Shown: positions 1 to 64,000 of the stretch, piece by piece | How positions within the stretch are numbered: position 1 is the stretch's first letter | How the letters are laid out: each line of letters begins with the position of its first letter | DNA from: Enterobacter cancerogenus | Lineage (GTDB): Bacteria > Pseudomonadota > Gammaproteobacteria > Enterobacterales > Enterobacteriaceae | DNA: 64,000 bases | Reading direction: 5' to 3' | Assembly: GCA_000773965.1 (NCBI GenBank) | Contig: JRUP01000038.1 | Location: 47,390 to 111,389 of the forward strand | Notes under the pieces: generated by a model | Told to the model about the DNA's origin: nothing | The model's input: the letters and a program-made list of their open reading frames with translations, nothing else | Database searches by the model: none | Made by a program: the position numbers and the translations under genes

Positions 1-32
1 TTATGGGTGCGCACCTGATCCGCAGAAACAAT

Positions 33-56
33 AACGCCGCATTTCTGCGGCGTTTT
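33..56. terminator. Hairpin terminator beyond the ibpA 3' end
   Basis: A perfect 9-bp stem (AACGCCGCA 33-41 with TGCGGCGTT 46-54) encloses a 4-nt loop. On the + strand it is followed by a T run, and on the minus strand by ATTGTTT. It lies 19 bp past the ibpA stop codon and can end ibpA transcription, or transcription arriving from outside the window. No ibpB follows ibpA before the window edge, so whether ibpA is in an ibpAB pair cannot be told. Confidence 0.7.
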
Positions 57-74
57 CTTCTCAACACAATATCC

Positions 75-491
75 TTAATTCAGGATTTCAATGCGACGCG
101 GTTTCGCTTCTTCAGGAACGATGCGTTCCAGATCGATGCTCAGCAGGCCCAGTTCGAGACGCGCATCGCGCACCACGATGTGATCGGCCAGCTGGAATTT
201 GCGCTCAAAGTTACGTTCGGCGATACCCTGATACAGGTATTTGCGCTCCGGTTGCTCTTCGGGGTGCGCGCCGCGAATAATCAGCACATTGTCGTGTGAG
301 GTAATATCTAACTCGCTCTGGGCAAAGCCCGCAACGGCAATGGTGATGCGATAGTGGTTTTCATCCACCAGCTCAACGTTGTACGGAGGATAGCCACCAT
401 TGGCCTGGTTCTGATTGGACTCAAGCAGACTAAACAGACGGTCGAAACCAATAGCAGAACGATAAAGCGGAGTGAGATCAAAGTTACGCAT
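75..491 (-). CDS. ibpA: Small heat-shock chaperone IbpA
   Basis: This 138-residue alpha-crystallin/Hsp20 protein is an ATP-independent holdase. It binds aggregating cytoplasmic proteins and passes them to DnaK and ClpB. The N-terminus ([20 protein letters not shown]) is the classic IbpA start. The crystallin domain covers roughly residues 35-125, with the G-L-L strand near 114, and an I-E-I anchoring motif sits at the C-terminus. The start at 491 is chosen over a longer in-frame extension because it matches the family and follows an AGGAG ribosome-binding site buried in a thermometer-like leader. A sigma-32 promoter precedes it. It is convergent with nothing in the window and divergent from yidQ, as in E. 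coli. Confidence 0.96.
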
Positions 492-590
492 AAAAAGACT
501 CCTGAAAATCAGCAAGTTTTGGCAACCTTCCACCATGGACAGGTTGTGCGGCCCGCTGCTGTCCCTGTCGGCAACAGCAACGCGACCGTG
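492..590 (-). promoter_or_regulatory. ROSE-like RNA thermometer in the ibpA 5' leader
   Basis: The roughly 100-nt leader between the sigma-32 promoter and the ibpA ATG can fold. Just before the start codon it reads TTGCTGATTTTCAGGAGTC, in which the TTGCTGA segment can pair with the TCAGGAG Shine-Dalgarno region. That is the hallmark of ROSE elements that mask the ribosome site at low temperature. A second inverted pair (CTGTTGCCGACAGGGACAG) lies upstream. The assignment rests on position, family precedent (ibpA leaders are ROSE elements) and the visible anti-SD segment; no folding was computed. Confidence 0.72.
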
Positions 591-596
591 AAGTAA

Positions 597-624
597 AAAT
601 GGGTGCGCTTTGATCGCTTTCAAG
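597..624 (-). promoter_or_regulatory. Sigma-32 promoter of ibpA
   Basis: On the minus strand a -35 element CTTGAA (619-624) is followed after 15 bp by CCCATTT (597-603). This fits the heat-shock consensus CTTGAAA / CCCCATNT. It stands about 100 bp upstream of the ibpA start codon, leaving room for the thermometer leader. Confidence 0.78.
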
Positions 625-768
625 GGCAATGCGTATTTTTTTACAGCAATTTTGACGAAATAGCATACACTCAGAAATTCTTCGCCTGCATTGCATGACA
701 TCGCCACAGAGCTTTGCTGCAGCAGGAGACACACTCCAGCCAGAAGTGATGGCTGTAGGGATGATGAA

Positions 769-1116
769 ATGAAAATGATGAAAAGCTTTCCGCTCACCGG
801 CCTGCTGGTCTGCGGCGTTTTGACTACTTCGGGTTGCTCCAGCGTCATGTCTCACACTGGCGCCAGCCAGGGTTATTATCCCGGCACTCGCGCCAGCGCA
901 GATATGATTGCCGATGACAATACCAGCTGGGCGATAAAGCCGCTGGCGGTGATCGATCTGCCCTTCTCCGCCGTACTGGATACGATTTTGTTGCCGTGGG
1001 ATTACTTCCGCACTGACAAAGATTCGGCGCATGACCGTGTGCTGCAAAGCGAAAAATTGGCTGGCACTGACGCCAGCCTGGCGACTGCCGCCGCTATGCC
1101 TTCGACGTCGCACTGA
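769..1116 (+). CDS. yidQ: YidQ, YceK/YidQ-family lipoprotein
   Basis: A 115-residue small lipoprotein with a Lys-rich start, a hydrophobic stretch (residues 7-18) and a signal-peptidase II site ending T-S-G-C, giving lipidated Cys23. The body shows the family features '[13 protein letters not shown]' and '[17 protein letters not shown]'. Its molecular role is unknown; family members are envelope proteins. The start at 769 was preferred over an upstream in-frame ATG at 691 because it places the signal peptide at the N-terminus. It lies next to ibpA and yidR as in E. coli. Its last 23 bp overlap the 3' end of yidR on the other strand. Confidence 0.88.
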
Positions 1117-2356
1117 CGCAGAACAGCTGGCGCCAGCCCTCAATTTCCCGCATATAAGCGATCTGTTTGCCGTCCGGTGACCACACTACCGCATCACCGG
1201 AAGGCGGCTGCTCGCTGCGTTTGGTTAAACGCGTGACGTGCCCGGTCGCCACATCACAGCGCATCACGCTGTTATCGCAAATAAAAGCGATTGCCTCGCC
1301 TGACGGCTGCCAGCTGAATGCCGACTGAATAGTGCTGCTGAGCCGCGTGATTTGACACGGTGAACCACCGTTAGGCGACACACGCCACAGCTGTACAACG
1401 CCCTGCTCATCCGCCATCAGGAAGGCGATGGTGCTGCCGTCCGGCGACGCGCGCAGCCAGTGACGTGGCTGCAATGCTAACCCTTTACTGTGCGTGATGC
1501 GGCGCTGCTGCACACCGGCAGGCGGTGCAGGCAGTTTATCCGCCGTGCCCTGTAACGGTGATGCACCGGGTTTGGCGTAATCACTCAGCGCCTCGGGCAA
1601 ATCCACTACAAACACTTCCGGCACTTTATCGCCGTTGGCAGCACGCGTATCACCGATAAACGCCAGCGCCCAACGCTGCCAGCTGCCGTCTTCTTTCTGA
1701 TACCCACGATCGCCAATCCAGCCCTCTTCATAAGCACGGTCAATCTGATCGCTGCCCGGCTGCGGATCGCGCGTGGTTTGGCTCACCAGCACGCAGTAAT
1801 GGCTGCCATCGTATTCACGGGGATGCTGTTTCGGCGGACACACCGGATGCAGCGGTACGGCCACGCCGACATTACGCAGATCCTCACGCGCATCTTTTTC
1901 ATGCATCACATGGTCGTTATAGGTAAAACTCAGGCGCGATCCGTCTGGACTGAACACATGGACATGCGAGCCGCCGCGCAATGCGCCGGGCGTATAAGGT
2001 GCGGTAATGTCACAGGCATCGAGATTTTCCGCATTGCCCTGCTGCACAATGACGCCGCGACGATGATGGAAATCATAATGCCAGTGCGCATCGGGATGCT
2101 CAGGGCCATGGATACATACATAGCGCGGCGGCAGATCCGGGCTGACGGTCACCACGCCGACATGCGCACCGTCGCGTGCCTGATACAGCACCTCGACCGC
2201 ACCGCTCGCGACGTTGACGCGTTCGATGGTCAGACTGGTAAAGGACGCGCCCGACGGACGAACATCAAACGCCAGCCACTGGCTGTCCGCGGTCCAGACG
2301 TTGATATTGGTGAGCTGATGATGACGCTGTGCAAAGGTGAGTTGTTTTTCTGACAT
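1094..2356 (-). CDS. yidR: YidR, TolB-like beta-propeller protein (DUF3748)
   Basis: A 420-residue protein of the DUF3748/YidR family. Repeated blade motifs of the WD/TolB kind are visible, for example SPDGSTIAFL near residue 330 and SPDGKQIAYM near residue 395, together with an earlier FSPDGSRLSF. These indicate a six- or seven-bladed propeller. There is no signal peptide or membrane segment, so a cytoplasmic location is likely. No enzymatic residues are recognisable and the function is not established. Synteny with ibpA-yidQ supports the name. The 3' end overlaps yidQ tail to tail. Confidence 0.9.
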   Translation of the reverse strand: MSEKQLTFAQRHHQLTNINVWTADSQWLAFDVRPSGASFTSLTIERVNVASGAVEVLYQARDGAHVGVVTVSPDLPPRYVCIHGPEHPDAHWHYDFHHRRGVIVQQGNAENLDACDITAPYTPGALRGGSHVHVFSPDGSRLSFTYNDHVMHEKDAREDLRNVGVAVPLHPVCPPKQHPREYDGSHYCVLVSQTTRDPQPGSDQIDRAYEEGWIGDRGYQKEDGSWQRWALAFIGDTRAANGDKVPEVFVVDLPEALSDYAKPGASPLQGTADKLPAPPAGVQQRRITHSKGLALQPRHWLRASPDGSTIAFLMADEQGVVQLWRVSPNGGSPCQITRLSSTIQSAFSWQPSGEAIAFICDNSVMRCDVATGHVTRLTKRSEQPPSGDAVVWSPDGKQIAYMREIEGWRQLFCVSATSKA

Positions 2357-2485
2357 GAGGCAACCTTACATCCAACAGTTGCCGAACAAAGTACGCGATT
2401 ATGGGGTGAGGTGCAGCAGGCACAGCGCAATAATTTGCGAACAGTTGGCGTAATTCAATACGAATCGATCACGTCAGGAATGAGT

Positions 2486-2618
2486 GATAGATTGCGCGAT
2501 AAATCATGAACAGATCGCGCAATGAATGGCTGACAGATTGCGTGATAAATCGTGAACAGACACGCAATAAATGGCGCCGCTACGCATCGCAGGGCGTTGT
2601 AGCGGCGCCATTTATCGC
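2486..2618. repeat. Array of three inverted repeats downstream of dgoT
   Basis: Three hairpins follow one another in the yidR-dgoT gap. Hairpin 1 pairs ATTGCGCGA (2491-2499) with TCGCGCAAT (2515-2523). Hairpin 2, starting 46 bp further on, pairs ATTGCGTG (2537-2544) with CACGCAAT (2561-2568); the spacer GATAAATC-TGAACAGA is shared. Hairpin 3 is a perfect 15-bp stem, AAATGGCGCCGCTAC (2569-2583) with its complement at 2599-2613, extendable by two pairs. There is no T run, so this is not a simple rho-independent terminator for dgoT. It resembles dispersed REP-like repeats. Confidence 0.75.
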
Positions 2619-2628
2619 ACGTTATCGA

Positions 2629-3921
2629 TCACCCAACCCGCTTCACATCCCCGACCAGCAGGATATAGGAGAGCGCACCAACCAAGGCCACGGCGGAGAT
2701 ATACACCAGCGCCGGGGCGAAGCCGTAATCCTGTGCCAGATAGCCCACCACCAGCGGTACCGTGATGCCACCCAATCCACCGATAAAGTTGAACATCCCA
2801 CCGGTTAAACCGATCAGGCGAACCGGCGCCAGCGACGACACCAGCGACCAGGTAATAGAGGCGAAGCCGTTGCCGAAGAACGCGATGGCCATCAGCGTCA
2901 TAATCCACACCGGATCGTTGGTGTAGTTGGCACCCATGATGCAGGTAGAGATCAGCAATCCACAGATAATCGGCGTTTTACGCGCAAAACCAAGGGAACG
3001 CCCGCTGCGTACCAGACGATCGGCCACGATGCCAGAAAGAATCACACCAAAGAAGGCGGCCAGAAACGGCACTGTCGTCATGAAACCGGCCGTGAGCGCA
3101 GAGATGTGTTTTTCCTGCGTCAGATAGTTCGGGAACCAGGTCAGGAAGAACCACAGCGTAGAGGTAACAGCGAACTGCCCAAGGTACACGCCGCACAGCT
3201 TGCGATGGAACACCAGTTTCCAGTCGGCGGCAGTGAGTTTGGTGCGCGTTTTTTTCGCCGCGGGTGCATCGCCGTCCACCATCGCACCCCCTTCACGGAT
3301 ATAGTCCAGTTCCGCCTGGTTGATGCCTTTGCTCTGGCTTGGGGCTTGATAGAACTTGATCCACACCAGCGACCAGATGATGCCGATGCCGCCTGTGATG
3401 ATGAACACCCAGTGCCAGCTCAACAGTTCCTGAATCCAGATCAGCAACGGTGTGAGAAAAGCGAGACCGACAAACTGACCAGAGGTATAAAAGCCCACGG
3501 CAGAGGCACGCTCCTGCTCCGGGAACCAGCTGGTGACCAGACGATTGTTGGTCGGGAACGCAGGCGCTTCAAAGATGCCGGTGATGGCACGCAAGCCAAT
3601 CAGCGATAATAATCCGCTGGCAAAACCCTGGAATAACGTGGCGACCGACCAGCCGAAGATGGCAATAAAATAGGTCAGGCGGGAACCGACGCGATCGAGG
3701 AACCAGCCGCCGGGGATCTGGCACAGCGTATATAACCAGGCAAAGGCAGAGAAGACATATCCCATCTCCGCTTTACTGATGCCGAACTCTTCCTGAATAT
3801 GCGCAGAGGCCACCGCTAAATTAGCGCGGTCGACATAGCAAATCACTACCGTAATAAAGATCATCAGCAGCGTAATATAACGACGCCGGGTGGGTTTGGC
3901 CTGAACAGCAGAGAGATCCAT
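2629..3921 (-). CDS. dgoT: D-galactonate/H+ symporter DgoT
   Basis: A 430-residue major facilitator of the anion:cation symporter family, with twelve hydrophobic segments and a charged N-terminus (QAKPTRRRY). Family motifs include [20 protein letters not shown] (TM2-loop) and [17 protein letters not shown] (TM4). In E. coli, DgoT imports D-galactonate with protons. It is the last gene of the dgo cluster, but 297 bp containing an ERIC element separate it from dgoD, so it may have its own promoter or depend on read-through. The assignment rests on the family pattern and the complete dgo context. Confidence 0.92.
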
Positions 3922-4106
3922 GGTGTGTCTCCGTAATCATATTTGTAGTTCAGGCGTGACGATGCCCGCCGCTACAAATGCAGGGTAAGGATAGTGAAGG
4001 TAAAACCGCACAGGCGGTAAATGTCATTTGCCGGGAAAAAGGCTGAGCGAGGCCCTATGCCTTATTCCACCGGCATATCTTTATCTAAAAGATTTTATAA
4101 ATTCTT

Positions 4107-4219
4107 ATACCCTAAATAATTCGACGTGCAGAATGGTGGCATGGGAATACACTCCCAAGAGCTTACTTAAGGTGAGTAAGCACAGCCAACGCATCTGTCG
4201 CTTAAATTATGACGAGTAT
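4107..4219. repeat. ERIC element between dgoD and dgoT
   Basis: This stretch begins ATACCCTAAATAATTCG and ends ATTATGACGAGTAT, the two terminal arms of the enterobacterial repetitive intergenic consensus. The middle part (CAAGAGCTTACTTAAG, then GTAAGCACAGCCAACGC) matches the ERIC core, including a shortened right half. The right end touches the last base of the dgoD stop codon. Transcribed as part of the dgo mRNA it would fold into a long imperfect hairpin. Confidence 0.85.
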
Positions 4220-5367
4220 TACCACTCAGCGACCGTTCCGTCTGGGAAACGCCATAATGGATTACGCCAGTCTGGTGCATTCTTACTTCTTTCAATCACC
4301 AGCTCTTCGTTAATTTCCACGCCGAGACCCGGTTTATTCAGTGGATAGAAGTGACCATCATCCATTTTGAAATCATCTTTATTGATAACGTAATCCAGCA
4401 GTTCAGCACCCTGATTATAGTGAATGCCCATGCTCTGCTCCTGGAACACCGCGTTGCGTGAAACGAAATCGACATGCAGGCAGGCAGCCAGCGCGATTGG
4501 GCCGAGCGGACAGTGTGGTGCCAGCGCTACATCGTAAGACTCTGCCATCGCGGCAATTTTGTAGCACTCGGTGATACCGCCCGCATGCGACAGATCCGGT
4601 TGCAGAATCGCCAGGCCCCCCGCTTCCAGCACGCGTTTGAACTCGAAGCGCGAGAACATACGTTCGCCTGCGGCAATCGGAATATGGGTTTGCGCCGCCA
4701 GACGCGGATAGTATTCTGCCTGCTCCGCCAGCACCGGCTCTTCAATGAACAGCGGACGATACGGCTCCAGCTCTTTGATCAGCACTTTCGCCATTGGCGC
4801 ACTGACGCGGCCATGGAAATCGAGACCGAACTCAATCTCTTTGCCAAAGGCTTCACGAATCTGTGCCACGGTATTCACCGCTGCATCCACTTTGCGCGAG
4901 TTGTCGATAATGCCCATCTCTTCGCATCCATTCAGCTTGAAGGTGTCGAAGCCAATCTTGCGCAGTTTCTTGATGCCGTCGACCACTTCTTCCGGACGAT
5001 CGCCCCCCACCCAGCTGTAAGCCTTGATGCTGTCACGCACCAAACCACCAAGCAGCTGATACACCGGCACACCCAGCGCTTTGCCTTTGATATCCCACAA
5101 TGCCTGATCGATACCGGCGATGGCGCTCATCAAAATCGGACCACCGCGATAGAATCCACCGCGATACATCACCTGCCACAAATCGTTGATGCGTGCCGGG
5201 TCCTGACCAATCAGATATTCCGACAGCTCATGCACAGCCGCTTCGACGCTGCGCGCGCGCCCTTCAATCACCGGTTCGCCCCAGCCAACGATGCCTTCGT
5301 CGGTTTCGATTTTCAGGAACATCCAGCGCGGCGGCAGGCGATAAGTGGTCAGTTTGGTAATTTTCAT
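4219..5367 (-). CDS. dgoD: D-galactonate dehydratase DgoD
   Basis: This 382-residue enolase-superfamily enzyme (mandelate-racemase subgroup) dehydrates D-galactonate to 2-dehydro-3-deoxy-D-galactonate. The Mg ligands and general acid/base residues can be placed: D183 and H185 in GLDFHGR, E209 in FIEEP, E235 in AAGERMF and H285 in APHCPLG, at the numbering expected for the E. coli enzyme. Length equals the family's 382. Its ATG overlaps the dgoA TGA (ATGA), which suggests translational coupling. An ERIC repeat abuts its stop codon. Confidence 0.97.
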
Positions 5368-5981
5368 CGTACAGCATCCTTATAAGCAGCAATAAATGCG
5401 CGAGCTTTCTCCACAGTGCGCGACAGCGGCTGGCCAGCGCGATAGAGATCGCTGCCCAAACCTGCGCCAATGCAGCCTGCGGCCATAAATTCATGCAGGT
5501 TTTCCGGCGTCACTCCGCCCACCGCAAACACCGGCACTTCCGGCGGTAGCACGGCTTTCAGGGCTTTGATATAGCCGGGGCCAAATGCCGAGGACGGGAA
5601 GATTTTCAGCGCCTGTGCGCCCGCCTGCAGAGCGGTGAACGCTTCGGTGGCGGTGGCGCAACCGGCTGCAACAATCATCCCTTTCGCCACGGCCTGACGG
5701 ATGACTGCCGCATCGGTATTCGGCGTCACCACCAGCTTGCTGTTAAGCGTGGCCAGTTCATCGACCTGCGCCGGATGCAACACGGTGCCCGCACCGATCA
5801 GCGCTTTATCGCCGAAAGTCTGCACCATCGCGCCGATGCTTTTGGCCCATTCCGGGGAATTCAGCGGGATCTCAATGGCATCGAAACCCGCTTCGATCAG
5901 GGCACCTACGTGCGCTTCGGCCTCGTCTGGCGTGATGCCACGCAGGATGGCGATCAATGGCAATTTAGTGTGCCAGGTCAT
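5364..5981 (-). CDS. dgoA: 2-dehydro-3-deoxy-6-phosphogalactonate aldolase DgoA
   Basis: A 205-residue class I aldolase of the KDPG/KHG family. It splits 2-dehydro-3-deoxy-6-phosphogalactonate into pyruvate and glyceraldehyde 3-phosphate. The Schiff-base lysine is K126 in [15 protein letters not shown], and the catalytic Glu is E37 in AIEIPLNSP. The ATG at 5981 is chosen over an in-frame TTG six bases earlier. It follows AAGGAG by 8 nt and gives the family length and the usual lysine number. Its 5' end overlaps dgoK by 17 bp and its stop overlaps the dgoD start. Confidence 0.96.
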
Positions 5982-6840
5982 CTGCAATACTCCTTATTCC
6001 ATGCTGGAACGCGCGGTCGCCTTCCAGGGTAACTGAATCCATGCCGATAAATTGCAGCGCCTGCTGATAACGCTGCGCCAGCGCATTTCCAGCAATAATG
6101 ATGATCGGTTGACGGCGATCCGCTTGTTGCGTCATCAGCGCCACTTCATGACCAATCAACAGGCCGGATAGAAAATCGCTGATATGGCGGCGATCGCGCG
6201 CGCCCAACACATGAGAAGCGCGCACTTCGAACAGCCGGGAAAGGATCGATGCGTCCTGGCTGCCGACGGTTAAACCTTCACGGAAAGCGGCGGAACTCTC
6301 TTCCTGCTCCGGCAATCCGGCACCGATTAGTGACTGTTTCAGCAGCAGATGATGCAGTTCGCCCGTCATCACCGTGCGGAAATCCTGCACACGCTGCTGT
6401 TCCACCTGCACCCATTTGGCATGCGTGCCGGGCATCACATACTGCGTGGCAGGTTGCAGTGCTAGGGCACCCAGCAACTGTGTCTCTTCACCGCGCATCA
6501 CGTTGTAGTTGTCAGCACGTTCGACGCTCAATCCCGGCACGATCCACGCTTTATCTTCAACGCGCGTCAGGCGGCTGCTGAGTTGGTCCAGTGCCACCGG
6601 ACAGGGCAGATAAGGCACCGTAAGCCAGCCGGCGTTACTGCCAACCATGCCCGCCATCACCACCGGCACGTCGTTCACTGGCCAGCCGTCGGTGATGCTG
6701 GCAAAGACCTCTGCAGGCGTGCGTCCGCCAAGACGCGTGACGCCCGCTTCTGACCGGCGCTCATCAACGCAGTCACCCTGCTGATAATGCCAGGCACGCA
6801 GATTGGTTGAGCCCCAATCAATCGCGATATAGCTGGTCAC
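5965..6840 (-). CDS. dgoK: 2-dehydro-3-deoxygalactonokinase DgoK
   Basis: A 291-residue ASKHA-fold sugar kinase that phosphorylates 2-dehydro-3-deoxygalactonate at O6 with ATP. The N-terminal phosphate-1 motif AIDWGSTNLRAW and the 'MPGTHAKWVQV' segment near residue 137 are typical of DgoK. Translation appears to begin at GTG within the overlap with the dgoR stop codon (GTGA), five bases after AAGGAG. It sits between the regulator and the aldolase as in E. coli. Confidence 0.94.
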   Translation of the reverse strand: MTSYIAIDWGSTNLRAWHYQQGDCVDERRSEAGVTRLGGRTPAEVFASITDGWPVNDVPVVMAGMVGSNAGWLTVPYLPCPVALDQLSSRLTRVEDKAWIVPGLSVERADNYNVMRGEETQLLGALALQPATQYVMPGTHAKWVQVEQQRVQDFRTVMTGELHHLLLKQSLIGAGLPEQEESSAAFREGLTVGSQDASILSRLFEVRASHVLGARDRRHISDFLSGLLIGHEVALMTQQADRRQPIIIIAGNALAQRYQQALQFIGMDSVTLEGDRAFQHGIRSIADDLAH

Positions 6841-7535
6841 ATAATCTCCTTGAGTCGGGCGGTGGAGCTGGCGATCATCGCTTTTGCCGCCTGCTCCGCC
6901 GCATCACCATCCTGATGTCGGATGGCATCAAACAGCGCCTTGTGTTCGGCTAAGGTGCGCGGCATGTTGCCGGAATCCGCCATGTAGGTTTTCGCAAACA
7001 CCGCTTTCTGTAACTGGCTGATCGCCACATTAAGCTGCTGCAATACCGGATTGTGCACCGAAGCCAGCACCGCTTCGTGGTAGCGGATATCCGCCTCATT
7101 GAATGCTTCCCGATCGAGATGATGGGCAACCATGTCGTTATAAGCCTGCTCAATCGCCGCCAAATCGTTGGAGGTCGCGCGTTCCGCCGACCAGCGTGCA
7201 ATCTGCGGCTCCACCAGCACGCGCACTTCACTCATGGCGGCAATCAGCCTGGGATCCTGGTCGTGCGCCAGTGCCCATTGCAGGACATCGCTGTCGAGGT
7301 AATTCCACTGATTGCGCGGGGTGACAAAGGCGCCACGGTAACGCTTCATCTCCATCAATCGCTTTGCCATCAGCGAGCGAAATACTTCGCGGATGATGTT
7401 TCGCGAGGTGCCAAAGCGCTCACACAACTCGGCTTCGGCGGGCAACGCGGCGCCCGGCACATACTTCCCTGCTACAATTTCTTCACCCAGCGTCAGGATG
7501 ATGCGCTCGGTTTTGCTTAATTGTTCTTGCGTCAT
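6837..7535 (-). CDS. dgoR: D-galactonate repressor DgoR (GntR/FadR family)
   Basis: A 232-residue regulator. The N-terminal winged helix-turn-helix spans about residues 8-75 (GEEIVAGKYVPGAALPAEAELCERFGTSRNIIREVFRSL). The C-terminal all-helical FCD ligand domain has a histidine-rich metal site (for example RYHEAVLASVHNPVL). In E. coli, DgoR represses the dgo operon and is released by D-galactonate. Being first in the operon it is autoregulated, and a strong inverted repeat lies about 85-120 bp upstream. The start codon ATG at 7535 gives the family length. Confidence 0.94.
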   Translation of the reverse strand: MTQEQLSKTERIILTLGEEIVAGKYVPGAALPAEAELCERFGTSRNIIREVFRSLMAKRLMEMKRYRGAFVTPRNQWNYLDSDVLQWALAHDQDPRLIAAMSEVRVLVEPQIARWSAERATSNDLAAIEQAYNDMVAHHLDREAFNEADIRYHEAVLASVHNPVLQQLNVAISQLQKAVFAKTYMADSGNMPRTLAEHKALFDAIRHQDGDAAEQAAKAMIASSTARLKEIM

Positions 7536-7977
7536 GATGTTCCATTCAGTGAAAGACGGTAGCCCATCAGATTACTGCTTTCGACGCGTGAAAACTAACA
7601 GACACCTCACGTCACGACGCAGATTGTAGTACTAACCAATCAAGCTGTACTACAATCTGGATCACATAATAGACAATTCATCGATGCACAAATGTGCACC
7701 CGACGAAATCGAGCTGAGTGTGAGTTGGGGCATCACTTATGACGAATTAGTGTGCACTCGGCAGAAACTTAGGGGCACCCTCGTTGGGTGATCATTGATG
7801 GCGTACCGGGTGGAAACGGGTCTGATCGTTCGCTGGTTCATCTTTTTGGAGTATGAAGACATGCTTCACAGGAACCGGAACAATCATTCGTCGTGTCGCC
7901 ATTTATGGCGATCAATCGGCATTTGAGGGATGAACTCAGAGAGGCGGACAGCAGCACGCTGCCCGCAAAAGAAAGGA
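7536..7977. other. dgoR-yidA intergenic region (442 bp), no firm gene
   Basis: The left third carries the dgo operator. The rest holds a direct repeat TGTGCAC(C/T)CG(A/G)C at 7693-7704 and 7751-7762, a palindrome TGCACAAATGTGCA overlapping the first copy, and a small hairpin TCGCCAT-TT-ATGGCGA (7896-7911). One possible 26-codon reading frame on the + strand (7853-7933) has its GGAG too close to its ATG, so I do not call it a gene. No E. coli yidX or yidB equivalent is present. Confidence 0.6.
7621..7658. promoter_or_regulatory. DgoR-type operator, 12-bp inverted repeat
   Basis: AGATTGTAGTAC (7621-7632) and its exact complement GTACTACAATCT (7647-7658) flank a 14-bp spacer. The left arm contains TTGTAGTACTA, which fits the FadR-subfamily operator pattern TNGTNNNACNA. 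The right arm fits with one change. The spacing of 26 bp between arms suggests two operator sites on similar helix faces. Its position upstream of dgoR is as expected for autoregulation of the dgo operon. Confidence 0.8.
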
Positions 7978-8787
7978 TTACAGCACTAACTCTTCAATGG
8001 CATGCGCGACGCCATCTTCCATATTGGTTTTGGTCACGAACTGCGCAATGTTTTTGACTGAATCAATGGCATTGCCCATTGCTACGCCGGTTCCCGCGTA
8101 CTCAATCATCGCCAGGTCGTTTTCCTGATCACCAATCGCCATCACTTCCGACTGCTGCAGGCCGAGTTTGTCCGCCAGCATTTTCACGCCGTAGCCTTTG
8201 TTGACCAGCGGGTTGAGAATTTCGAGGTAGTACGGCGCACTTTTCAGGATGGTGTAGCTGTCACGGGCACGCGCAGGCAGGCCAGCAATCGCTTTATCCA
8301 GCAAATGTGGCTTGTCGATCATCATCAGTTTCGGGAAGCGAGTGGCCGGGTCCATCTCTTCTACCGCGCGGTAACGAACTGGAATGCCGGTCAGGCTGGC
8401 TTCGTGGATGGTGTATTCGCTGATGTCTTTGTTTGGCGTGTAGAGGAAGGATTTGTCGAACGCCTGGAAATGCACGCCGAGGTCGCGCGCCAGCTGTTCC
8501 AGATAAAGATAGTCATCAAAGCTCAGCGTTTTTTCCGCCACCACATCGCCGCTATCTGCGCTGTGCACCAGCGCACCGTTGTTACTGATGCAATACTGGC
8601 CGGGCTGCTGCATATCGAGTTCCATCAGATAGCGCTCAATGCCGACCAACGGACGACCGGTCGCCAGCACAATGGAAACGCCTTTATCACGCGCACGACC
8701 AATCGCCGATTTCACCGCCGCCGTCACTTCGTGCTGCGGGTTGAGCAGCGTGCCGTCCATATCGATCGCAATCAATTTTATCGCCAT
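7978..8787 (-). CDS. yidA: HAD-family sugar phosphatase YidA
   Basis: This 269-residue Cof-type (HAD IIB) phosphatase dephosphorylates small sugar phosphates with Mg. Motif I is IDMDGTLL with nucleophile D9 and acid/base D11. Motif II is VLATGRP near residue 42, and motif IV is GDQENDLAMIEYA near residue 220. The inserted cap domain (residues about 85-190) is of the Cof type. Length and sequence match E. coli YidA, which hydrolyses erythrose 4-phosphate and related compounds. It sits alone on the minus strand between dgoR and the XRE gene. Confidence 0.95.
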   Translation of the reverse strand: MAIKLIAIDMDGTLLNPQHEVTAAVKSAIGRARDKGVSIVLATGRPLVGIERYLMELDMQQPGQYCISNNGALVHSADSGDVVAEKTLSFDDYLYLEQLARDLGVHFQAFDKSFLYTPNKDISEYTIHEASLTGIPVRYRAVEEMDPATRFPKLMMIDKPHLLDKAIAGLPARARDSYTILKSAPYYLEILNPLVNKGYGVKMLADKLGLQQSEVMAIGDQENDLAMIEYAGTGVAMGNAIDSVKNIAQFVTKTNMEDGVAHAIEELVL

Positions 8788-8996
8788 AACATCCTCGGTT
8801 AAGTCAGAGTTTGTTTAATGCTAGCGCGATTCAGCTCACATTGACCAGTTAATCGGCAACGGACGGCATGGTTAGTTTGTGTTGCCGCTTCCGATCTAAC
8901 AATTTTCCCTTTTACAGCATGTAAGGTGACGAGGCTAAGTATGCAGTTACTTATGTTTTTTTTAGATGAAATTTTCCTTACCTGAGGACGCATTAA

Positions 8997-9302
8997 ATGG
9001 ACGACCTGAAAGGATGCTTGAATGATTCTTTTCCTGCGTCTGAACGTGCAGATATTCAGCAAATGGCTGATGAGCTGATCCTGGAAACCGGATTGCAGTT
9101 ATTGCGCGAGGAGTTAGAGCTGTCACAAAAAACGGTGGCTGAAGCGATGGGGGTGAAGCAACCTCGTATTACACAGATTGAACAAGCGGGAGCCGATCAA
9201 CGCCTGATTACCATTAAACGTTATATTGAGGCGATGGGTGGAAAACTCAGCTTGTTGATTGAAATGCCGGATGGATCCGTAGGCAGAACAATTCGGGTTT
9301 AA
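8997..9302 (+). CDS. Orphan XRE/HigA-like DNA-binding protein
   Basis: A 101-residue protein with one helix-turn-helix (about residues 37-62, QLLREELELSQKTVAEAMGVKQPRITQIEQ) and the C-terminal tail KRYIEAMGGKLSLLIEMPDG, typical of HigA/HTH_37 antitoxins of type II toxin-antitoxin pairs. The ATG follows TGAGG by 8 nt. No HigB/RelE-type toxin reading frame lies on either side: upstream is a 209-bp gap to yidA, and downstream is a terminator and gyrB. It may be a solitary antitoxin or a free regulator. It occupies the place where E. coli has yidB. Confidence 0.82.
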   Translation: MDDLKGCLNDSFPASERADIQQMADELILETGLQLLREELELSQKTVAEAMGVKQPRITQIEQAGADQRLITIKRYIEAMGGKLSLLIEMPDGSVGRTIRV

Positions 9303-9310
9303 ACAGCTAA

Positions 9311-9342
9311 AAAAACCCTTCCAGATATGGAAGGGTTTTTTT
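9311..9342. terminator. Bidirectional terminator between the XRE gene and gyrB
   Basis: A stem with core AACCCTTCC/GGAAGGGTT and loop AGATAT is flanked by A and T runs on both sides. It can therefore stop transcription of the XRE gene on + and of gyrB on minus. Confidence 0.9.
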
Positions 9343-9349
9343 GTTCACA

Positions 9350-12861
<3,512 letters not shown>

Positions 12862-12882
12862 GAACGAATCCAGCTGCGCATT

Positions 12883-13034
12883 AAGAAGTGGTTTTCACCT
12901 AACCCTGCCATCGAGGGCGTTAACGGCGAAGCTAGTTTGCTCACGGCCAGCGCGCAGGCCCTGGGAGCATACTGAAGTATGTGACCAGGGACGAGCACTG
13001 CCCGGGGGCAAAATAGCGAGTAAGTTGGCCCGCT
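12883..13034. repeat. ERIC-like hairpin repeat in the dnaN-recF gap
   Basis: The centre is an inverted repeat: CCCTGG (12959-12964) with CCAGGG (12985-12990), and inside it CATAC (12968-12972) with GTATG (12977-12981). The order GGGAGC-ATAC-TGAA-GTAT-GTGACCAGGG parallels the ERIC core GGAGCTTAC-ATAA-GTAAGTGAC but differs in sequence. The flanks lack the ATACCCTAAATAATTCG arm. It is best read as a divergent or related repeat family; the outer borders are approximate. Confidence 0.6.
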
Positions 13035-13040
13035 ATAAGA

Positions 13041-14141
13041 TCACAAGCGCATTGGCATGACGACGTATGCCGCCGCTGGGCTGGCAACGTCTTCAATTTG
13101 CACACTCGAAACCGAATCGGTCAGCAGCAAACGCACGTTTTCGCATTTCAGCGCATTCAGCACATCCAACACGTAACTCACGTTAAAGCCGATCTCCAGT
13201 TCAGTGCCGCTGTACGATACATCCAGCATCTCTTCCGCTTCTTCCTGTTCAGGGTTATTAGCGGTGATCTTGAGCTGATTTTCGGTGATATAGATACGAA
13301 CACCGCGGAACTTCTCATTGGAGAGAATCGCTGCACGGGCAAACGCCTGTTTCAGCAGATCGCATCCCGCTTCCAGCGCTTTGTCCGGGTTTTTCGGCAA
13401 TACGCGGCGATAATCCGGGAAACGGCCATCAACCAGCTTAGAGGTAAAGATAAAGTCACCAACGTGGGCGCGAATGTTGCTGCTGCCGATCTGTACCTGC
13501 AGCGGAGTCTCGCCGCCATCAAGCAAACGGACTAATTCAATCACACCTTTACGTGGCACGATCACCGAATGGTTAGGCAACGCCTGGCCAATCGGCATGG
13601 AGCATACCGCCAGACGGTGACCATCGGTGGCGACGGTGCGCAACTCTTCACCTTCGGTCTCAAACAGCATGCCGTTGAGGTAGTAACGCACATCCTGATG
13701 CGCCATCGAGAACTGGGTTGCTTCAATCAGACGTTTCAGCGTGGCCTGTGGCAAGGTGAACTCCACCTCGCTCTGCCAGTCATCCAGATTAGGGAAGTCA
13801 GTGGCGGGCAGCGTCGATAAGGAAAAACGGCTGCGGCCAGAACGCACCAGCATTCTGTCACCTTCCAGCGTCAGGCTAATTTCCGCCCCCTCTGGCAAAC
13901 CGCGACAGATATCGAGGAATTTACGCGCGGGCACGGTGGTCGCACCGGGCTCGTGGGGCTGCGTTAATGCAACGCGGGCCACCATCTCCATTTCCAAATC
14001 GGTGCCGGTCAGACGCAGTACGCCTTCACTCACCTGCAACAGTAAATTTCCGAGGATCGGTAAGGTCGGGCGTCCACCAAGCGGGCCGCTAACCTGTTGC
14101 AGTGGTTTCAGCAACTGCTCACGTTCTACAATAAATTTCAT
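13041..14141 (-). CDS. dnaN: DNA polymerase III sliding clamp (beta subunit)
   Basis: A 366-residue protein of the usual length, whose three topologically equal domains dimerise into the ring clamp that tethers polymerase III and recruits other partners through a hydrophobic cleft. Conserved segments include MKFIVEREQLLKPLQQVSGP at the start, the TLPATDFPNL motif near residue 113 and the C-terminus AYVVMPMRL. It begins 5 bp after the dnaA stop and is therefore co-transcribed with dnaA. Confidence 0.99.
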   Translation of the reverse strand: MKFIVEREQLLKPLQQVSGPLGGRPTLPILGNLLLQVSEGVLRLTGTDLEMEMVARVALTQPHEPGATTVPARKFLDICRGLPEGAEISLTLEGDRMLVRSGRSRFSLSTLPATDFPNLDDWQSEVEFTLPQATLKRLIEATQFSMAHQDVRYYLNGMLFETEGEELRTVATDGHRLAVCSMPIGQALPNHSVIVPRKGVIELVRLLDGGETPLQVQIGSSNIRAHVGDFIFTSKLVDGRFPDYRRVLPKNPDKALEAGCDLLKQAFARAAILSNEKFRGVRIYITENQLKITANNPEQEEAEEMLDVSYSGTELEIGFNVSYVLDVLNALKCENVRLLLTDSVSSVQIEDVASPAAAYVVMPMRL

Positions 14142-14146
14142 ATGCG

Positions 14147-15547
14147 TCAGGAAGATAATGTTCGAATGAGGTTAGAGAAATCTTCTTTGATGTCGTGGCT
14201 CTCTTCACGCAACTGCTCAATTTTACGGCAGGCATGGAGCACGGTGGTATGATCGCGGCCACCAAACGCATCGCCAATTTCCGGCAGGCTATGGTTGGTC
14301 AGCTCTTTCGCCATCGCCATCGCCATCTGACGCGGACGAGCCACCGAACGCGAACGGCGTTTCGACAGCAAATCCGCTACTTTGATTTTGTAGTATTCGG
14401 CCACCGTTTTCTGGATGTTATCGATGGTGACCAGCTTTTCCTGCAGCGCCAGCAAATCCCGCAGCGCTTCGCGCACGAAATCGATGGTGATCGCGCGGCC
14501 GGTAAAGTTGGCATTGGCGATGACGCGGTTCAGTGCCCCTTCCAGCTCACGCACATTGGATCGCAGACGCTTGGCAATAAAGAAGGCGACTTCTCCCGGC
14601 AGGCGGATATCGTTTTCATCCGCTTTCTTCATCAGGATCGCCACACGCGTTTCCAGCTCAGGCGGCTCGATCGCGACGGTTAATCCCCAGCCAAAGCGCG
14701 ACTTCAGGCGATCTTCAACACCATTGATCTCTTTAGGGTAGCGATCCGAGGTCAAAATGATCTGCTGATTGCCTTCCAGCAGGGCGTTAAAGGTATGGAA
14801 AAACTCTTCCTGCGAGCGCTCTTTATTGGCAAAGAACTGAATGTCATCGATCAACAGTGCATCGACGGAGCGGTAATAACGCTTAAATTCTTCAATGGCG
14901 TTGTTCTGCAGCGCTTTTACCATGTCCTGCACAAAACGTTCTGAGTGCATGTAAACCACTTTGGCATTCGGCTTGCGCGCAATAATGCCATTTCCCACTG
15001 CATGTAACAGGTGAGTTTTACCTAAACCGGTTCCGCCATAAAGGAAGAGCGGGTTGTAAGCGCCACCAGGATTATCCGCTACCTGACGTGCCGCCGCGCG
15101 CGCCAGCTGGTTAGATTTACCTTCAACGAAGTTATCGAAGTTATGGCGGTTATTCACATTTGAGCGGTAGGTGACATCCGCCGGGGCGGGCACTGAGTCC
15201 CAGCTTGGACGCAAGATTTGCGCCGGAGCAGGACGGTTTTCAACAGGAGCAGGGGTGCTGTAAGCCGCCATGGCAGGCTGGCTGGCTGCAACCTGCGCAG
15301 CCGGGCGCGTGCCCACTTCAAAACGCAGCAAAGGCACGTTCGGGCCGCAGAATTCATTCAGCAGCCCATTAATACTATTGAGATATTTATCCCGAACCCA
15401 GTCGAGTACAAACCGATTTGGTGCATACAAGGTCAGCGTATTGTCGTTTAATTCAGCTTGCAGCGGACGAATCCACATGCTGAATTCGGTGGCAGGAAGC
15501 TCATCCTGCAAACGGGCAAGACACTGTTGCCAAAGCGTAAGTGACAC
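14147..15547 (-). CDS. dnaA: Replication initiator DnaA
   Basis: This 466-residue AAA+ initiator binds DnaA boxes in oriC and opens the duplex unwinding element. Domain I (about 1-85) begins [21 protein letters not shown] linker follows, then Walker A GGTGLGKT, Walker [10 protein letters not shown], and domain IV with the [11 protein letters not shown] helix and the [15 protein letters not shown] signature. The GTG at 15547 is chosen because GGAG stands upstream and the E. coli gene also starts GTG there; an in-frame upstream ATG (15559) is unlikely. It is divergent from rpmH. Confidence 0.98.
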
Positions 15548-15754
15548 GGCGGACTCCACTCGTACAAAATCGATAAGAATTTCAGGCGCTAATAATAGAA
15601 ACTGTCTTTTTTGACACAGGCGATCAGAAAGCGCCTGCGACCGCTATCCGCGGTAGTCATCCCTGGCGATCGCAGTGAGGATCGTCAGCGGAAGGGCGGA
15701 TCATAGCGCAAAGCGGCACAGAGATCTTCCCTTTCTACACAGTTTTGATCCAAT

Positions 15755-15763
15755 TTATCCACA
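15755..15763 (+). promoter_or_regulatory. DnaA box TTATCCACA in the dnaA-rpmH region
   Basis: Exact match to the strong 9-mer consensus, about 210 bp upstream of the dnaA start codon. DnaA bound here represses dnaA in E. coli. Confidence 0.85.
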
Positions 15764-15904
15764 GGCTAGTGAAGCGCTAATGAGTTTACGCTTTCTGTGG
15801 AAAAAGCGAGCGGTGATCTTGCTGAAAGAGGCAATTTTTCTGGTCGCCTCTCGTTTCCGCGCAATAAATCTGCAAATTGATCGCAAGAAGATCCTGCGCG
15901 ATCC

Positions 15905-15932
15905 TTGCGCTTTACCCTATAGCCCGTATAAT
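15905..15932 (+). promoter_or_regulatory. rpmH promoter, upstream
   Basis: TTGCGC (15905-15910), a 16-bp spacer and a perfect TATAAT (15927-15932), oriented toward rpmH. Confidence 0.65.
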
Positions 15933-16020
15933 TCCCCACCCGGCATTATTGCGTGAAGCCTTGATGCCCGGAATCAGCGGGCTGTATCTGGTTTCCAGGT
16001 GCCGCGAACTGCGAAGTAAA

Positions 16021-16049
16021 TTGACTCTGGACTGTACAATTATTACAAT
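16021..16049 (+). promoter_or_regulatory. rpmH promoter, proximal
   Basis: TTGACT (16021-16026), a 17-bp spacer and TACAAT (16044-16049), about 100 bp before the rpmH ATG. This is probably the main promoter for rpmH-rnpA. Confidence 0.75.
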
Positions 16050-16135
16050 CCCGCCTCTTTATTAAAGACACATTGAGGCGTAGGTCGATTTACTGGCCCG
16101 AAAACGCGTCACCCAGTGAAAATTTTCAAGTTTAG

Positions 16136-16288
<153 letters not shown>

Positions 16289-16302
16289 TAAAGCTAACCC
16301 TC

Positions 16303-16662
16303 GTGGTTAAGCTCGCATTTCCCAGGGAGTTACGTTTGTTAACTCCCACTCATTTCACTTTCGTCTTCCAGCAGCCACAAAGAGCCGGTACGCCGCAAAT
16401 CACCATCCTCGGCCGCCTTAACTCGCTGGGGCATCCCCGCATCGGTCTTACCGTCGCCAAAAAGCATGTGAAACGCGCCCATGAACGCAACCGGATCAAG
16501 CGATTGACCCGCGAAAGCTTTCGTCTGCGCCAACATGAGCTGCCAGCGATGGATTTTGTCATCGTGGCGAAAAAGGGGATTGCTGACCTCGATAACCGTG
16601 CGTTAACGGAAGCGTTGGAGAAATTATGGCGTCGTCACTGTCGCCTGGCTCGCGGCTCCTGA
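16303..16662 (+). CDS. rnpA: RNase P protein component
   Basis: This 119-residue basic protein helps the RNase P RNA bind pre-tRNA substrates. It shows the family's left-handed crossover and RNR motif [17 protein letters not shown] near residue 58. The start is GTG at 16303, 14 bp after the rpmH stop, as in E. coli. Its last 37 bp overlap the start of yidD in another frame. Confidence 0.98.
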
Positions 16663-16883
16663 TCGCCCTGATACGCGTTTATCAACGCGCCATCAGCCCA
16701 CTACTTGGACCTCATTGTCGGTTCCATCCCACCTGCTCGCAGTATGGGATTGAGGCATTACGTCGTTTCGGCGTCGTAAAAGGTAGTTGGTTGACGATAA
16801 AACGCGTATTAAAATGCCACCCTTTGAACCCGGGTGGTGACGATCCTGTGCCGCCAAAAACCTTTGATACCAGAGAACATTAA
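16626..16883 (+). CDS. yidD: Membrane insertion efficiency factor YidD
   Basis: An 85-residue protein with an amphipathic N-terminus ([17 protein letters not shown]) and the conserved cysteines and basic residues of [15 protein letters not shown] and [18 protein letters not shown]. It is peripheral to the inner membrane and supports YidC-dependent insertion. It overlaps rnpA by 37 bp and ends 2 bp before yidC, which argues for coupled translation. Confidence 0.97.
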
Positions 16884-16885
16884 CG

Positions 16886-18532
16886 ATGGATTCGCAACGC
16901 AATCTCTTTCTCATCGCTTTTCTGTTCGTGTCTTTTATGATCTGGCAAGCCTGGCAGACGGACCACGCTCCGCAGCCACAGCAGACTCAGACCACGCAGA
17001 ACACAAGCAGCGCAGCGGGTGATGCCGCCTCTTCCGGCGTGCCGGCTAGCGGTCAGGGCCAAACGATCACCGTTAAGACTGATGTCCTGTCACTCAGCAT
17101 CAATACTCGCGGTGGCGATATTGAGCAGGCACAGCTGCTGACTTACCCGGACAAACTGGGTTCAGACGCACCGTTCCAGTTGCTGGAAACCACCCCCGCC
17201 TTCGTTTATCAGGCGCAAAGTGGCTTAACCGGTCGTAATGGCCCGGATAACCCGAACAATGGCGCTCGTCCGCTGTTCACCACCACTCAGGATCACTTCG
17301 AGATGGCCGATGGCCAGACCGAGCTGCGTGTACCACTGACCTGGACCGATGAAAAAGGTGTGGTTTATACCAAAACCTTCGTGTTCAAGCGTGGCGACTT
17401 CGCGGTTAACGTTGACTACAACATCAATAACGCCTCGCAGCAGCCGCTGGAAGTGTCGATGTTCGGTCAGTTGAAGCAGACCATTGATCTGCCGAAGCAC
17501 CGTGATACCGGCAGCAATAACTTTGCCCTGCACACCTTCCGTGGCGCAGCGTACTCGACCAGCGAAGCGAAATACGAAAAATACAAATTCGATACCATCG
17601 CGGATAACGAGAACCTGAACGCGACCACCAGCAATGGTTGGGTGGCGATGCTGCAGCAGTACTTTGCAACGGCCTGGGTGCCACGTACTCAGGGTAACAA
17701 CACCCTGTACACCAGCAACCTCGGTAACGGCATTGCGGCTATCGGTTATAAATCTTCACCGGTGACCGTGGCGGCAGGCGCACAGCAAGATCTCGGCGCA
17801 ACCCTGTGGTTAGGGCCGGAAATCCAGGACAAGATGGCCGCTATCGCGCCTCACCTGGATCTGACCGTGGATTACGGTTGGTTGTGGTTCATCTCTCAGC
17901 CACTGTTTAAGCTGCTGAAGTTCCTGCACAGCTTTATCGGTAACTGGGGCTTCTCGATTATCGTTATCACCTTCATCGTTCGTGGCATCATGTACCCGCT
18001 GACTAAAGCGCAGTACACCTCCATGGCGAAGATGCGCATGCTGCAGCCGAAGATTCAGGCAATGCGTGAGCGTCTGGGCGATGACAAGCAGAAGCAGAGC
18101 CAGGAAATGATGGCGCTGTACAAAGCAGAGAAAGTGAACCCGCTGGGTGGCTGCTTGCCGCTGGTTATCCAGATGCCTATCTTCCTGGCCTTGTACTATA
18201 TGCTGTCAGGTTCGATTGAGCTGCGTCATGCACCGTTCATTCTGTGGATTCATGACCTGTCCGCGCAGGATCCGTACTACATTCTGCCGGTTATCATGGG
18301 TATCACCATGTTCTTCATCCAGAAGATGTCACCGACCACCGTGACCGATCCGATGCAGCAGAAGATCATGACCTACATGCCAGTTATCTTTACCGTGTTC
18401 TTCCTGTGGTTCCCAGCCGGTCTGGTGCTGTACTACATCGTCAGTAACCTGGTGACCATCCTCCAGCAGCAGCTGATTTATCGCGGGCTGGAAAAACGTG
18501 GTCTGCACAGCCGCGATAAGAAGAAAGCGTAA
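16886..18532 (+). CDS. yidC: Membrane protein insertase YidC
   Basis: A 548-residue Oxa1/Alb3-family insertase that places membrane proteins into the inner membrane, alone or with SecYEG; one of its clients is the F1Fo c subunit encoded in this window. Visible parts are TM1 (residues 4-22), a large periplasmic beta-sandwich domain (about 55-340), and the C-terminal five-helix core starting at [21 protein letters not shown] basic tail ends RDKKKA. The length agrees with the family. A strong terminator follows. Confidence 0.98.
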
Positions 18533-18566
18533 CGTCTGACTGCAACAGCAGCAGCGTATACTCAAG

Positions 18567-18596
18567 GGGCGGCATTTATGTCGCCCTGTTTTTTTT
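18567..18596 (+). terminator. Terminator after yidC with CAT-TT-ATG apex
   Basis: GGGCGGCAT (18567-18575), loop TT and ATGTCGCCC (18578-18586), followed by TGTTTTTTTT. This separates yidC from mnmE. The stem belongs to a repeated hairpin family found elsewhere in the window. Confidence 0.9.
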
Positions 18597-18605
18597 CAAA
18601 ATTTG

Positions 18606-18661
18606 TACCCTAAATAATTCGAGCGCAGCCAACGCTGCTGCAGCTTGAAGTATGACGGGTA
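18606..18661. repeat. Internally deleted ERIC element upstream of mnmE
   Basis: The left ERIC arm TACCCTAAATAATTCGAG is joined directly to the right arm GCAGCCAACGCTGCTGCAGC and GTATGACGGGTA, leaving about 56 bp. The central core is missing. It ends 12 bp before the mnmE ATG, so its right arm is part of the mnmE leader. Confidence 0.82.
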
Positions 18662-18673
18662 AGAGAGAGAATC

Positions 18674-20038
18674 ATGAGCCACAGCGATACTATCGTTGCC
18701 CAGGCGACACCTCCCGGCCGTGGCGGCGTCGGTATTCTGCGTATTTCCGGTGCCAAAGCCGCTGACGTCGCGCAAGCCGTGCTCGGCAAATTGCCGAAAC
18801 CGCGCTATGCCGACTACTTGCCATTCAGCGATGCGGATGGCAGCGTGCTGGATCAGGGGATTGCGCTGTGGTTTCCTGGCCCCCACTCTTTCACCGGCGA
18901 AGATGTGCTGGAGCTGCAGGGTCACGGCGGCCCGGTGATTCTGGATCTGCTGCTGAAACGCATCGTGGCGCTGTCGGGTGTACGCATTGCCCAGCCAGGT
19001 GAATTTTCCGAACGTGCGTTCCTCAACGACAAACTCGATCTGGCGCAGGCGGAAGCGATCGCCGATCTGATCGACGCCAGTTCAGAGCAGGCCGCGCGTT
19101 CCGCCGTGAATTCACTGCAAGGCGCATTTTCCCTGCGCATCAATACACTCGTGGAAGCACTCACTCACCTGCGCATCTACGTGGAGGCCGCTATCGACTT
19201 CCCGGATGAGGAGATCGATTTTCTGTCTGACGGCAAAATCGAGGGTCAGCTTAATGCGGTGATCGGCGATCTTGATAACGTGCGCGCTGAAGCGCGTCAG
19301 GGCAGCCTGCTGCGCGAAGGAATGAAAGTGGTGATTGCTGGTCGTCCTAATGCCGGTAAATCCAGCTTGCTGAATGCCCTCGCCGGTCGTGAAGCCGCGA
19401 TTGTCACCGATATCGCTGGCACCACGCGTGACGTGCTGCGTGAGCATATTCATATCGACGGCATGCCGCTGCACATCATCGATACTGCGGGGCTGCGTGA
19501 AGCCAGTGATGAAGTTGAGCGAATTGGCATTGAACGCGCCTGGCAGGAAATCGAGCAAGCCGATCGCGTGCTGTTTATGGTAGATGGCACCACCACCGAC
19601 GCCACCGAAGCCGCTGCTATCTGGCCCGATTTCGTGGCACGTTTACCGGCACAACTGCCGATTACCGTGGTGCGTAACAAAGCCGATATGACCGGCGAAG
19701 TGCTGGGCCTGACAGAAGTGAATGATCACTCACTGATTCGCCTTTCTGCGCGCACCGGCGAAGGCGTGGATGCACTGCGCGATCATCTGAAACAGAGCAT
19801 GGGCTTCTCTGGCAATATGGAAGGTGGCTTCCTGGCACGCCGACGCCATCTGCAGGCATTAGAGTTAGCAGCCACTCACTTACAGCAAGGTAAAGATCAG
19901 CTGCTGGGTGCATGGGCCGGTGAACTGCTGGCGGAAGAGCTGCGTCTGGCACAACAGGCGCTGAGCGAAATCACCGGTGAGTTTACCTCCGACGATCTGC
20001 TCGGCCGGATTTTCTCCAGCTTCTGTATTGGTAAGTAG
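18674..20038 (+). CDS. mnmE: tRNA modification GTPase MnmE
   Basis: This 454-residue GTPase, with MnmG, makes the (carboxymethyl)aminomethyl group on wobble U34. It has an N-terminal tetrahydrofolate-binding domain (1-118) and a helical domain interrupted by the G domain. The G domain shows G1 GRPNAGKS (223-230), DTAGL, NKAD and the TTRDV switch. The C-terminal C-I-G-K carries Cys451. Its partner mnmG is 23 kb away near oriC. In E. coli the tna operon follows; here it does not. Confidence 0.98.
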
Positions 20039-20048
20039 TCTTTCCCCT

Positions 20049-20080
20049 GTTTCCCCCATCACTGTTTGGTTGGGGGAAAC
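20049..20080. terminator. Stem-loop downstream of mnmE
   Basis: A perfect 10-bp stem GTTTCCCCCA (20049-20058) / TGGGGGAAAC (20071-20080) with a 12-nt loop, starting 10 bp after the mnmE stop. No T run follows, so it may be a weak terminator or an mRNA 3'-end stabiliser. Confidence 0.6.
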
Positions 20081-20213
20081 ATGCGTCTTTGTTATTTGGC
20101 ACCCCCTCTCCTTTGCAGTATAACGATCGCTGGCCTGTGCTAAAGCGCACCGGACACATCCACTATTCATGCTAAAAATCAGGCGCGAATGGCAGCCTGA
20201 ACAGGAGAGAAAC

Positions 20214-20804
20214 ATGAGTACACCGCTCGACAGCGTGGCGCTGAACGCGCTGTTCAATGATGCTCGCACCCACAGCTACTGGCAGGACAAACCGATTTCT
20301 CATGATGTATTGCAGCAGCTCTACAACCTGACCGCGCTCGGCCCAACTTCAGCTAACTGTTCACCAGGACGCTTCGTGTTTGTCACTTCGCAAGAAGGCA
20401 AAGAGAAGCTGAAACCTGCGCTCTCCTCCGGCAATGTGGATAAAACCATGGCGGCACCGGCAACGGTGATCGTGGCGTGGGATCCGGAATTCTATGAAGC
20501 ACTGCCAAAACTGTTCCCGCACGGCGATGCGCGTAGCTGGTTCACCAGCAGTCCGGATCTGGCGAAAGAGACGGCCTTCCGCAACAGCAGCCTGCAAGCG
20601 GGTTATCTGATTCTGGCGGCACGTTCGCTGGGCCTGGATGCCGGCCCGATGTCCGGTTTTGACCCATCAAAAGTCAATGAAGCCTTCTTCAGCGAAAGCA
20701 AATGGCAGGTGAACTTACTGATTAATCTGGGCTATGGCGAAGCCAGCAAACTGCATGCGCGTTTACCGCGTCTCGGCTTTGATGAAGCCTGCAAATTTGC
20801 CTGA
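20214..20804 (+). CDS. rutE: RutE-like malonic semialdehyde reductase (nitroreductase fold)
   Basis: A 196-residue FMN-dependent nitroreductase-family protein, equal in length to E. coli RutE, which reduces malonic semialdehyde to 3-hydroxypropionate in uracil breakdown. Family signatures include [19 protein letters not shown] (about 39-57) and [16 protein letters not shown] (about 140-155). The ATG at 20214 follows AGGAGAG and is preferred to an upstream in-frame ATG. No other rut genes accompany it except a flavin reductase that converges from the right, so the pathway role is uncertain. Confidence 0.85.
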
Positions 20805-20847
20805 TTGATTCCAGGCGTCGGGCATTGCGCGACGCCTGTCACTCACA

Positions 20848-21357
20848 TTAACCCAGCGAGTGAAAACCGCTGTTGAAATAGACCATCGGCTCCGCCGCTT
20901 CACCTGGCAGTGAAATGCCAACGATGCGCGCCAGCAGCACGCTGTGCGTATTCCACTCCACCACTTTCTCCAGCTGGCAGTCAAAACTCACCAATGCATC
21001 AGCCAGCACCGGTGCACCGGTGTTCAGCGTTTGCCACTCACCGCTCTGGAAGCGTTCTGCGCGACGTGCAGACTGACTGAACTGCGCGCATAAATCGTCA
21101 TGCTGTTCACGCAGGACGTTCACAGCGAAATGGCCAGCATTCACAAATGCATCGTGGCTGGATGCGCTACGATTCACACATACCAGCAGGCTTGGCGGCT
21201 CGGCAGCCAGTGAGCTAACAGAAGTCGCAATCAGCCCCAGCTTTTCGCCCTGAAACTCGGTGGTCACTAAAGAAACGCCCGCAGTCAGACGGCGCATACC
21301 ATGACGAAATTCATCAAGCGAGATTGATTCCTGGCGAGTAAGTGAAGTTACTGACAT
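20848..21357 (-). CDS. Flavin reductase-like protein (RutF/HpaC type)
   Basis: A 169-residue protein of the flavin reductase domain family. It shows the pattern FRHGMRRLTAGVSLVTTEF near the N-terminus, GLIATSVSSLAAEPPSLLVCVNRSAS as the flavin-binding segment, and ALVSFDCQLEKVVEWNTHSVLLA followed by FNSGFHSLG. Such proteins supply reduced FMN to partner monooxygenases. It converges on the rutE-like gene, 43 bp apart, but no monooxygenase is nearby. It could be RutF itself or a general NAD(P)H:flavin oxidoreductase. Confidence 0.75.
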   Translation of the reverse strand: MSVTSLTRQESISLDEFRHGMRRLTAGVSLVTTEFQGEKLGLIATSVSSLAAEPPSLLVCVNRSASSHDAFVNAGHFAVNVLREQHDDLCAQFSQSARRAERFQSGEWQTLNTGAPVLADALVSFDCQLEKVVEWNTHSVLLARIVGISLPGEAAEPMVYFNSGFHSLG

Positions 21358-21648
21358 AAAAAAACTCCGACGTGCATGCTGCTGCGATGGGCACGATTAT
21401 CTTGAGGTGGATTGTTCACGCACTTAGATGTGCTTTTGGTTGCCCAAATCCTACACTACCTCAGACTTTACGGCACCCTATCCGCGCAAAATCAGCAAAA
21501 GCGTTATATGCAAATTCAACTGATGGGATTAGCCGCCGCTTCGGTCTTATCTGATTTTTGGTCATTCCATGTTATGCCGGATGCAAACCTCTGAGAAAAT
21601 TCCTACAATAGCGCTGATGATTATCTGACCATTTTCACGGAGCGACAG
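21358..21648. other. Intergenic region before yieE (291 bp)
   Basis: The gap lies between the divergent flavin reductase and yieE genes and should contain both promoters. A TACAAT at 21604-21609 is a possible -10 for yieE, but no good -35 is seen 16-18 bp upstream. No RNA gene or coding frame is recognised. Confidence 0.4.
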
Positions 21649-22398
21649 ATGGCTAGTCATTTTGTACGTTGGATGGGTAACTCGCCGCTCTCTTCAGAGC
21701 TGTTTCGGGTTCCACAGGATGTGATTAACAGCGCCGAGCGCTTCCCTGACAAGCGCCGTAGCCGTTTTCTCGCCGCACGCGAATTGCTGGCTCAGCTGAT
21801 GCTGCGCGTCTATGGCATTCGTGAACTCCCGCCGCTTGTGACCACCAGCAGCGGACGACCTTGCTTTGCCGATCCTAACCTCCCTGACTTTAGTATTGCG
21901 TACGCCGGTAATATGGTCGGTGTGCTGCTGGCGGAAGAAGGCGGACGTGCGGGGTTGGATATGGAGATTGTCCGCGCCCACAGCCGTCAGACGCAGGACA
22001 CGCTCACGCAGGATCTCTCATCGGGTGAGAAAGCGTGGATCAACGCGCAGCAGGATTTTATGGAAGCGGTGACGCAAATCTGGACGCTGCGCCAGAGCAT
22101 CCTCAAATTAACCGGTGAAAGTGAGAACGGTGCCGGTTCGCTGCAGTTGCACCCTGCTGCCGGCCGTCTGCGCTCCAGCGTATTTCCGGATATTCAGGCG
22201 GTGTGTGATGCCGAGCCGATGCTGGTGTGGTCGTGTGCGCTCTCTCCGGGCACTGAGCGCTTATGCCTATGGGAGATTGATGCGCAGCAGCAGTGGCAGC
22301 CGCTGCGCGATGTTGAAATGAGCAAACCGAATATTGGCCCGCGCTCGCTGCGTCTGACCAGCCTCACTCCCACACCCCAGGAAATCGGACATCTCTAA
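21649..22398 (+). CDS. yieE: YieE, 4'-phosphopantetheinyl transferase superfamily protein with altered active site
   Basis: A 249-residue two-lobed PPTase-like protein. The metal-binding GVDIE-type motif is present as GLDME (102-106). The second catalytic motif, normally W-x-x-K-E-x-x-x-K, reads W145-T-L-R148-Q149-S-I-L-K153, so the metal-ligand Glu is Gln and the first Lys is Arg. Whether it can load carrier proteins is therefore open. It lies next to adeP and yieH as in E. coli. RBS GGAGCGACAG precedes the ATG. A shared terminator separates it from convergent adeP. Confidence 0.82.
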   Translation: MASHFVRWMGNSPLSSELFRVPQDVINSAERFPDKRRSRFLAARELLAQLMLRVYGIRELPPLVTTSSGRPCFADPNLPDFSIAYAGNMVGVLLAEEGGRAGLDMEIVRAHSRQTQDTLTQDLSSGEKAWINAQQDFMEAVTQIWTLRQSILKLTGESENGAGSLQLHPAAGRLRSSVFPDIQAVCDAEPMLVWSCALSPGTERLCLWEIDAQQQWQPLRDVEMSKPNIGPRSLRLTSLTPTPQEIGHL

Positions 22399-22401
22399 CA
22401 A

Positions 22402-22430
22402 AACAGGCCGCAATCGCGGCCTGTTGCTTT
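22402..22430. terminator. Terminator between convergent yieE and adeP
   Basis: Perfect 10-bp stem AACAGGCCGC / GCGGCCTGTT with AATC loop, followed on + by GCTTTTAG. It overlaps the last base of the adeP stop codon and mainly serves yieE. Confidence 0.85.
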
Positions 22431-23743
22431 TAGTGCGCGTCGATAAACGCGATTTTTAGCACAAACAGCAGGGCAACAATCACCACGCACGGGCTGATTT
22501 CACGCCAGCGTCCTGTGCCAAGCTTCATCACACAGTACGAGATGAAGCCCAGCGCGATACCTTCGGTGATCGAGAAGCTGAATGGCATCATCGCCGCCGT
22601 GACAAACGCCGGGACCGCTTCGGTGAGATCGTCCCAGCGCACGCGTGACAGTGACGCCGTCATCAAGACTCCCACATAGATCAGCGCACCTGCTGCCGCA
22701 TAAGAAGGCACCATCGCGGCCAGCGGTGACAGGAACATCACCAGCAGGAACAGAATCCCGGTGATGACCGCCATCAAGCCGGTACGGCCACCAATCGCCA
22801 CGCCGGAAGAGCTTTCGATATACGCCGTCACTGAAGAGGTGCCGATGAGCGAACCGGTCACCGAGCTGATGCTATCAACATACAGCGCCTGCTTCATACG
22901 CGGGAAAGTGCCCTTTTCATCGGTCAGTCCGGCCTTATCGGTGACACCGATCAGCGTGCCGGAAGAGTCGAACAGGTTGACCAGCATAAAGGAGAAGATC
23001 ACTCCCGCCATGCCGATGTTGAACGCCCCTTTAATATCGACCTGACCCACCACCGATGTCACTGCCGGCGGCGCGGCAAACACACCGCTGAATTTCACAT
23101 CGCCAATGGCTAAGCCAATCGCCGTAGTGACCACAATCGATACCAGCACCGCCGCGTGGATATTGCGTGAAGCCAGAATCGCGATAATGAAGAAGCCCAG
23201 CGCCCCCAGCAGTACGCTATGCGAGGTCAGGTTCCCGACCGTCACAATGGTGTCGGCATTCGGCACGATGATACCGGCGTTTTTCAGGCCCATCATGGCG
23301 ATAAACAGGCCGATACCGGCGGTGATGCCGACGCGCAGACTCATCGGGATATTAGCAATCATCCAGTAGCGCACACGCAGCAGCGTGAGGATCAGCAGAC
23401 CCAGTGCGCCCCAGAAGATCGCGCCCATACCAACCTGCCATGAGTAACCCATCGCGCCGACCACCACAAACGCGAAGAAGGCGTTCAGCCCCATTGCCGG
23501 TGCCAGCGCGACCGGCAAGTTCGCCACCAGCCCCATCAGGATGCTACCAAAGGCCGCTATCAAACAGGTGGTGACAAACACCGCCTGAGTATCCATGCCT
23601 GCGGCGCCCAGAATTTGCGGGTTTACAAAGACGATATACACCATCGTCAGGAAAGTCGTGAAACCGGCGATCACTTCGGTGCGCGCGGTTGTGCCGTGTT
23701 CCTGCAGCTTAAAGATGCGCTGCAACAAGCCCTGATTGTTCAT
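22430..23743 (-). CDS. adeP: Adenine permease AdeP (NCS2/AzgA family)
   Basis: A 437-residue polytopic permease of the AzgA-like branch of the NCS2 purine/H+ symporters. Typical features are GFTTFLTMVYIVFVNP at TM1, ALAPAMGLNAFFAF at TM3 and the VNLFDSSGTLIGVTDKAGL and SVTAYIESSSGVAIGGRTGL motifs in the substrate-binding repeat. Position next to yieE and yieH matches E. coli adeP (yieG), a high-affinity adenine importer. Close paralogues transport guanine/hypoxanthine, so specificity rests on synteny. Confidence 0.88.
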   Translation of the reverse strand: MNNQGLLQRIFKLQEHGTTARTEVIAGFTTFLTMVYIVFVNPQILGAAGMDTQAVFVTTCLIAAFGSILMGLVANLPVALAPAMGLNAFFAFVVVGAMGYSWQVGMGAIFWGALGLLILTLLRVRYWMIANIPMSLRVGITAGIGLFIAMMGLKNAGIIVPNADTIVTVGNLTSHSVLLGALGFFIIAILASRNIHAAVLVSIVVTTAIGLAIGDVKFSGVFAAPPAVTSVVGQVDIKGAFNIGMAGVIFSFMLVNLFDSSGTLIGVTDKAGLTDEKGTFPRMKQALYVDSISSVTGSLIGTSSVTAYIESSSGVAIGGRTGLMAVITGILFLLVMFLSPLAAMVPSYAAAGALIYVGVLMTASLSRVRWDDLTEAVPAFVTAAMMPFSFSITEGIALGFISYCVMKLGTGRWREISPCVVIVALLFVLKIAFIDAH

Positions 23744-23893
23744 TCAACTGTCCCGGAAAAAAATTTATCGCCGCGTATCCTATAGATTTTAGCGCAGCAA
23801 AACACTGATTATTCGCAAACGGTTGCCGGGGTCGCTTTCTACGCTCAGTGCGCTAGAGTGTCAGCTGGCTGTTTAATAAAAGGATGATGTGCG

Positions 23894-24553
23894 ATGTCAG
23901 TTGAATGTGTGTTTTTCGATTGCGACGGTACGCTGGTCGACAGTGAAGTGATCTGTACGCAGTCTTACGTCAACACCTTTGCCCAATACGGTATTGAACT
24001 CTCTTTGCAGCAGATGTTTGAGCAGTACAAAGGGGTGAAGCTCTATGACATCGTGCGGGATGTACTGGCGCAGCATCAAAAAGAAGTGCCCATCGAAGAA
24101 TTTGAAACCGCCTATCGCGCCGACGTCGCCCGCCTGTTTGATCTCGACCTGAAGCCGATTGCCGGAGCTAAAGCCCTGGTGGAGAGCGTGAAAGTGCCGA
24201 TGTGCGTGGTCTCCAACGGTACAGTGAAGAAGATGCAGCACTCGCTAGGCTTAACCGGCATGCTGCCGTACCTCGAAGGTCGGCTGTACAGCGGATACGA
24301 CATCAACCACTGGAAGCCCGATCCGGAATTGATGTATCACGCAGCTGAGCAGATGCAGGTGCCGATTGAGAAGTGCATTCTGGTGGATGATTCAGAGGCT
24401 GGTGCGCGTGCGGGGATCGCGGCGGGCATTCCGGTGTTTTATTACTGCGCTGATGCGCACAATCCGGAGTTGGATCATCCGCTGGTGACGCGCTTTGATG
24501 ATATGACGCAACTGCCCGCACTGTGGCGCGCACGGGGTTGGGATTTGGTGTAA
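23894..24553 (+). CDS. yieH: 6-phosphogluconate phosphatase YieH (HAD IA)
   Basis: A 219-residue HAD-superfamily phosphatase. Motif I is FFDCDGTLVDSE with D9 nucleophile and D11. Motif II is VVSNGT near residue 103, and motif III/IV is KPDPELM with LVDDSEAGARAG near 163. Cap type C1 fits beta-phosphoglucomutase-like enzymes. The E. coli orthologue acts on 6-phosphogluconate and purine phosphates. It is a single + strand gene divergent from adeP and ends in a short REP-like hairpin. Confidence 0.93.
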   Translation: MSVECVFFDCDGTLVDSEVICTQSYVNTFAQYGIELSLQQMFEQYKGVKLYDIVRDVLAQHQKEVPIEEFETAYRADVARLFDLDLKPIAGAKALVESVKVPMCVVSNGTVKKMQHSLGLTGMLPYLEGRLYSGYDINHWKPDPELMYHAAEQMQVPIEKCILVDDSEAGARAGIAAGIPVFYYCADAHNPELDHPLVTRFDDMTQLPALWRARGWDLV

Positions 24554-24558
24554 ACCCA

Positions 24559-24578
24559 GGGCGGCATGAATGTCGCCC
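24559..24578. repeat. REP-like hairpin after yieH
   Basis: GGGCGGCAT-GA-ATGTCGCCC has the same stem as the yidC terminator (18567-18586), but without a T run. It lies 5 bp past the yieH stop. Confidence 0.75.
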
Positions 24579-24639
24579 CTGCAGAAACCGGCGCATGGTG
24601 TCCGGGCAATGCATGATGCAAATCGACTGACCCCAAAAG

Positions 24640-24677
24640 TGTTACCTCTGTGGTCGGTCTGATCTGTTACCTCTGTG
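24640..24677. repeat. Direct repeat TGTTACCTCTGTG, possible IS-end relic
   Basis: TGTTACCTCTGTG occurs at 24640-24652 and again at 24665-24677, 25 bp apart, each followed by a GGTC or CCCGG context. The 229-bp yieH-MFS gap holds no gene. The arrangement looks like the end of a lost transposable element of the IS3/IS481 kind, but no transposase fragment is present. Confidence 0.4.
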
Positions 24678-24747
24678 CCCGGTGGAACCTGGTGCTGCCC
24701 CTATAGAGGCCGGTGTGCGATTTTGATCAGTTCGCAGATCTAATAGA

Positions 24748-24765
24748 GTGCGCATTTATGCGCAC
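24748..24765. repeat. Hairpin GTGCGCAT-TT-ATGCGCAC at the MFS gene 3' end
   Basis: A perfect 8-bp inverted repeat with TT apex, 17 bp past the stop codon of the minus-strand MFS gene. It has the same apex as the other hairpins of this family. It may stabilise or end the message. Confidence 0.65.
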
Positions 24766-24782
24766 CAGGTAACCTAAACGCC

Positions 24783-26021
24783 TTAGCCAATCGCGCCCAG
24801 TGAATCCTCGTTACTCTGCTTCTTCGGCAGCAGGAACAGTGTCGCAACGATATCCAGCAGATAAATCAGCGCCAGCAAAGTGATGGCCGCAGTAAAGGAT
24901 ATTTGCGCCGCCAGCAGGCCGATCACCAGCGGACCAAAGCCGCCGACACCGCGTCCAAGGTTGAACAACACGTTCTGCGCGGTTGCGCGCGCCTGCGGTG
25001 GGAAGGTGTCCGAGATCAGCGCGCCGTAACCGCCAATCATGCCATTCACAAACATCCCCATGATCGCGCCGGTAAACAGCATCACCGTTGGATCGCGCAA
25101 CTGCGCATACACCACGACCATGGCGACCGCGCCAAACTGGTACAGCAGGAAAATCTTCCAGCGCGCGAAGCGATCGGCCAATACACCAAACAGCCAGATG
25201 CCAAAGGTCATGCCGACCACGGTCACCGCTGTCCACAGGCCGGATTTGGTCAGGCTAAAACCAAAACTGGATGAGAGGTAACTTGGCATCCAGATCATCA
25301 GACCGTAATAACCGAAGTTCTGCACTGAGCAGAGGATGAAAATCCCGAGACTGGCTTTGCTGGTGGCGCGATCGGCAAACAGCAATTTGATGCGCGCGGC
25401 GAATGACAGCTGTGGCGTCTTCTCAACATGGCGCGTGAAGCCTTCCGGCTCGCCCATGCTACGGCGAATCACAAATGACACCAGTGCAGGCAACAGGCCC
25501 ACCAGGAACATACCGCGCCAGCCAATCACACTTAACAGCGGTGGGGTAATAAACGCCGCCAGCAATACACCCAGTTGCCAGCCGATGCCGACCCACGCCG
25601 AGGCGCGATTGCGCTTCTCTTTTGGCCAGGCTTCGGCAATCAGCGCCATGCCAATACCAAACTCACCGCCTAAGCCCACGCCCGCCAGCGTGCGATAGGC
25701 CAACAGATCCCAGTAGCCCTGCGCCACCGCGCACAGCCCGGTGAAGATTGAGAACATCAGGATCGTCACGGTAAGAATACGGATACGACCATAGCGATCG
25801 CTGAGATGACCAAACACAATGCCACCGATCACCGCGCCGATCAGCGTCCAGGTGACCAGCGAACCGGCCTGAGAGGGATCGAGCGCCAGCGAGACGCTGA
25901 TCGCCGGTAACATAAAGCCCAGAATTAACAGATCGAATCCGTCCATCGCGTAGCCACTAATAGCAGCAACCATCGCTTTCGCCGGCGTCACGGCGTTCTT
26001 TTTCGTTGTTGGGGAAGACAT
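24783..26021 (-). CDS. MFS transporter, substrate unknown
   Basis: A 412-residue major facilitator with 12 predicted helices. The D1 motif DGFDLLILGFMLPAIS in TM1 and GHLSDRYGRIR in the TM2-3 loop are characteristic of sugar/organic-acid:H+ symporters of the AAHS/SHS kind (aromatic acids, sialic acid, lactate). TM4 carries GVGLGGEFGIGMALIAEAWP. It stands alone between yieH and phoU without catabolic genes, so substrate cannot be inferred. It occupies the region where E. coli has cbr/bgl genes. Confidence 0.8.
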   Translation of the reverse strand: MSSPTTKKNAVTPAKAMVAAISGYAMDGFDLLILGFMLPAISVSLALDPSQAGSLVTWTLIGAVIGGIVFGHLSDRYGRIRILTVTILMFSIFTGLCAVAQGYWDLLAYRTLAGVGLGGEFGIGMALIAEAWPKEKRNRASAWVGIGWQLGVLLAAFITPPLLSVIGWRGMFLVGLLPALVSFVIRRSMGEPEGFTRHVEKTPQLSFAARIKLLFADRATSKASLGIFILCSVQNFGYYGLMIWMPSYLSSSFGFSLTKSGLWTAVTVVGMTFGIWLFGVLADRFARWKIFLLYQFGAVAMVVVYAQLRDPTVMLFTGAIMGMFVNGMIGGYGALISDTFPPQARATAQNVLFNLGRGVGGFGPLVIGLLAAQISFTAAITLLALIYLLDIVATLFLLPKKQSNEDSLGAIG

Positions 26022-26140
26022 TTAACAGCACCTGGCAGAAAAAAGTGCGCCAAGTATAAAGAGAGGGAATCGCAGAGACCAATCAGAAATGAAGATGGCT
26101 GCCTGTTTGCCACAGTGGCAACAGGCAGCCGAAACGGCAA

Positions 26141-26875
26141 TTAAGAGGGTTTATTGCTGCCGTCGTCACCTGACAGCAGTTCATCCAGCTTGTCGCCGCC
26201 AACGTGACGGAAATCCTGACCTTTAACGAAATAGAAGATAATTTCGCAGATGTTCTGGCAACGGTCACCGATACGCTCGATAGCGCGGGCACAGAACAGC
26301 GCCGTCAGTACACTTGGGATGGTGCGGGGATCTTCCATCATGTAGGTCATCAGCTGACGCACAATGCCTTCGTACTCTTTGTCGACCTTCTTATCTTCAC
26401 GATAGATCTTAATGGCTTCATTCAGATCCATACGCGCGAAGGCATCCAGCACGTCGTGCAGCATCTGCACGGTGTGGCGACCCAGAGACTCCAGGCTCAC
26501 CAGCAGAGGCAAGTGCTGCTGGCTGAACTTCTCCAACGCCGTGCGACTGATTTTCTCCGCAACGTCACCGATACGTTCCAGCTCAGAGATAGTCTTGATG
26601 ATCGCCATGACCAGACGCAAATCGATCGCGGTTGGCTGACGTTTGGCGATGATGCGCACGCAGGCTTCATCAATCTCCACTTCCATCATGTTGACCTTCT
26701 GGTCACCGTCGATGACGCGACGTGCCAGCTCGCCATCCTGGTTGTGCATCGCGGTAATGGCATCGGTAAGCTGCTGCTCCACCATGCCACCCATGATCAT
26801 CACCTGGGTGCGAATGTGTTCCAGCTCCGCGTTGAACTGACCGGAGATGTGTTTGTTCAGATTCAAATTGTCCAT
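26141..26875 (-). CDS. phoU: Phosphate signalling protein PhoU
   Basis: A 244-residue all-helical protein, two copies of a three-helix bundle with metal-binding E/D-x-x-x-D patches ([15 protein letters not shown] and [17 protein letters not shown]). It links PstB with PhoR and keeps the Pho regulon off when phosphate is plentiful. The length is typical. It is last in pstSCAB-phoU, 14 bp after pstB. Confidence 0.98.
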
Positions 26876-26889
26876 GTGCGTCTCCTGAA

Positions 26890-27666
<777 letters not shown>

Positions 27667-27707
27667 TCATCTCTCATGTGCAGCGCCGCCGAAGCCGCGC
27701 CGGGAAA

Positions 27708-29617
<1,910 letters not shown>

Positions 29618-29644
29618 TCAGGGGAGACTGACCGGGTCATTCGC

Positions 29645-30688
29645 TTACTTGTAAATCGCTTTGCCTGAGCTGTCTTTGATGTTCGCTTTCCAGGCAGTAC
29701 GAATCTGGTTAGCAACGCTTTCTGGCAGCGCAGCGTAATCCAGTGCGGTTGCAGTTTTGCTGCCGCCTTTATAAGCCCAGTCGAAGAACTTCATCACTTC
29801 TGCACCTTTAGCCGCATCAGCCTGCTCTTTGTAGATCAGGATGAAGGTGGTAGAAGAGATTGGCCATGCATCGGCACCTTTCTGGAAGGTCAGGTCTTGA
29901 GCGAAAGATTTGCTCCAGTCTGCGCCTTTAGCAGAGTTAGAGAAGGTAGTTTCGCTCGGAGCAACTGGCTTGCCATCTGCATCCATCAGTTTGGTGTAGG
30001 TCAGGTTGTTCTGCTTAGCATACGCATATTCTACGTAGCCGATTGAACCCGGCAGACGCTGTACGAAGGCTGCAACGCCGTCGTTACCTTTACCGCCCAG
30101 ACCGGTTGGCCAGTTAACGGTGTTGCCTTTACCAATTTTGCTGTTCCAGTCTGCGTTCACTTTAGACAGGTAGCTGGTGAACACGAAAGAGGTACCTGAA
30201 CCATCTGCGCGGCGAACCACGTTGATGTTGGTGTCTGGCAGTTTCACGCCTGGGTTCAGCTTAGTGATCGCCGGGTCGTTCCACTTTTTGATGTTGCCCA
30301 GGTAGATATCGCCAACGGTTTTGCCGTCCAGCGTCAGTTCACCTGATTTCACGCCTGGGATGTTAACGGCCAGTACCACGCCACCGATAACGGTAGGGAA
30401 CTGGAACAGACCATTTTTATCCAGATCGGCATCACTTAACGGCGCATCAGACGCACCGAAATCGACGGTTTTAGCGATGATTTGCTTAACGCCGCCTGAA
30501 GAACCAATACCCTGATAGTTGATTTTGCTACCGGTGGCTTGCTGATACTCTGCTGCCCACTTGGCATAAACCGGTGCCGGGAATGTACCGCCAGCGCCAG
30601 TCAGGTCGGTGGCTGCAAAAGCAGATACCGCGCTTACTGCGAAGGTGGCGGCGAGGATTCGGGCTACGGATGTACGCATCAGTGTCAT
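29645..30688 (-). CDS. pstS: Periplasmic phosphate-binding protein PstS
   Basis: A 347-residue class II solute-binding protein. The signal peptide is residues 1-25, cleaved after AVSAFA. The mature start [19 protein letters not shown], the [11 protein letters not shown] loop and [13 protein letters not shown] are phosphate-binding segments. The ATG at 30688 follows GGAGGGAAC and is preferred to a longer in-frame extension. Two Pho boxes lie upstream, so expression is induced by PhoB under phosphate limitation. Confidence 0.98.
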
Positions 30689-30769
30689 GTTCCCTCCAGG
30701 GGATTTAAAAAAAATCAGGCTCAATGCCATTTTAGTTGGAGTCAGTGATTGCTGCTGGAGGGAAAATAG

Positions 30770-30818
30770 GACAGTTTGATGACAGTGAAATGTACGAAAT
30801 ATGACAGTTATATGACAC
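30770..30818 (-). promoter_or_regulatory. Two tandem Pho boxes upstream of pstS
   Basis: Read on the minus strand, TGTCATATAACTGTCAT (complement of 30801-30817) and CTGTCATCAAACTGTC (complement of 30770-30785) each contain two CTGTCAT-like 7-mers spaced 4 bp, as in PhoB sites. The nearer box ends about 80 bp before the pstS ATG. Confidence 0.88.
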
Positions 30819-30831
30819 CGTTTAAAAAGCA

Positions 30832-30858
30832 AGCGGACCCGTTGCAGGCCCGCCCTTT
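30832..30858 (-). terminator. Weak terminator after glmS
   Basis: GCGGACC / GGCCCGC stem with one mismatch and a 7-nt loop between glmS and the pstS control region. On the minus strand it is followed by TTGCTTTTTAAA. Confidence 0.55.
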
Positions 30859-30865
30859 TTATAGA

Positions 30866-32695
30866 TTATTCAACAGTAACCGATTTTGCCAGGTTACGGG
30901 GCTGGTCAACGTCGGTGCCTTTAATCAGCGCAACGTGATACGAAAGCAGCTGCAACGGCACGGTGTAGAAGATCGGTGCTATCACCTCTTCGACGTGTGG
31001 CAGTGAGATGATTTTCATGCCCTCGCTGTCGCTGAAACCCGCATCCTGATCGGCAAACACATACAGCAAACCGCCGCGCGCGCGCACCTCTTCAATGTTC
31101 GATTTCAGCTTCTCCAGCAGTTCGTTATTCGGCGCAACGACGATCACCGGCATATCGGCATCAATTAGCGCCAGCGGGCCGTGTTTCAGCTCTCCGGCGG
31201 CGTAGGCTTCTGCGTGAATATAAGAGATCTCTTTCAGCTTCAGCGCGCCTTCCATCGCGATCGGATACTGATCGCCACGACCCAGGAACAACGCATGATG
31301 CTTGTCAGAGAAACCTTCCGCCAGGCTTTCAATCACTTTATCCTGCGCCAACATCTGCTCAATGCGGCTTGGCAATGCCTGCAGCGCATGCACAATTTCG
31401 TGCTCGGTTTCTGGCTTCATGCCATGCAGACGACCCAGTTTTGCCACCAGCATCAGCAACACCGCCAACTGAGTGGTGAAGGCTTTAGTGGAGGCCACAC
31501 CAATTTCGGTGCCGGCTTTGGTCATCAGCGCCAGATCGGATTCACGCACCAGCGAAGAGCCGGCAACGTTACAGATGGCCAGCGAACCGAGATAACCCAG
31601 CTCTTTCGACAAGCGCAGCGCGGCTAGCGTATCGGCGGTTTCACCCGATTGCGACAGGGTGATCAGCAGGCTGTTTTTACGCACGGCGGATTTGCGATAG
31701 CGGAATTCAGAGGCGATTTCCACATCACAAGGAATGTTGGCCAGTGACTCAAACCAGTAGCGCGACACCATCCCGGAGTTATACGAGGTACCGCAGGCGA
31801 TAATCTGGATGTGCTCAACCTTGCTCAGCAAGGCTTCGGCATTGGCACCCAGTTCGCTGAGATCGATCTGCCCATGATTAAAACGACCAGTGATGGTGTT
31901 TTTAATCGCGTTCGGCTGCTCATAGATCTCTTTCTGCATGTAGTGACGATAGGCACCTTTATCACCAGCATCGTACTGCGCCGTGGATTCGATTTCCGCG
32001 CGTTTGGCTGTCTTGCCATCACGATCGATGACGGTGACTTCACGGCGCGTAATCTCGGCGATATCACCCTCTTCCAGATACATAAAGCGGCGGGTTACCG
32101 GCAGCAAGGCCAGCTGATCGGAAGCGATAAAGTTTTCGCCGACGCCACGGCCAATCACCAGCGGGCTACCAGAACGGGCTGCCACCAGTACGGATGGATC
32201 GCGGCTGTCCATGATCACCATGCCATAAGCACCGCGCAGTTGCGGGATCACGCGCAGTACCACTTCGCGTAATGTGCCGCCCTGCTTCTGCTCCCAGTGC
32301 ACCAGATGCGCCACCACTTCGGTGTCGGTTTCTGAAGCAAAGGTATAGCCGCGCTCAATCATCTGCGCGCGCAGTGGCTCATGGTTCTCAATGATGCCGT
32401 TATGCACAATGATGATGTGCTCAGAGACATGCGGATGCGCATTGGCTTCTGATGGCTCACCGTGGGTTGCCCAACGGGTGTGGGCGATACCGGTACCACC
32501 AATCAGCGGCTGCTGCTCTGCGGCTTCGGCCAGATTGGCCACTTTGCCGAGACGACGCAAACGCGTCATATGTCCCTGACGATCCACCACTGCCAGACCC
32601 GCAGAGTCATAACCGCGATACTCAAGACGACGCAGACCTTCCAGCAGAATTTCTGCGATGTCACGCTGCGCTACTGCACCAACAATTCCACACAT
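30866..32695 (-). CDS. glmS: Glucosamine-6-phosphate synthase GlmS
   Basis: A 609-residue enzyme that converts fructose 6-phosphate and glutamine to glucosamine 6-phosphate, the first step toward UDP-GlcNAc. The N-terminal glutaminase has nucleophile Cys2 ([10 protein letters not shown]) and [16 protein letters not shown]. Two SIS isomerase domains follow ([19 protein letters not shown]), and the tail is AKSVTVE. Length equals E. coli GlmS. It is downstream of glmU as in E. coli, but a full ERIC element lies between them. No glmS ribozyme is seen, as expected for enterobacteria. Confidence 0.99.
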
Positions 32696-32782
32696 AATAG
32701 TTTCCTGACTTCATGGCTTTCGGCCATTGCGTTGTCATCTGACCTGATTGTTCCCCGAGCCTTGTAGAGAGTGGGGATCTAC

Positions 32783-32901
32783 CTTTCATACTTCAAATTT
32801 CAGGTGCGTTGGCTACGCGCATTCACCTCAGTCACTGACTTCAGTCAGCTCCTGAGGATTCGCGCTTGCCGCCTTTCTGAAACTCGAATGATTTCGGGTA
32901 G
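32783..32901. repeat. Full-length ERIC element between glmU and glmS
   Basis: Reading the minus strand, it starts TACCCGAAATCATTCGAG and ends TTTGAAGTATGA. It contains the ERIC core CGAATCCTCAGGAGCTGACT / CAGTCAGTGACTGAGGTGA. It occupies half of the 243-bp glmU-glmS spacer, the region where the GlmZ small RNA acts on glmS mRNA in E. coli. Confidence 0.88.
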
Positions 32902-32938
32902 TTTTTTTCACGGGCCGATCTTTGCCGACCCTTAAAAT

Positions 32939-34309
32939 TTATTTTTTCTTAACCGGACGCTGCCAGCCAGGCTTCTGATTCTGTTCTTTACGGTTGTAAA
33001 CCAAATCGGCTGCGGTGACATCTTTCATTACCGTAGTACCTGCCGCGATGGTCGCGCCAGCCGCGACGGTGACAGGAGCCACCAGCTGGGTATCGGAGCC
33101 GACAAATACGTTGTCGCCGATAATGGTTTTCGATTTATTCGCGCCATCGTAGTTACAGGTGATGGTACCTGCACCGATATTCACGCCCGCACCAATTTCG
33201 GCATCGCCAAGATAGGAAAGATGGCCGGCTTTAGAACCTTTGCCCAGCGTGGCTTTTTTCATCTCAACGAAATTGCCCACGTGCGCCTCTTCCGCCAACT
33301 CGCTGCCAGGGCGCAGACGCGCGAACGGGCCAACGGTGCAGGCAGCGGCTAAGGTCGCATCTTCGAGGACTGAATAAGAGCTGATTTCACAATCATCACC
33401 AATCACGCTGTTTTTGATAATGCAGCCCGCGCCGATTTTCACGCGATCGCCCAGCGTCACCTTGCCTTCAATGATGACATTCGTGTCGATCTCAACGTCA
33501 CGACCGTGCGCCAGCGTACCGCGCAGATCGAAACGCGCCGGATCGCGCAGCATCACACCTGCCAGTAGCAGCTTTTCGGCTTGCTCTGTTTGATAAGCGC
33601 GCTCCAGCGTGGCCAGTTGCAGGCGATTGTTCACGCCATCGGTTTCACTGATACGGGCAGGATGTACCGCGTTGATCACGCGACCTTCGTGATGCGCCAT
33701 AGCGATGATATCGGTGATATAAAACTCGCCTTGAGCATTGTTATTGTTGAGCTGCGCCAGCCAGCGTTTGAGGTCGCCGCCGTTGGCAATCAGGATGCCG
33801 GTGTTAATTTCCTGAATCTTCAACTGCTCTGCTGAGGCATCTTTCTGCTCAATGATGCCGGTCACCGTGCCGTTTTCACGCACGATGCGACCATAGCCGG
33901 TAGGATTGTCTAACACCACGGTGAGCAAACCGATTCCACCTTCAGGTTTCTCTTCACGCAGACGCTGTAAAGTGGCTTGCGAGATCAGCGGCACATCGCC
34001 GTACAGCATCAGGATGTCTTCGTCATCGGCAAAGAAAGGTGCTGCCTGCTGCATTGCATGGCCGGTACCCAGTTGCTCGGCCTGCAATACCCAGTTCAAC
34101 GTGTTGTGGGCCAGTTTCTCTTGCAGCAGATCGCCGCCGTGACCGTACACCAGATGCACTTGCTGGGCTCCAAGGCCGGTCGCCGCATCAATCACATGCT
34201 GAACCATCGGTTTGCCTGCCAGGGTGTGCAGTACTTTGGGCAGATCGGAATACATACGGGTGCCTTTGCCAGCGGCTAAAATCACCACACTCATTGCGCT
34301 TGTAGACAT
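32939..34309 (-). CDS. glmU: Bifunctional GlmU (GlcN-1-P acetyltransferase / UDP-GlcNAc pyrophosphorylase)
   Basis: A 456-residue two-domain enzyme making UDP-GlcNAc. The N-terminal Rossmann uridylyltransferase has [25 protein letters not shown] and YGDVPLI. The C-terminal left-handed beta-helix (from about residue 250) has hexapeptide repeats and [21 protein letters not shown] and [16 protein letters not shown] at the acetyltransferase site. The length is exactly that of E. coli. Confidence 0.99.
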
Positions 34310-34510
34310 AACTATCCTGACTCAATTTATCTTTCGAAAGTGTAAGGTTTACCCCTGAGATTACTACATTTTTCTCGGACCGAAATTAGCGGATAAAGAT
34401 GAAAGGGTGATCGGGGATAAAACCCTGCGCTGATGAGAGCATCGCGTACTGAAATGGCTGAGTTAGCGCGCAATGATCACCTTAAGCCGCAGCACCGCGA
34501 TTTATCGCAG
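34310..34510. other. glmU upstream region and atpC downstream gap
   Basis: The 254-bp gap between atpC and glmU holds the atp terminator at its left end and a small hairpin GCGAT-TT-ATCGC (34497-34508). The glmU promoter must lie to its right, but clear boxes were not identified. Confidence 0.4.
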
Positions 34511-34514
34511 ACAA

Positions 34515-34546
34515 AAAAAATGCCAACCCAATGGGCTGGCATTTCG
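34515..34546 (-). terminator. Terminator of the atp operon
   Basis: On the minus strand AAATGCCAGCCCA is followed by the near-perfect complement TGGGTTGGCA and a run of eight Ts. It lies about 20 bp past the atpC stop. Confidence 0.92.
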
Positions 34547-34563
34547 TGACGCATAAAGCCTGA

Positions 34564-34983
34564 TTACATCGCTTTCTTGGTCAGCTCGATTACACGCAGT
34601 TTCGCGATAGCTTTCGCCAGCTCTGCAGAGGCCTGAGCATAGTCCACGTCACCGTGGCTGCTGTTCATGTGCTCTTCTGCTTTGCGTTTCGCTTCCAGCG
34701 CGCGCGCTTCGTCAAGGTCTTCACCGCGAATTGCAGTGTCGGCCAGAACGGTAGTGCTACCCGGCTGTACTTCCAGCACGCCGCCAGAGAGGTAGATATA
34801 CTCCTCTTCGCCGTGCTGTTTCACGATGCGAATCATACCAGGCTTGATGGCTGTCAGCAGCGGGGCGTGGCCAGGGTAAATACCCAGCTCACCTTCGCTA
34901 CCTGACACCTGGATGCGCTCAACCAGACCGGAGAACATTTGTTGCTCCGCGCTGACAACGTCCAGATGATAAGTCATAGCCAT
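34564..34983 (-). CDS. atpC: ATP synthase F1 epsilon subunit
   Basis: A 139-residue subunit of the F1 central stalk. The N-terminal beta-sandwich starts [19 protein letters not shown] and contains [19 protein letters not shown]; a C-terminal two-helix domain inhibits ATP hydrolysis. It is last in the operon, 24 bp after atpD. Confidence 0.98.
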
Positions 34984-35007
34984 ACTATTCCTCCTGGGAA
35001 ACCGTTA

Positions 35008-36468
<1,461 letters not shown>

Positions 36469-37335
36469 TTAAACCGCGGAGGCTCCCGAGACGATCTCGG
36501 TAAGTTCCTGGGTGATGCTGGCCTGACGAGCTTTGTTGTAAACCAACTGCAGCTCTTTGATCAGGTTTCCGCCGTTATCGGTTGCAGCTTTCATTGCCAC
36601 CATACGTGCAGCCTGCTCACTGGCCAGGTTTTCCACCACACCCTGATAAACCTGCGATTCGACATAACGGCGCAGCAGAGTATCCAGCAGCGCTTTCGGA
36701 TCGGGTTCGTACAGGTAATCCCAGGTCTTCGCCTTCATCTCTTCTTCACCTTCCGCTGGCGGTAACGGCAGCAGTTGGGTAATGGTCGGAGTCTGAGACA
36801 TGGTGTTATTAAACTTGTTGCTGACGATATACAGCTTGTCGATGCGACCTTCATCATAGGCCTGCAACATCACTTTTACCGGGCCGATAAGATCAGACAG
36901 TGCAGGCTTGTCGCCCATACCAGTGACCTGTGCCACGATGTTGCCACCGACAGAGCCGAAGAATGAATTGCCTTTTGAACCAATAACGGCCAGATCGCTC
37001 TGTACACCTTTATCAGCCCAGCCCTTCATATCTGCCAGCAATTTTTTGAACAGGTTAATGTTCAAACCACCACAAAGCCCGCGGTCAGTCGAAACGACCA
37101 GGTAGCCGACGCGCTTAACGTCACGCTCATCCAGGTAAGGGTGCTTGTATTCCAGATTACCGAGAGCAAGGTGACCAATCACTTTGCGCATGGTATCTGC
37201 ATACGGACGGCTGGCCGCCATGCGTTCCTGCGTTTTACGCATTTTGGAGGCGGCGACCATTTCCATCGCTTTGGTGATCTTCTGCGTATTTTTTACGCTT
37301 CCAATCTTGGTACGTATTTCTTTTGCACCGGCCAT
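36469..37335 (-). CDS. atpG: ATP synthase F1 gamma subunit
   Basis: A 288-residue central-stalk subunit. Its two long terminal helices ([20 protein letters not shown] and the C-terminal [20 protein letters not shown]) form the coiled-coil rotor shaft. The middle Rossmann-like domain includes [10 protein letters not shown]. The length is typical. It lies between atpA and atpD. Confidence 0.98.
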
Positions 37336-37387
37336 TAGCTTCTCCTCAAAGCCTTGCGGCCTGCCTTTTCAGACAAGCCGCCAGACA

Positions 37388-38929
37388 TTACCAGGACTGG
37401 GTTGCTTTAAACGTTTCGAGGAGGCCTTTCAGCTTCGCTTCGATGTCGTTGTTAAAGTTGCCCGCTTGGTTGATTTCAGCCATCAGCTCAGCATGGTCGC
37501 GATCCGCGAACGCCAGCAGAGCGGCTTCGAAGCTACCGATTTTCGCCAGTTCAACGTCGTTCAGGAAGCCGCGCTCAGCAGCAAACAGCACCAGACCCTG
37601 TTGCGCGACAGACATCGGCGCATACTGTTTCTGTTTCAGCAGTTCGGTCACTTTCTGACCGTGGCTCAGCTGTTTACGCGTTGCATCGTCCAGATCGGAT
37701 GCGAACTGAGAGAACGCAGCCAGTTCACGATACTGTGCCAGAGCGGTACGGATACCACCGGACAGTTTCTTGATGATCTTGGTCTGTGCAGCACCACCAA
37801 CACGGGATACAGAGATACCCGGGTTAACGGCTGGACGAATACCGGAGTTGAACAGGTTCGATTCCAGGAAGATCTGACCATCAGTAATCGAGATTACGTT
37901 GGTCGGAACGAACGCAGAGACGTCACCCGCCTGAGTTTCGATGATTGGCAGCGCGGTCAGAGAACCGGTCTGGCCTTTCACAGCACCGTTAGTGAAACGC
38001 TCAACGTAGTCAGCGCTTACGCGTGATGCACGCTCCAGCAGACGAGAGTGGAGATAGAACACGTCGCCTGGGAATGCTTCACGACCTGGTGGACGGCGCA
38101 GCAGCAGTGAAATCTGACGGTAAGCAACAGCCTGCTTAGACAGGTCATCGTACACGATCAGGGCATCTTCACCGCGGTCACGGAAGTACTCACCCATTGC
38201 GCAACCGGCGTATGGCGCCAGGTATTGCAGTGCAGCGGATTCAGAAGCAGAAGCCACAACGACGATGGTGTTAGCCAACGCGCCGTGTTCTTCCAGCTTA
38301 CGTACCACGTTAGAAATGGTTGACGCTTTCTGGCCAATCGCAACGTAGACACACTTGATGCCTGAATCGCGCTGGTTGATGATGGCGTCGATTGCCATTG
38401 CGGTTTTACCGGTCTGACGGTCACCGATGATCAGCTCACGCTGGCCACGGCCGATTGGAATCATCGCATCGACAGATTTGTAACCGGTCTGAACAGGCTG
38501 GTCTACTGACTGACGGTCGATAACGCCCGGTGCAATCACTTCAACCGGCGAGAAGCCGTCGTTGTCGATTGCGCCTTTACCGTCGATCGGTGCACCCAGG
38601 GTGTTCACCACACGGCCCAGCAGGCCACGGCCAACTGGAACTTCAAGAATACGGCCAGTACATTTAACCTTCATGCCTTCGGCGAGGTCAGCGTACGGGC
38701 CCATCACTACTGCACCAACCGAGTCACGCTCGAGGTTCAGTGCGATAGCGTAACGGTTGCCCGGCAGGGCAATCATCTCACCCTGCATCACATCGGCCAG
38801 GCCGTGTACGCGGATGATACCGTCACTTACAGAAACAATAGTACCTTCGTTGTGAGCTTCGCTCACCACATTGAACTGAGCAATGCGCTGCTTGATCAGT
38901 TCGCTGATTTCGGTGGAATTCAGTTGCAT
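37388..38929 (-). CDS. atpA: ATP synthase F1 alpha subunit
   Basis: A 513-residue non-catalytic nucleotide-binding subunit. P-loop is GDRQTGKT (169-176), the arginine-finger region is [10 protein letters not shown], and [16 protein letters not shown] is Walker B-like. Equal in length to E. coli AtpA. Confidence 0.99.
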
Positions 38930-38943
38930 ATGCTCCAGTCCCC

Positions 38944-39477
38944 TTAAGACTGCAAGACGTCTGCCAGACGATCAAGACGGCCGCGTACGCTACCATCAAT
39001 GACCAGGTCACCCGCACGGATAACCACACCTGCCATTACAGACTTGTCAATTTTGCAATTCAGCTTAACTTTGCGTGACAGACGTTTTTCCATCGCGGCG
39101 CTGATTTTACTCAGCTGGCTGTCACTCAGGGTACTGGCAGAAATCACATCCACTTCGGCGGTCGCTTCATAAGCGTCACGCAGTTGGATGTACTGTTCCA
39201 GTACCGCTGGAAGTGCTGTCAAACGTCCGTTTTCCGCCATTACCTTAATCAGGTTCTGAGCGGGTTCATCAAGTTGATCGCCACATACCGCGTTGAAAGA
39301 AGCAGACAAAGCTTCCGGCGCGAGCGCACCGGAAAGAAGATCTGCCATCTGTTCGTTGCGAGCCACTTCAGCGGCAAACGCCAGCATGGTCTGCCAACGA
39401 TCGATACTTTGATGCTCAACAGCAAAGTCAAAAGCTGCTTTGGCGTAGGGGCGAGCTACAGTAATCAGATCAGACAT
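38944..39477 (-). CDS. atpH: ATP synthase F1 delta subunit
   Basis: A 177-residue peripheral-stalk subunit connecting F1 to the b dimer. The N-terminal helical bundle ([18 protein letters not shown]) and C-terminal segment with [24 protein letters not shown] are the family signature. It follows atpF by 14 bp. Confidence 0.98.
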
Positions 39478-39491
39478 CAGCCCCTCCCTCC

Positions 39492-39962
39492 TTACAGTTC
39501 AGCGACCAGTTTATCAACGATGTCGCTGTTAGCAGCTTCATCCACGGAACGTTCGATGATTTTCTCGGCGCCAGCTAATGCCAGCAACGCGACTTGCTTA
39601 CGCAGCTCTTCACGGGCACGTGAACGCTCGGCTTCGATTTCTGCCTGCGCTTGTGCCACGATGCGGTTACGTTCAGTCTCAGCTTCGGTTTTCGCTTCGT
39701 CCAGAATCTGGGCACGGCGTTTGTTCGCCTGCTCGATAATGACCTGAGCGTCTTCTTTCGCTTTTTTCAGCTGGTCGGTCGCATTGGCCTGCGCGAGATC
39801 TAAATCTTTCTTCGCGCGCTCAGCAGAAGCAAGGCCATCAGCAATTTCTTTCTGACGCTTCTCGATGGCAGCCATGATCGGCGGCCATACGTACTTCATG
39901 CAGAACGCGACAAACAGAATGAACGCGATGGCCTGGCCGAGGATTGTTGCATTAATGTTCAC
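39492..39962 (-). CDS. atpF: ATP synthase Fo subunit b
   Basis: A 156-residue protein with one N-terminal membrane helix (about 5-25, [20 protein letters not shown]) followed by a long charged coiled coil that forms the peripheral stalk as a dimer. Length equals E. coli AtpF. Confidence 0.98.
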
Positions 39963-39986
39963 AGCACAATGCCTCTTATTAAGTTA

Positions 39987-40336
<350 letters not shown>

Positions 40337-40359
40337 AGCTTAGTGTTGAGATAAAAAAA

Positions 40360-41567
<1,208 letters not shown>

Positions 41568-42242
41568 GGCGTTGAACTCTCCTGCCCCGAACGGGGTATG
41601 TCGCGTGTCGTATAAGACTGCCTTTACTCATTTGAGTCAAGCAGCAAAAGCCGTGCAAATTATACGGGCGCCACCTGCGATTTCAATCGGTAAGTAGCGA
41701 AAAGGTGAACAATTATTTAAATTTCTTTCTGGAGGGCTATTTTTCAAAACATCATCTTCCACTATGACTCAGCTAAATCGCTGAAATTGCCTTGTTGGCT
41801 TGCTTTTAAAGCGTGCTTCAGATCACATTATAGGCAATAGGCTGGCGAATGAATTTGTTTTAAGCATGAATTTTAAGATTTCAAAAGTGATGAAAGCTGT
41901 TTTTTATCATAACGATAGAATTATCCATCCGACATCAGGTCATGATTTTCGATAAAAACACTCTATTGACATCGTACATCGCAATAAAAACGTAAAACTG
42001 ATATTACGCACGCCGATTTATTGCAGAGTTATATTTTCTGACGTGACTATTTGCGCAGGTAAATACAGCCAATAAAGTGATCTAACTGATAATGAAATGT
42101 GAAATGTTCGTTAAATGTAACAGAGCTTTTCGGATAATTTCCGTGGCGCTTGTTAACCGTCTCACCCTGCCCTGCCGAATAAAAGCTTTTGACTAAAAGT
42201 GTTCAACTGCTGTTTTTTTATTCAGGACGTTTTCACTGACTA
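41568..42242. other. AT-rich atpI-rsmG intergenic region
   Basis: A 713-bp gap (41568-42280) separates rsmG from atpI, and this entry covers its part left of the rsmG hairpin. The right end (about 41640-41690) contains the atp promoter. The middle 41700-42200 is unusually AT-rich, with many A and T tracts and no ORF that looks coding on either strand. E. coli has a long gap at the same place. I see no tRNA or known small-RNA signature. Confidence 0.6.
41659..41686 (-). promoter_or_regulatory. atp operon promoter
   Basis: On the minus strand TTGAAA (41681-41686), a 16-bp spacer and a perfect TATAAT (41659-41664). The start of transcription would be about 85 bp upstream of the atpI ATG. Confidence 0.78.
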
Positions 42243-42276
42243 AAGGTGCGGTTGGCGTTAAATCCGCACCTTCTTT
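42243..42276. terminator. Hairpin terminator after rsmG
   Basis: AAGGTGCGG (42243-42251) pairs with CCGCACCTT (42264-42272) around a 12-nt loop, directly beyond the rsmG stop codon. On + it is followed by CTTTAT. Confidence 0.7.
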
Positions 42277-42280
42277 ATGG

Positions 42281-42898
42281 CTATTGGCGAGACAGCACCA
42301 CTAAATGACGCTCACCATCCAGTTCTGGCACATGCAGTGACTCAATCTTCTCTACCACAAAGCCTGCAGGTAAGGCTGTAATTTCATCATCCGGACGCAC
42401 ACCTTTGAGCGCATAGAAGCGACCGGAGGTGCCAGGCAGATGGTGACACCAGTTCAGCATGTCTTCCAGCGAGGCAAAGGCACGGCTGATAACACCATCA
42501 AACGGCGGCTCTGCGGGGAACTCTTCCACACGGCTCTGCACAGGAGTGATGTTAGTTAGCCCTAACTCATGTTGTACCTGACGCAGGAAACGGATGCGTT
42601 TTCCCAGGCTATCCAGCAGCGTAAAATGCGCCTGCGGACGGACAATGGCTAACGGAATCCCTGGCAGACCCGGCCCGGTGCCCACATCAATAAAGCGCTC
42701 GCCTTGTAAATGCGGTTCGACGACCACGCTGTCGAGAATATGGCGCACCAGCATCTGCTGCGGATCGCGCACCGATGTCAGGTTGTAGGCTTTGTTCCAC
42801 TTATGCAGCAATTCTACATAGCCGACGAGCTGCTGTTTTTGTTGATCGGTAAGGGAAATATTTGCCGCATTGAGCAGCTGGGAGAGTTTGTTAATCAC
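42281..42898 (-). CDS. rsmG: 16S rRNA (guanine527-N7)-methyltransferase RsmG
   Basis: A 205-residue SAM-dependent methyltransferase (formerly GidB) acting on G527 of 16S rRNA. SAM-binding motif I is [17 protein letters not shown] (about 69-85), followed by [12 protein letters not shown] and VISRAFASL. It is downstream of mnmG by 47 bp, as in E. coli. Confidence 0.98.
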
Positions 42899-42945
42899 AA
42901 GGAACGTTCCATAAACGGGGGCGAGTGACCTCGCCCCGTGGTCGA

Positions 42946-44835
42946 TCAGGCACTTTTACGCAGCAGGCCCTGTTTTTTCAGGTAAATCAGCAGAATGGAG
43001 ATGGCTGCTGGGGTGATGCCTGAAATACGCGAGGCCTGCCCAATGGAGGTAGGTTTATGATCGTTGAGTTTGGCGATCACTTCATTCGACAAGCCATTAA
43101 CCTGACGATAGTCGAGCTCAACAGGCAACAAAGTGTTTTCATTGCGCAACTGGCGATCAATCTCTTCCTGCTGACGCGCAATGTACCCTTCGTACTTAAC
43201 CTGAATTTCAACCTGCTCTGCGGCCTGCACATCTTCCAGCGCAGGGCCATAGCTTGGCAGTGTCATCAGCAACTCGTAGCTCATCTCCGGACGACGCAGC
43301 AGATCTTCACCACTGGCTTCTTTGGTCAGCGGTGCACTGATCACGGTGTTCACTTCATCCACATTTGCAGATTTCGGGTGAACCCACAGATCGCGCAAAC
43401 GCTGGCGTTCCAGTTCAATGGTTTCCAACTTCTGATTGTAACGCGCCCAGCGAGCATCATCGACTAAGCCCAGTTCGCGGCCGGCTTCGGTCAAACGCAG
43501 ATCGGCGTTGTCTTCGCGCAGCATCAAACGATATTCCGCACGCGAGGTAAACATACGGTACGGTTCTTTGGTGCCGAGGGTGCAGAGATCGTCAACCAGT
43601 ACACCAAGATAAGCCTGATCGCGACGTGGCGCCCAGCCTTCTTTGTCTGCTGAAGCTCGTGCAGCGTTCAAACCGGCCAACAGACCTTGCGCCGCGGCTT
43701 CTTCATAACCAGTGGTGCCGTTGATCTGACCGGCAAAGAACAGGCCGTGGATAAATTTGCTTTCCAGCGTCGGCTTCAGATCGCGCGGATCGAAGAAATC
43801 GTATTCGATGGCATAGCCTGGGCGCACAATCTTCGCGTTCTCCAGACCTTTCATCGAACGGACGATCTGCATCTGTACATCAAACGGCAAGCTGGTGGAG
43901 ATACCGTTCGGGTAGATCTCGTTGCTGGTCAGCCCTTCCGGTTCCAGGAAGATCTGATGCGCATTACGATCGGCAAAGCGCATCACTTTGTCTTCGATCG
44001 ATGGGCAGTAACGTGGTCCGATCCCTTCGATGATCCCGGCATACATCGGGCTGCGATCGAGGTTATTGCGGATCACATCGTGTGTTTGTTCGTTGGTGTA
44101 AGTGATCCAGCACGGTACTTGTTGCGGGTGCTGAGAAACATTGCCCATAAACGAGAACACCGGCATTGGCGTATCGCCATGCTGCGGTGTCAGCACCGAA
44201 AAATCGATGGTGCGTGCGTCAATACGTGGCGGCGTACCGGTTTTCAGACGATTTACACGCAGCGGCAAAGCACGCAGGCGTTTCGCCAGTGGAATGGATG
44301 GCGGATCACCAGCACGGCCACCGCTGTAGTTATCCAGACCAATATGAATTTTGCCGTCGAGGAATGTCCCGACTGTCAGCACCACACTTTTGGCACGGAA
44401 TTTCAGGCCCATCTGCGTGACAGCACCGACGACGCGATCGTTCTCCACAATCAGATCGTCAACGGCCTGCTGGAAGATCATCAGGTTCGGCTGGTTTTCC
44501 AACGCAGTGCGTACCGCCTGGCGATAGAGCACGCGGTCGGCTTGCGCACGCGTTGCCCGCACAGCAGGACCTTTGCTCGCGTTTAGTATCCTAAACTGAA
44601 TGCCGGCCTGGTCAATTGCCGTTGCCATCAAACCGCCTAAGGCATCCACTTCCTTCACCAGGTGTCCTTTCCCAATGCCACCGATAGCCGGGTTGCAGGA
44701 CATTTGTCCAAGCGTATCAATGTTATGGGTGAGTAACAGCGTTTGCTGACCCATTCGGGCAGCGGCCATCGCGGCTTCTGTGCCCGCATGACCACCACCG
44801 ATTACGATGACGTCAAAAGGATCTGGATAAAACAT
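42946..44835 (-). CDS. mnmG: tRNA uridine 5-carboxymethylaminomethyl modification enzyme MnmG
   Basis: A 629-residue FAD- and NADH-dependent enzyme, working with MnmE. FAD-binding [10 protein letters not shown] starts at residue 13. The signature [22 protein letters not shown] and two catalytic cysteine regions are present, with a helical C-terminal domain that binds MnmE. Formerly gidA. Transcription runs away from oriC, whose left edge is about 100 bp upstream of the start. Confidence 0.99.
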
Positions 44836-44931
44836 GAAGTGGGTCCTCGTTAATGTTCGGACAGGGATCGTTGCCCTGGGCGGTGGATTCTACTGAAATT
44901 CTGTCGACTGCGAAAGCCGCGGGATCCTGCG

Positions 44932-45191
44932 GTTTAAAAGAAAGGATCTTTATTCTTTTATATGATCTCTCTGTTAGATCTCTTATTAGGATCGCCAGGG
45001 TCTGTTGATAACCCGGAAAAGCAATGTATTAACAGAGCATTAGAGAGGATCGCTTGCTGTGAATGATCGGTGATCCTGATCCGTATAAGCTGGGATCTAA
45101 ATGGCGACTTATGCACAGATGAAAAAAGCAGCACGGGTTATTATTGGGATAACTACCGGTTATACGCAAGATTAAGGCTATGTTATCCACA
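44932..45191. other. oriC: Chromosomal replication origin oriC
   Basis: The mnmG-mioC gap aligns along its length with E. coli oriC. Three contiguous 13-mers form the AT-rich unwinding element: L 44945-44957, M 44964-44976 and R 44977-44989, all beginning GATCT. DnaA boxes are R1 TGTTGATAA (45003-45011), R2 TTATGCACA (45109-45117), R3 TTGGGATAA (45144-45152) and R4 TTATCCACA (45183-45191). There are ten GATC sites for Dam/SeqA, and the conserved stretch TGAATGATCGGTGATCCTG is intact. R1 differs from the usual strong box TGTGGATAA at one base. No DnaA titration locus lies nearby. Confidence 0.97.
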
Positions 45192-45276
45192 GATAACGGC
45201 GTAAAAAAAACAATAAAATAGCGAAATAAACTGGGGATCGTTCACTTTTCCCGATCCCCAACCGGCAAAGATCGTC

Positions 45277-45717
45277 TTAAATCTGCGTTTTCCAGGTCTC
45301 GACCCACACTTCAGCCGGATCTTCAGGAATCTCATGTTCGAGAACGTCGATCTCCAGGCGATCGCCAATGCGCTTGGCGCCTAACTGGTTGAGTTGATCT
45401 TCCAGCAGCTTAATCGCCCCGCAGAAAAGGTCATATTCATGGTTGCCGATACCGACTGCGCCATAACGTACCGCGGAAAGGTCCGGCTGCGTCTCCTGCA
45501 AGGCTTCATATAAAGGAAGCAGGTTGTCTGGCAGTTCGCCCGCACCGTGCGTGGAAGTCACAATCAGCCAAATTCCTTCCTGCGGCAGCTCGTCCAGCTC
45601 TGGACCGTGCAGCACCTCTGTTGAAAAGCCCGCTTCCTGCAGTTTTGCTTCAAGATGTTCGGCGACGTATTCGGCGCTGCCAAGGGTACTGCCACTGATT
45701 AAGGTAATATCGGCCAT
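45277..45717 (-). CDS. mioC: Flavodoxin MioC
   Basis: A 146-residue FMN-binding flavodoxin. The phosphate-binding loop is SGSTLGSAEYVAEHL (about 8-22), with STHGAGELPDNL and YGAVGIGNHEYD contacting FMN. The E. coli protein supports biotin synthase activity. The ATG at 45717 (MADITLISGS) is favoured over a longer in-frame start. Transcription proceeds toward oriC and may influence initiation, as in E. coli. Confidence 0.96.
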   Translation of the reverse strand: MADITLISGSTLGSAEYVAEHLEAKLQEAGFSTEVLHGPELDELPQEGIWLIVTSTHGAGELPDNLLPLYEALQETQPDLSAVRYGAVGIGNHEYDLFCGAIKLLEDQLNQLGAKRIGDRLEIDVLEHEIPEDPAEVWVETWKTQI

Positions 45718-45774
45718 GATCTTCTCCCGCACTAAAGGCGAGCATTGTACGCTGTGATCAAGCCGTGATCCACC

Positions 45775-45783
45775 TGTGGAAAA
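45775..45783 (-). promoter_or_regulatory. Probable DnaA box in the mioC promoter
   Basis: TGTGGAAAA (one mismatch to TGTGGATAA) lies about 60 bp upstream of the mioC ATG, where E. coli has a DnaA box that represses mioC. Confidence 0.5.
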
Positions 45784-45871
45784 CAGGGTTAATAACAGAA
45801 AGCATCAGGCGACAAGGCGCATCACGCAAGTGATCCGCCTGGGAAAAGGTTGTGCACAGGAAAGAGGGGAA

Positions 45872-46333
45872 TTATGGCTTGATGGTGCGCATGATCGGGT
45901 TTTGCAACGAGATCAGGGTTTCGGTGGACTGGATTTCATCAATGGTCTGGATCTTGTTGATCAACACCTGCTGTAGCGCATCGATGGAGCGACACATCAC
46001 TTTAATAAAGATGCTGTAGTGGCCGGTGGTGTACCAGGCTTCCACCACTTCATCCAGCGCCTCCAGCTTGCTGAGGGCTGCGGGATAATCGCGCGCGCTT
46101 TTCAGAATGATGCCGATAAAGCAGCACACATCAAAGCCCAGCTGACGCGGGTCGATTTCCACGCGGGTGCCCAGAATGATGCCCGCCTGGCGCATTTTTT
46201 CCACGCGTACGTGAATGGTGCCGGGGCTGACGTTGAACTGTTTGGCGAGCTCGGCATACGCCGTACGCGCGTTTTCCAGCAGCGCATTAAGAATGCCGCG
46301 ATCAAGGTTATCCAGTTGCAGTTGTTCCGCCAT
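45872..46333 (-). CDS. asnC: Transcriptional regulator AsnC (Lrp family)
   Basis: A 153-residue feast/famine regulator. The N-terminal helix-turn-helix (about 20-52, TAYAELAKQFNVSPGTIHVRVEKM) and C-terminal RAM ligand domain ending ISLQNPIMRTIKP are almost identical to E. coli AsnC. In E. coli it activates the divergent asnA when asparagine is low. Here asnA is absent and an ovoA gene lies upstream on the same strand, so its remaining targets would be itself, mioC and mnmG. Start 46333 gives the best RBS spacing; the preceding ATG (46336) is also possible. Confidence 0.95.
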   Translation of the reverse strand: MAEQLQLDNLDRGILNALLENARTAYAELAKQFNVSPGTIHVRVEKMRQAGIILGTRVEIDPRQLGFDVCCFIGIILKSARDYPAALSKLEALDEVVEAWYTTGHYSIFIKVMCRSIDALQQVLINKIQTIDEIQSTETLISLQNPIMRTIKP

Positions 46334-46403
46334 CATCCATCCTCTTTGAGTTCTTCTTCTATGAACAGTGGAGAATGTGCAGCAAATTAGCAGTGCAGGC
46401 AAG

Positions 46404-46443
46404 GTGCAGACCGCGTGCGAGCCGCAGTCTGCACGCTTTTTTT
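46404..46443 (+). terminator. Orphan + strand terminator at the ovoA 3' end
   Basis: GTGCAGAC (46404-46411) pairs with GTCTGCAC (46427-46434). An inner TGCG/CGCA stem is present, and a run of seven Ts follows on the + strand. The T run overlaps the ovoA stop codon. No + strand gene precedes it: asnC and ovoA both run on minus. Confidence 0.8.
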
Positions 46444-48604
46444 ATCGCTTACGCCAGATTGTGAGCTGCGCTTCGGTATGTTGATACTTGCGCGCCGTCT
46501 CGCGGATCACAAACGGCACATCCTGCGGCGGCACCACTTCTTCAAAGGCATCACGCAGCAAACGCTGCAATGCCTGATAGGTCGTCAAAGCTTCACCGTT
46601 CTCACGCACGCCGCCCAGCCAGTTCTCCTTCGGCGTGAAGTCCTCCAGCCAGGTATAAGGCGACGAAAGCACCAAAAGTCCGCCAGAGCGGATCATCGGG
46701 ATGACGTCCTGCAGGAAACGTTTTGGCTGACGCAGACGATCGATCAGGTTTGAAGCCAATACCAGATCGTAACGTTCCGGCTGAGGTTTAAGATTACAGG
46801 CGTCGCCCTGCACAAACTGAATGCGCGCCGATTGCTCGTCACTAACATTGAAGTCCTTCAGACGCACCTGGCGATATTCCACCAGCTCGCCCTCTTCCGG
46901 CACCACATAGCGGAAGTCCTCACCGGAGGTCAGCTGCAGCGCCACATCAATAAAGCGTGCGGAATAATCCATGCCTGTGACCGTCGCGAAATGGCGTGCC
47001 AGTTCAAAACTGGCACGGCCGGTCGCGCAGCCGAGATCCAGTGCCGCACCACGTTGTTTGCAGTGCGGCAGCAGTTTTTCCACCAGCGCCACGGCGTAAT
47101 TCGGCACGTTGTAATAGCCTGGTCCGTACTGGAAATCGAGATACTGCGACACCATGCTGTCGGTTTCGTACGGATTAAGGGCCATAGTTTCTTGATGTGA
47201 GGAGACCACATAGCGGAAACCGGCGTGCTGGAAGAAATGACGACGGAAGGCATAACGAGCCGATTTTAACGCCTCGTTGCCGGTGGAAATCCAGCTGCCA
47301 CCTTTGATCAGCGCGTGTTTTCCGTCGAAGGTCGGCGTCGAGAAATCGTCATACAGCGGATGGACTTTGAAACCCTCGAAGCCATTGGTCGGCGTTGTGG
47401 TCCACTGCCAGACGTTGCCAACAATGTCGAAAAACTGACCCTGCGCAAAGCGATCCACAGGACTCGATGAAGCCCAATAGGCCAGATTGATATTGCCGGG
47501 CGCCTCGATCCAGTCGGGCTGATCGCCGCTCACTTGCTCGCGTAGCTGCATCCATTCAGCTTCACAAGGGAGTTGAATAGATTTACCCGTCTCTTCCGCC
47601 AGCCAACGACAAAACGCGGCGGCTTCAAGCTGATTCACTTCCGCTGGCCAGTCCCACGGCATGGCCACTTCCTCAGCCATTAAGCGCAGTTTCAGCTGAT
47701 CGGGTTGCGTAATCTCGCCGACCCAGAAGGTGGGCATTTGCGCGCCAGAGAATTCACGCCAGCCCCAGCCTTCCTCATCCCACCAGCGTTGATCCTGATA
47801 GCCGTTAGCGGCGATAAAGCGATAAAACTCGGCGTTGCTGACCAGCATTTTACTGGCCTTAAATGGTTTGAGTTCAGTTACCTGATTGCCGTATTCGTTA
47901 TCCCAGCCGTAAGTGTCATCCGTTTTGCCTTGTTGCACGCGACCGCCAGGCATCGCAATCAGCGAGTTATCCGGAACCGATGCGCGATCGTGGCGCGCCT
48001 GCGGACAAACCGGCCAATGCGCCTGCGGGGTTACCCATTCGATCGGTAGCTGGCGGATCAGCACGCTGGAGGTTTCCAGGTGGATACGCTCATGTTCAAT
48101 GCCCATCAATACCACCCACGCCGGGCTTTCCCACGTGATCGGCAGTTCCAGCGGCATGGTGCGGATAAAATCGCTCACCAGGTTTTTGACTTTTCCACGG
48201 TAGTCACGCACCTCTTCGACCGTCGGCCAGGCGTAATGGCTGTCGTTGAGATCGTCCCAGCTCATCTCGTCCACGCCGATTGCCATCATGGCTTCGATGC
48301 GATCGTCCACGCGGTTGTCCAGATAGCGACCCGCCATCAGCTTATTCATATAGAACGTAGCGGTGTGGCCAAAGTAGAAGATCAGCGGATGGCGCAATGA
48401 GATCGCTTTGTTAAAATACGCGCGTTCGTCGGCAAGGCAATCAAACAGGCTTTCGTACAGCTCCCAGGTTTGGGTGAAATACGCCAGCAGCTCGCTCCGT
48501 TTTTGTTCGGCGTTTTGGCCGGAGAGCTGCAAAGTGCGGGTCGGTGCAGGAAGTTGGGCGGTGTTCACAAGATGCTCCAGATGCTCAGTGTGCGAACTAT
48601 TCAC
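46442..48604 (-). CDS. ovoA: OvoA, 5-histidylcysteine sulfoxide synthase / mercaptohistidine methyltransferase
   Basis: A 720-residue fusion. The DinB-like helical domain carries the non-heme iron ligands H80 (FGHTATFYMNK) and H171-x3-H175-x-E177 (EHERIHLET). Next comes a formylglycine/sulfatase-modifying-factor fold (about 210-465) with Tyr418, close in number to the Tyr417 studied in the Erwinia tasmaniensis enzyme. A C-terminal SAM methyltransferase has LDLGCATGRA at 522-531. OvoA joins histidine and cysteine with O2, the first step to ovothiol, and methylates the product. The start is GTG at 48604; a GTG at 48568 has a better GGAG site. It follows viaA by 30 bp. Confidence 0.95.
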   Translation of the reverse strand: MNSSHTEHLEHLVNTAQLPAPTRTLQLSGQNAEQKRSELLAYFTQTWELYESLFDCLADERAYFNKAISLRHPLIFYFGHTATFYMNKLMAGRYLDNRVDDRIEAMMAIGVDEMSWDDLNDSHYAWPTVEEVRDYRGKVKNLVSDFIRTMPLELPITWESPAWVVLMGIEHERIHLETSSVLIRQLPIEWVTPQAHWPVCPQARHDRASVPDNSLIAMPGGRVQQGKTDDTYGWDNEYGNQVTELKPFKASKMLVSNAEFYRFIAANGYQDQRWWDEEGWGWREFSGAQMPTFWVGEITQPDQLKLRLMAEEVAMPWDWPAEVNQLEAAAFCRWLAEETGKSIQLPCEAEWMQLREQVSGDQPDWIEAPGNINLAYWASSSPVDRFAQGQFFDIVGNVWQWTTTPTNGFEGFKVHPLYDDFSTPTFDGKHALIKGGSWISTGNEALKSARYAFRRHFFQHAGFRYVVSSHQETMALNPYETDSMVSQYLDFQYGPGYYNVPNYAVALVEKLLPHCKQRGAALDLGCATGRASFELARHFATVTGMDYSARFIDVALQLTSGEDFRYVVPEEGELVEYRQVRLKDFNVSDEQSARIQFVQGDACNLKPQPERYDLVLASNLIDRLRQPKRFLQDVIPMIRSGGLLVLSSPYTWLEDFTPKENWLGGVRENGEALTTYQALQRLLRDAFEEVVPPQDVPFVIRETARKYQHTEAQLTIWRKR

Positions 48605-48634
48605 TATAGCAAATAAGCATTTCTGCCAGATGAA

Positions 48635-50095
48635 TTAGCGTTTCCAGCGGCGCAGCAGGCGGCTTTTCAGTCCGGTATCGAAGCGCCAGATATGATCGAA
48701 GATACGCAGAATGCCCGGTTTACCGTGAAGCGACATCGCCACCGCGTGGAAACGTTGTTGATGCTGGCGCTGGCGTTGCTTGATAGCGTTGATGGTGTCA
48801 TCCGGTAAACGCTGGGCGATAAAATCCGACACGATCACCGCATCGGCCTCATCCCATACGCTGCCCTCCATACGTTTAACCACCGCAGCAAGGCAAGCCG
48901 CCAGATCGGTGCCACCACGAAAACGTTGGCTAAGAAAACGGATAGCCTGCTCAATGCCGCTATCGGCAGTGAGTTCGTAGCCAATCACTTCGTGAGCGAA
49001 CAGCATGATGTAGCAGCGGCGCTTATCGGCTAATGCCACCTTCAATAACGCAAGGCAAAAGGCCTTGGCGCAGCGCTCGTTAAATCCGCCCATGGAGCCT
49101 GATGTATCGACACAAACAATAAAAGGGCCGCGCGGCTGCGCTTCATGTTGCTGGTGGCTGACCGGGCGCAGTGTGACTTTCTCGTGCCAGGCATCACCTT
49201 GTAACTGGTAAGTCAGCAGGCGTTTTTCTACCAGGCGACGATAAAATTCCAGCTCCAATTCGCTAATACTCAATGCAGCCAGTTCGGGCGGCAGCAAGCG
49301 CAACACATCGTCGCTCTGATGAATGCCGCTGACCTCTTCCGGCACATGATCGGGCTCACGCACCAGTTGGTGAAATTCTTCCAGCGGTGCATCCTGCGAA
49401 GGCACCGATTTGGCTTCGCGGCTGCGGCCCAACTGCTGCGCCAGTTTCATTAATTCCGGCTGCTGTGCGAGGAAATCGCCATATTGCACAATCAGCTCAT
49501 AATCACCGTGCTGAAGTGACGCTTTGCTCATATCCCACAAACGTCCGGCTGCGGCTTCATCATCGTCGGTAAGGATTGGCGCCAGCTGGCCACTGATTGC
49601 CATCCGTTGCTGCAGTTCGGCCATCAGACGTTCGCGCTGCTCCTCAAGAAGGGTTTCGTTGAGCGTGAGCGTTTGCAGCGTCAGGCTGAGTCGCCAGCGT
49701 TGCAAAAACAGCGTGTGCTGAGCATTGCTCAGTTGTTCAGCTTCGTTGTGCAGCAGCAGTTTGCTGGCTTCTTCGAGAAATGGCGATGGCAGGTTTTTTA
49801 GCTGCGACATGATGTGGGGAAGCTGGTGGCTGAAATCCTGCGTGCTGATCAATTGCATTTGCTGAAACAGCTGAAACTCCTGCGCCAGCGCTTCCGGCAC
49901 CGGCGTGGTTTTCATCTGTTCCGCGATTTCAGTGCGCCAGCGGGGTAAATCGCGCATTAAGGCTTGTTTCATGCGCGGAAATTTTTCAAAGAACAGCGCC
50001 AGCTGTGGCGACGCGAGCAGGGCCAGAATCAACTCTTCGATTAACTCCGTTTCGCCAATCGATAACAGCGTGCTCAGCGTCTCCAGTGAGATCAT
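48635..50095 (-). CDS. viaA: ViaA, VWA-domain partner of RavA
   Basis: A 486-residue protein with a helical N-terminal half and a C-terminal von Willebrand A domain. The MIDAS motif D330-T-S332-G-S334 is intact ([11 protein letters not shown]), followed by [12 protein letters not shown] and VIVSDFIA. ViaA stimulates the RavA ATPase; the pair acts on respiratory complexes and lipids and sensitises cells to aminoglycosides in E. coli. Its ATG overlaps the ravA stop by 4 bp. An ovoA gene continues the transcript direction 30 bp downstream. Confidence 0.96.
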
Positions 50096-51588
50096 TTACG
50101 CGCCTGTTTCAGCTGTTCTGCCACATCCTGCAGGCTGGTTTCAATACGTGCCAGCCAGTCATCGCTGATAAACAAGCAGCGCTGGTGCTGGCTAAACAGC
50201 GTGCGCTGTGCGCGGAGCTGGGTATCCAGCGCTTCGTATTCATCCTGGATTTCCTGCGGCATGTCGCTACTGTTGCTGGCTCCGGGCAACGTTAAGCGTG
50301 TGGATTGCAGGCTGACATCGCGTAGCGTCAGGCAGTGATGCGCATCCACCAGCAGATCCAGCGTCTGGCCAAAACCAATGCCATTCAGTTTGCCGCGAAT
50401 TTCACCGCCTTTAATCAGCCACTGGGTTAAGGCTTCACGGGCAATCAGCACATGCGTCACTTGCATGTCGTGCAGCGTTAACGGCTGTTGCAGCATGAGC
50501 GTCAGTTGTTCATCGCTGATGGCAGCAGGCAATTCGTAATGGGGTTTGCGGCTAAACATACCGCTGTGTTTCTCCAGCGTCAGCGCTTGTGCCACGCTCT
50601 GCTGCTGTTGCAAGGCGAGACGACGTGCTTTGATCTGCTGCAGTTTGTGCAGCAACGCCTGCTGTTGCCAGGCGTGCTGCGTCATCAAAGCATCAATTTC
50701 GCGATCCAATAGCTGCATCGATGCGACGTCATGCCACAGGCAATCCTTGAGCAGAATCAGATCGATCGGCGCAATGGTCACGCGGCCACTGTAAAACGCA
50801 CTGGCCTGCAGCAGATGAATCGCTTTTTTCCAGCGGCGATCGGAAATGTAAGGTGCGCTGGGCAAATTCTCCAGTTGCTGACGCAGTTGGTAAATCAGCT
50901 CAAACACATGGTCAGGTAAGGAGACCTGGCTGATGCCTTTCTGCCACTGGTGATACTCTTCATCACTGATGCGCAGCGCTTCCGTCACCGGATTATCATT
51001 TTCGTCCTGCTGGTGGGTGAGCATGCTGCGGAAGTTCTGCTTCTCATGCACGTTATCCAGCCATAGGCGAATCAACATGCGATCATACAAGGCTTCCAGC
51101 CCGCTATCGGCCTCCGGCAATTCGTTGGAAGCGGTCACCAGCAGGCGCATCGGAATCTTTTCTTCGCTGTCGCCATTGCGAAAGCGGCGTTCGTTGATGG
51201 CGGTGAGTAAGGTGTTCAATATCGCCGGGCCGGCTTTCCAGATTTCATCAAGGAAGACGATTTCGGCATCCGGCAGATAGCCTTTGGTTAATCGCTGATA
51301 ACGACCTTCATCTTTTAACGCCTGAATCGACAGCGGGCCAAACACTTCTTCAGGGGTAGAAAAACGGGTCATCAGGTATTCAAAGGCGCGGGCGTGTTGG
51401 AAGGCGTATTTCAGGCGGCGGGCAATCAAGCTCTTGGCAATGCCGGGCGGCCCCAGTAAAAATACGCTCTCGCCACTCAGTGCAGCTAATAAGCACAGGC
51501 GGATCGCATGATGCCGTTCATACAGCCCTTTCTCCAGGGCGTTACTCAGGCGAGAAATTCTTTCTGCCAAAAGATGGGGTTGAGCCAT
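50092..51588 (-). CDS. ravA: RavA, MoxR-family AAA+ ATPase
   Basis: A 498-residue AAA+ protein forming hexamers that bind inducible lysine decarboxylase LdcI and work with ViaA. Walker A is GPPGIAKS (46-53), Walker B is [10 protein letters not shown], sensor 1 is [14 protein letters not shown], and the triple-helical LARA region lies in the C-terminal part. The ATG at 51588 gives the family N-terminus [18 protein letters not shown] two codons upstream (51594) has the better spaced AAGGA, so the protein may be two residues longer. Confidence 0.96.
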
Positions 51589-51887
51589 AATCACATCATT
51601 GTCCTTCTGATCCTGGAGCCGTCATATTCTGGCGAGCGCAATACTCTACTGGTTATCATGCTTGATTGCGTTGATAGCCGTCAGCTTTTTTGTTTCAGAA
51701 GGTTGAGGCGAGAGAACTCGCTGCTTCAGACGGTTTTTGGCGCCTAATTTCGGCGAAAAACCGCCTCGCTGACGTCATGATGACATGTTGTAAGAGTAGG
51801 TTTTTTTGGGAATATGTGCATACTGTGCGCTTTTTGATGGCCTGAGCGGTAGGCAAGTGCCTCATCGGCTCCAACAAAAGACAACTT
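51589..51887. promoter_or_regulatory. Divergent ravA / kup control region
   Basis: About 300 bp between divergent genes. An 8-bp inverted repeat CGGTTTTT (51731-51738) / AAAAACCG (51756-51763) and the palindrome TGACGTCA (51770-51777) are present. The kup side has a leader of unknown length with a small GGCAAGTGCC hairpin just upstream of the ATG. I could not fix promoters with confidence. Confidence 0.4.
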
Positions 51888-53756
51888 ATGAGCTCGGATA
51901 AGAAGCAGTCCCTTGGCGCAGTCACACTCGCCGCGATTGGCGTGGTGTATGGCGATATCGGTACCAGCCCGCTCTATACTTTGCGTGAATGTCTCTCCGG
52001 TCAGTTCGGCTTTGGCGTAGAACGCGAAGCGGTATTTGGCTTTCTCTCGCTGATCTTCTGGTTGCTGATTTTGGTGGTATCACTGAAATACATCAGCTAT
52101 GTGATGCGTGCCGATAACGCCGGTGAAGGCGGGATACTGACCTTGATGTCACTGGCCGGGCGCAATACCGGCGCACGTGCAACGGCGATTCTTGTCATCA
52201 TGGGGCTGATCGGTGGCAGTTTCTTCTATGGTGAAGTGGTGATCACGCCCGCCGTCTCGGTATTGTCGGCGATTGAAGGGCTGGAGATTGCGGCACCGAG
52301 CCTGGATGCGTATATCGTTCCGCTTGCGATTGCAGTGCTGACGCTGCTGTTTGTGATTCAGAAGCACGGTACCGGCATCGTGGGTAAGCTGTTTGCGCCG
52401 GTGATGCTGGTGTGGTTTATCATTCTGGCCGTGCTGGGCGCGCGTAGCATCATCAGTAACCCTGATGTGCTGCATGCCATGAACCCGTATTGGGCGATGC
52501 ACTTCTTTATCCAGTACAAAACGGTGTCGTTCTTTGCGCTCGGTGCGGTGGTATTGGCCATTACCGGTGTGGAAGCGCTGTATGCGGATATGGGTCACTT
52601 CGGCAAATTCCCGATTCGTCTTGCCTGGTTTATCGTGGTGCTGCCCTCGCTGGTGCTGAACTATTTTGGTCAGGGCGCGCTGCTACTTAAACATCCCGAA
52701 GCGATCAAAAACCCCTTCTTCCTGCTGGCGCCAGACTGGATGCTGATTCCCATGCTGATTCTGGCGACGCTGGCCACGGTTATCGCCTCGCAGGCGGTGA
52801 TCTCTGGTGTGTTCTCCTTAACACGTCAGGCGGTGCGTTTAGGCTATCTGCCGCCGATGCGTATTGTGCATACCTCGGAAGAAGAGTCGGGCCAGATTTA
52901 TATTCCAGTGATCAACTGGCTGCTCTACTTCTCCGTGGTGATCGTGATTGTTGGCTTTGAGCACTCCAGTAACTTGGCGGCGGCTTACGGCATCGCGGTA
53001 ACCGGCACCATGGTGCTGACTGCGATTCTCTGCTCCACGGTGGCAATTCAGAACTGGCACTGGAACCGTTATCTGGTGGTGCTGATTCTGATTGGCATGC
53101 TGTGTATTGACGTGTCCTTGTTCTCGGCAAACCTGGTCAAAGTGTTCTCCGGCGGTTGGCTGCCGCTGACCCTGGCACTGATGATGTTTATCGTGATGAC
53201 CACCTGGAAAAGCGAGCGCTTCCGCCTGTTGCGTCGTATGCATGAGCACGGCAATTCGCTTGAAGCGATGATCGCTTCGCTGGAGAAATCTCCGCCGGTA
53301 CGCGTGCCGGGCACCGCAGTCTATATGTCGCGTGCCCTGAACGTGATCCCTTTTGCCATGCTGCATAATCTCAAGCACAACAAAGTGCTGCATGAGCGTG
53401 TGGTACTGCTGACGCTACGTACTGAGGATGCGCCTTACGTGCACAATGTGCGTCGCGTTACCATCGAACAGCTGTCGCCGACGTTCTGGCGCGTGGTGGC
53501 GAGCTACGGCTGGCGTGAAACTCCGAACGTGGAAGAAATTTTCCACCGCTGCGGGCTGGAAGGTCTCAACTGCCGCATGATGGAAACCTCATTCTTCATG
53601 TCCCATGAATCGCTGATTATCGGCGATCGCCCGTGGTATCTGCGTCTGCGCGGCAAACTGTTCCTTGCGCTGCAACGCAATGCGCTGCGTGCGCCGGATC
53701 AGTTTGAAATCCCGCCTAATCGCGTGATCGAGCTGGGCACGCAGGTCGAGATTTAA
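51888..53756 (+). CDS. kup: Low-affinity potassium transporter Kup
   Basis: A 622-residue KUP/HAK/KT family K+:H+ symporter with twelve membrane helices, starting [34 protein letters not shown] and [20 protein letters not shown] are family signatures. The cytosolic C-terminal domain (about 430-622) is complete. Length equals E. coli Kup. Single-gene unit. Confidence 0.98.
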
Positions 53757-53768
53757 GGATTAAGCGCG

Positions 53769-55100
53769 TCACCAGCTCAAGGTGACGCGCAAGCCTTGAG
53801 GCTGCACATGGCTGAATGTGATGCGAATACCGTGCAGTTGCGCAATGTTTTTCACAATCGATATTCCTAAACCGCTGCCCGTTTGCGTTTGCCCCGGCGG
53901 TCGCCAGAAACGCTCACCAAGGCGCGCAAGCTGCTCATCGCTAACGCCTGACCCGTTATCTTCAATAATTATCGCCCGCGCGTTTAACGTGAACTGAATC
54001 TGGCTTCCCGGTGGCGCATAGCGCAGCGCGTTATCCAGCAGGTTACGCATCAGCAAATTCAACAGCAGAGGATGACCGTTCATCACCGGTTCGGCCTGTG
54101 CATGCAATTGCAGATCCATCTGCTGCGCCTCGGCCTGTGGAAAATGTTCTATCAGAAGCTTTTGCAGCAGCGGTGCCAGTGGCACCGGCTGAAATTCGCT
54201 GCGCAGATCGTCCGCTTCCACTCTTGATAGCGTCAAGAGTTGATCCACCAGCCGTGTGGCGCGCTGGATGCCGCTATCAAGCTGCTGCAATGCCCGTTTG
54301 CGCATTGCTTCGTCATCATCCGCCAGCTGAATCACCTCACTCTGCACGCGCAGTGCAGCTAACGGACTGCGCAGTTCGTGCGCCGCATCGGAGGTAAAAC
54401 GGCGCTCGCGCTGCACGAGTTGCGCCATACGGTGAAACAGCCCGTTTAATGCCGCCACCAACGGCTGCACCTCTTTGGGCAAGCGTGCTTCGTCGAGCGG
54501 TGTGGCGTCATCGGGTGCTCGCAACTGGAGTGATGCCGTCAGGCGCTTTAGCGGGCGCAATTCGAACCACACCAATGCCAGCAGCATCAGCAGCATAAAG
54601 GGCATGGCGTAAAGCCACGGCATCAAACTCGCCAGTGCCAGATCGCGCGTCATATCGTCGCGGTATTCCCACTCCTGGCCCACCACCACGCGATATTGTT
54701 TATCAGCAGAAGTCAGCCAAAGCAGCCGCCAACTGTCATCGTCGCCGCGCAGACGACCCTCGCGAAAACCGTCACGCTTATCATCAAACTGCATATCGCG
54801 CCCGTTCTCGCCATCGTTAAGCAACGGCTGGCCGTCCGCACGGAAAATGGCAAACGCCAGTGCATCATCATCCTGATCGCCGCGGTGATGGCGCAAAATG
54901 GATTTGGTTTTTGGCAGAGAGGCGGCGTGCAAGCTGGTGGGATCGAGTGACAGCAGGCGTTTGGCAAACAGCATTTGCTGGGTATCGAATAGCTCATTAA
55001 CGGTATCGCGGGTCTGATGCCAGGCGCTGTAACTGGCCACCCCACCGCACAGCGCAATCAGCAGCACAAAGCCGATGGCGAGTCGTAGAAACAGACTCAT
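53769..55100 (-). CDS. qseC: Sensor histidine kinase QseC
   Basis: A 443-residue membrane kinase: TM1 about 5-24, a periplasmic sensor region, TM2 about 160-180, HAMP, then the H box with His241 ([14 protein letters not shown]), the N box [14 protein letters not shown], and G boxes EDNGSGV and GSGLGISIV. With QseB it controls motility and virulence genes in relatives. Pairing with qseB and the divergent ygiW matches E. coli. It overlaps the qseB 3' end by 4 bp. Confidence 0.92.
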
Positions 55101-55759
55101 TCTGCCGCACCGAGTGTATAACCCACGCCGTGAACGGTACGAATAAACGCTGTGCCGAGCTTTTTGCGCAGATGATGAATATGCACTTCTACTGCGTTGC
55201 TGGAGACATCGTCATCCCAGCTGTAGAGTTTTTCCTCCAGCTGGCTGCGGGTTAGCACGCGACCTGGATTGCGCATAAACAGCTCCAGCAGCGCCAGTTC
55301 ACGGCTCTTCAGGCTGATGGTTTCGCCGTCAATCCAGACGCTGTGGCTGCTGGGCGACATCACCACCTTGCCGTGTTTCAACTCGGGCTGAAGTTGTCCA
55401 TGACGGCGGCGAATCAGCGCCTGTAAACGCGCGGCGACTTCAGCGAGCGCGAAGGGCTTACACAAATAGTCGTCAGCGCCTGACTGTAATCCTTGTATGC
55501 GGTGCTCGAGCGCATCGCGTGCGGTGAGGATCAGCACGGGTACATCTGCGCCCTGCTCACGCCATTGACGCAGGATCTCCAGCCCATCGCGCCCGGGCAG
55601 CGAAAGATCCAGTACCACGGCATCCCAGGGTGCGGCCGATAAAGCCTGAAATCCCGCTTCGCCTGACACGAACCAGTCAACGCTGAAGCCGAGTTTCGTT
55701 AGCCCGACTTTCAGGCCATCGCCAATCAGCGTGTCGTCCTCGATCAATAATATGCGCAT
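55097..55759 (-). CDS. qseB: Response regulator QseB
   Basis: A 220-residue OmpR/PhoB-type regulator. Receiver phosphoacceptor is D51 ([10 protein letters not shown]), with E8/D9 acidic pocket and K in DYLCKPFAL. The winged-helix DNA-binding domain ends [16 protein letters not shown]...VRGVGYTL-like (here [13 protein letters not shown]). The ATG at 55759 follows AAGGAG by 7 nt. PmrA (BasR) is the nearest relative, but the ygiW neighbour favours QseB. Confidence 0.93.
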
Positions 55760-55857
55760 GTGTTTCTCCTTGAGTGCAAGAGTCGTTATACGAAGCAAAA
55801 ATCCGCTTGTACAGCGTCAATCGCCGCAGATTGGCTATTTTTCGTGTTTTTTTACCC

Positions 55858-55874
55858 CTTAAGATCCTGTTAAG
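55858..55874. promoter_or_regulatory. QseB/PmrA-type direct repeat upstream of ygiW and qseB
   Basis: CTTAAG (55858-55863) and GTTAAG (55869-55874) are in direct repeat with an 11-bp period. This is the usual architecture for QseB and PmrA boxes, and it lies between the divergent qseBC and ygiW genes. Confidence 0.65.
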
Positions 55875-55930
55875 AACCCTATGCTGTAATAGCCTCCGTA
55901 TTCCACACATTCATGGAACAGAGGTGAAAA

Positions 55931-56326
55931 ATGAAAAAGAGTGCAGCGTTAATCGCGATTATTATGTTGGCTTCTACGCCGGTTCTGGCCGCACAACAGG
56001 GGGGATTTGTTGACCCGAGTGCGCCAAAGGCTCAGGTTCACGCAGGTGGCTTCCAGGCGGATAACACCAGTGTAGTGACCGTTAAGCAGGCTGAAGAGAT
56101 GAAAGACGACAGCTGGATCACCGTGCGCGGTTATCTCGATAAGCAAATCGGCGATGAGGATTATCTGTTTCGTGACGGTAGCGGCAACATGAAAGTGGAA
56201 ATCGACCATAAGCGTTGGCACGGACAGACCATCACTCCGAAGGATCAGGTTGAACTGACCGGCGAGTTGGATAAGGACTTTAATTCCATTGAGCTGGACG
56301 TTAAACAGGTCCGCAAGCTGCCATAA
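55931..56326 (+). CDS. ygiW: YgiW, periplasmic BOF (bacterial OB-fold) stress protein
   Basis: A 131-residue secreted protein. The signal peptide (1-20) is cleaved after TPVLA, followed by a single OB-fold of the YgiW/YdeI family: [53 protein letters not shown]. Relatives bind peptidoglycan or contribute to stress tolerance (VisP in Salmonella). Divergent from qseB as in E. coli and probably under QseB control. Confidence 0.93.
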
Positions 56327-56390
56327 CACCCTTCAGAGCCGCTCAGGCGGCTCGCATCCCCCACCAAACTCAAATTATTTCCGGCACAAG

Positions 56391-56402
56391 CGAAACGTTT
56401 CG
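56391..56402. promoter_or_regulatory. RbsR operator 1
   Basis: Palindrome CGAAACGTTTCG, a LacI-family type operator centred about 78 bp upstream of the second copy. Confidence 0.7.
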
Positions 56403-56431
56403 ATGGCGATCACATTTCCGTGATGACGTCA

Positions 56432-56459
56432 TTGAGTTGCCGCGCACATTTAATACACT
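56432..56459 (+). promoter_or_regulatory. rbs operon promoter
   Basis: TTGAGT (56432-56437), a 16-bp spacer and TACACT (56454-56459). The predicted start lies inside operator 2. Confidence 0.65.
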
Positions 56460-56465
56460 CCCGCT

Positions 56466-56483
56466 CAGCGAAACGTTTCGCTG
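56466..56483. promoter_or_regulatory. RbsR operator 2
   Basis: Perfect 18-bp palindrome CAGCGAAACGTTTCGCTG, covering the likely rbs transcription start and ending 13 bp before the rbsD ATG. It shares CGAAACGTTTCG with operator 1. Confidence 0.85.
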
Positions 56484-56496
56484 TGGAGTGGAAGAA

Positions 56497-56916
56497 ATGA
56501 AAAAAGGTCGCTTGTTAAACGCTGAACTCTCTCATGTGATTGCCCGCCTGGGGCACACCGATACGCTGACGATTGCGGATGCGGGCTTGCCGATTCCGGC
56601 CGGACCACAGCGAATCGACCTGGCGTTGACGCCGGGAACGCCCGAATTTTTACAGGTGGTTGATGTTGTCACTCAGGAGATGCAAGTCGAAAGCGCCCTG
56701 ATGGCGGAGGAGATCAAGCAACACAATCCGCAACTCCACAGCGCACTGCTCGCCGTGCTCGATGCCTTGCAACGGCACCAGGGGAATGTCATCACCATCC
56801 GTTACACCAGCCATGAACAGTTCAAACAAGAAACGCAGTGTAGTCAGGCCGTCATTCGCAGCGGAGAGTGTTCTCCGTATGCGAATGTCATCCTGAGCGC
56901 TGGCGTAACCTTCTGA
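56497..56916 (+). CDS. rbsD: D-ribose pyranase RbsD
   Basis: A 139-residue decameric mutarotase that interconverts beta-pyranose and furanose forms of ribose. The catalytic His20 (ARLGHTDTL), the DAGLPIP loop and the C-terminal [16 protein letters not shown] are present. The ATG at 56497 follows GGAGTGGAAG and gives the family length; a longer in-frame start would run through the operator. Confidence 0.97.
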
Positions 56917-56923
56917 GGTCGTT

Positions 56924-58432
56924 ATGCAACCGTTATTGCAACTCAAAGGGATTGAAAAGTCGTTTCCCGGCGTGAAAGCGCTGAATGGCGCTTCGCTGGC
57001 TGTTTATCCGGGGCGCGTGATGGCGCTGGTGGGTGAAAACGGCGCGGGGAAATCCACCATGATGAAAGTGCTGACCGGCATTTACAGCATGGATGCGGGC
57101 TCTCTGCAGTGGCTGGGCAAGGATGTGGCTTTTTCTGGACCGAAAGCGTCGCAGGAAGCGGGCATTGGCATTATTCATCAGGAACTCAACCTGATTCCGC
57201 AATTGACCGTTGCAGAGAATATTTTCCTCGGTCGCGAATTTGTTAACCGCTTTGGCCGCATCGAATGGAACCGGATGTACGCCGAGGCGGATGCCTTATT
57301 ACATCGTCTGAACCTGCGCTTCAATAGCCATAAGCTGGTGGGCGATTTATCGATTGGCGATCAGCAGATGGTTGAGATCGCCAAAGTACTTAGCTTCGAG
57401 TCGAAGGTCATCATTATGGATGAACCGACCGATGCGCTGACCGATACCGAAACCCTGTCGCTGTTCCGCGTCATCAATGAACTGAAAGCGCAGGGCTGCG
57501 GCATTGTTTATATCTCGCACCGTATGAAAGAGATCTTCGAGATTTGCGATGATGTCACCGTGTTTCGTGACGGGCAATTTATTGCCGAGCGCGCGGTGAG
57601 CGATCTCAGCGAAGAGAGTCTGATCGAGATGATGGTGGGCCGTAAGCTGGAAGATCAATATCCGCATATTGATCAGGCACCGGGCGATATTCGTTTAACT
57701 GTTAAAAATCTCAGCGGGCCGGGCGTGGATAACGTCAGTTTTAACCTGCGCAAAGGGGAAATCCTTGGCATTTCCGGTTTAATGGGCGCGGGACGTACGG
57801 AACTGATGAAAGTGCTGTACGGCGCACTGCCTCGCAGCAACGGCACCGTTACGCTCAACGGTCGCGAAATTATTACCCGATCACCTCAGGACGGTCTGGC
57901 CAACGGCATCGTCTATATCTCTGAAGACCGTAAGCGCGATGGTCTGGTGCTCGGCATGTCGGTGAAAGAGAACATGTCATTGACCGCGCTGCGCTACTTC
58001 AGCCATGCCACCGGTAACCTCAAACACAGTGAAGAACAACTGGCAGTAGGCGACTTCATCCGTTTGTTCAACGTCAAAACCCCGTCAATGGAGCAGCCAA
58101 TTGGCCTGCTGTCGGGCGGCAATCAGCAGAAAGTGGCGATTGCGCGCGGATTAATGACGCGCCCAAACGTACTGATTCTGGATGAGCCGACGCGTGGCGT
58201 GGACGTGGGTGCGAAAAAAGAGATTTATCAGTTAATTAACCAGTTTAAAGCCGAAGGGCTGAGCATCATTTTGGTGTCATCGGAAATGCCGGAAGTGCTG
58301 GGCATGAGCGATCGCATCCTGGTGATGCATGAAGGCCATCTGAGTGGCGAATTTTCCCGTGAGCAGGCTACCCAGGAATCCCTGATGGCGGCGGCAGTCG
58401 GTAAGCAACACAGCGAGGAGTTAGTTGTATGA
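56924..58432 (+). CDS. rbsA: Ribose ABC transporter ATPase RbsA
   Basis: A 502-residue tandem ABC protein. In the first half, Walker A is GENGAGKST (37-45) and the signature region is [15 protein letters not shown]. In the second half the Walker A is replaced by the family's GLMGAGRTE, with signature [15 protein letters not shown] and [19 protein letters not shown]. It starts 7 bp after rbsD. Confidence 0.98.
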
Positions 58433-59400
58433 GCACCCAAACCTTACCCGCCAGCCGTCGCTGGTTTAGCAAAGCCTGGCTGCTGGAGCAGAAATCGCTG
58501 ATTGCGCTGATCGTGCTGATTGCCGTGGTGGCGAGCCAAAGCCCGAACTTCTTCACCGTTGCCAACATGTTCAACATCCTGCAGCAGACCTCGGTTAACG
58601 CCATTATGGCCGTCGGCATGACGCTGGTGATTCTGACGTCGGGTATTGATCTGTCGGTGGGATCACTGCTGGCGCTCACCGGTGCGGTCGCCGCCTCGAT
58701 TGTCGGTTTGGAAGTGAATGCGCTGGTGGCAGTAGCGGCTTCGCTGGCGCTGGGTGCGGCGATTGGTGGTATTACCGGCGTGATTGTGGCGCGCGGCAAG
58801 GTACAGGCGTTTATCGCCACGCTGGTGATGATGCTGCTGCTGCGCGGCGTGACCATGGTGTACACCAACGGCAGCCCGATCAACACCGGTTTCAGTGATA
58901 ACGCCGATCTGTTCGGCTGGTTCGGTATTGGCCGTCCGCTGGGTATCCCAACGCCGGTGTGGCTGATGGCAGTGGTGTTCGCGCTGGCGTGGTACATGCT
59001 GCATCACACGCGCCTCGGTCGTTACATTTATGCGTTAGGCGGCAATGAAGCGGCGACACGTCTTTCAGGTATCAATGTTAACCGCGTTAAAATCATCGTC
59101 TATTCGCTGTGTGGTCTGCTGGCAGCGCTGGCGGGCACCATCGAAGTGGCGCGCCTTTCCTCTGCGCAACCGACGGCAGGTACCGGTTATGAACTGGATG
59201 CGATTGCGGCGGTGGTCTTAGGCGGAACCAGCCTGGCGGGCGGCAAAGGTCGCATTATGGGCACGCTGATTGGCGCGCTGATCCTGGGTTTCCTGAACAA
59301 CGGCCTGAATCTGATGGGCGTATCTTCTTACTACCAAATGATTGTTAAAGCCGTTGTCATTCTGCTGGCGGTGCTGGTGGATAACAAAAGCAGCAAATAA
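58429..59400 (+). CDS. rbsC: Ribose ABC transporter permease RbsC
   Basis: A 323-residue permease of the BPD_transp_2 family with about ten hydrophobic segments. Motifs [19 protein letters not shown] and [16 protein letters not shown] are typical. It overlaps rbsA by 4 bp (ATGA). Confidence 0.98.
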
Positions 59401-59427
59401 CTCTGACCTTCACACAGGACTCTATAA

Positions 59428-60303
59428 ATGAAAAAGTTAACTGCATTGGCCGTCATCCTTGGCGCCACCCTCAGTGCTGGCGCGATGGCTAAGGACACCA
59501 TTGCGCTGGTTGTATCAACGCTGAATAATCCGTTCTTTGTGTCTCTGAAAGATGGCGCACAGAAAGAAGCCGACAAACTGGGTTATAACCTGGTGGTGCT
59601 GGATTCGCAGAATAACCCGGCGAAAGAGCTGGCGAACGTACAGGATCTGACTGTGCGTGGCACCAAGCTGATGCTGATTAACCCAACGGATTCTGATGCC
59701 GTGGGTAACGCCGTGAAGATGGCCAACCAGGCCAACATTCCGGTGATCACCCTGGACCGCGTGGCGGCACAAGGCACCGTGGTGAGCCACGTGGCTTCTG
59801 ACAACCGCTTCGGCGGCAAAATGGCCGGTGACTTCATCGCGAAGAAACTGGGCGATGGCGCAAAAATCATCGAGCTGCAGGGTATTGCCGGGACTTCCGC
59901 AGCGCGCGAGCGTGGCGAAGGCTTCAAGCAGGCTGCTGATGCGCACAAATTTAATATCCTGGCGAGCCAGCCAGCAGATTTCGACCGTACTAAAGGTCTG
60001 AACGTGATGCAGAACCTGCTGCAGGCGCATCCGGATGTACAGGCTGTATTTGCTCAGAACGACGAAATGGCGCTGGGCGCACTGCGTGCGCTGCAGACTG
60101 CCGGTAAAACCGATGTACTGGTGGTGGGCTTTGACGGTACCGCTGACGGTGTGAAAGCGGTAGAAGCCGGTAAACTGACCGCCACAGTGGCGCAGATGCC
60201 TGATAAAATTGGCGTGATTGGTGTGGACACTGCAGATAAAGTGCTGAAAGGCGAAAAAGTACAGTCGGTTAATCCAGTTGACCTGAAGCTGGTCACCAAA
60301 TAA
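59428..60303 (+). CDS. rbsB: Periplasmic ribose-binding protein RbsB
   Basis: A 291-residue binding protein with signal peptide 1-21 (cleaved after SAGAMA). The mature part has two Rossmann lobes: [20 protein letters not shown] at the start, [19 protein letters not shown], and [17 protein letters not shown]. It also delivers ribose to the Trg chemoreceptor in motile relatives. A hairpin after the gene probably protects its message. Confidence 0.98.
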
Positions 60304-60326
60304 AAAACAAAGAAAAGCATGGCAAC

Positions 60327-60347
60327 GCGCCACCGTCCTGGTGGCGC
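60327..60347 (+). other. mRNA hairpin between rbsB and rbsK
   Basis: GCGCCACC / GGTGGCGC, a perfect 8-bp stem with a 5-nt loop and no T run. Its position fits a 3' stabiliser for the highly needed rbsB segment. Confidence 0.65.
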
Positions 60348-60367
60348 AACTTTCTGGATCACTCCCT

Positions 60368-61297
60368 ATGAACACAAGCGCAAAACTGGCGGTACTTGGC
60401 AGCATAAATGCCGACCACATTCTGAACCTCACCCATTTTCCGCGTCCGGGCGAAACGGTGATCGGCAAACAGTATCAGATTGCCTTTGGTGGCAAAGGGG
60501 CTAACCAGGCCGTGGCGGCCGGTCGTGCTGGCGCGGATATCGCTTTTATTGCCTGTGTAGGTGCAGATGACATTGGCGAACGTATTCGCCAGCAGCTGCA
60601 GCAGGACCGTATTGATACTTCTCCGGTAGAAATCGTGGCAGACGAAGCCACCGGCGTGGCGATGATCTTCGTGAATGGCGAAGGTGAAAATAATATCGGC
60701 ATCTATTCCGGTGCTAACGCGGCGCTGACGCCAGCCTGTGTCGATCGCCATCAGCAAGTGATTGCTGATGCTGAGGCCTTGCTGATGCAGTTGGAATCGC
60801 CGCTGGAAAGCGTGTTGGCGGCAGCGAAGATTGCGCGTGCCAATGCCACGCAAGTGATTCTGAATCCAGCGCCTGCCACACATTTGTCTGATGAGCTGCT
60901 GGCCTTAATCGATATCATCACACCGAACGAAACCGAAGCCGAAATTCTGACCGGCATCGCGGTGAAAAGTGATGAAGATGCAGCACGTGCGGCGCAGGCG
61001 TTGCATGATAAAGGCATCTCTACCGTTTTGATTACCTTAGGTCGTCGTGGTGTGTGGTTGAGCGAGCAGGGCGCAGGCGTGCGTATTCCGGGCTTCACCG
61101 TGCAGGCTATCGACACCATCGCAGCGGGCGATACCTTTAACGGCGCCTTTATTACCGCGCGTCTGGAAGGTGTGGCAATGCATGATGCCGTGCGTTTTGC
61201 CCATGCCGCCGCCGCAATTGCGGTGACGCGTCCGGGGGCGCAGCCCTCAGTGCCGTGGCGCACTGAGATCGATAACTTCCTGCAGCAACAGGGTTAA
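60368..61297 (+). CDS. rbsK: Ribokinase RbsK
   Basis: A 309-residue PfkB-family kinase making ribose 5-phosphate. GGKGANQA (41-48) binds sugar, and the catalytic base D255 lies in [13 protein letters not shown]. Start at 60368 gives exactly the E. coli length; a GTG 27 bp upstream is in frame but overlaps the hairpin. Confidence 0.97.
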
Positions 61298-61301
61298 GCC
61301 T

Positions 61302-62294
61302 TTGGCGACCATGAAAGATGTCGCCCGCCTGGCGGGCGTCTCCACCTCCACTGTTTCCCACGTCATCAATAACAATCGTTTCGTGAGCGAACAGGTGCGG
61401 GAAAAAGTGGAACAGGCAATCCGTGAGCTGAATTACGCGCCCTCCGCGCTGGCACGCAGCCTGAAAATCAACCAAACCCGCACTATTGGCATGTTACTGA
61501 CGGCCAGCAGTAACCCGTTTTATTCAGAAGTGGTGCGCGGCGTAGAAAATAGCTGCTATGAGCGCGGCTACAGCCTGATTCTGTGCAACACCGAAGGCGA
61601 TGAAGAGCGCATGAATCGCAGCCTCGAAACGCTGATGCAAAAGCGTGTCGATGGCTTATTAATGATGTGCACCGAGACGCACCTTCCCTCTGCGGAGATC
61701 CTTAATCGTTATCCGTCCGTACCCATGGTGATGATGGACTGGGCGCCGTTTGAAGGGCGTGGCGACATCATTCAGGATAATGCGCTGCTGGGTGGTGAAC
61801 TGGCAACGCAGCATCTGATCGATCGCGGATACACGCGTATTGCCTGTATTGCCGGCCCGCAGGATAAAACTCCGGCGCGTTTGCGTCTGGAAGGTTTCCA
61901 TAAAGCGATGGCAAGCAGTGGATTGCCGGTGTTGCCATGTTATGTGGTTGACGGTGATTTCGAGTTTCAGGGCGGCTTCAACGCGATGAACCAACTGCTG
62001 ACGCTAGAGTTGCTGCCCGAAGCGGTTTTCACCAGTAACGATGCGATGGCAGTGGGCGTTTACCACGCGCTATTCCAGGCGGGATTACGCGTGCCGCAAG
62101 ATATCGCGGTGATGGGTTATGACAATATCGAACTGGCACGTTATCTCACGCCACCGCTTAGTACTATCCATCAGCCCAAGGATGAACTGGGCGAACTGGC
62201 GATTGATACGCTGATTCATCGTATGAGCGATCCCGACGCCAGTCAGCAAACGCTGGTACTGACGCCGGAGCTGGTGGAACGCGGTTCGGTTTAA
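61302..62294 (+). CDS. rbsR: Ribose operon repressor RbsR
   Basis: A 330-residue LacI-family repressor. The DNA-binding headpiece is [20 protein letters not shown], followed by the hinge ALARSLK and a periplasmic-binding-protein-like ribose domain. The TTG at 61302 gives M-A-T-M-K as in E. coli; ATG at 61311 is the alternative. It ends with its stop overlapping the hsrA stop (convergent, 4 bp). Operators are the two CGAAACGTTTCG palindromes before rbsD. Confidence 0.96.
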
Positions 62295-63694
62295 GCGGTT
62301 TTCTTCTTTTTCTCGCGATTAGCGATCAGATTGCGGCCATCGCCGGGACGCAGCATCAGGAAAGCAAATGCGGACAGCACGGTGATTACGCCCATCGTCA
62401 GGAAGGTGGCGTGGAATTGCTGCACGGTTGTGCTCTCGAAATCCTGATAGAAACGCAGTACCGCCGCACTGACGGCCACGCCAAAGCTGATCGATACCTG
62501 CTGCGTTACGGCCAGCACGCTGTTACCACCGCTGGCATTCTCATCATTCAAATCGGCCAGTGTGATGGTGTTCATCGCGGTGAATTGTGTCGACATCGCC
62601 ATACCTAATACAAACAGCGCGGCTAACAGCATTAATACACTTTCACCCGGTGTTTGCAGTGAGAAGCTGGCGACAAGAATGCCGATGATGATGGTGATAC
62701 CGACCAGCGTTTTACGATAGCCGAAGCGACGTAGCACTTGTGTCACGGTGGATTTGGCCAGCAGCGAGCCAATCGCTGTTGGCCCCATCATGCAACCCGC
62801 TATCAGTGCGGGATAACCAAAGCCCACCTGTAACATCAACGGCATCAGGAACGGAATACAACCCGTGCCCAGACGTGCCGCGATATTACCAATGATGCCG
62901 ACCGAGAAGGTTCGGGTCTTAAACATCGGTAAGTTGATCAGTGGTGCAGGATGGCGGCGTGCATGCACTATATATAGAAGCAATAGCGCGACACCGGCTA
63001 ACAGCACCAGCACCGCCTGCCACGGCGACACGATACGCTCTCCGAACAGTTCGATACCGACGGATATCAGCACCAGACCTAAGCCAAACAGAATGAAGCC
63101 GCCAAAATCAAAGCGGCGCTTAGGCGTGGTGAAATCCGGCATATATTTACGTGCATAGAAGATGCCCGCGATGCCGATGGGAATGTTGATCAGGAATATC
63201 CAGTGCCAGCTGGCGTAGGTGACCAGCAAGCCACCGAGCATCGGCCCCAGAATCGGTCCGACTAATCCCGGCATGGTCACAAAGTTAAGTACCGGCAGCA
63301 ATTCACTGCGTGGATAAGCACGCAACAATGCCAGGCGCGCGACCGGCATCATCATCGCGCCACCAACACCCTGGATAATGCGTGAGATAACCAGCATGCT
63401 CAGCGAGCCCGAAAGTGCACATGCTAAAGACCCCAACGTAAACAGTGAAACGGCCACGATAAAGACTTTGCGCGTGCCGAAGCGATCGGCCAGCCAGCCG
63501 CTGACCGGGATCAGCATGGCGACAGTGAGCGTATAGCTGATCACAGCAGATTGCATGGCAAGAGGGGAACGGTCGAGACTGGTGGCGATAGCAGGAAGCG
63601 CAGTATTGAGGATGGTGGCATCGAGGGCTTGCATGAAAAACGCCATTGCGGCGATCCAGGGCAAGCCGGCCATACTGCGCGCGGAGCGAATCAT
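62291..63694 (-). CDS. hsrA: HsrA, DHA2-type MFS exporter
   Basis: A 467-residue major facilitator with about 14 helices, of the EmrB/QacA (DHA2) group: [19 protein letters not shown] at TM1, [12 protein letters not shown] in loop 2-3, and motif [14 protein letters not shown] in TM5. The lysine-rich tail ends EKKKKTA. In E. coli hsrA (yieO) also follows rbsR. The substrate is unknown. The next E. coli gene, yieP, is absent and the rRNA promoter region follows. Confidence 0.9.
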
Positions 63695-64000
63695 TGAAAG
63701 TCCTTCTTTAATAATTGTTCAGTCTGCAACAAAGAAAACGGCGTTGGACTAACAGAATAGCATTGGTGCTTATACGCGTGACGCTGATTTGTGCCGCCAA
63801 ACGGGCGCTTTTGACTGATTATTGATCGAGAAATGTCTGTTTTTAGCCTGTTCGGTTAAAAAAGTAGCGCTCAGTCAATTTTTTGCAATAAACCCTTGTC
63901 AGCCCCGAATAACTCCCTATAATGCGCCACCACTGAGACGGCAAAGCGGCAACGCAGACGACTCAGCAGGGAGTGAAGTGATTCACCCCGCCGGAGAAAA
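63695..64000 (+). promoter_or_regulatory. rRNA operon promoter region and leader start
   Basis: The last 306 bp contain no ORF. They include an A/T-rich upstream segment (UP-element and Fis-site territory, about 63770-63895), the P1 promoter, and the first about 70 nt of the leader. P2, boxA and the 16S gene lie beyond the window. The synteny with E. coli rrnC downstream of hsrA supports the reading. Confidence 0.8.
63896..63932 (+). promoter_or_regulatory. rrn P1 promoter
   Basis: TTGTCA (63896-63901), a 16-bp spacer and a perfect TATAAT (63918-63923), followed by the G+C-rich discriminator GCGCCACC. This is the hallmark of stringently controlled rRNA P1 promoters. Transcription should begin near 63931. 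Confidence 0.92.

Follow-up and report, generated by a model that had tools for sequence, protein, structure and literature searches.

A short gene block near the replication origin raises the question with which we are concerned here: in the window (the whole stretch of DNA that was analysed, 64,000 nucleotides), a gene for ovothiol-type thiol-histidine synthesis, ovoA, lies behind the chaperone genes ravA and viaA, in the interval where E. coli carries asnA. Such an arrangement could be a working operon, the outcome of an exchange for asnA, or the landing site of a gene that brought its own signals along.

The genes themselves can be named with confidence (Table 1). ravA, viaA and ovoA, followed by asnC and mioC (the latter above the cut-off of NCBIfam model NF006531), are all encoded on the minus strand, with kup on the opposite one. 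RavA and ViaA both exceed the cut-offs of their equivalog models, and their genes overlap by 4 bp (50092-50095); the first-pass annotation had described three genes running in one direction with this overlap, as coordinates and NCBIfam assignments bear out. Both halves of OvoA score above their cut-offs as well (TIGR04344, 689 bits with a cut-off of 400; TIGR04345, 313.5 bits with a cut-off of 170), and NCBIfam and Pfam models agree on the domain order, i.e., DinB-like, FGE-sulfatase-like and C-terminal methyltransferase. The solved OvoA structure 8khq matches residues 11-707 of 708 with 824 bits, and the alignment includes an identical histidine-rich EHERIH segment whose histidines are presumably the iron ligands. 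By family, the product is OvoA, a 5-histidylcysteine sulfoxide synthase / 4-mercaptohistidine N1-methyltransferase, with the activity predicted from sequence.

Table 1. Features of the ravA-viaA-ovoA locus (window coordinates).
Feature	Coordinates	Strand	Evidence
ravA, MoxR AAA+ ATPase	50092..51588	-	NF010054 927.9 bits, cut-off 681; Pfam LARA and RavA C-terminal domains
viaA, VWA partner of RavA	48635..50095	-	NF008230 788.8 bits, cut-off 500
ovoA, most likely CDS (708 aa, GTG start)	46442..48568	-	TIGR04344, TIGR04345, starts of relatives, PDB 8khq
ovoA, longest ORF	46442..48604	-	ORF listing
Extended -10 TGCTATAGT, proposed ovoA promoter	48603..48611	-	Exact in 51/58 slot loci
GGAG, proposed ribosome-binding site for GTG 48568	48575..48578	-	Sequence
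Hairpin just 3' of ovoA stop, possible 3' end/terminator	46401..46438	-	-25.4 kcal/mol, z -3.27
asnC, next gene downstream of ovoA (start approximate)	45872..46342	-	NF008384 296.9 bits, cut-off 227
kup, divergent neighbour of ravA	51888..53756	+	NF008015 1277.7 bits, cut-off 883

How closely ovoA follows viaA depends on its start codon. The 30-bp gap originally proposed holds for the longest ORF, whose first 12 codons are conserved only in close relatives. In four related loci (L011-L014), an in-frame stop separates the viaA stop from the next GTG, and across loci with ovoA in the viaA-asnC interval (hereafter, the slot) stop codons soon interrupt the frame on the upstream side of ovoA. We rejected a start at 48604 for its lack of conservation and because the start codon (48602-48604) is overlapped by a -10 hexamer (48603-48608). 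Most likely, ovoA begins with the GTG at 48568 behind a GGAG, so that the viaA-ovoA gap would measure 66 bp instead. The interval spans 66-95 bp in 44 of the 47 named slot loci and is longer in L027 (266 bp), L064 (1731 bp) and L045 (3581 bp).

The arrangement is no peculiarity of a single strain. Among the best 80 of 131 OvoA relatives from a scan of genome contigs (51 weaker loci were excluded), 47 show ravA-viaA-ovoA-asnC in this order and on this strand, in Pantoea, Erwinia, Winslowiella, Izhakiella and one record labelled Enterobacter ludwigii, and this family-wide recurrence argues against chance. The remaining 33 have no ravA or viaA in the fetched flanks and belong to Rahnella, Ewingella, Rouxiella, a Serratia, Hafnia, Yersinia massiliensis, an uncultured Enterobacterales bacterium and, in 18 cases, Aeromonas. 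In the window's own family, 198 genomes sampled from a larger group gave any OvoA match in 31 and one above the cut-off in 17; the gene adjoins viaA in 12 of these 17, while the other five hold ravA-viaA elsewhere in the genome, as the 33 genomes just mentioned may do, too. In the OvoA tree, in which three to four rows on long branches call for caution, a single branch (SH-aLRT 97) separates all 58 slot rows from the rest, which fits a single entry into the slot.

Such persistence is easily overread. All 17 fetched genomes whose slot lacks ovoA keep the order kup-ravA-viaA-asnC-mioC, and since the block is static with or without the gene, the fact that these neighbours stay together does not in itself speak for function. 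A tree of the neighbouring genes, which was midpoint-rooted and has L047 on the outgroup side (0.997), places the ovoA-less genome G111 deep among slot species (beside G154, support 1.0), and two others (G130 and G064, their joint placement weak at 0.072) have likewise kept ravA-viaA and have no ovoA. The functional link between RavA-ViaA and OvoA that had been suggested for this locus consequently finds no support, given that ravA-viaA is retained in these relatives and that ovoA stands apart from it in 33 of the best 80 of 131 relatives. Its most concrete form would be an iron-insertion chaperone. OvoA is probably a non-heme iron enzyme. Its gene adjoins a MoxR-VWA pair, and such pairs, e.g., NorQ/NorD for nitric oxide reductase, are reported to be needed for non-heme iron insertion (PMC9976466). 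However, with OvoA encoded away from ravA-viaA in those 33 cases, we regard such a role of RavA-ViaA as very improbable.

Did ovoA take the place of asnA? On the E. coli chromosome, viaA and asnC flank asnA, which is not encoded on the same strand as viaA. A search with TIGR00669 gave no match in the whole 5.67-Mb, 101-contig genome, while the control search found E. coli asnA; the absence noted earlier for the interval thus extends to the entire assembly. ViaA exceeds the cut-off in 117 sampled genomes, of which 82 carry asnA (80 of them within 200 bp of viaA); the 35 that do not comprise 15 with and 20 without ovoA. None of the 12 genomes with ovoA in the slot has asnA, compared to 82 of the 105 other viaA genomes, as would be expected if one event had swapped the two genes and causally tied the loss to the gain. 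Against this stand the 20 genomes that lack both, the opposite orientation of E. coli asnA, and two genomes (G024 and G169) that keep asnA beside viaA with ovoA elsewhere. Of the genomes that have neither asnA nor a slot ovoA, we fetched 17, comprising 14 of the 20 lacking both genes and three with ovoA elsewhere, and in every one of them no more than about 300 bp separate viaA from asnC. The interval therefore tolerates the loss of asnA, and ovoA does not appear to be an exchange for it. The claim that ovoA replaced asnA is accordingly unsupported: we rejected a direct swap because the orientations differ and asnA is often lost alone, and consider any causal tie between the two events quite unlikely.

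What ovoA does seem to have brought along is a promoter. The hexamer at 48603-48608, first described as a weak -10 from which ovoA might have a start of its own, is in fact part of the strongly conserved extended -10 TGCTATAGT (48611-48603); the idea of a promoter-like element belonging to ovoA stands, the word weak does not. The element, which was picked after viewing the sequences, occurs exactly in 51 and with at most one mismatch in 54 of 58 slot loci, all of them related, compared to means of 0.01 (largest 1) and 0.54 (largest 4) in base-shuffled upstream regions; these shuffles, like those behind both hairpin counts given below, preserve base content only, and the start codons that define the regions were chosen by a script whose picks for L145 and L064 look wrong. 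Removing three rows whose OvoA is identical to named ones leaves 48 exact matches in 55 loci. We aligned 48 of these 55 loci on the element, leaving out four without a match to any of three spellings (L019, L020, L084 and L064) and three by our own filter (L047, L146 and L147). With the loci preselected for the motif, only the flanks of this alignment are informative, where the mean top-base frequency is 0.45 in the 45 columns downstream and 0.61 in the 35 columns upstream; the sequence on either side of the element has diverged. Three Pantoea stewartii-type loci carry two additional bases inside the element.

The element stays on the ovoA side in two of the three loci with inserts, namely L027 (about 200 bp) and L045 (3.6 kb), and is missing from L064 with its 1731-bp interval. 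Where no ovoA adjoins viaA, the end of viaA lacks the element in all 18 cases examined (17 genomes plus one E. coli). A scan for -35/-10 consensus sequences did not list the window's copy because there is no clear -35. Altogether, we take TGCTATAGT to be a putative promoter of ovoA.

Its spelling may point to sigma-S. The sigma-S consensus from ChIP-seq is given as TNTGCYAAACTT, spanning -17 to -6, with -13C as a sigma-S determinant (PMC4447067), and the window's element agrees with it at T-17, TG, -13C, Y-12 and A-11, differs at -8 and -6, and departs from it at -10 unless W is allowed. A related element, TGCTACACT, which resembles the same consensus including -13C, is found as an exact match 40-42 bp before the ATG in 12 of 15 non-Erwiniaceae enteric ovoA loci at another genomic site and with one base off in two further ones. 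No element of this type precedes ovoA of Yersinia massiliensis, and none of the 18 Aeromonas loci has even an 8/9 match. The putative ovoA promoter would probably be of the sigma-S type, at least in part. E. coli ravA-viaA is described as mainly sigma-S-dependent under aerobic conditions, with ties to genes for Fe-S assembly, cysteine and iron (PMC3893208), and as also being under Fnr (PMC9489729). We infer that ravA-viaA and ovoA might both answer to one sigma factor, i.e., be regulated in parallel without a common transcript. The idea that ravA, too, is preceded by such an element was rejected, with at least one TG.TA.A.T present upstream of it in 3 of 49 loci. The 9-mers that ravA upstream regions have in common include AAAAAGCTG (44 of 49 loci).

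The dependence of ovoA on ravA-viaA transcription can be weighed at its other end. Directly 3' of the ovoA stop, a hairpin with z < -2 is present in 49 of 55 slot loci, with stem sequences unrelated between groups of loci, while a hairpin 3' of viaA reaches this value in only 5 of 49. In the window, however, the U-run that an intrinsic terminator requires is missing from the ovoA strand at this hairpin, the T-run being on the opposite one. This pattern suggests that transcripts end 3' of ovoA, and with no conserved hairpin after viaA those of ravA-viaA may read through into it. Together with the common strand, the 66-95 bp between viaA and ovoA in 44 of 47 named loci and the sigma-S dependence and Fe-S assembly, cysteine and iron ties of E. 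coli ravA-viaA (PMC3893208), these features would suit a working operon in which ovoA is transcribed chiefly with ravA-viaA and all three products serve one stress response. Such an operon is nevertheless unlikely in view of the promoter-like element that ovoA seems to have of its own, the persistence of ovoA behind inserts of 3.6 and 1.7 kb, the retention of ravA-viaA without it (e.g., in G111, G130 and G064) and its location elsewhere in 33 of the named loci (among the best 80 of 131 relatives). The assumption that ovoA depends mainly on ravA-viaA transcription is likewise unsupported, with a conserved element that keeps to the ovoA side across two inserts. The short interval in those 44 loci is equally predicted by the operon reading.

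OvoA should need a partner to complete the pathway. According to a review (PMC9103826), the lyase OvoB of E. tasmaniensis converts the sulfoxide and OvoA performs the methylation. The proposed search for ovoB elsewhere in the genome yielded an OvoB-like candidate, a PatB-type C-S lyase on another contig (C23, 24706-25842) that scores 420.8 bits with TIGR04350 (cut-off 340). Its best PDB match is 5z0q with 601 bits, compared to 263 for the next, and although this entry is named only as an aminotransferase, we take it to be OvoB. Near-full-length relatives of the lyase with at least 46% identity are found in 15 of 17 ovoA carriers, the exceptions being G113, where it is broken, and G115, with a fragment and weak matches only. 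At 60% identity or more, relatives also occur in 13 of 25 ovoA-less genomes, which were picked by us rather than randomly drawn. The OvoB-like lyase is commoner in ovoA carriers and not restricted to them. Other candidates fell away: the AAT-like proteins L119 and L120 have aspartate aminotransferases as their best PDB matches, and an ovoB beside ovoA in other genera was rejected, as no aminotransferase-like neighbour was visible by eye in nine listed non-slot loci or found by a Pfam scan of nine neighbours of non-slot ovoA. These scanned neighbours include a phage-integrase-family protein (two loci), a JmjC protein, a colicin immunity protein, a GNAT protein, an alcohol dehydrogenase, two regulators and a PTS protein. 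A promoter in common with the OvoB candidate was rejected, too; no TG-TA-A-T occurs within ~70 bases upstream of any of 20 candidate genes, and a single chance-like match lies at -100 (L179).

Taken together, we favour, with a probability of about 0.7, a single arrival of ovoA between viaA and asnC, as a gene complete in itself that came with an extended -10 of its own and, in most species, also has its own hairpin at the 3' side. This arrival would date back to the common ancestor shared by the Erwiniaceae ovoA carriers in the sample, or earlier, and the promoter that came along would probably be read at least partly by sigma-S. The two-domain OvoA, predicted to combine a non-heme iron sulfoxide synthase with an N-methyltransferase, would then make ovothiol A together with the C-S lyase encoded elsewhere. 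Transcripts of ravA-viaA possibly run into ovoA, with no conserved hairpin between them, and the part kept by evolution would be the promoter rather than an operon. The picture of ovoA that fits best is thus a portable unit of one gene, which took its place behind ravA-viaA and may also be read from there. A more far-reaching version appears improbable to us, in which an ancient sigma-S-type promoter moved with ovoA among Enterobacterales sites and, in Erwiniaceae, came to rest behind another sigma-S-linked pair. If true, a common sigma factor and read-through would doubly couple ovothiol synthesis and RavA-ViaA, and the latter, with its E. coli ties to iron, cysteine and metK/SAM genes, would tune the iron, cysteine and SAM supply of OvoA.

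For future work, these results replace what looked like an operon by a regulatory unit that can be put to the test: its promoter element has a name, its start codon is revised, and ovoA, the sole gene of this locus so far tied to ovothiol, has one point of entry. They also caution that, in this block near the replication origin, gene order hardly changes, and that function should not be deduced from neighbourhood there. Bacterial ovothiol physiology is little studied in the literature that we searched, which left most subscription papers outside its scope and in which we found neither this promoter and slot arrangement nor a paper naming both ViaA and ovothiol or both ovoA and Enterobacterales; papers that name ovoA together with Pantoea, or the enzyme together with Erwinia, do exist. 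Erwiniaceae, the origin of the first characterised bacterial OvoA, are convenient for asking when ovothiol is made.

That first enzyme, OvoA of Erwinia tasmaniensis (PMC8623360), has the same domain order as the protein described here, and close relatives from its family occupy the same slot; for the window's OvoA, the activity is a predicted one. The ovoA genes of Rahnella, Ewingella, Rouxiella and Hafnia belong to the same family and share the TGCTACACT-type element (12 of 15 enteric loci), but lie at another genomic place with no ravA, viaA or asnC in the fetched flanks. The E. coli block kup-ravA-viaA-asnA-asnC-mioC-mnmG, finally, has kup, ravA, viaA, asnC, mioC and mnmG in the same order as the window, which differs from it in that the opposite-strand asnA is missing and ovoA fills the interval on the strand of viaA.

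On the + strand, GCTTTTTTTAT comes after the hairpin 3' of ovoA. This hairpin could therefore stop transcripts heading away from asnC, and it is possibly a relic of an asnA unit (coordinates of this and other features are collected in the table). Two exact TTWTNCACA boxes lie in the gap between mnmG and mioC, as would be expected close to oriC; with oriC placed as in E. coli, ovoA would lie at most some 2 kb away from it.

Coordinates of features at ovoA loci and elsewhere
Feature	Location	Strand	Basis
Post-ovoA hairpin with the following GCTTTTTTTAT	window 46401-46450	+	
mnmG-mioC gap	window 44836-45276		
TTWTNCACA boxes	window 45109, 45183		exact match
Sensor kinase-like, response regulator-like and small exported-protein-like ORFs	window 53769-56326		sequence, by eye
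Weak OvoA N-terminal matches, window's own genome	G000:C13:69572-72630		
viaA-ovoA locus L145	G113:C1:3230000-3246000		
Insert, Erwinia oleae	L045:3404-6985		
Insert	L027:6749-6950		
Phage-integrase-family protein, Ewingella and Rahnella	L044:4631-5743, L056:5712-6836		

Elsewhere in the window's own genome, three weak, closely spaced matches to the OvoA N-terminal model, one of them interrupted by an internal TAA, are probably other proteins of the FGE-sulfatase type.

Among related OvoA carriers, a genome labelled Enterobacter ludwigii (locus L010) is probably mislabelled: the OvoA tree places it amid Pantoea, and its locus is of the Pantoea type. At L145, viaA-ovoA is present and AsnC, MioC and MnmG gave no match within the stretch listed; the OvoB-like copy of this genome, away from L145, contains internal stops.

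In Erwinia oleae, viaA is parted from ovoA by a 3.6-kb insert with a 1108-aa open frame whose product appears by eye to be secreted and protease-like, and at L027 an insert of ~200 bp with inverted-repeat-like ends separates viaA from the putative ovoA promoter element. Ewingella and Rahnella encode a phage-integrase-family protein upstream of ovoA, which may bear on the mobility of ovoA; by eye, the N-termini of ORFs at L051 and L061 resemble this protein.

On the far side of kup, three ORFs are flanked by kup and an rbsD-like ORF (likewise named by eye); kup adjoins rbsD in E. coli.
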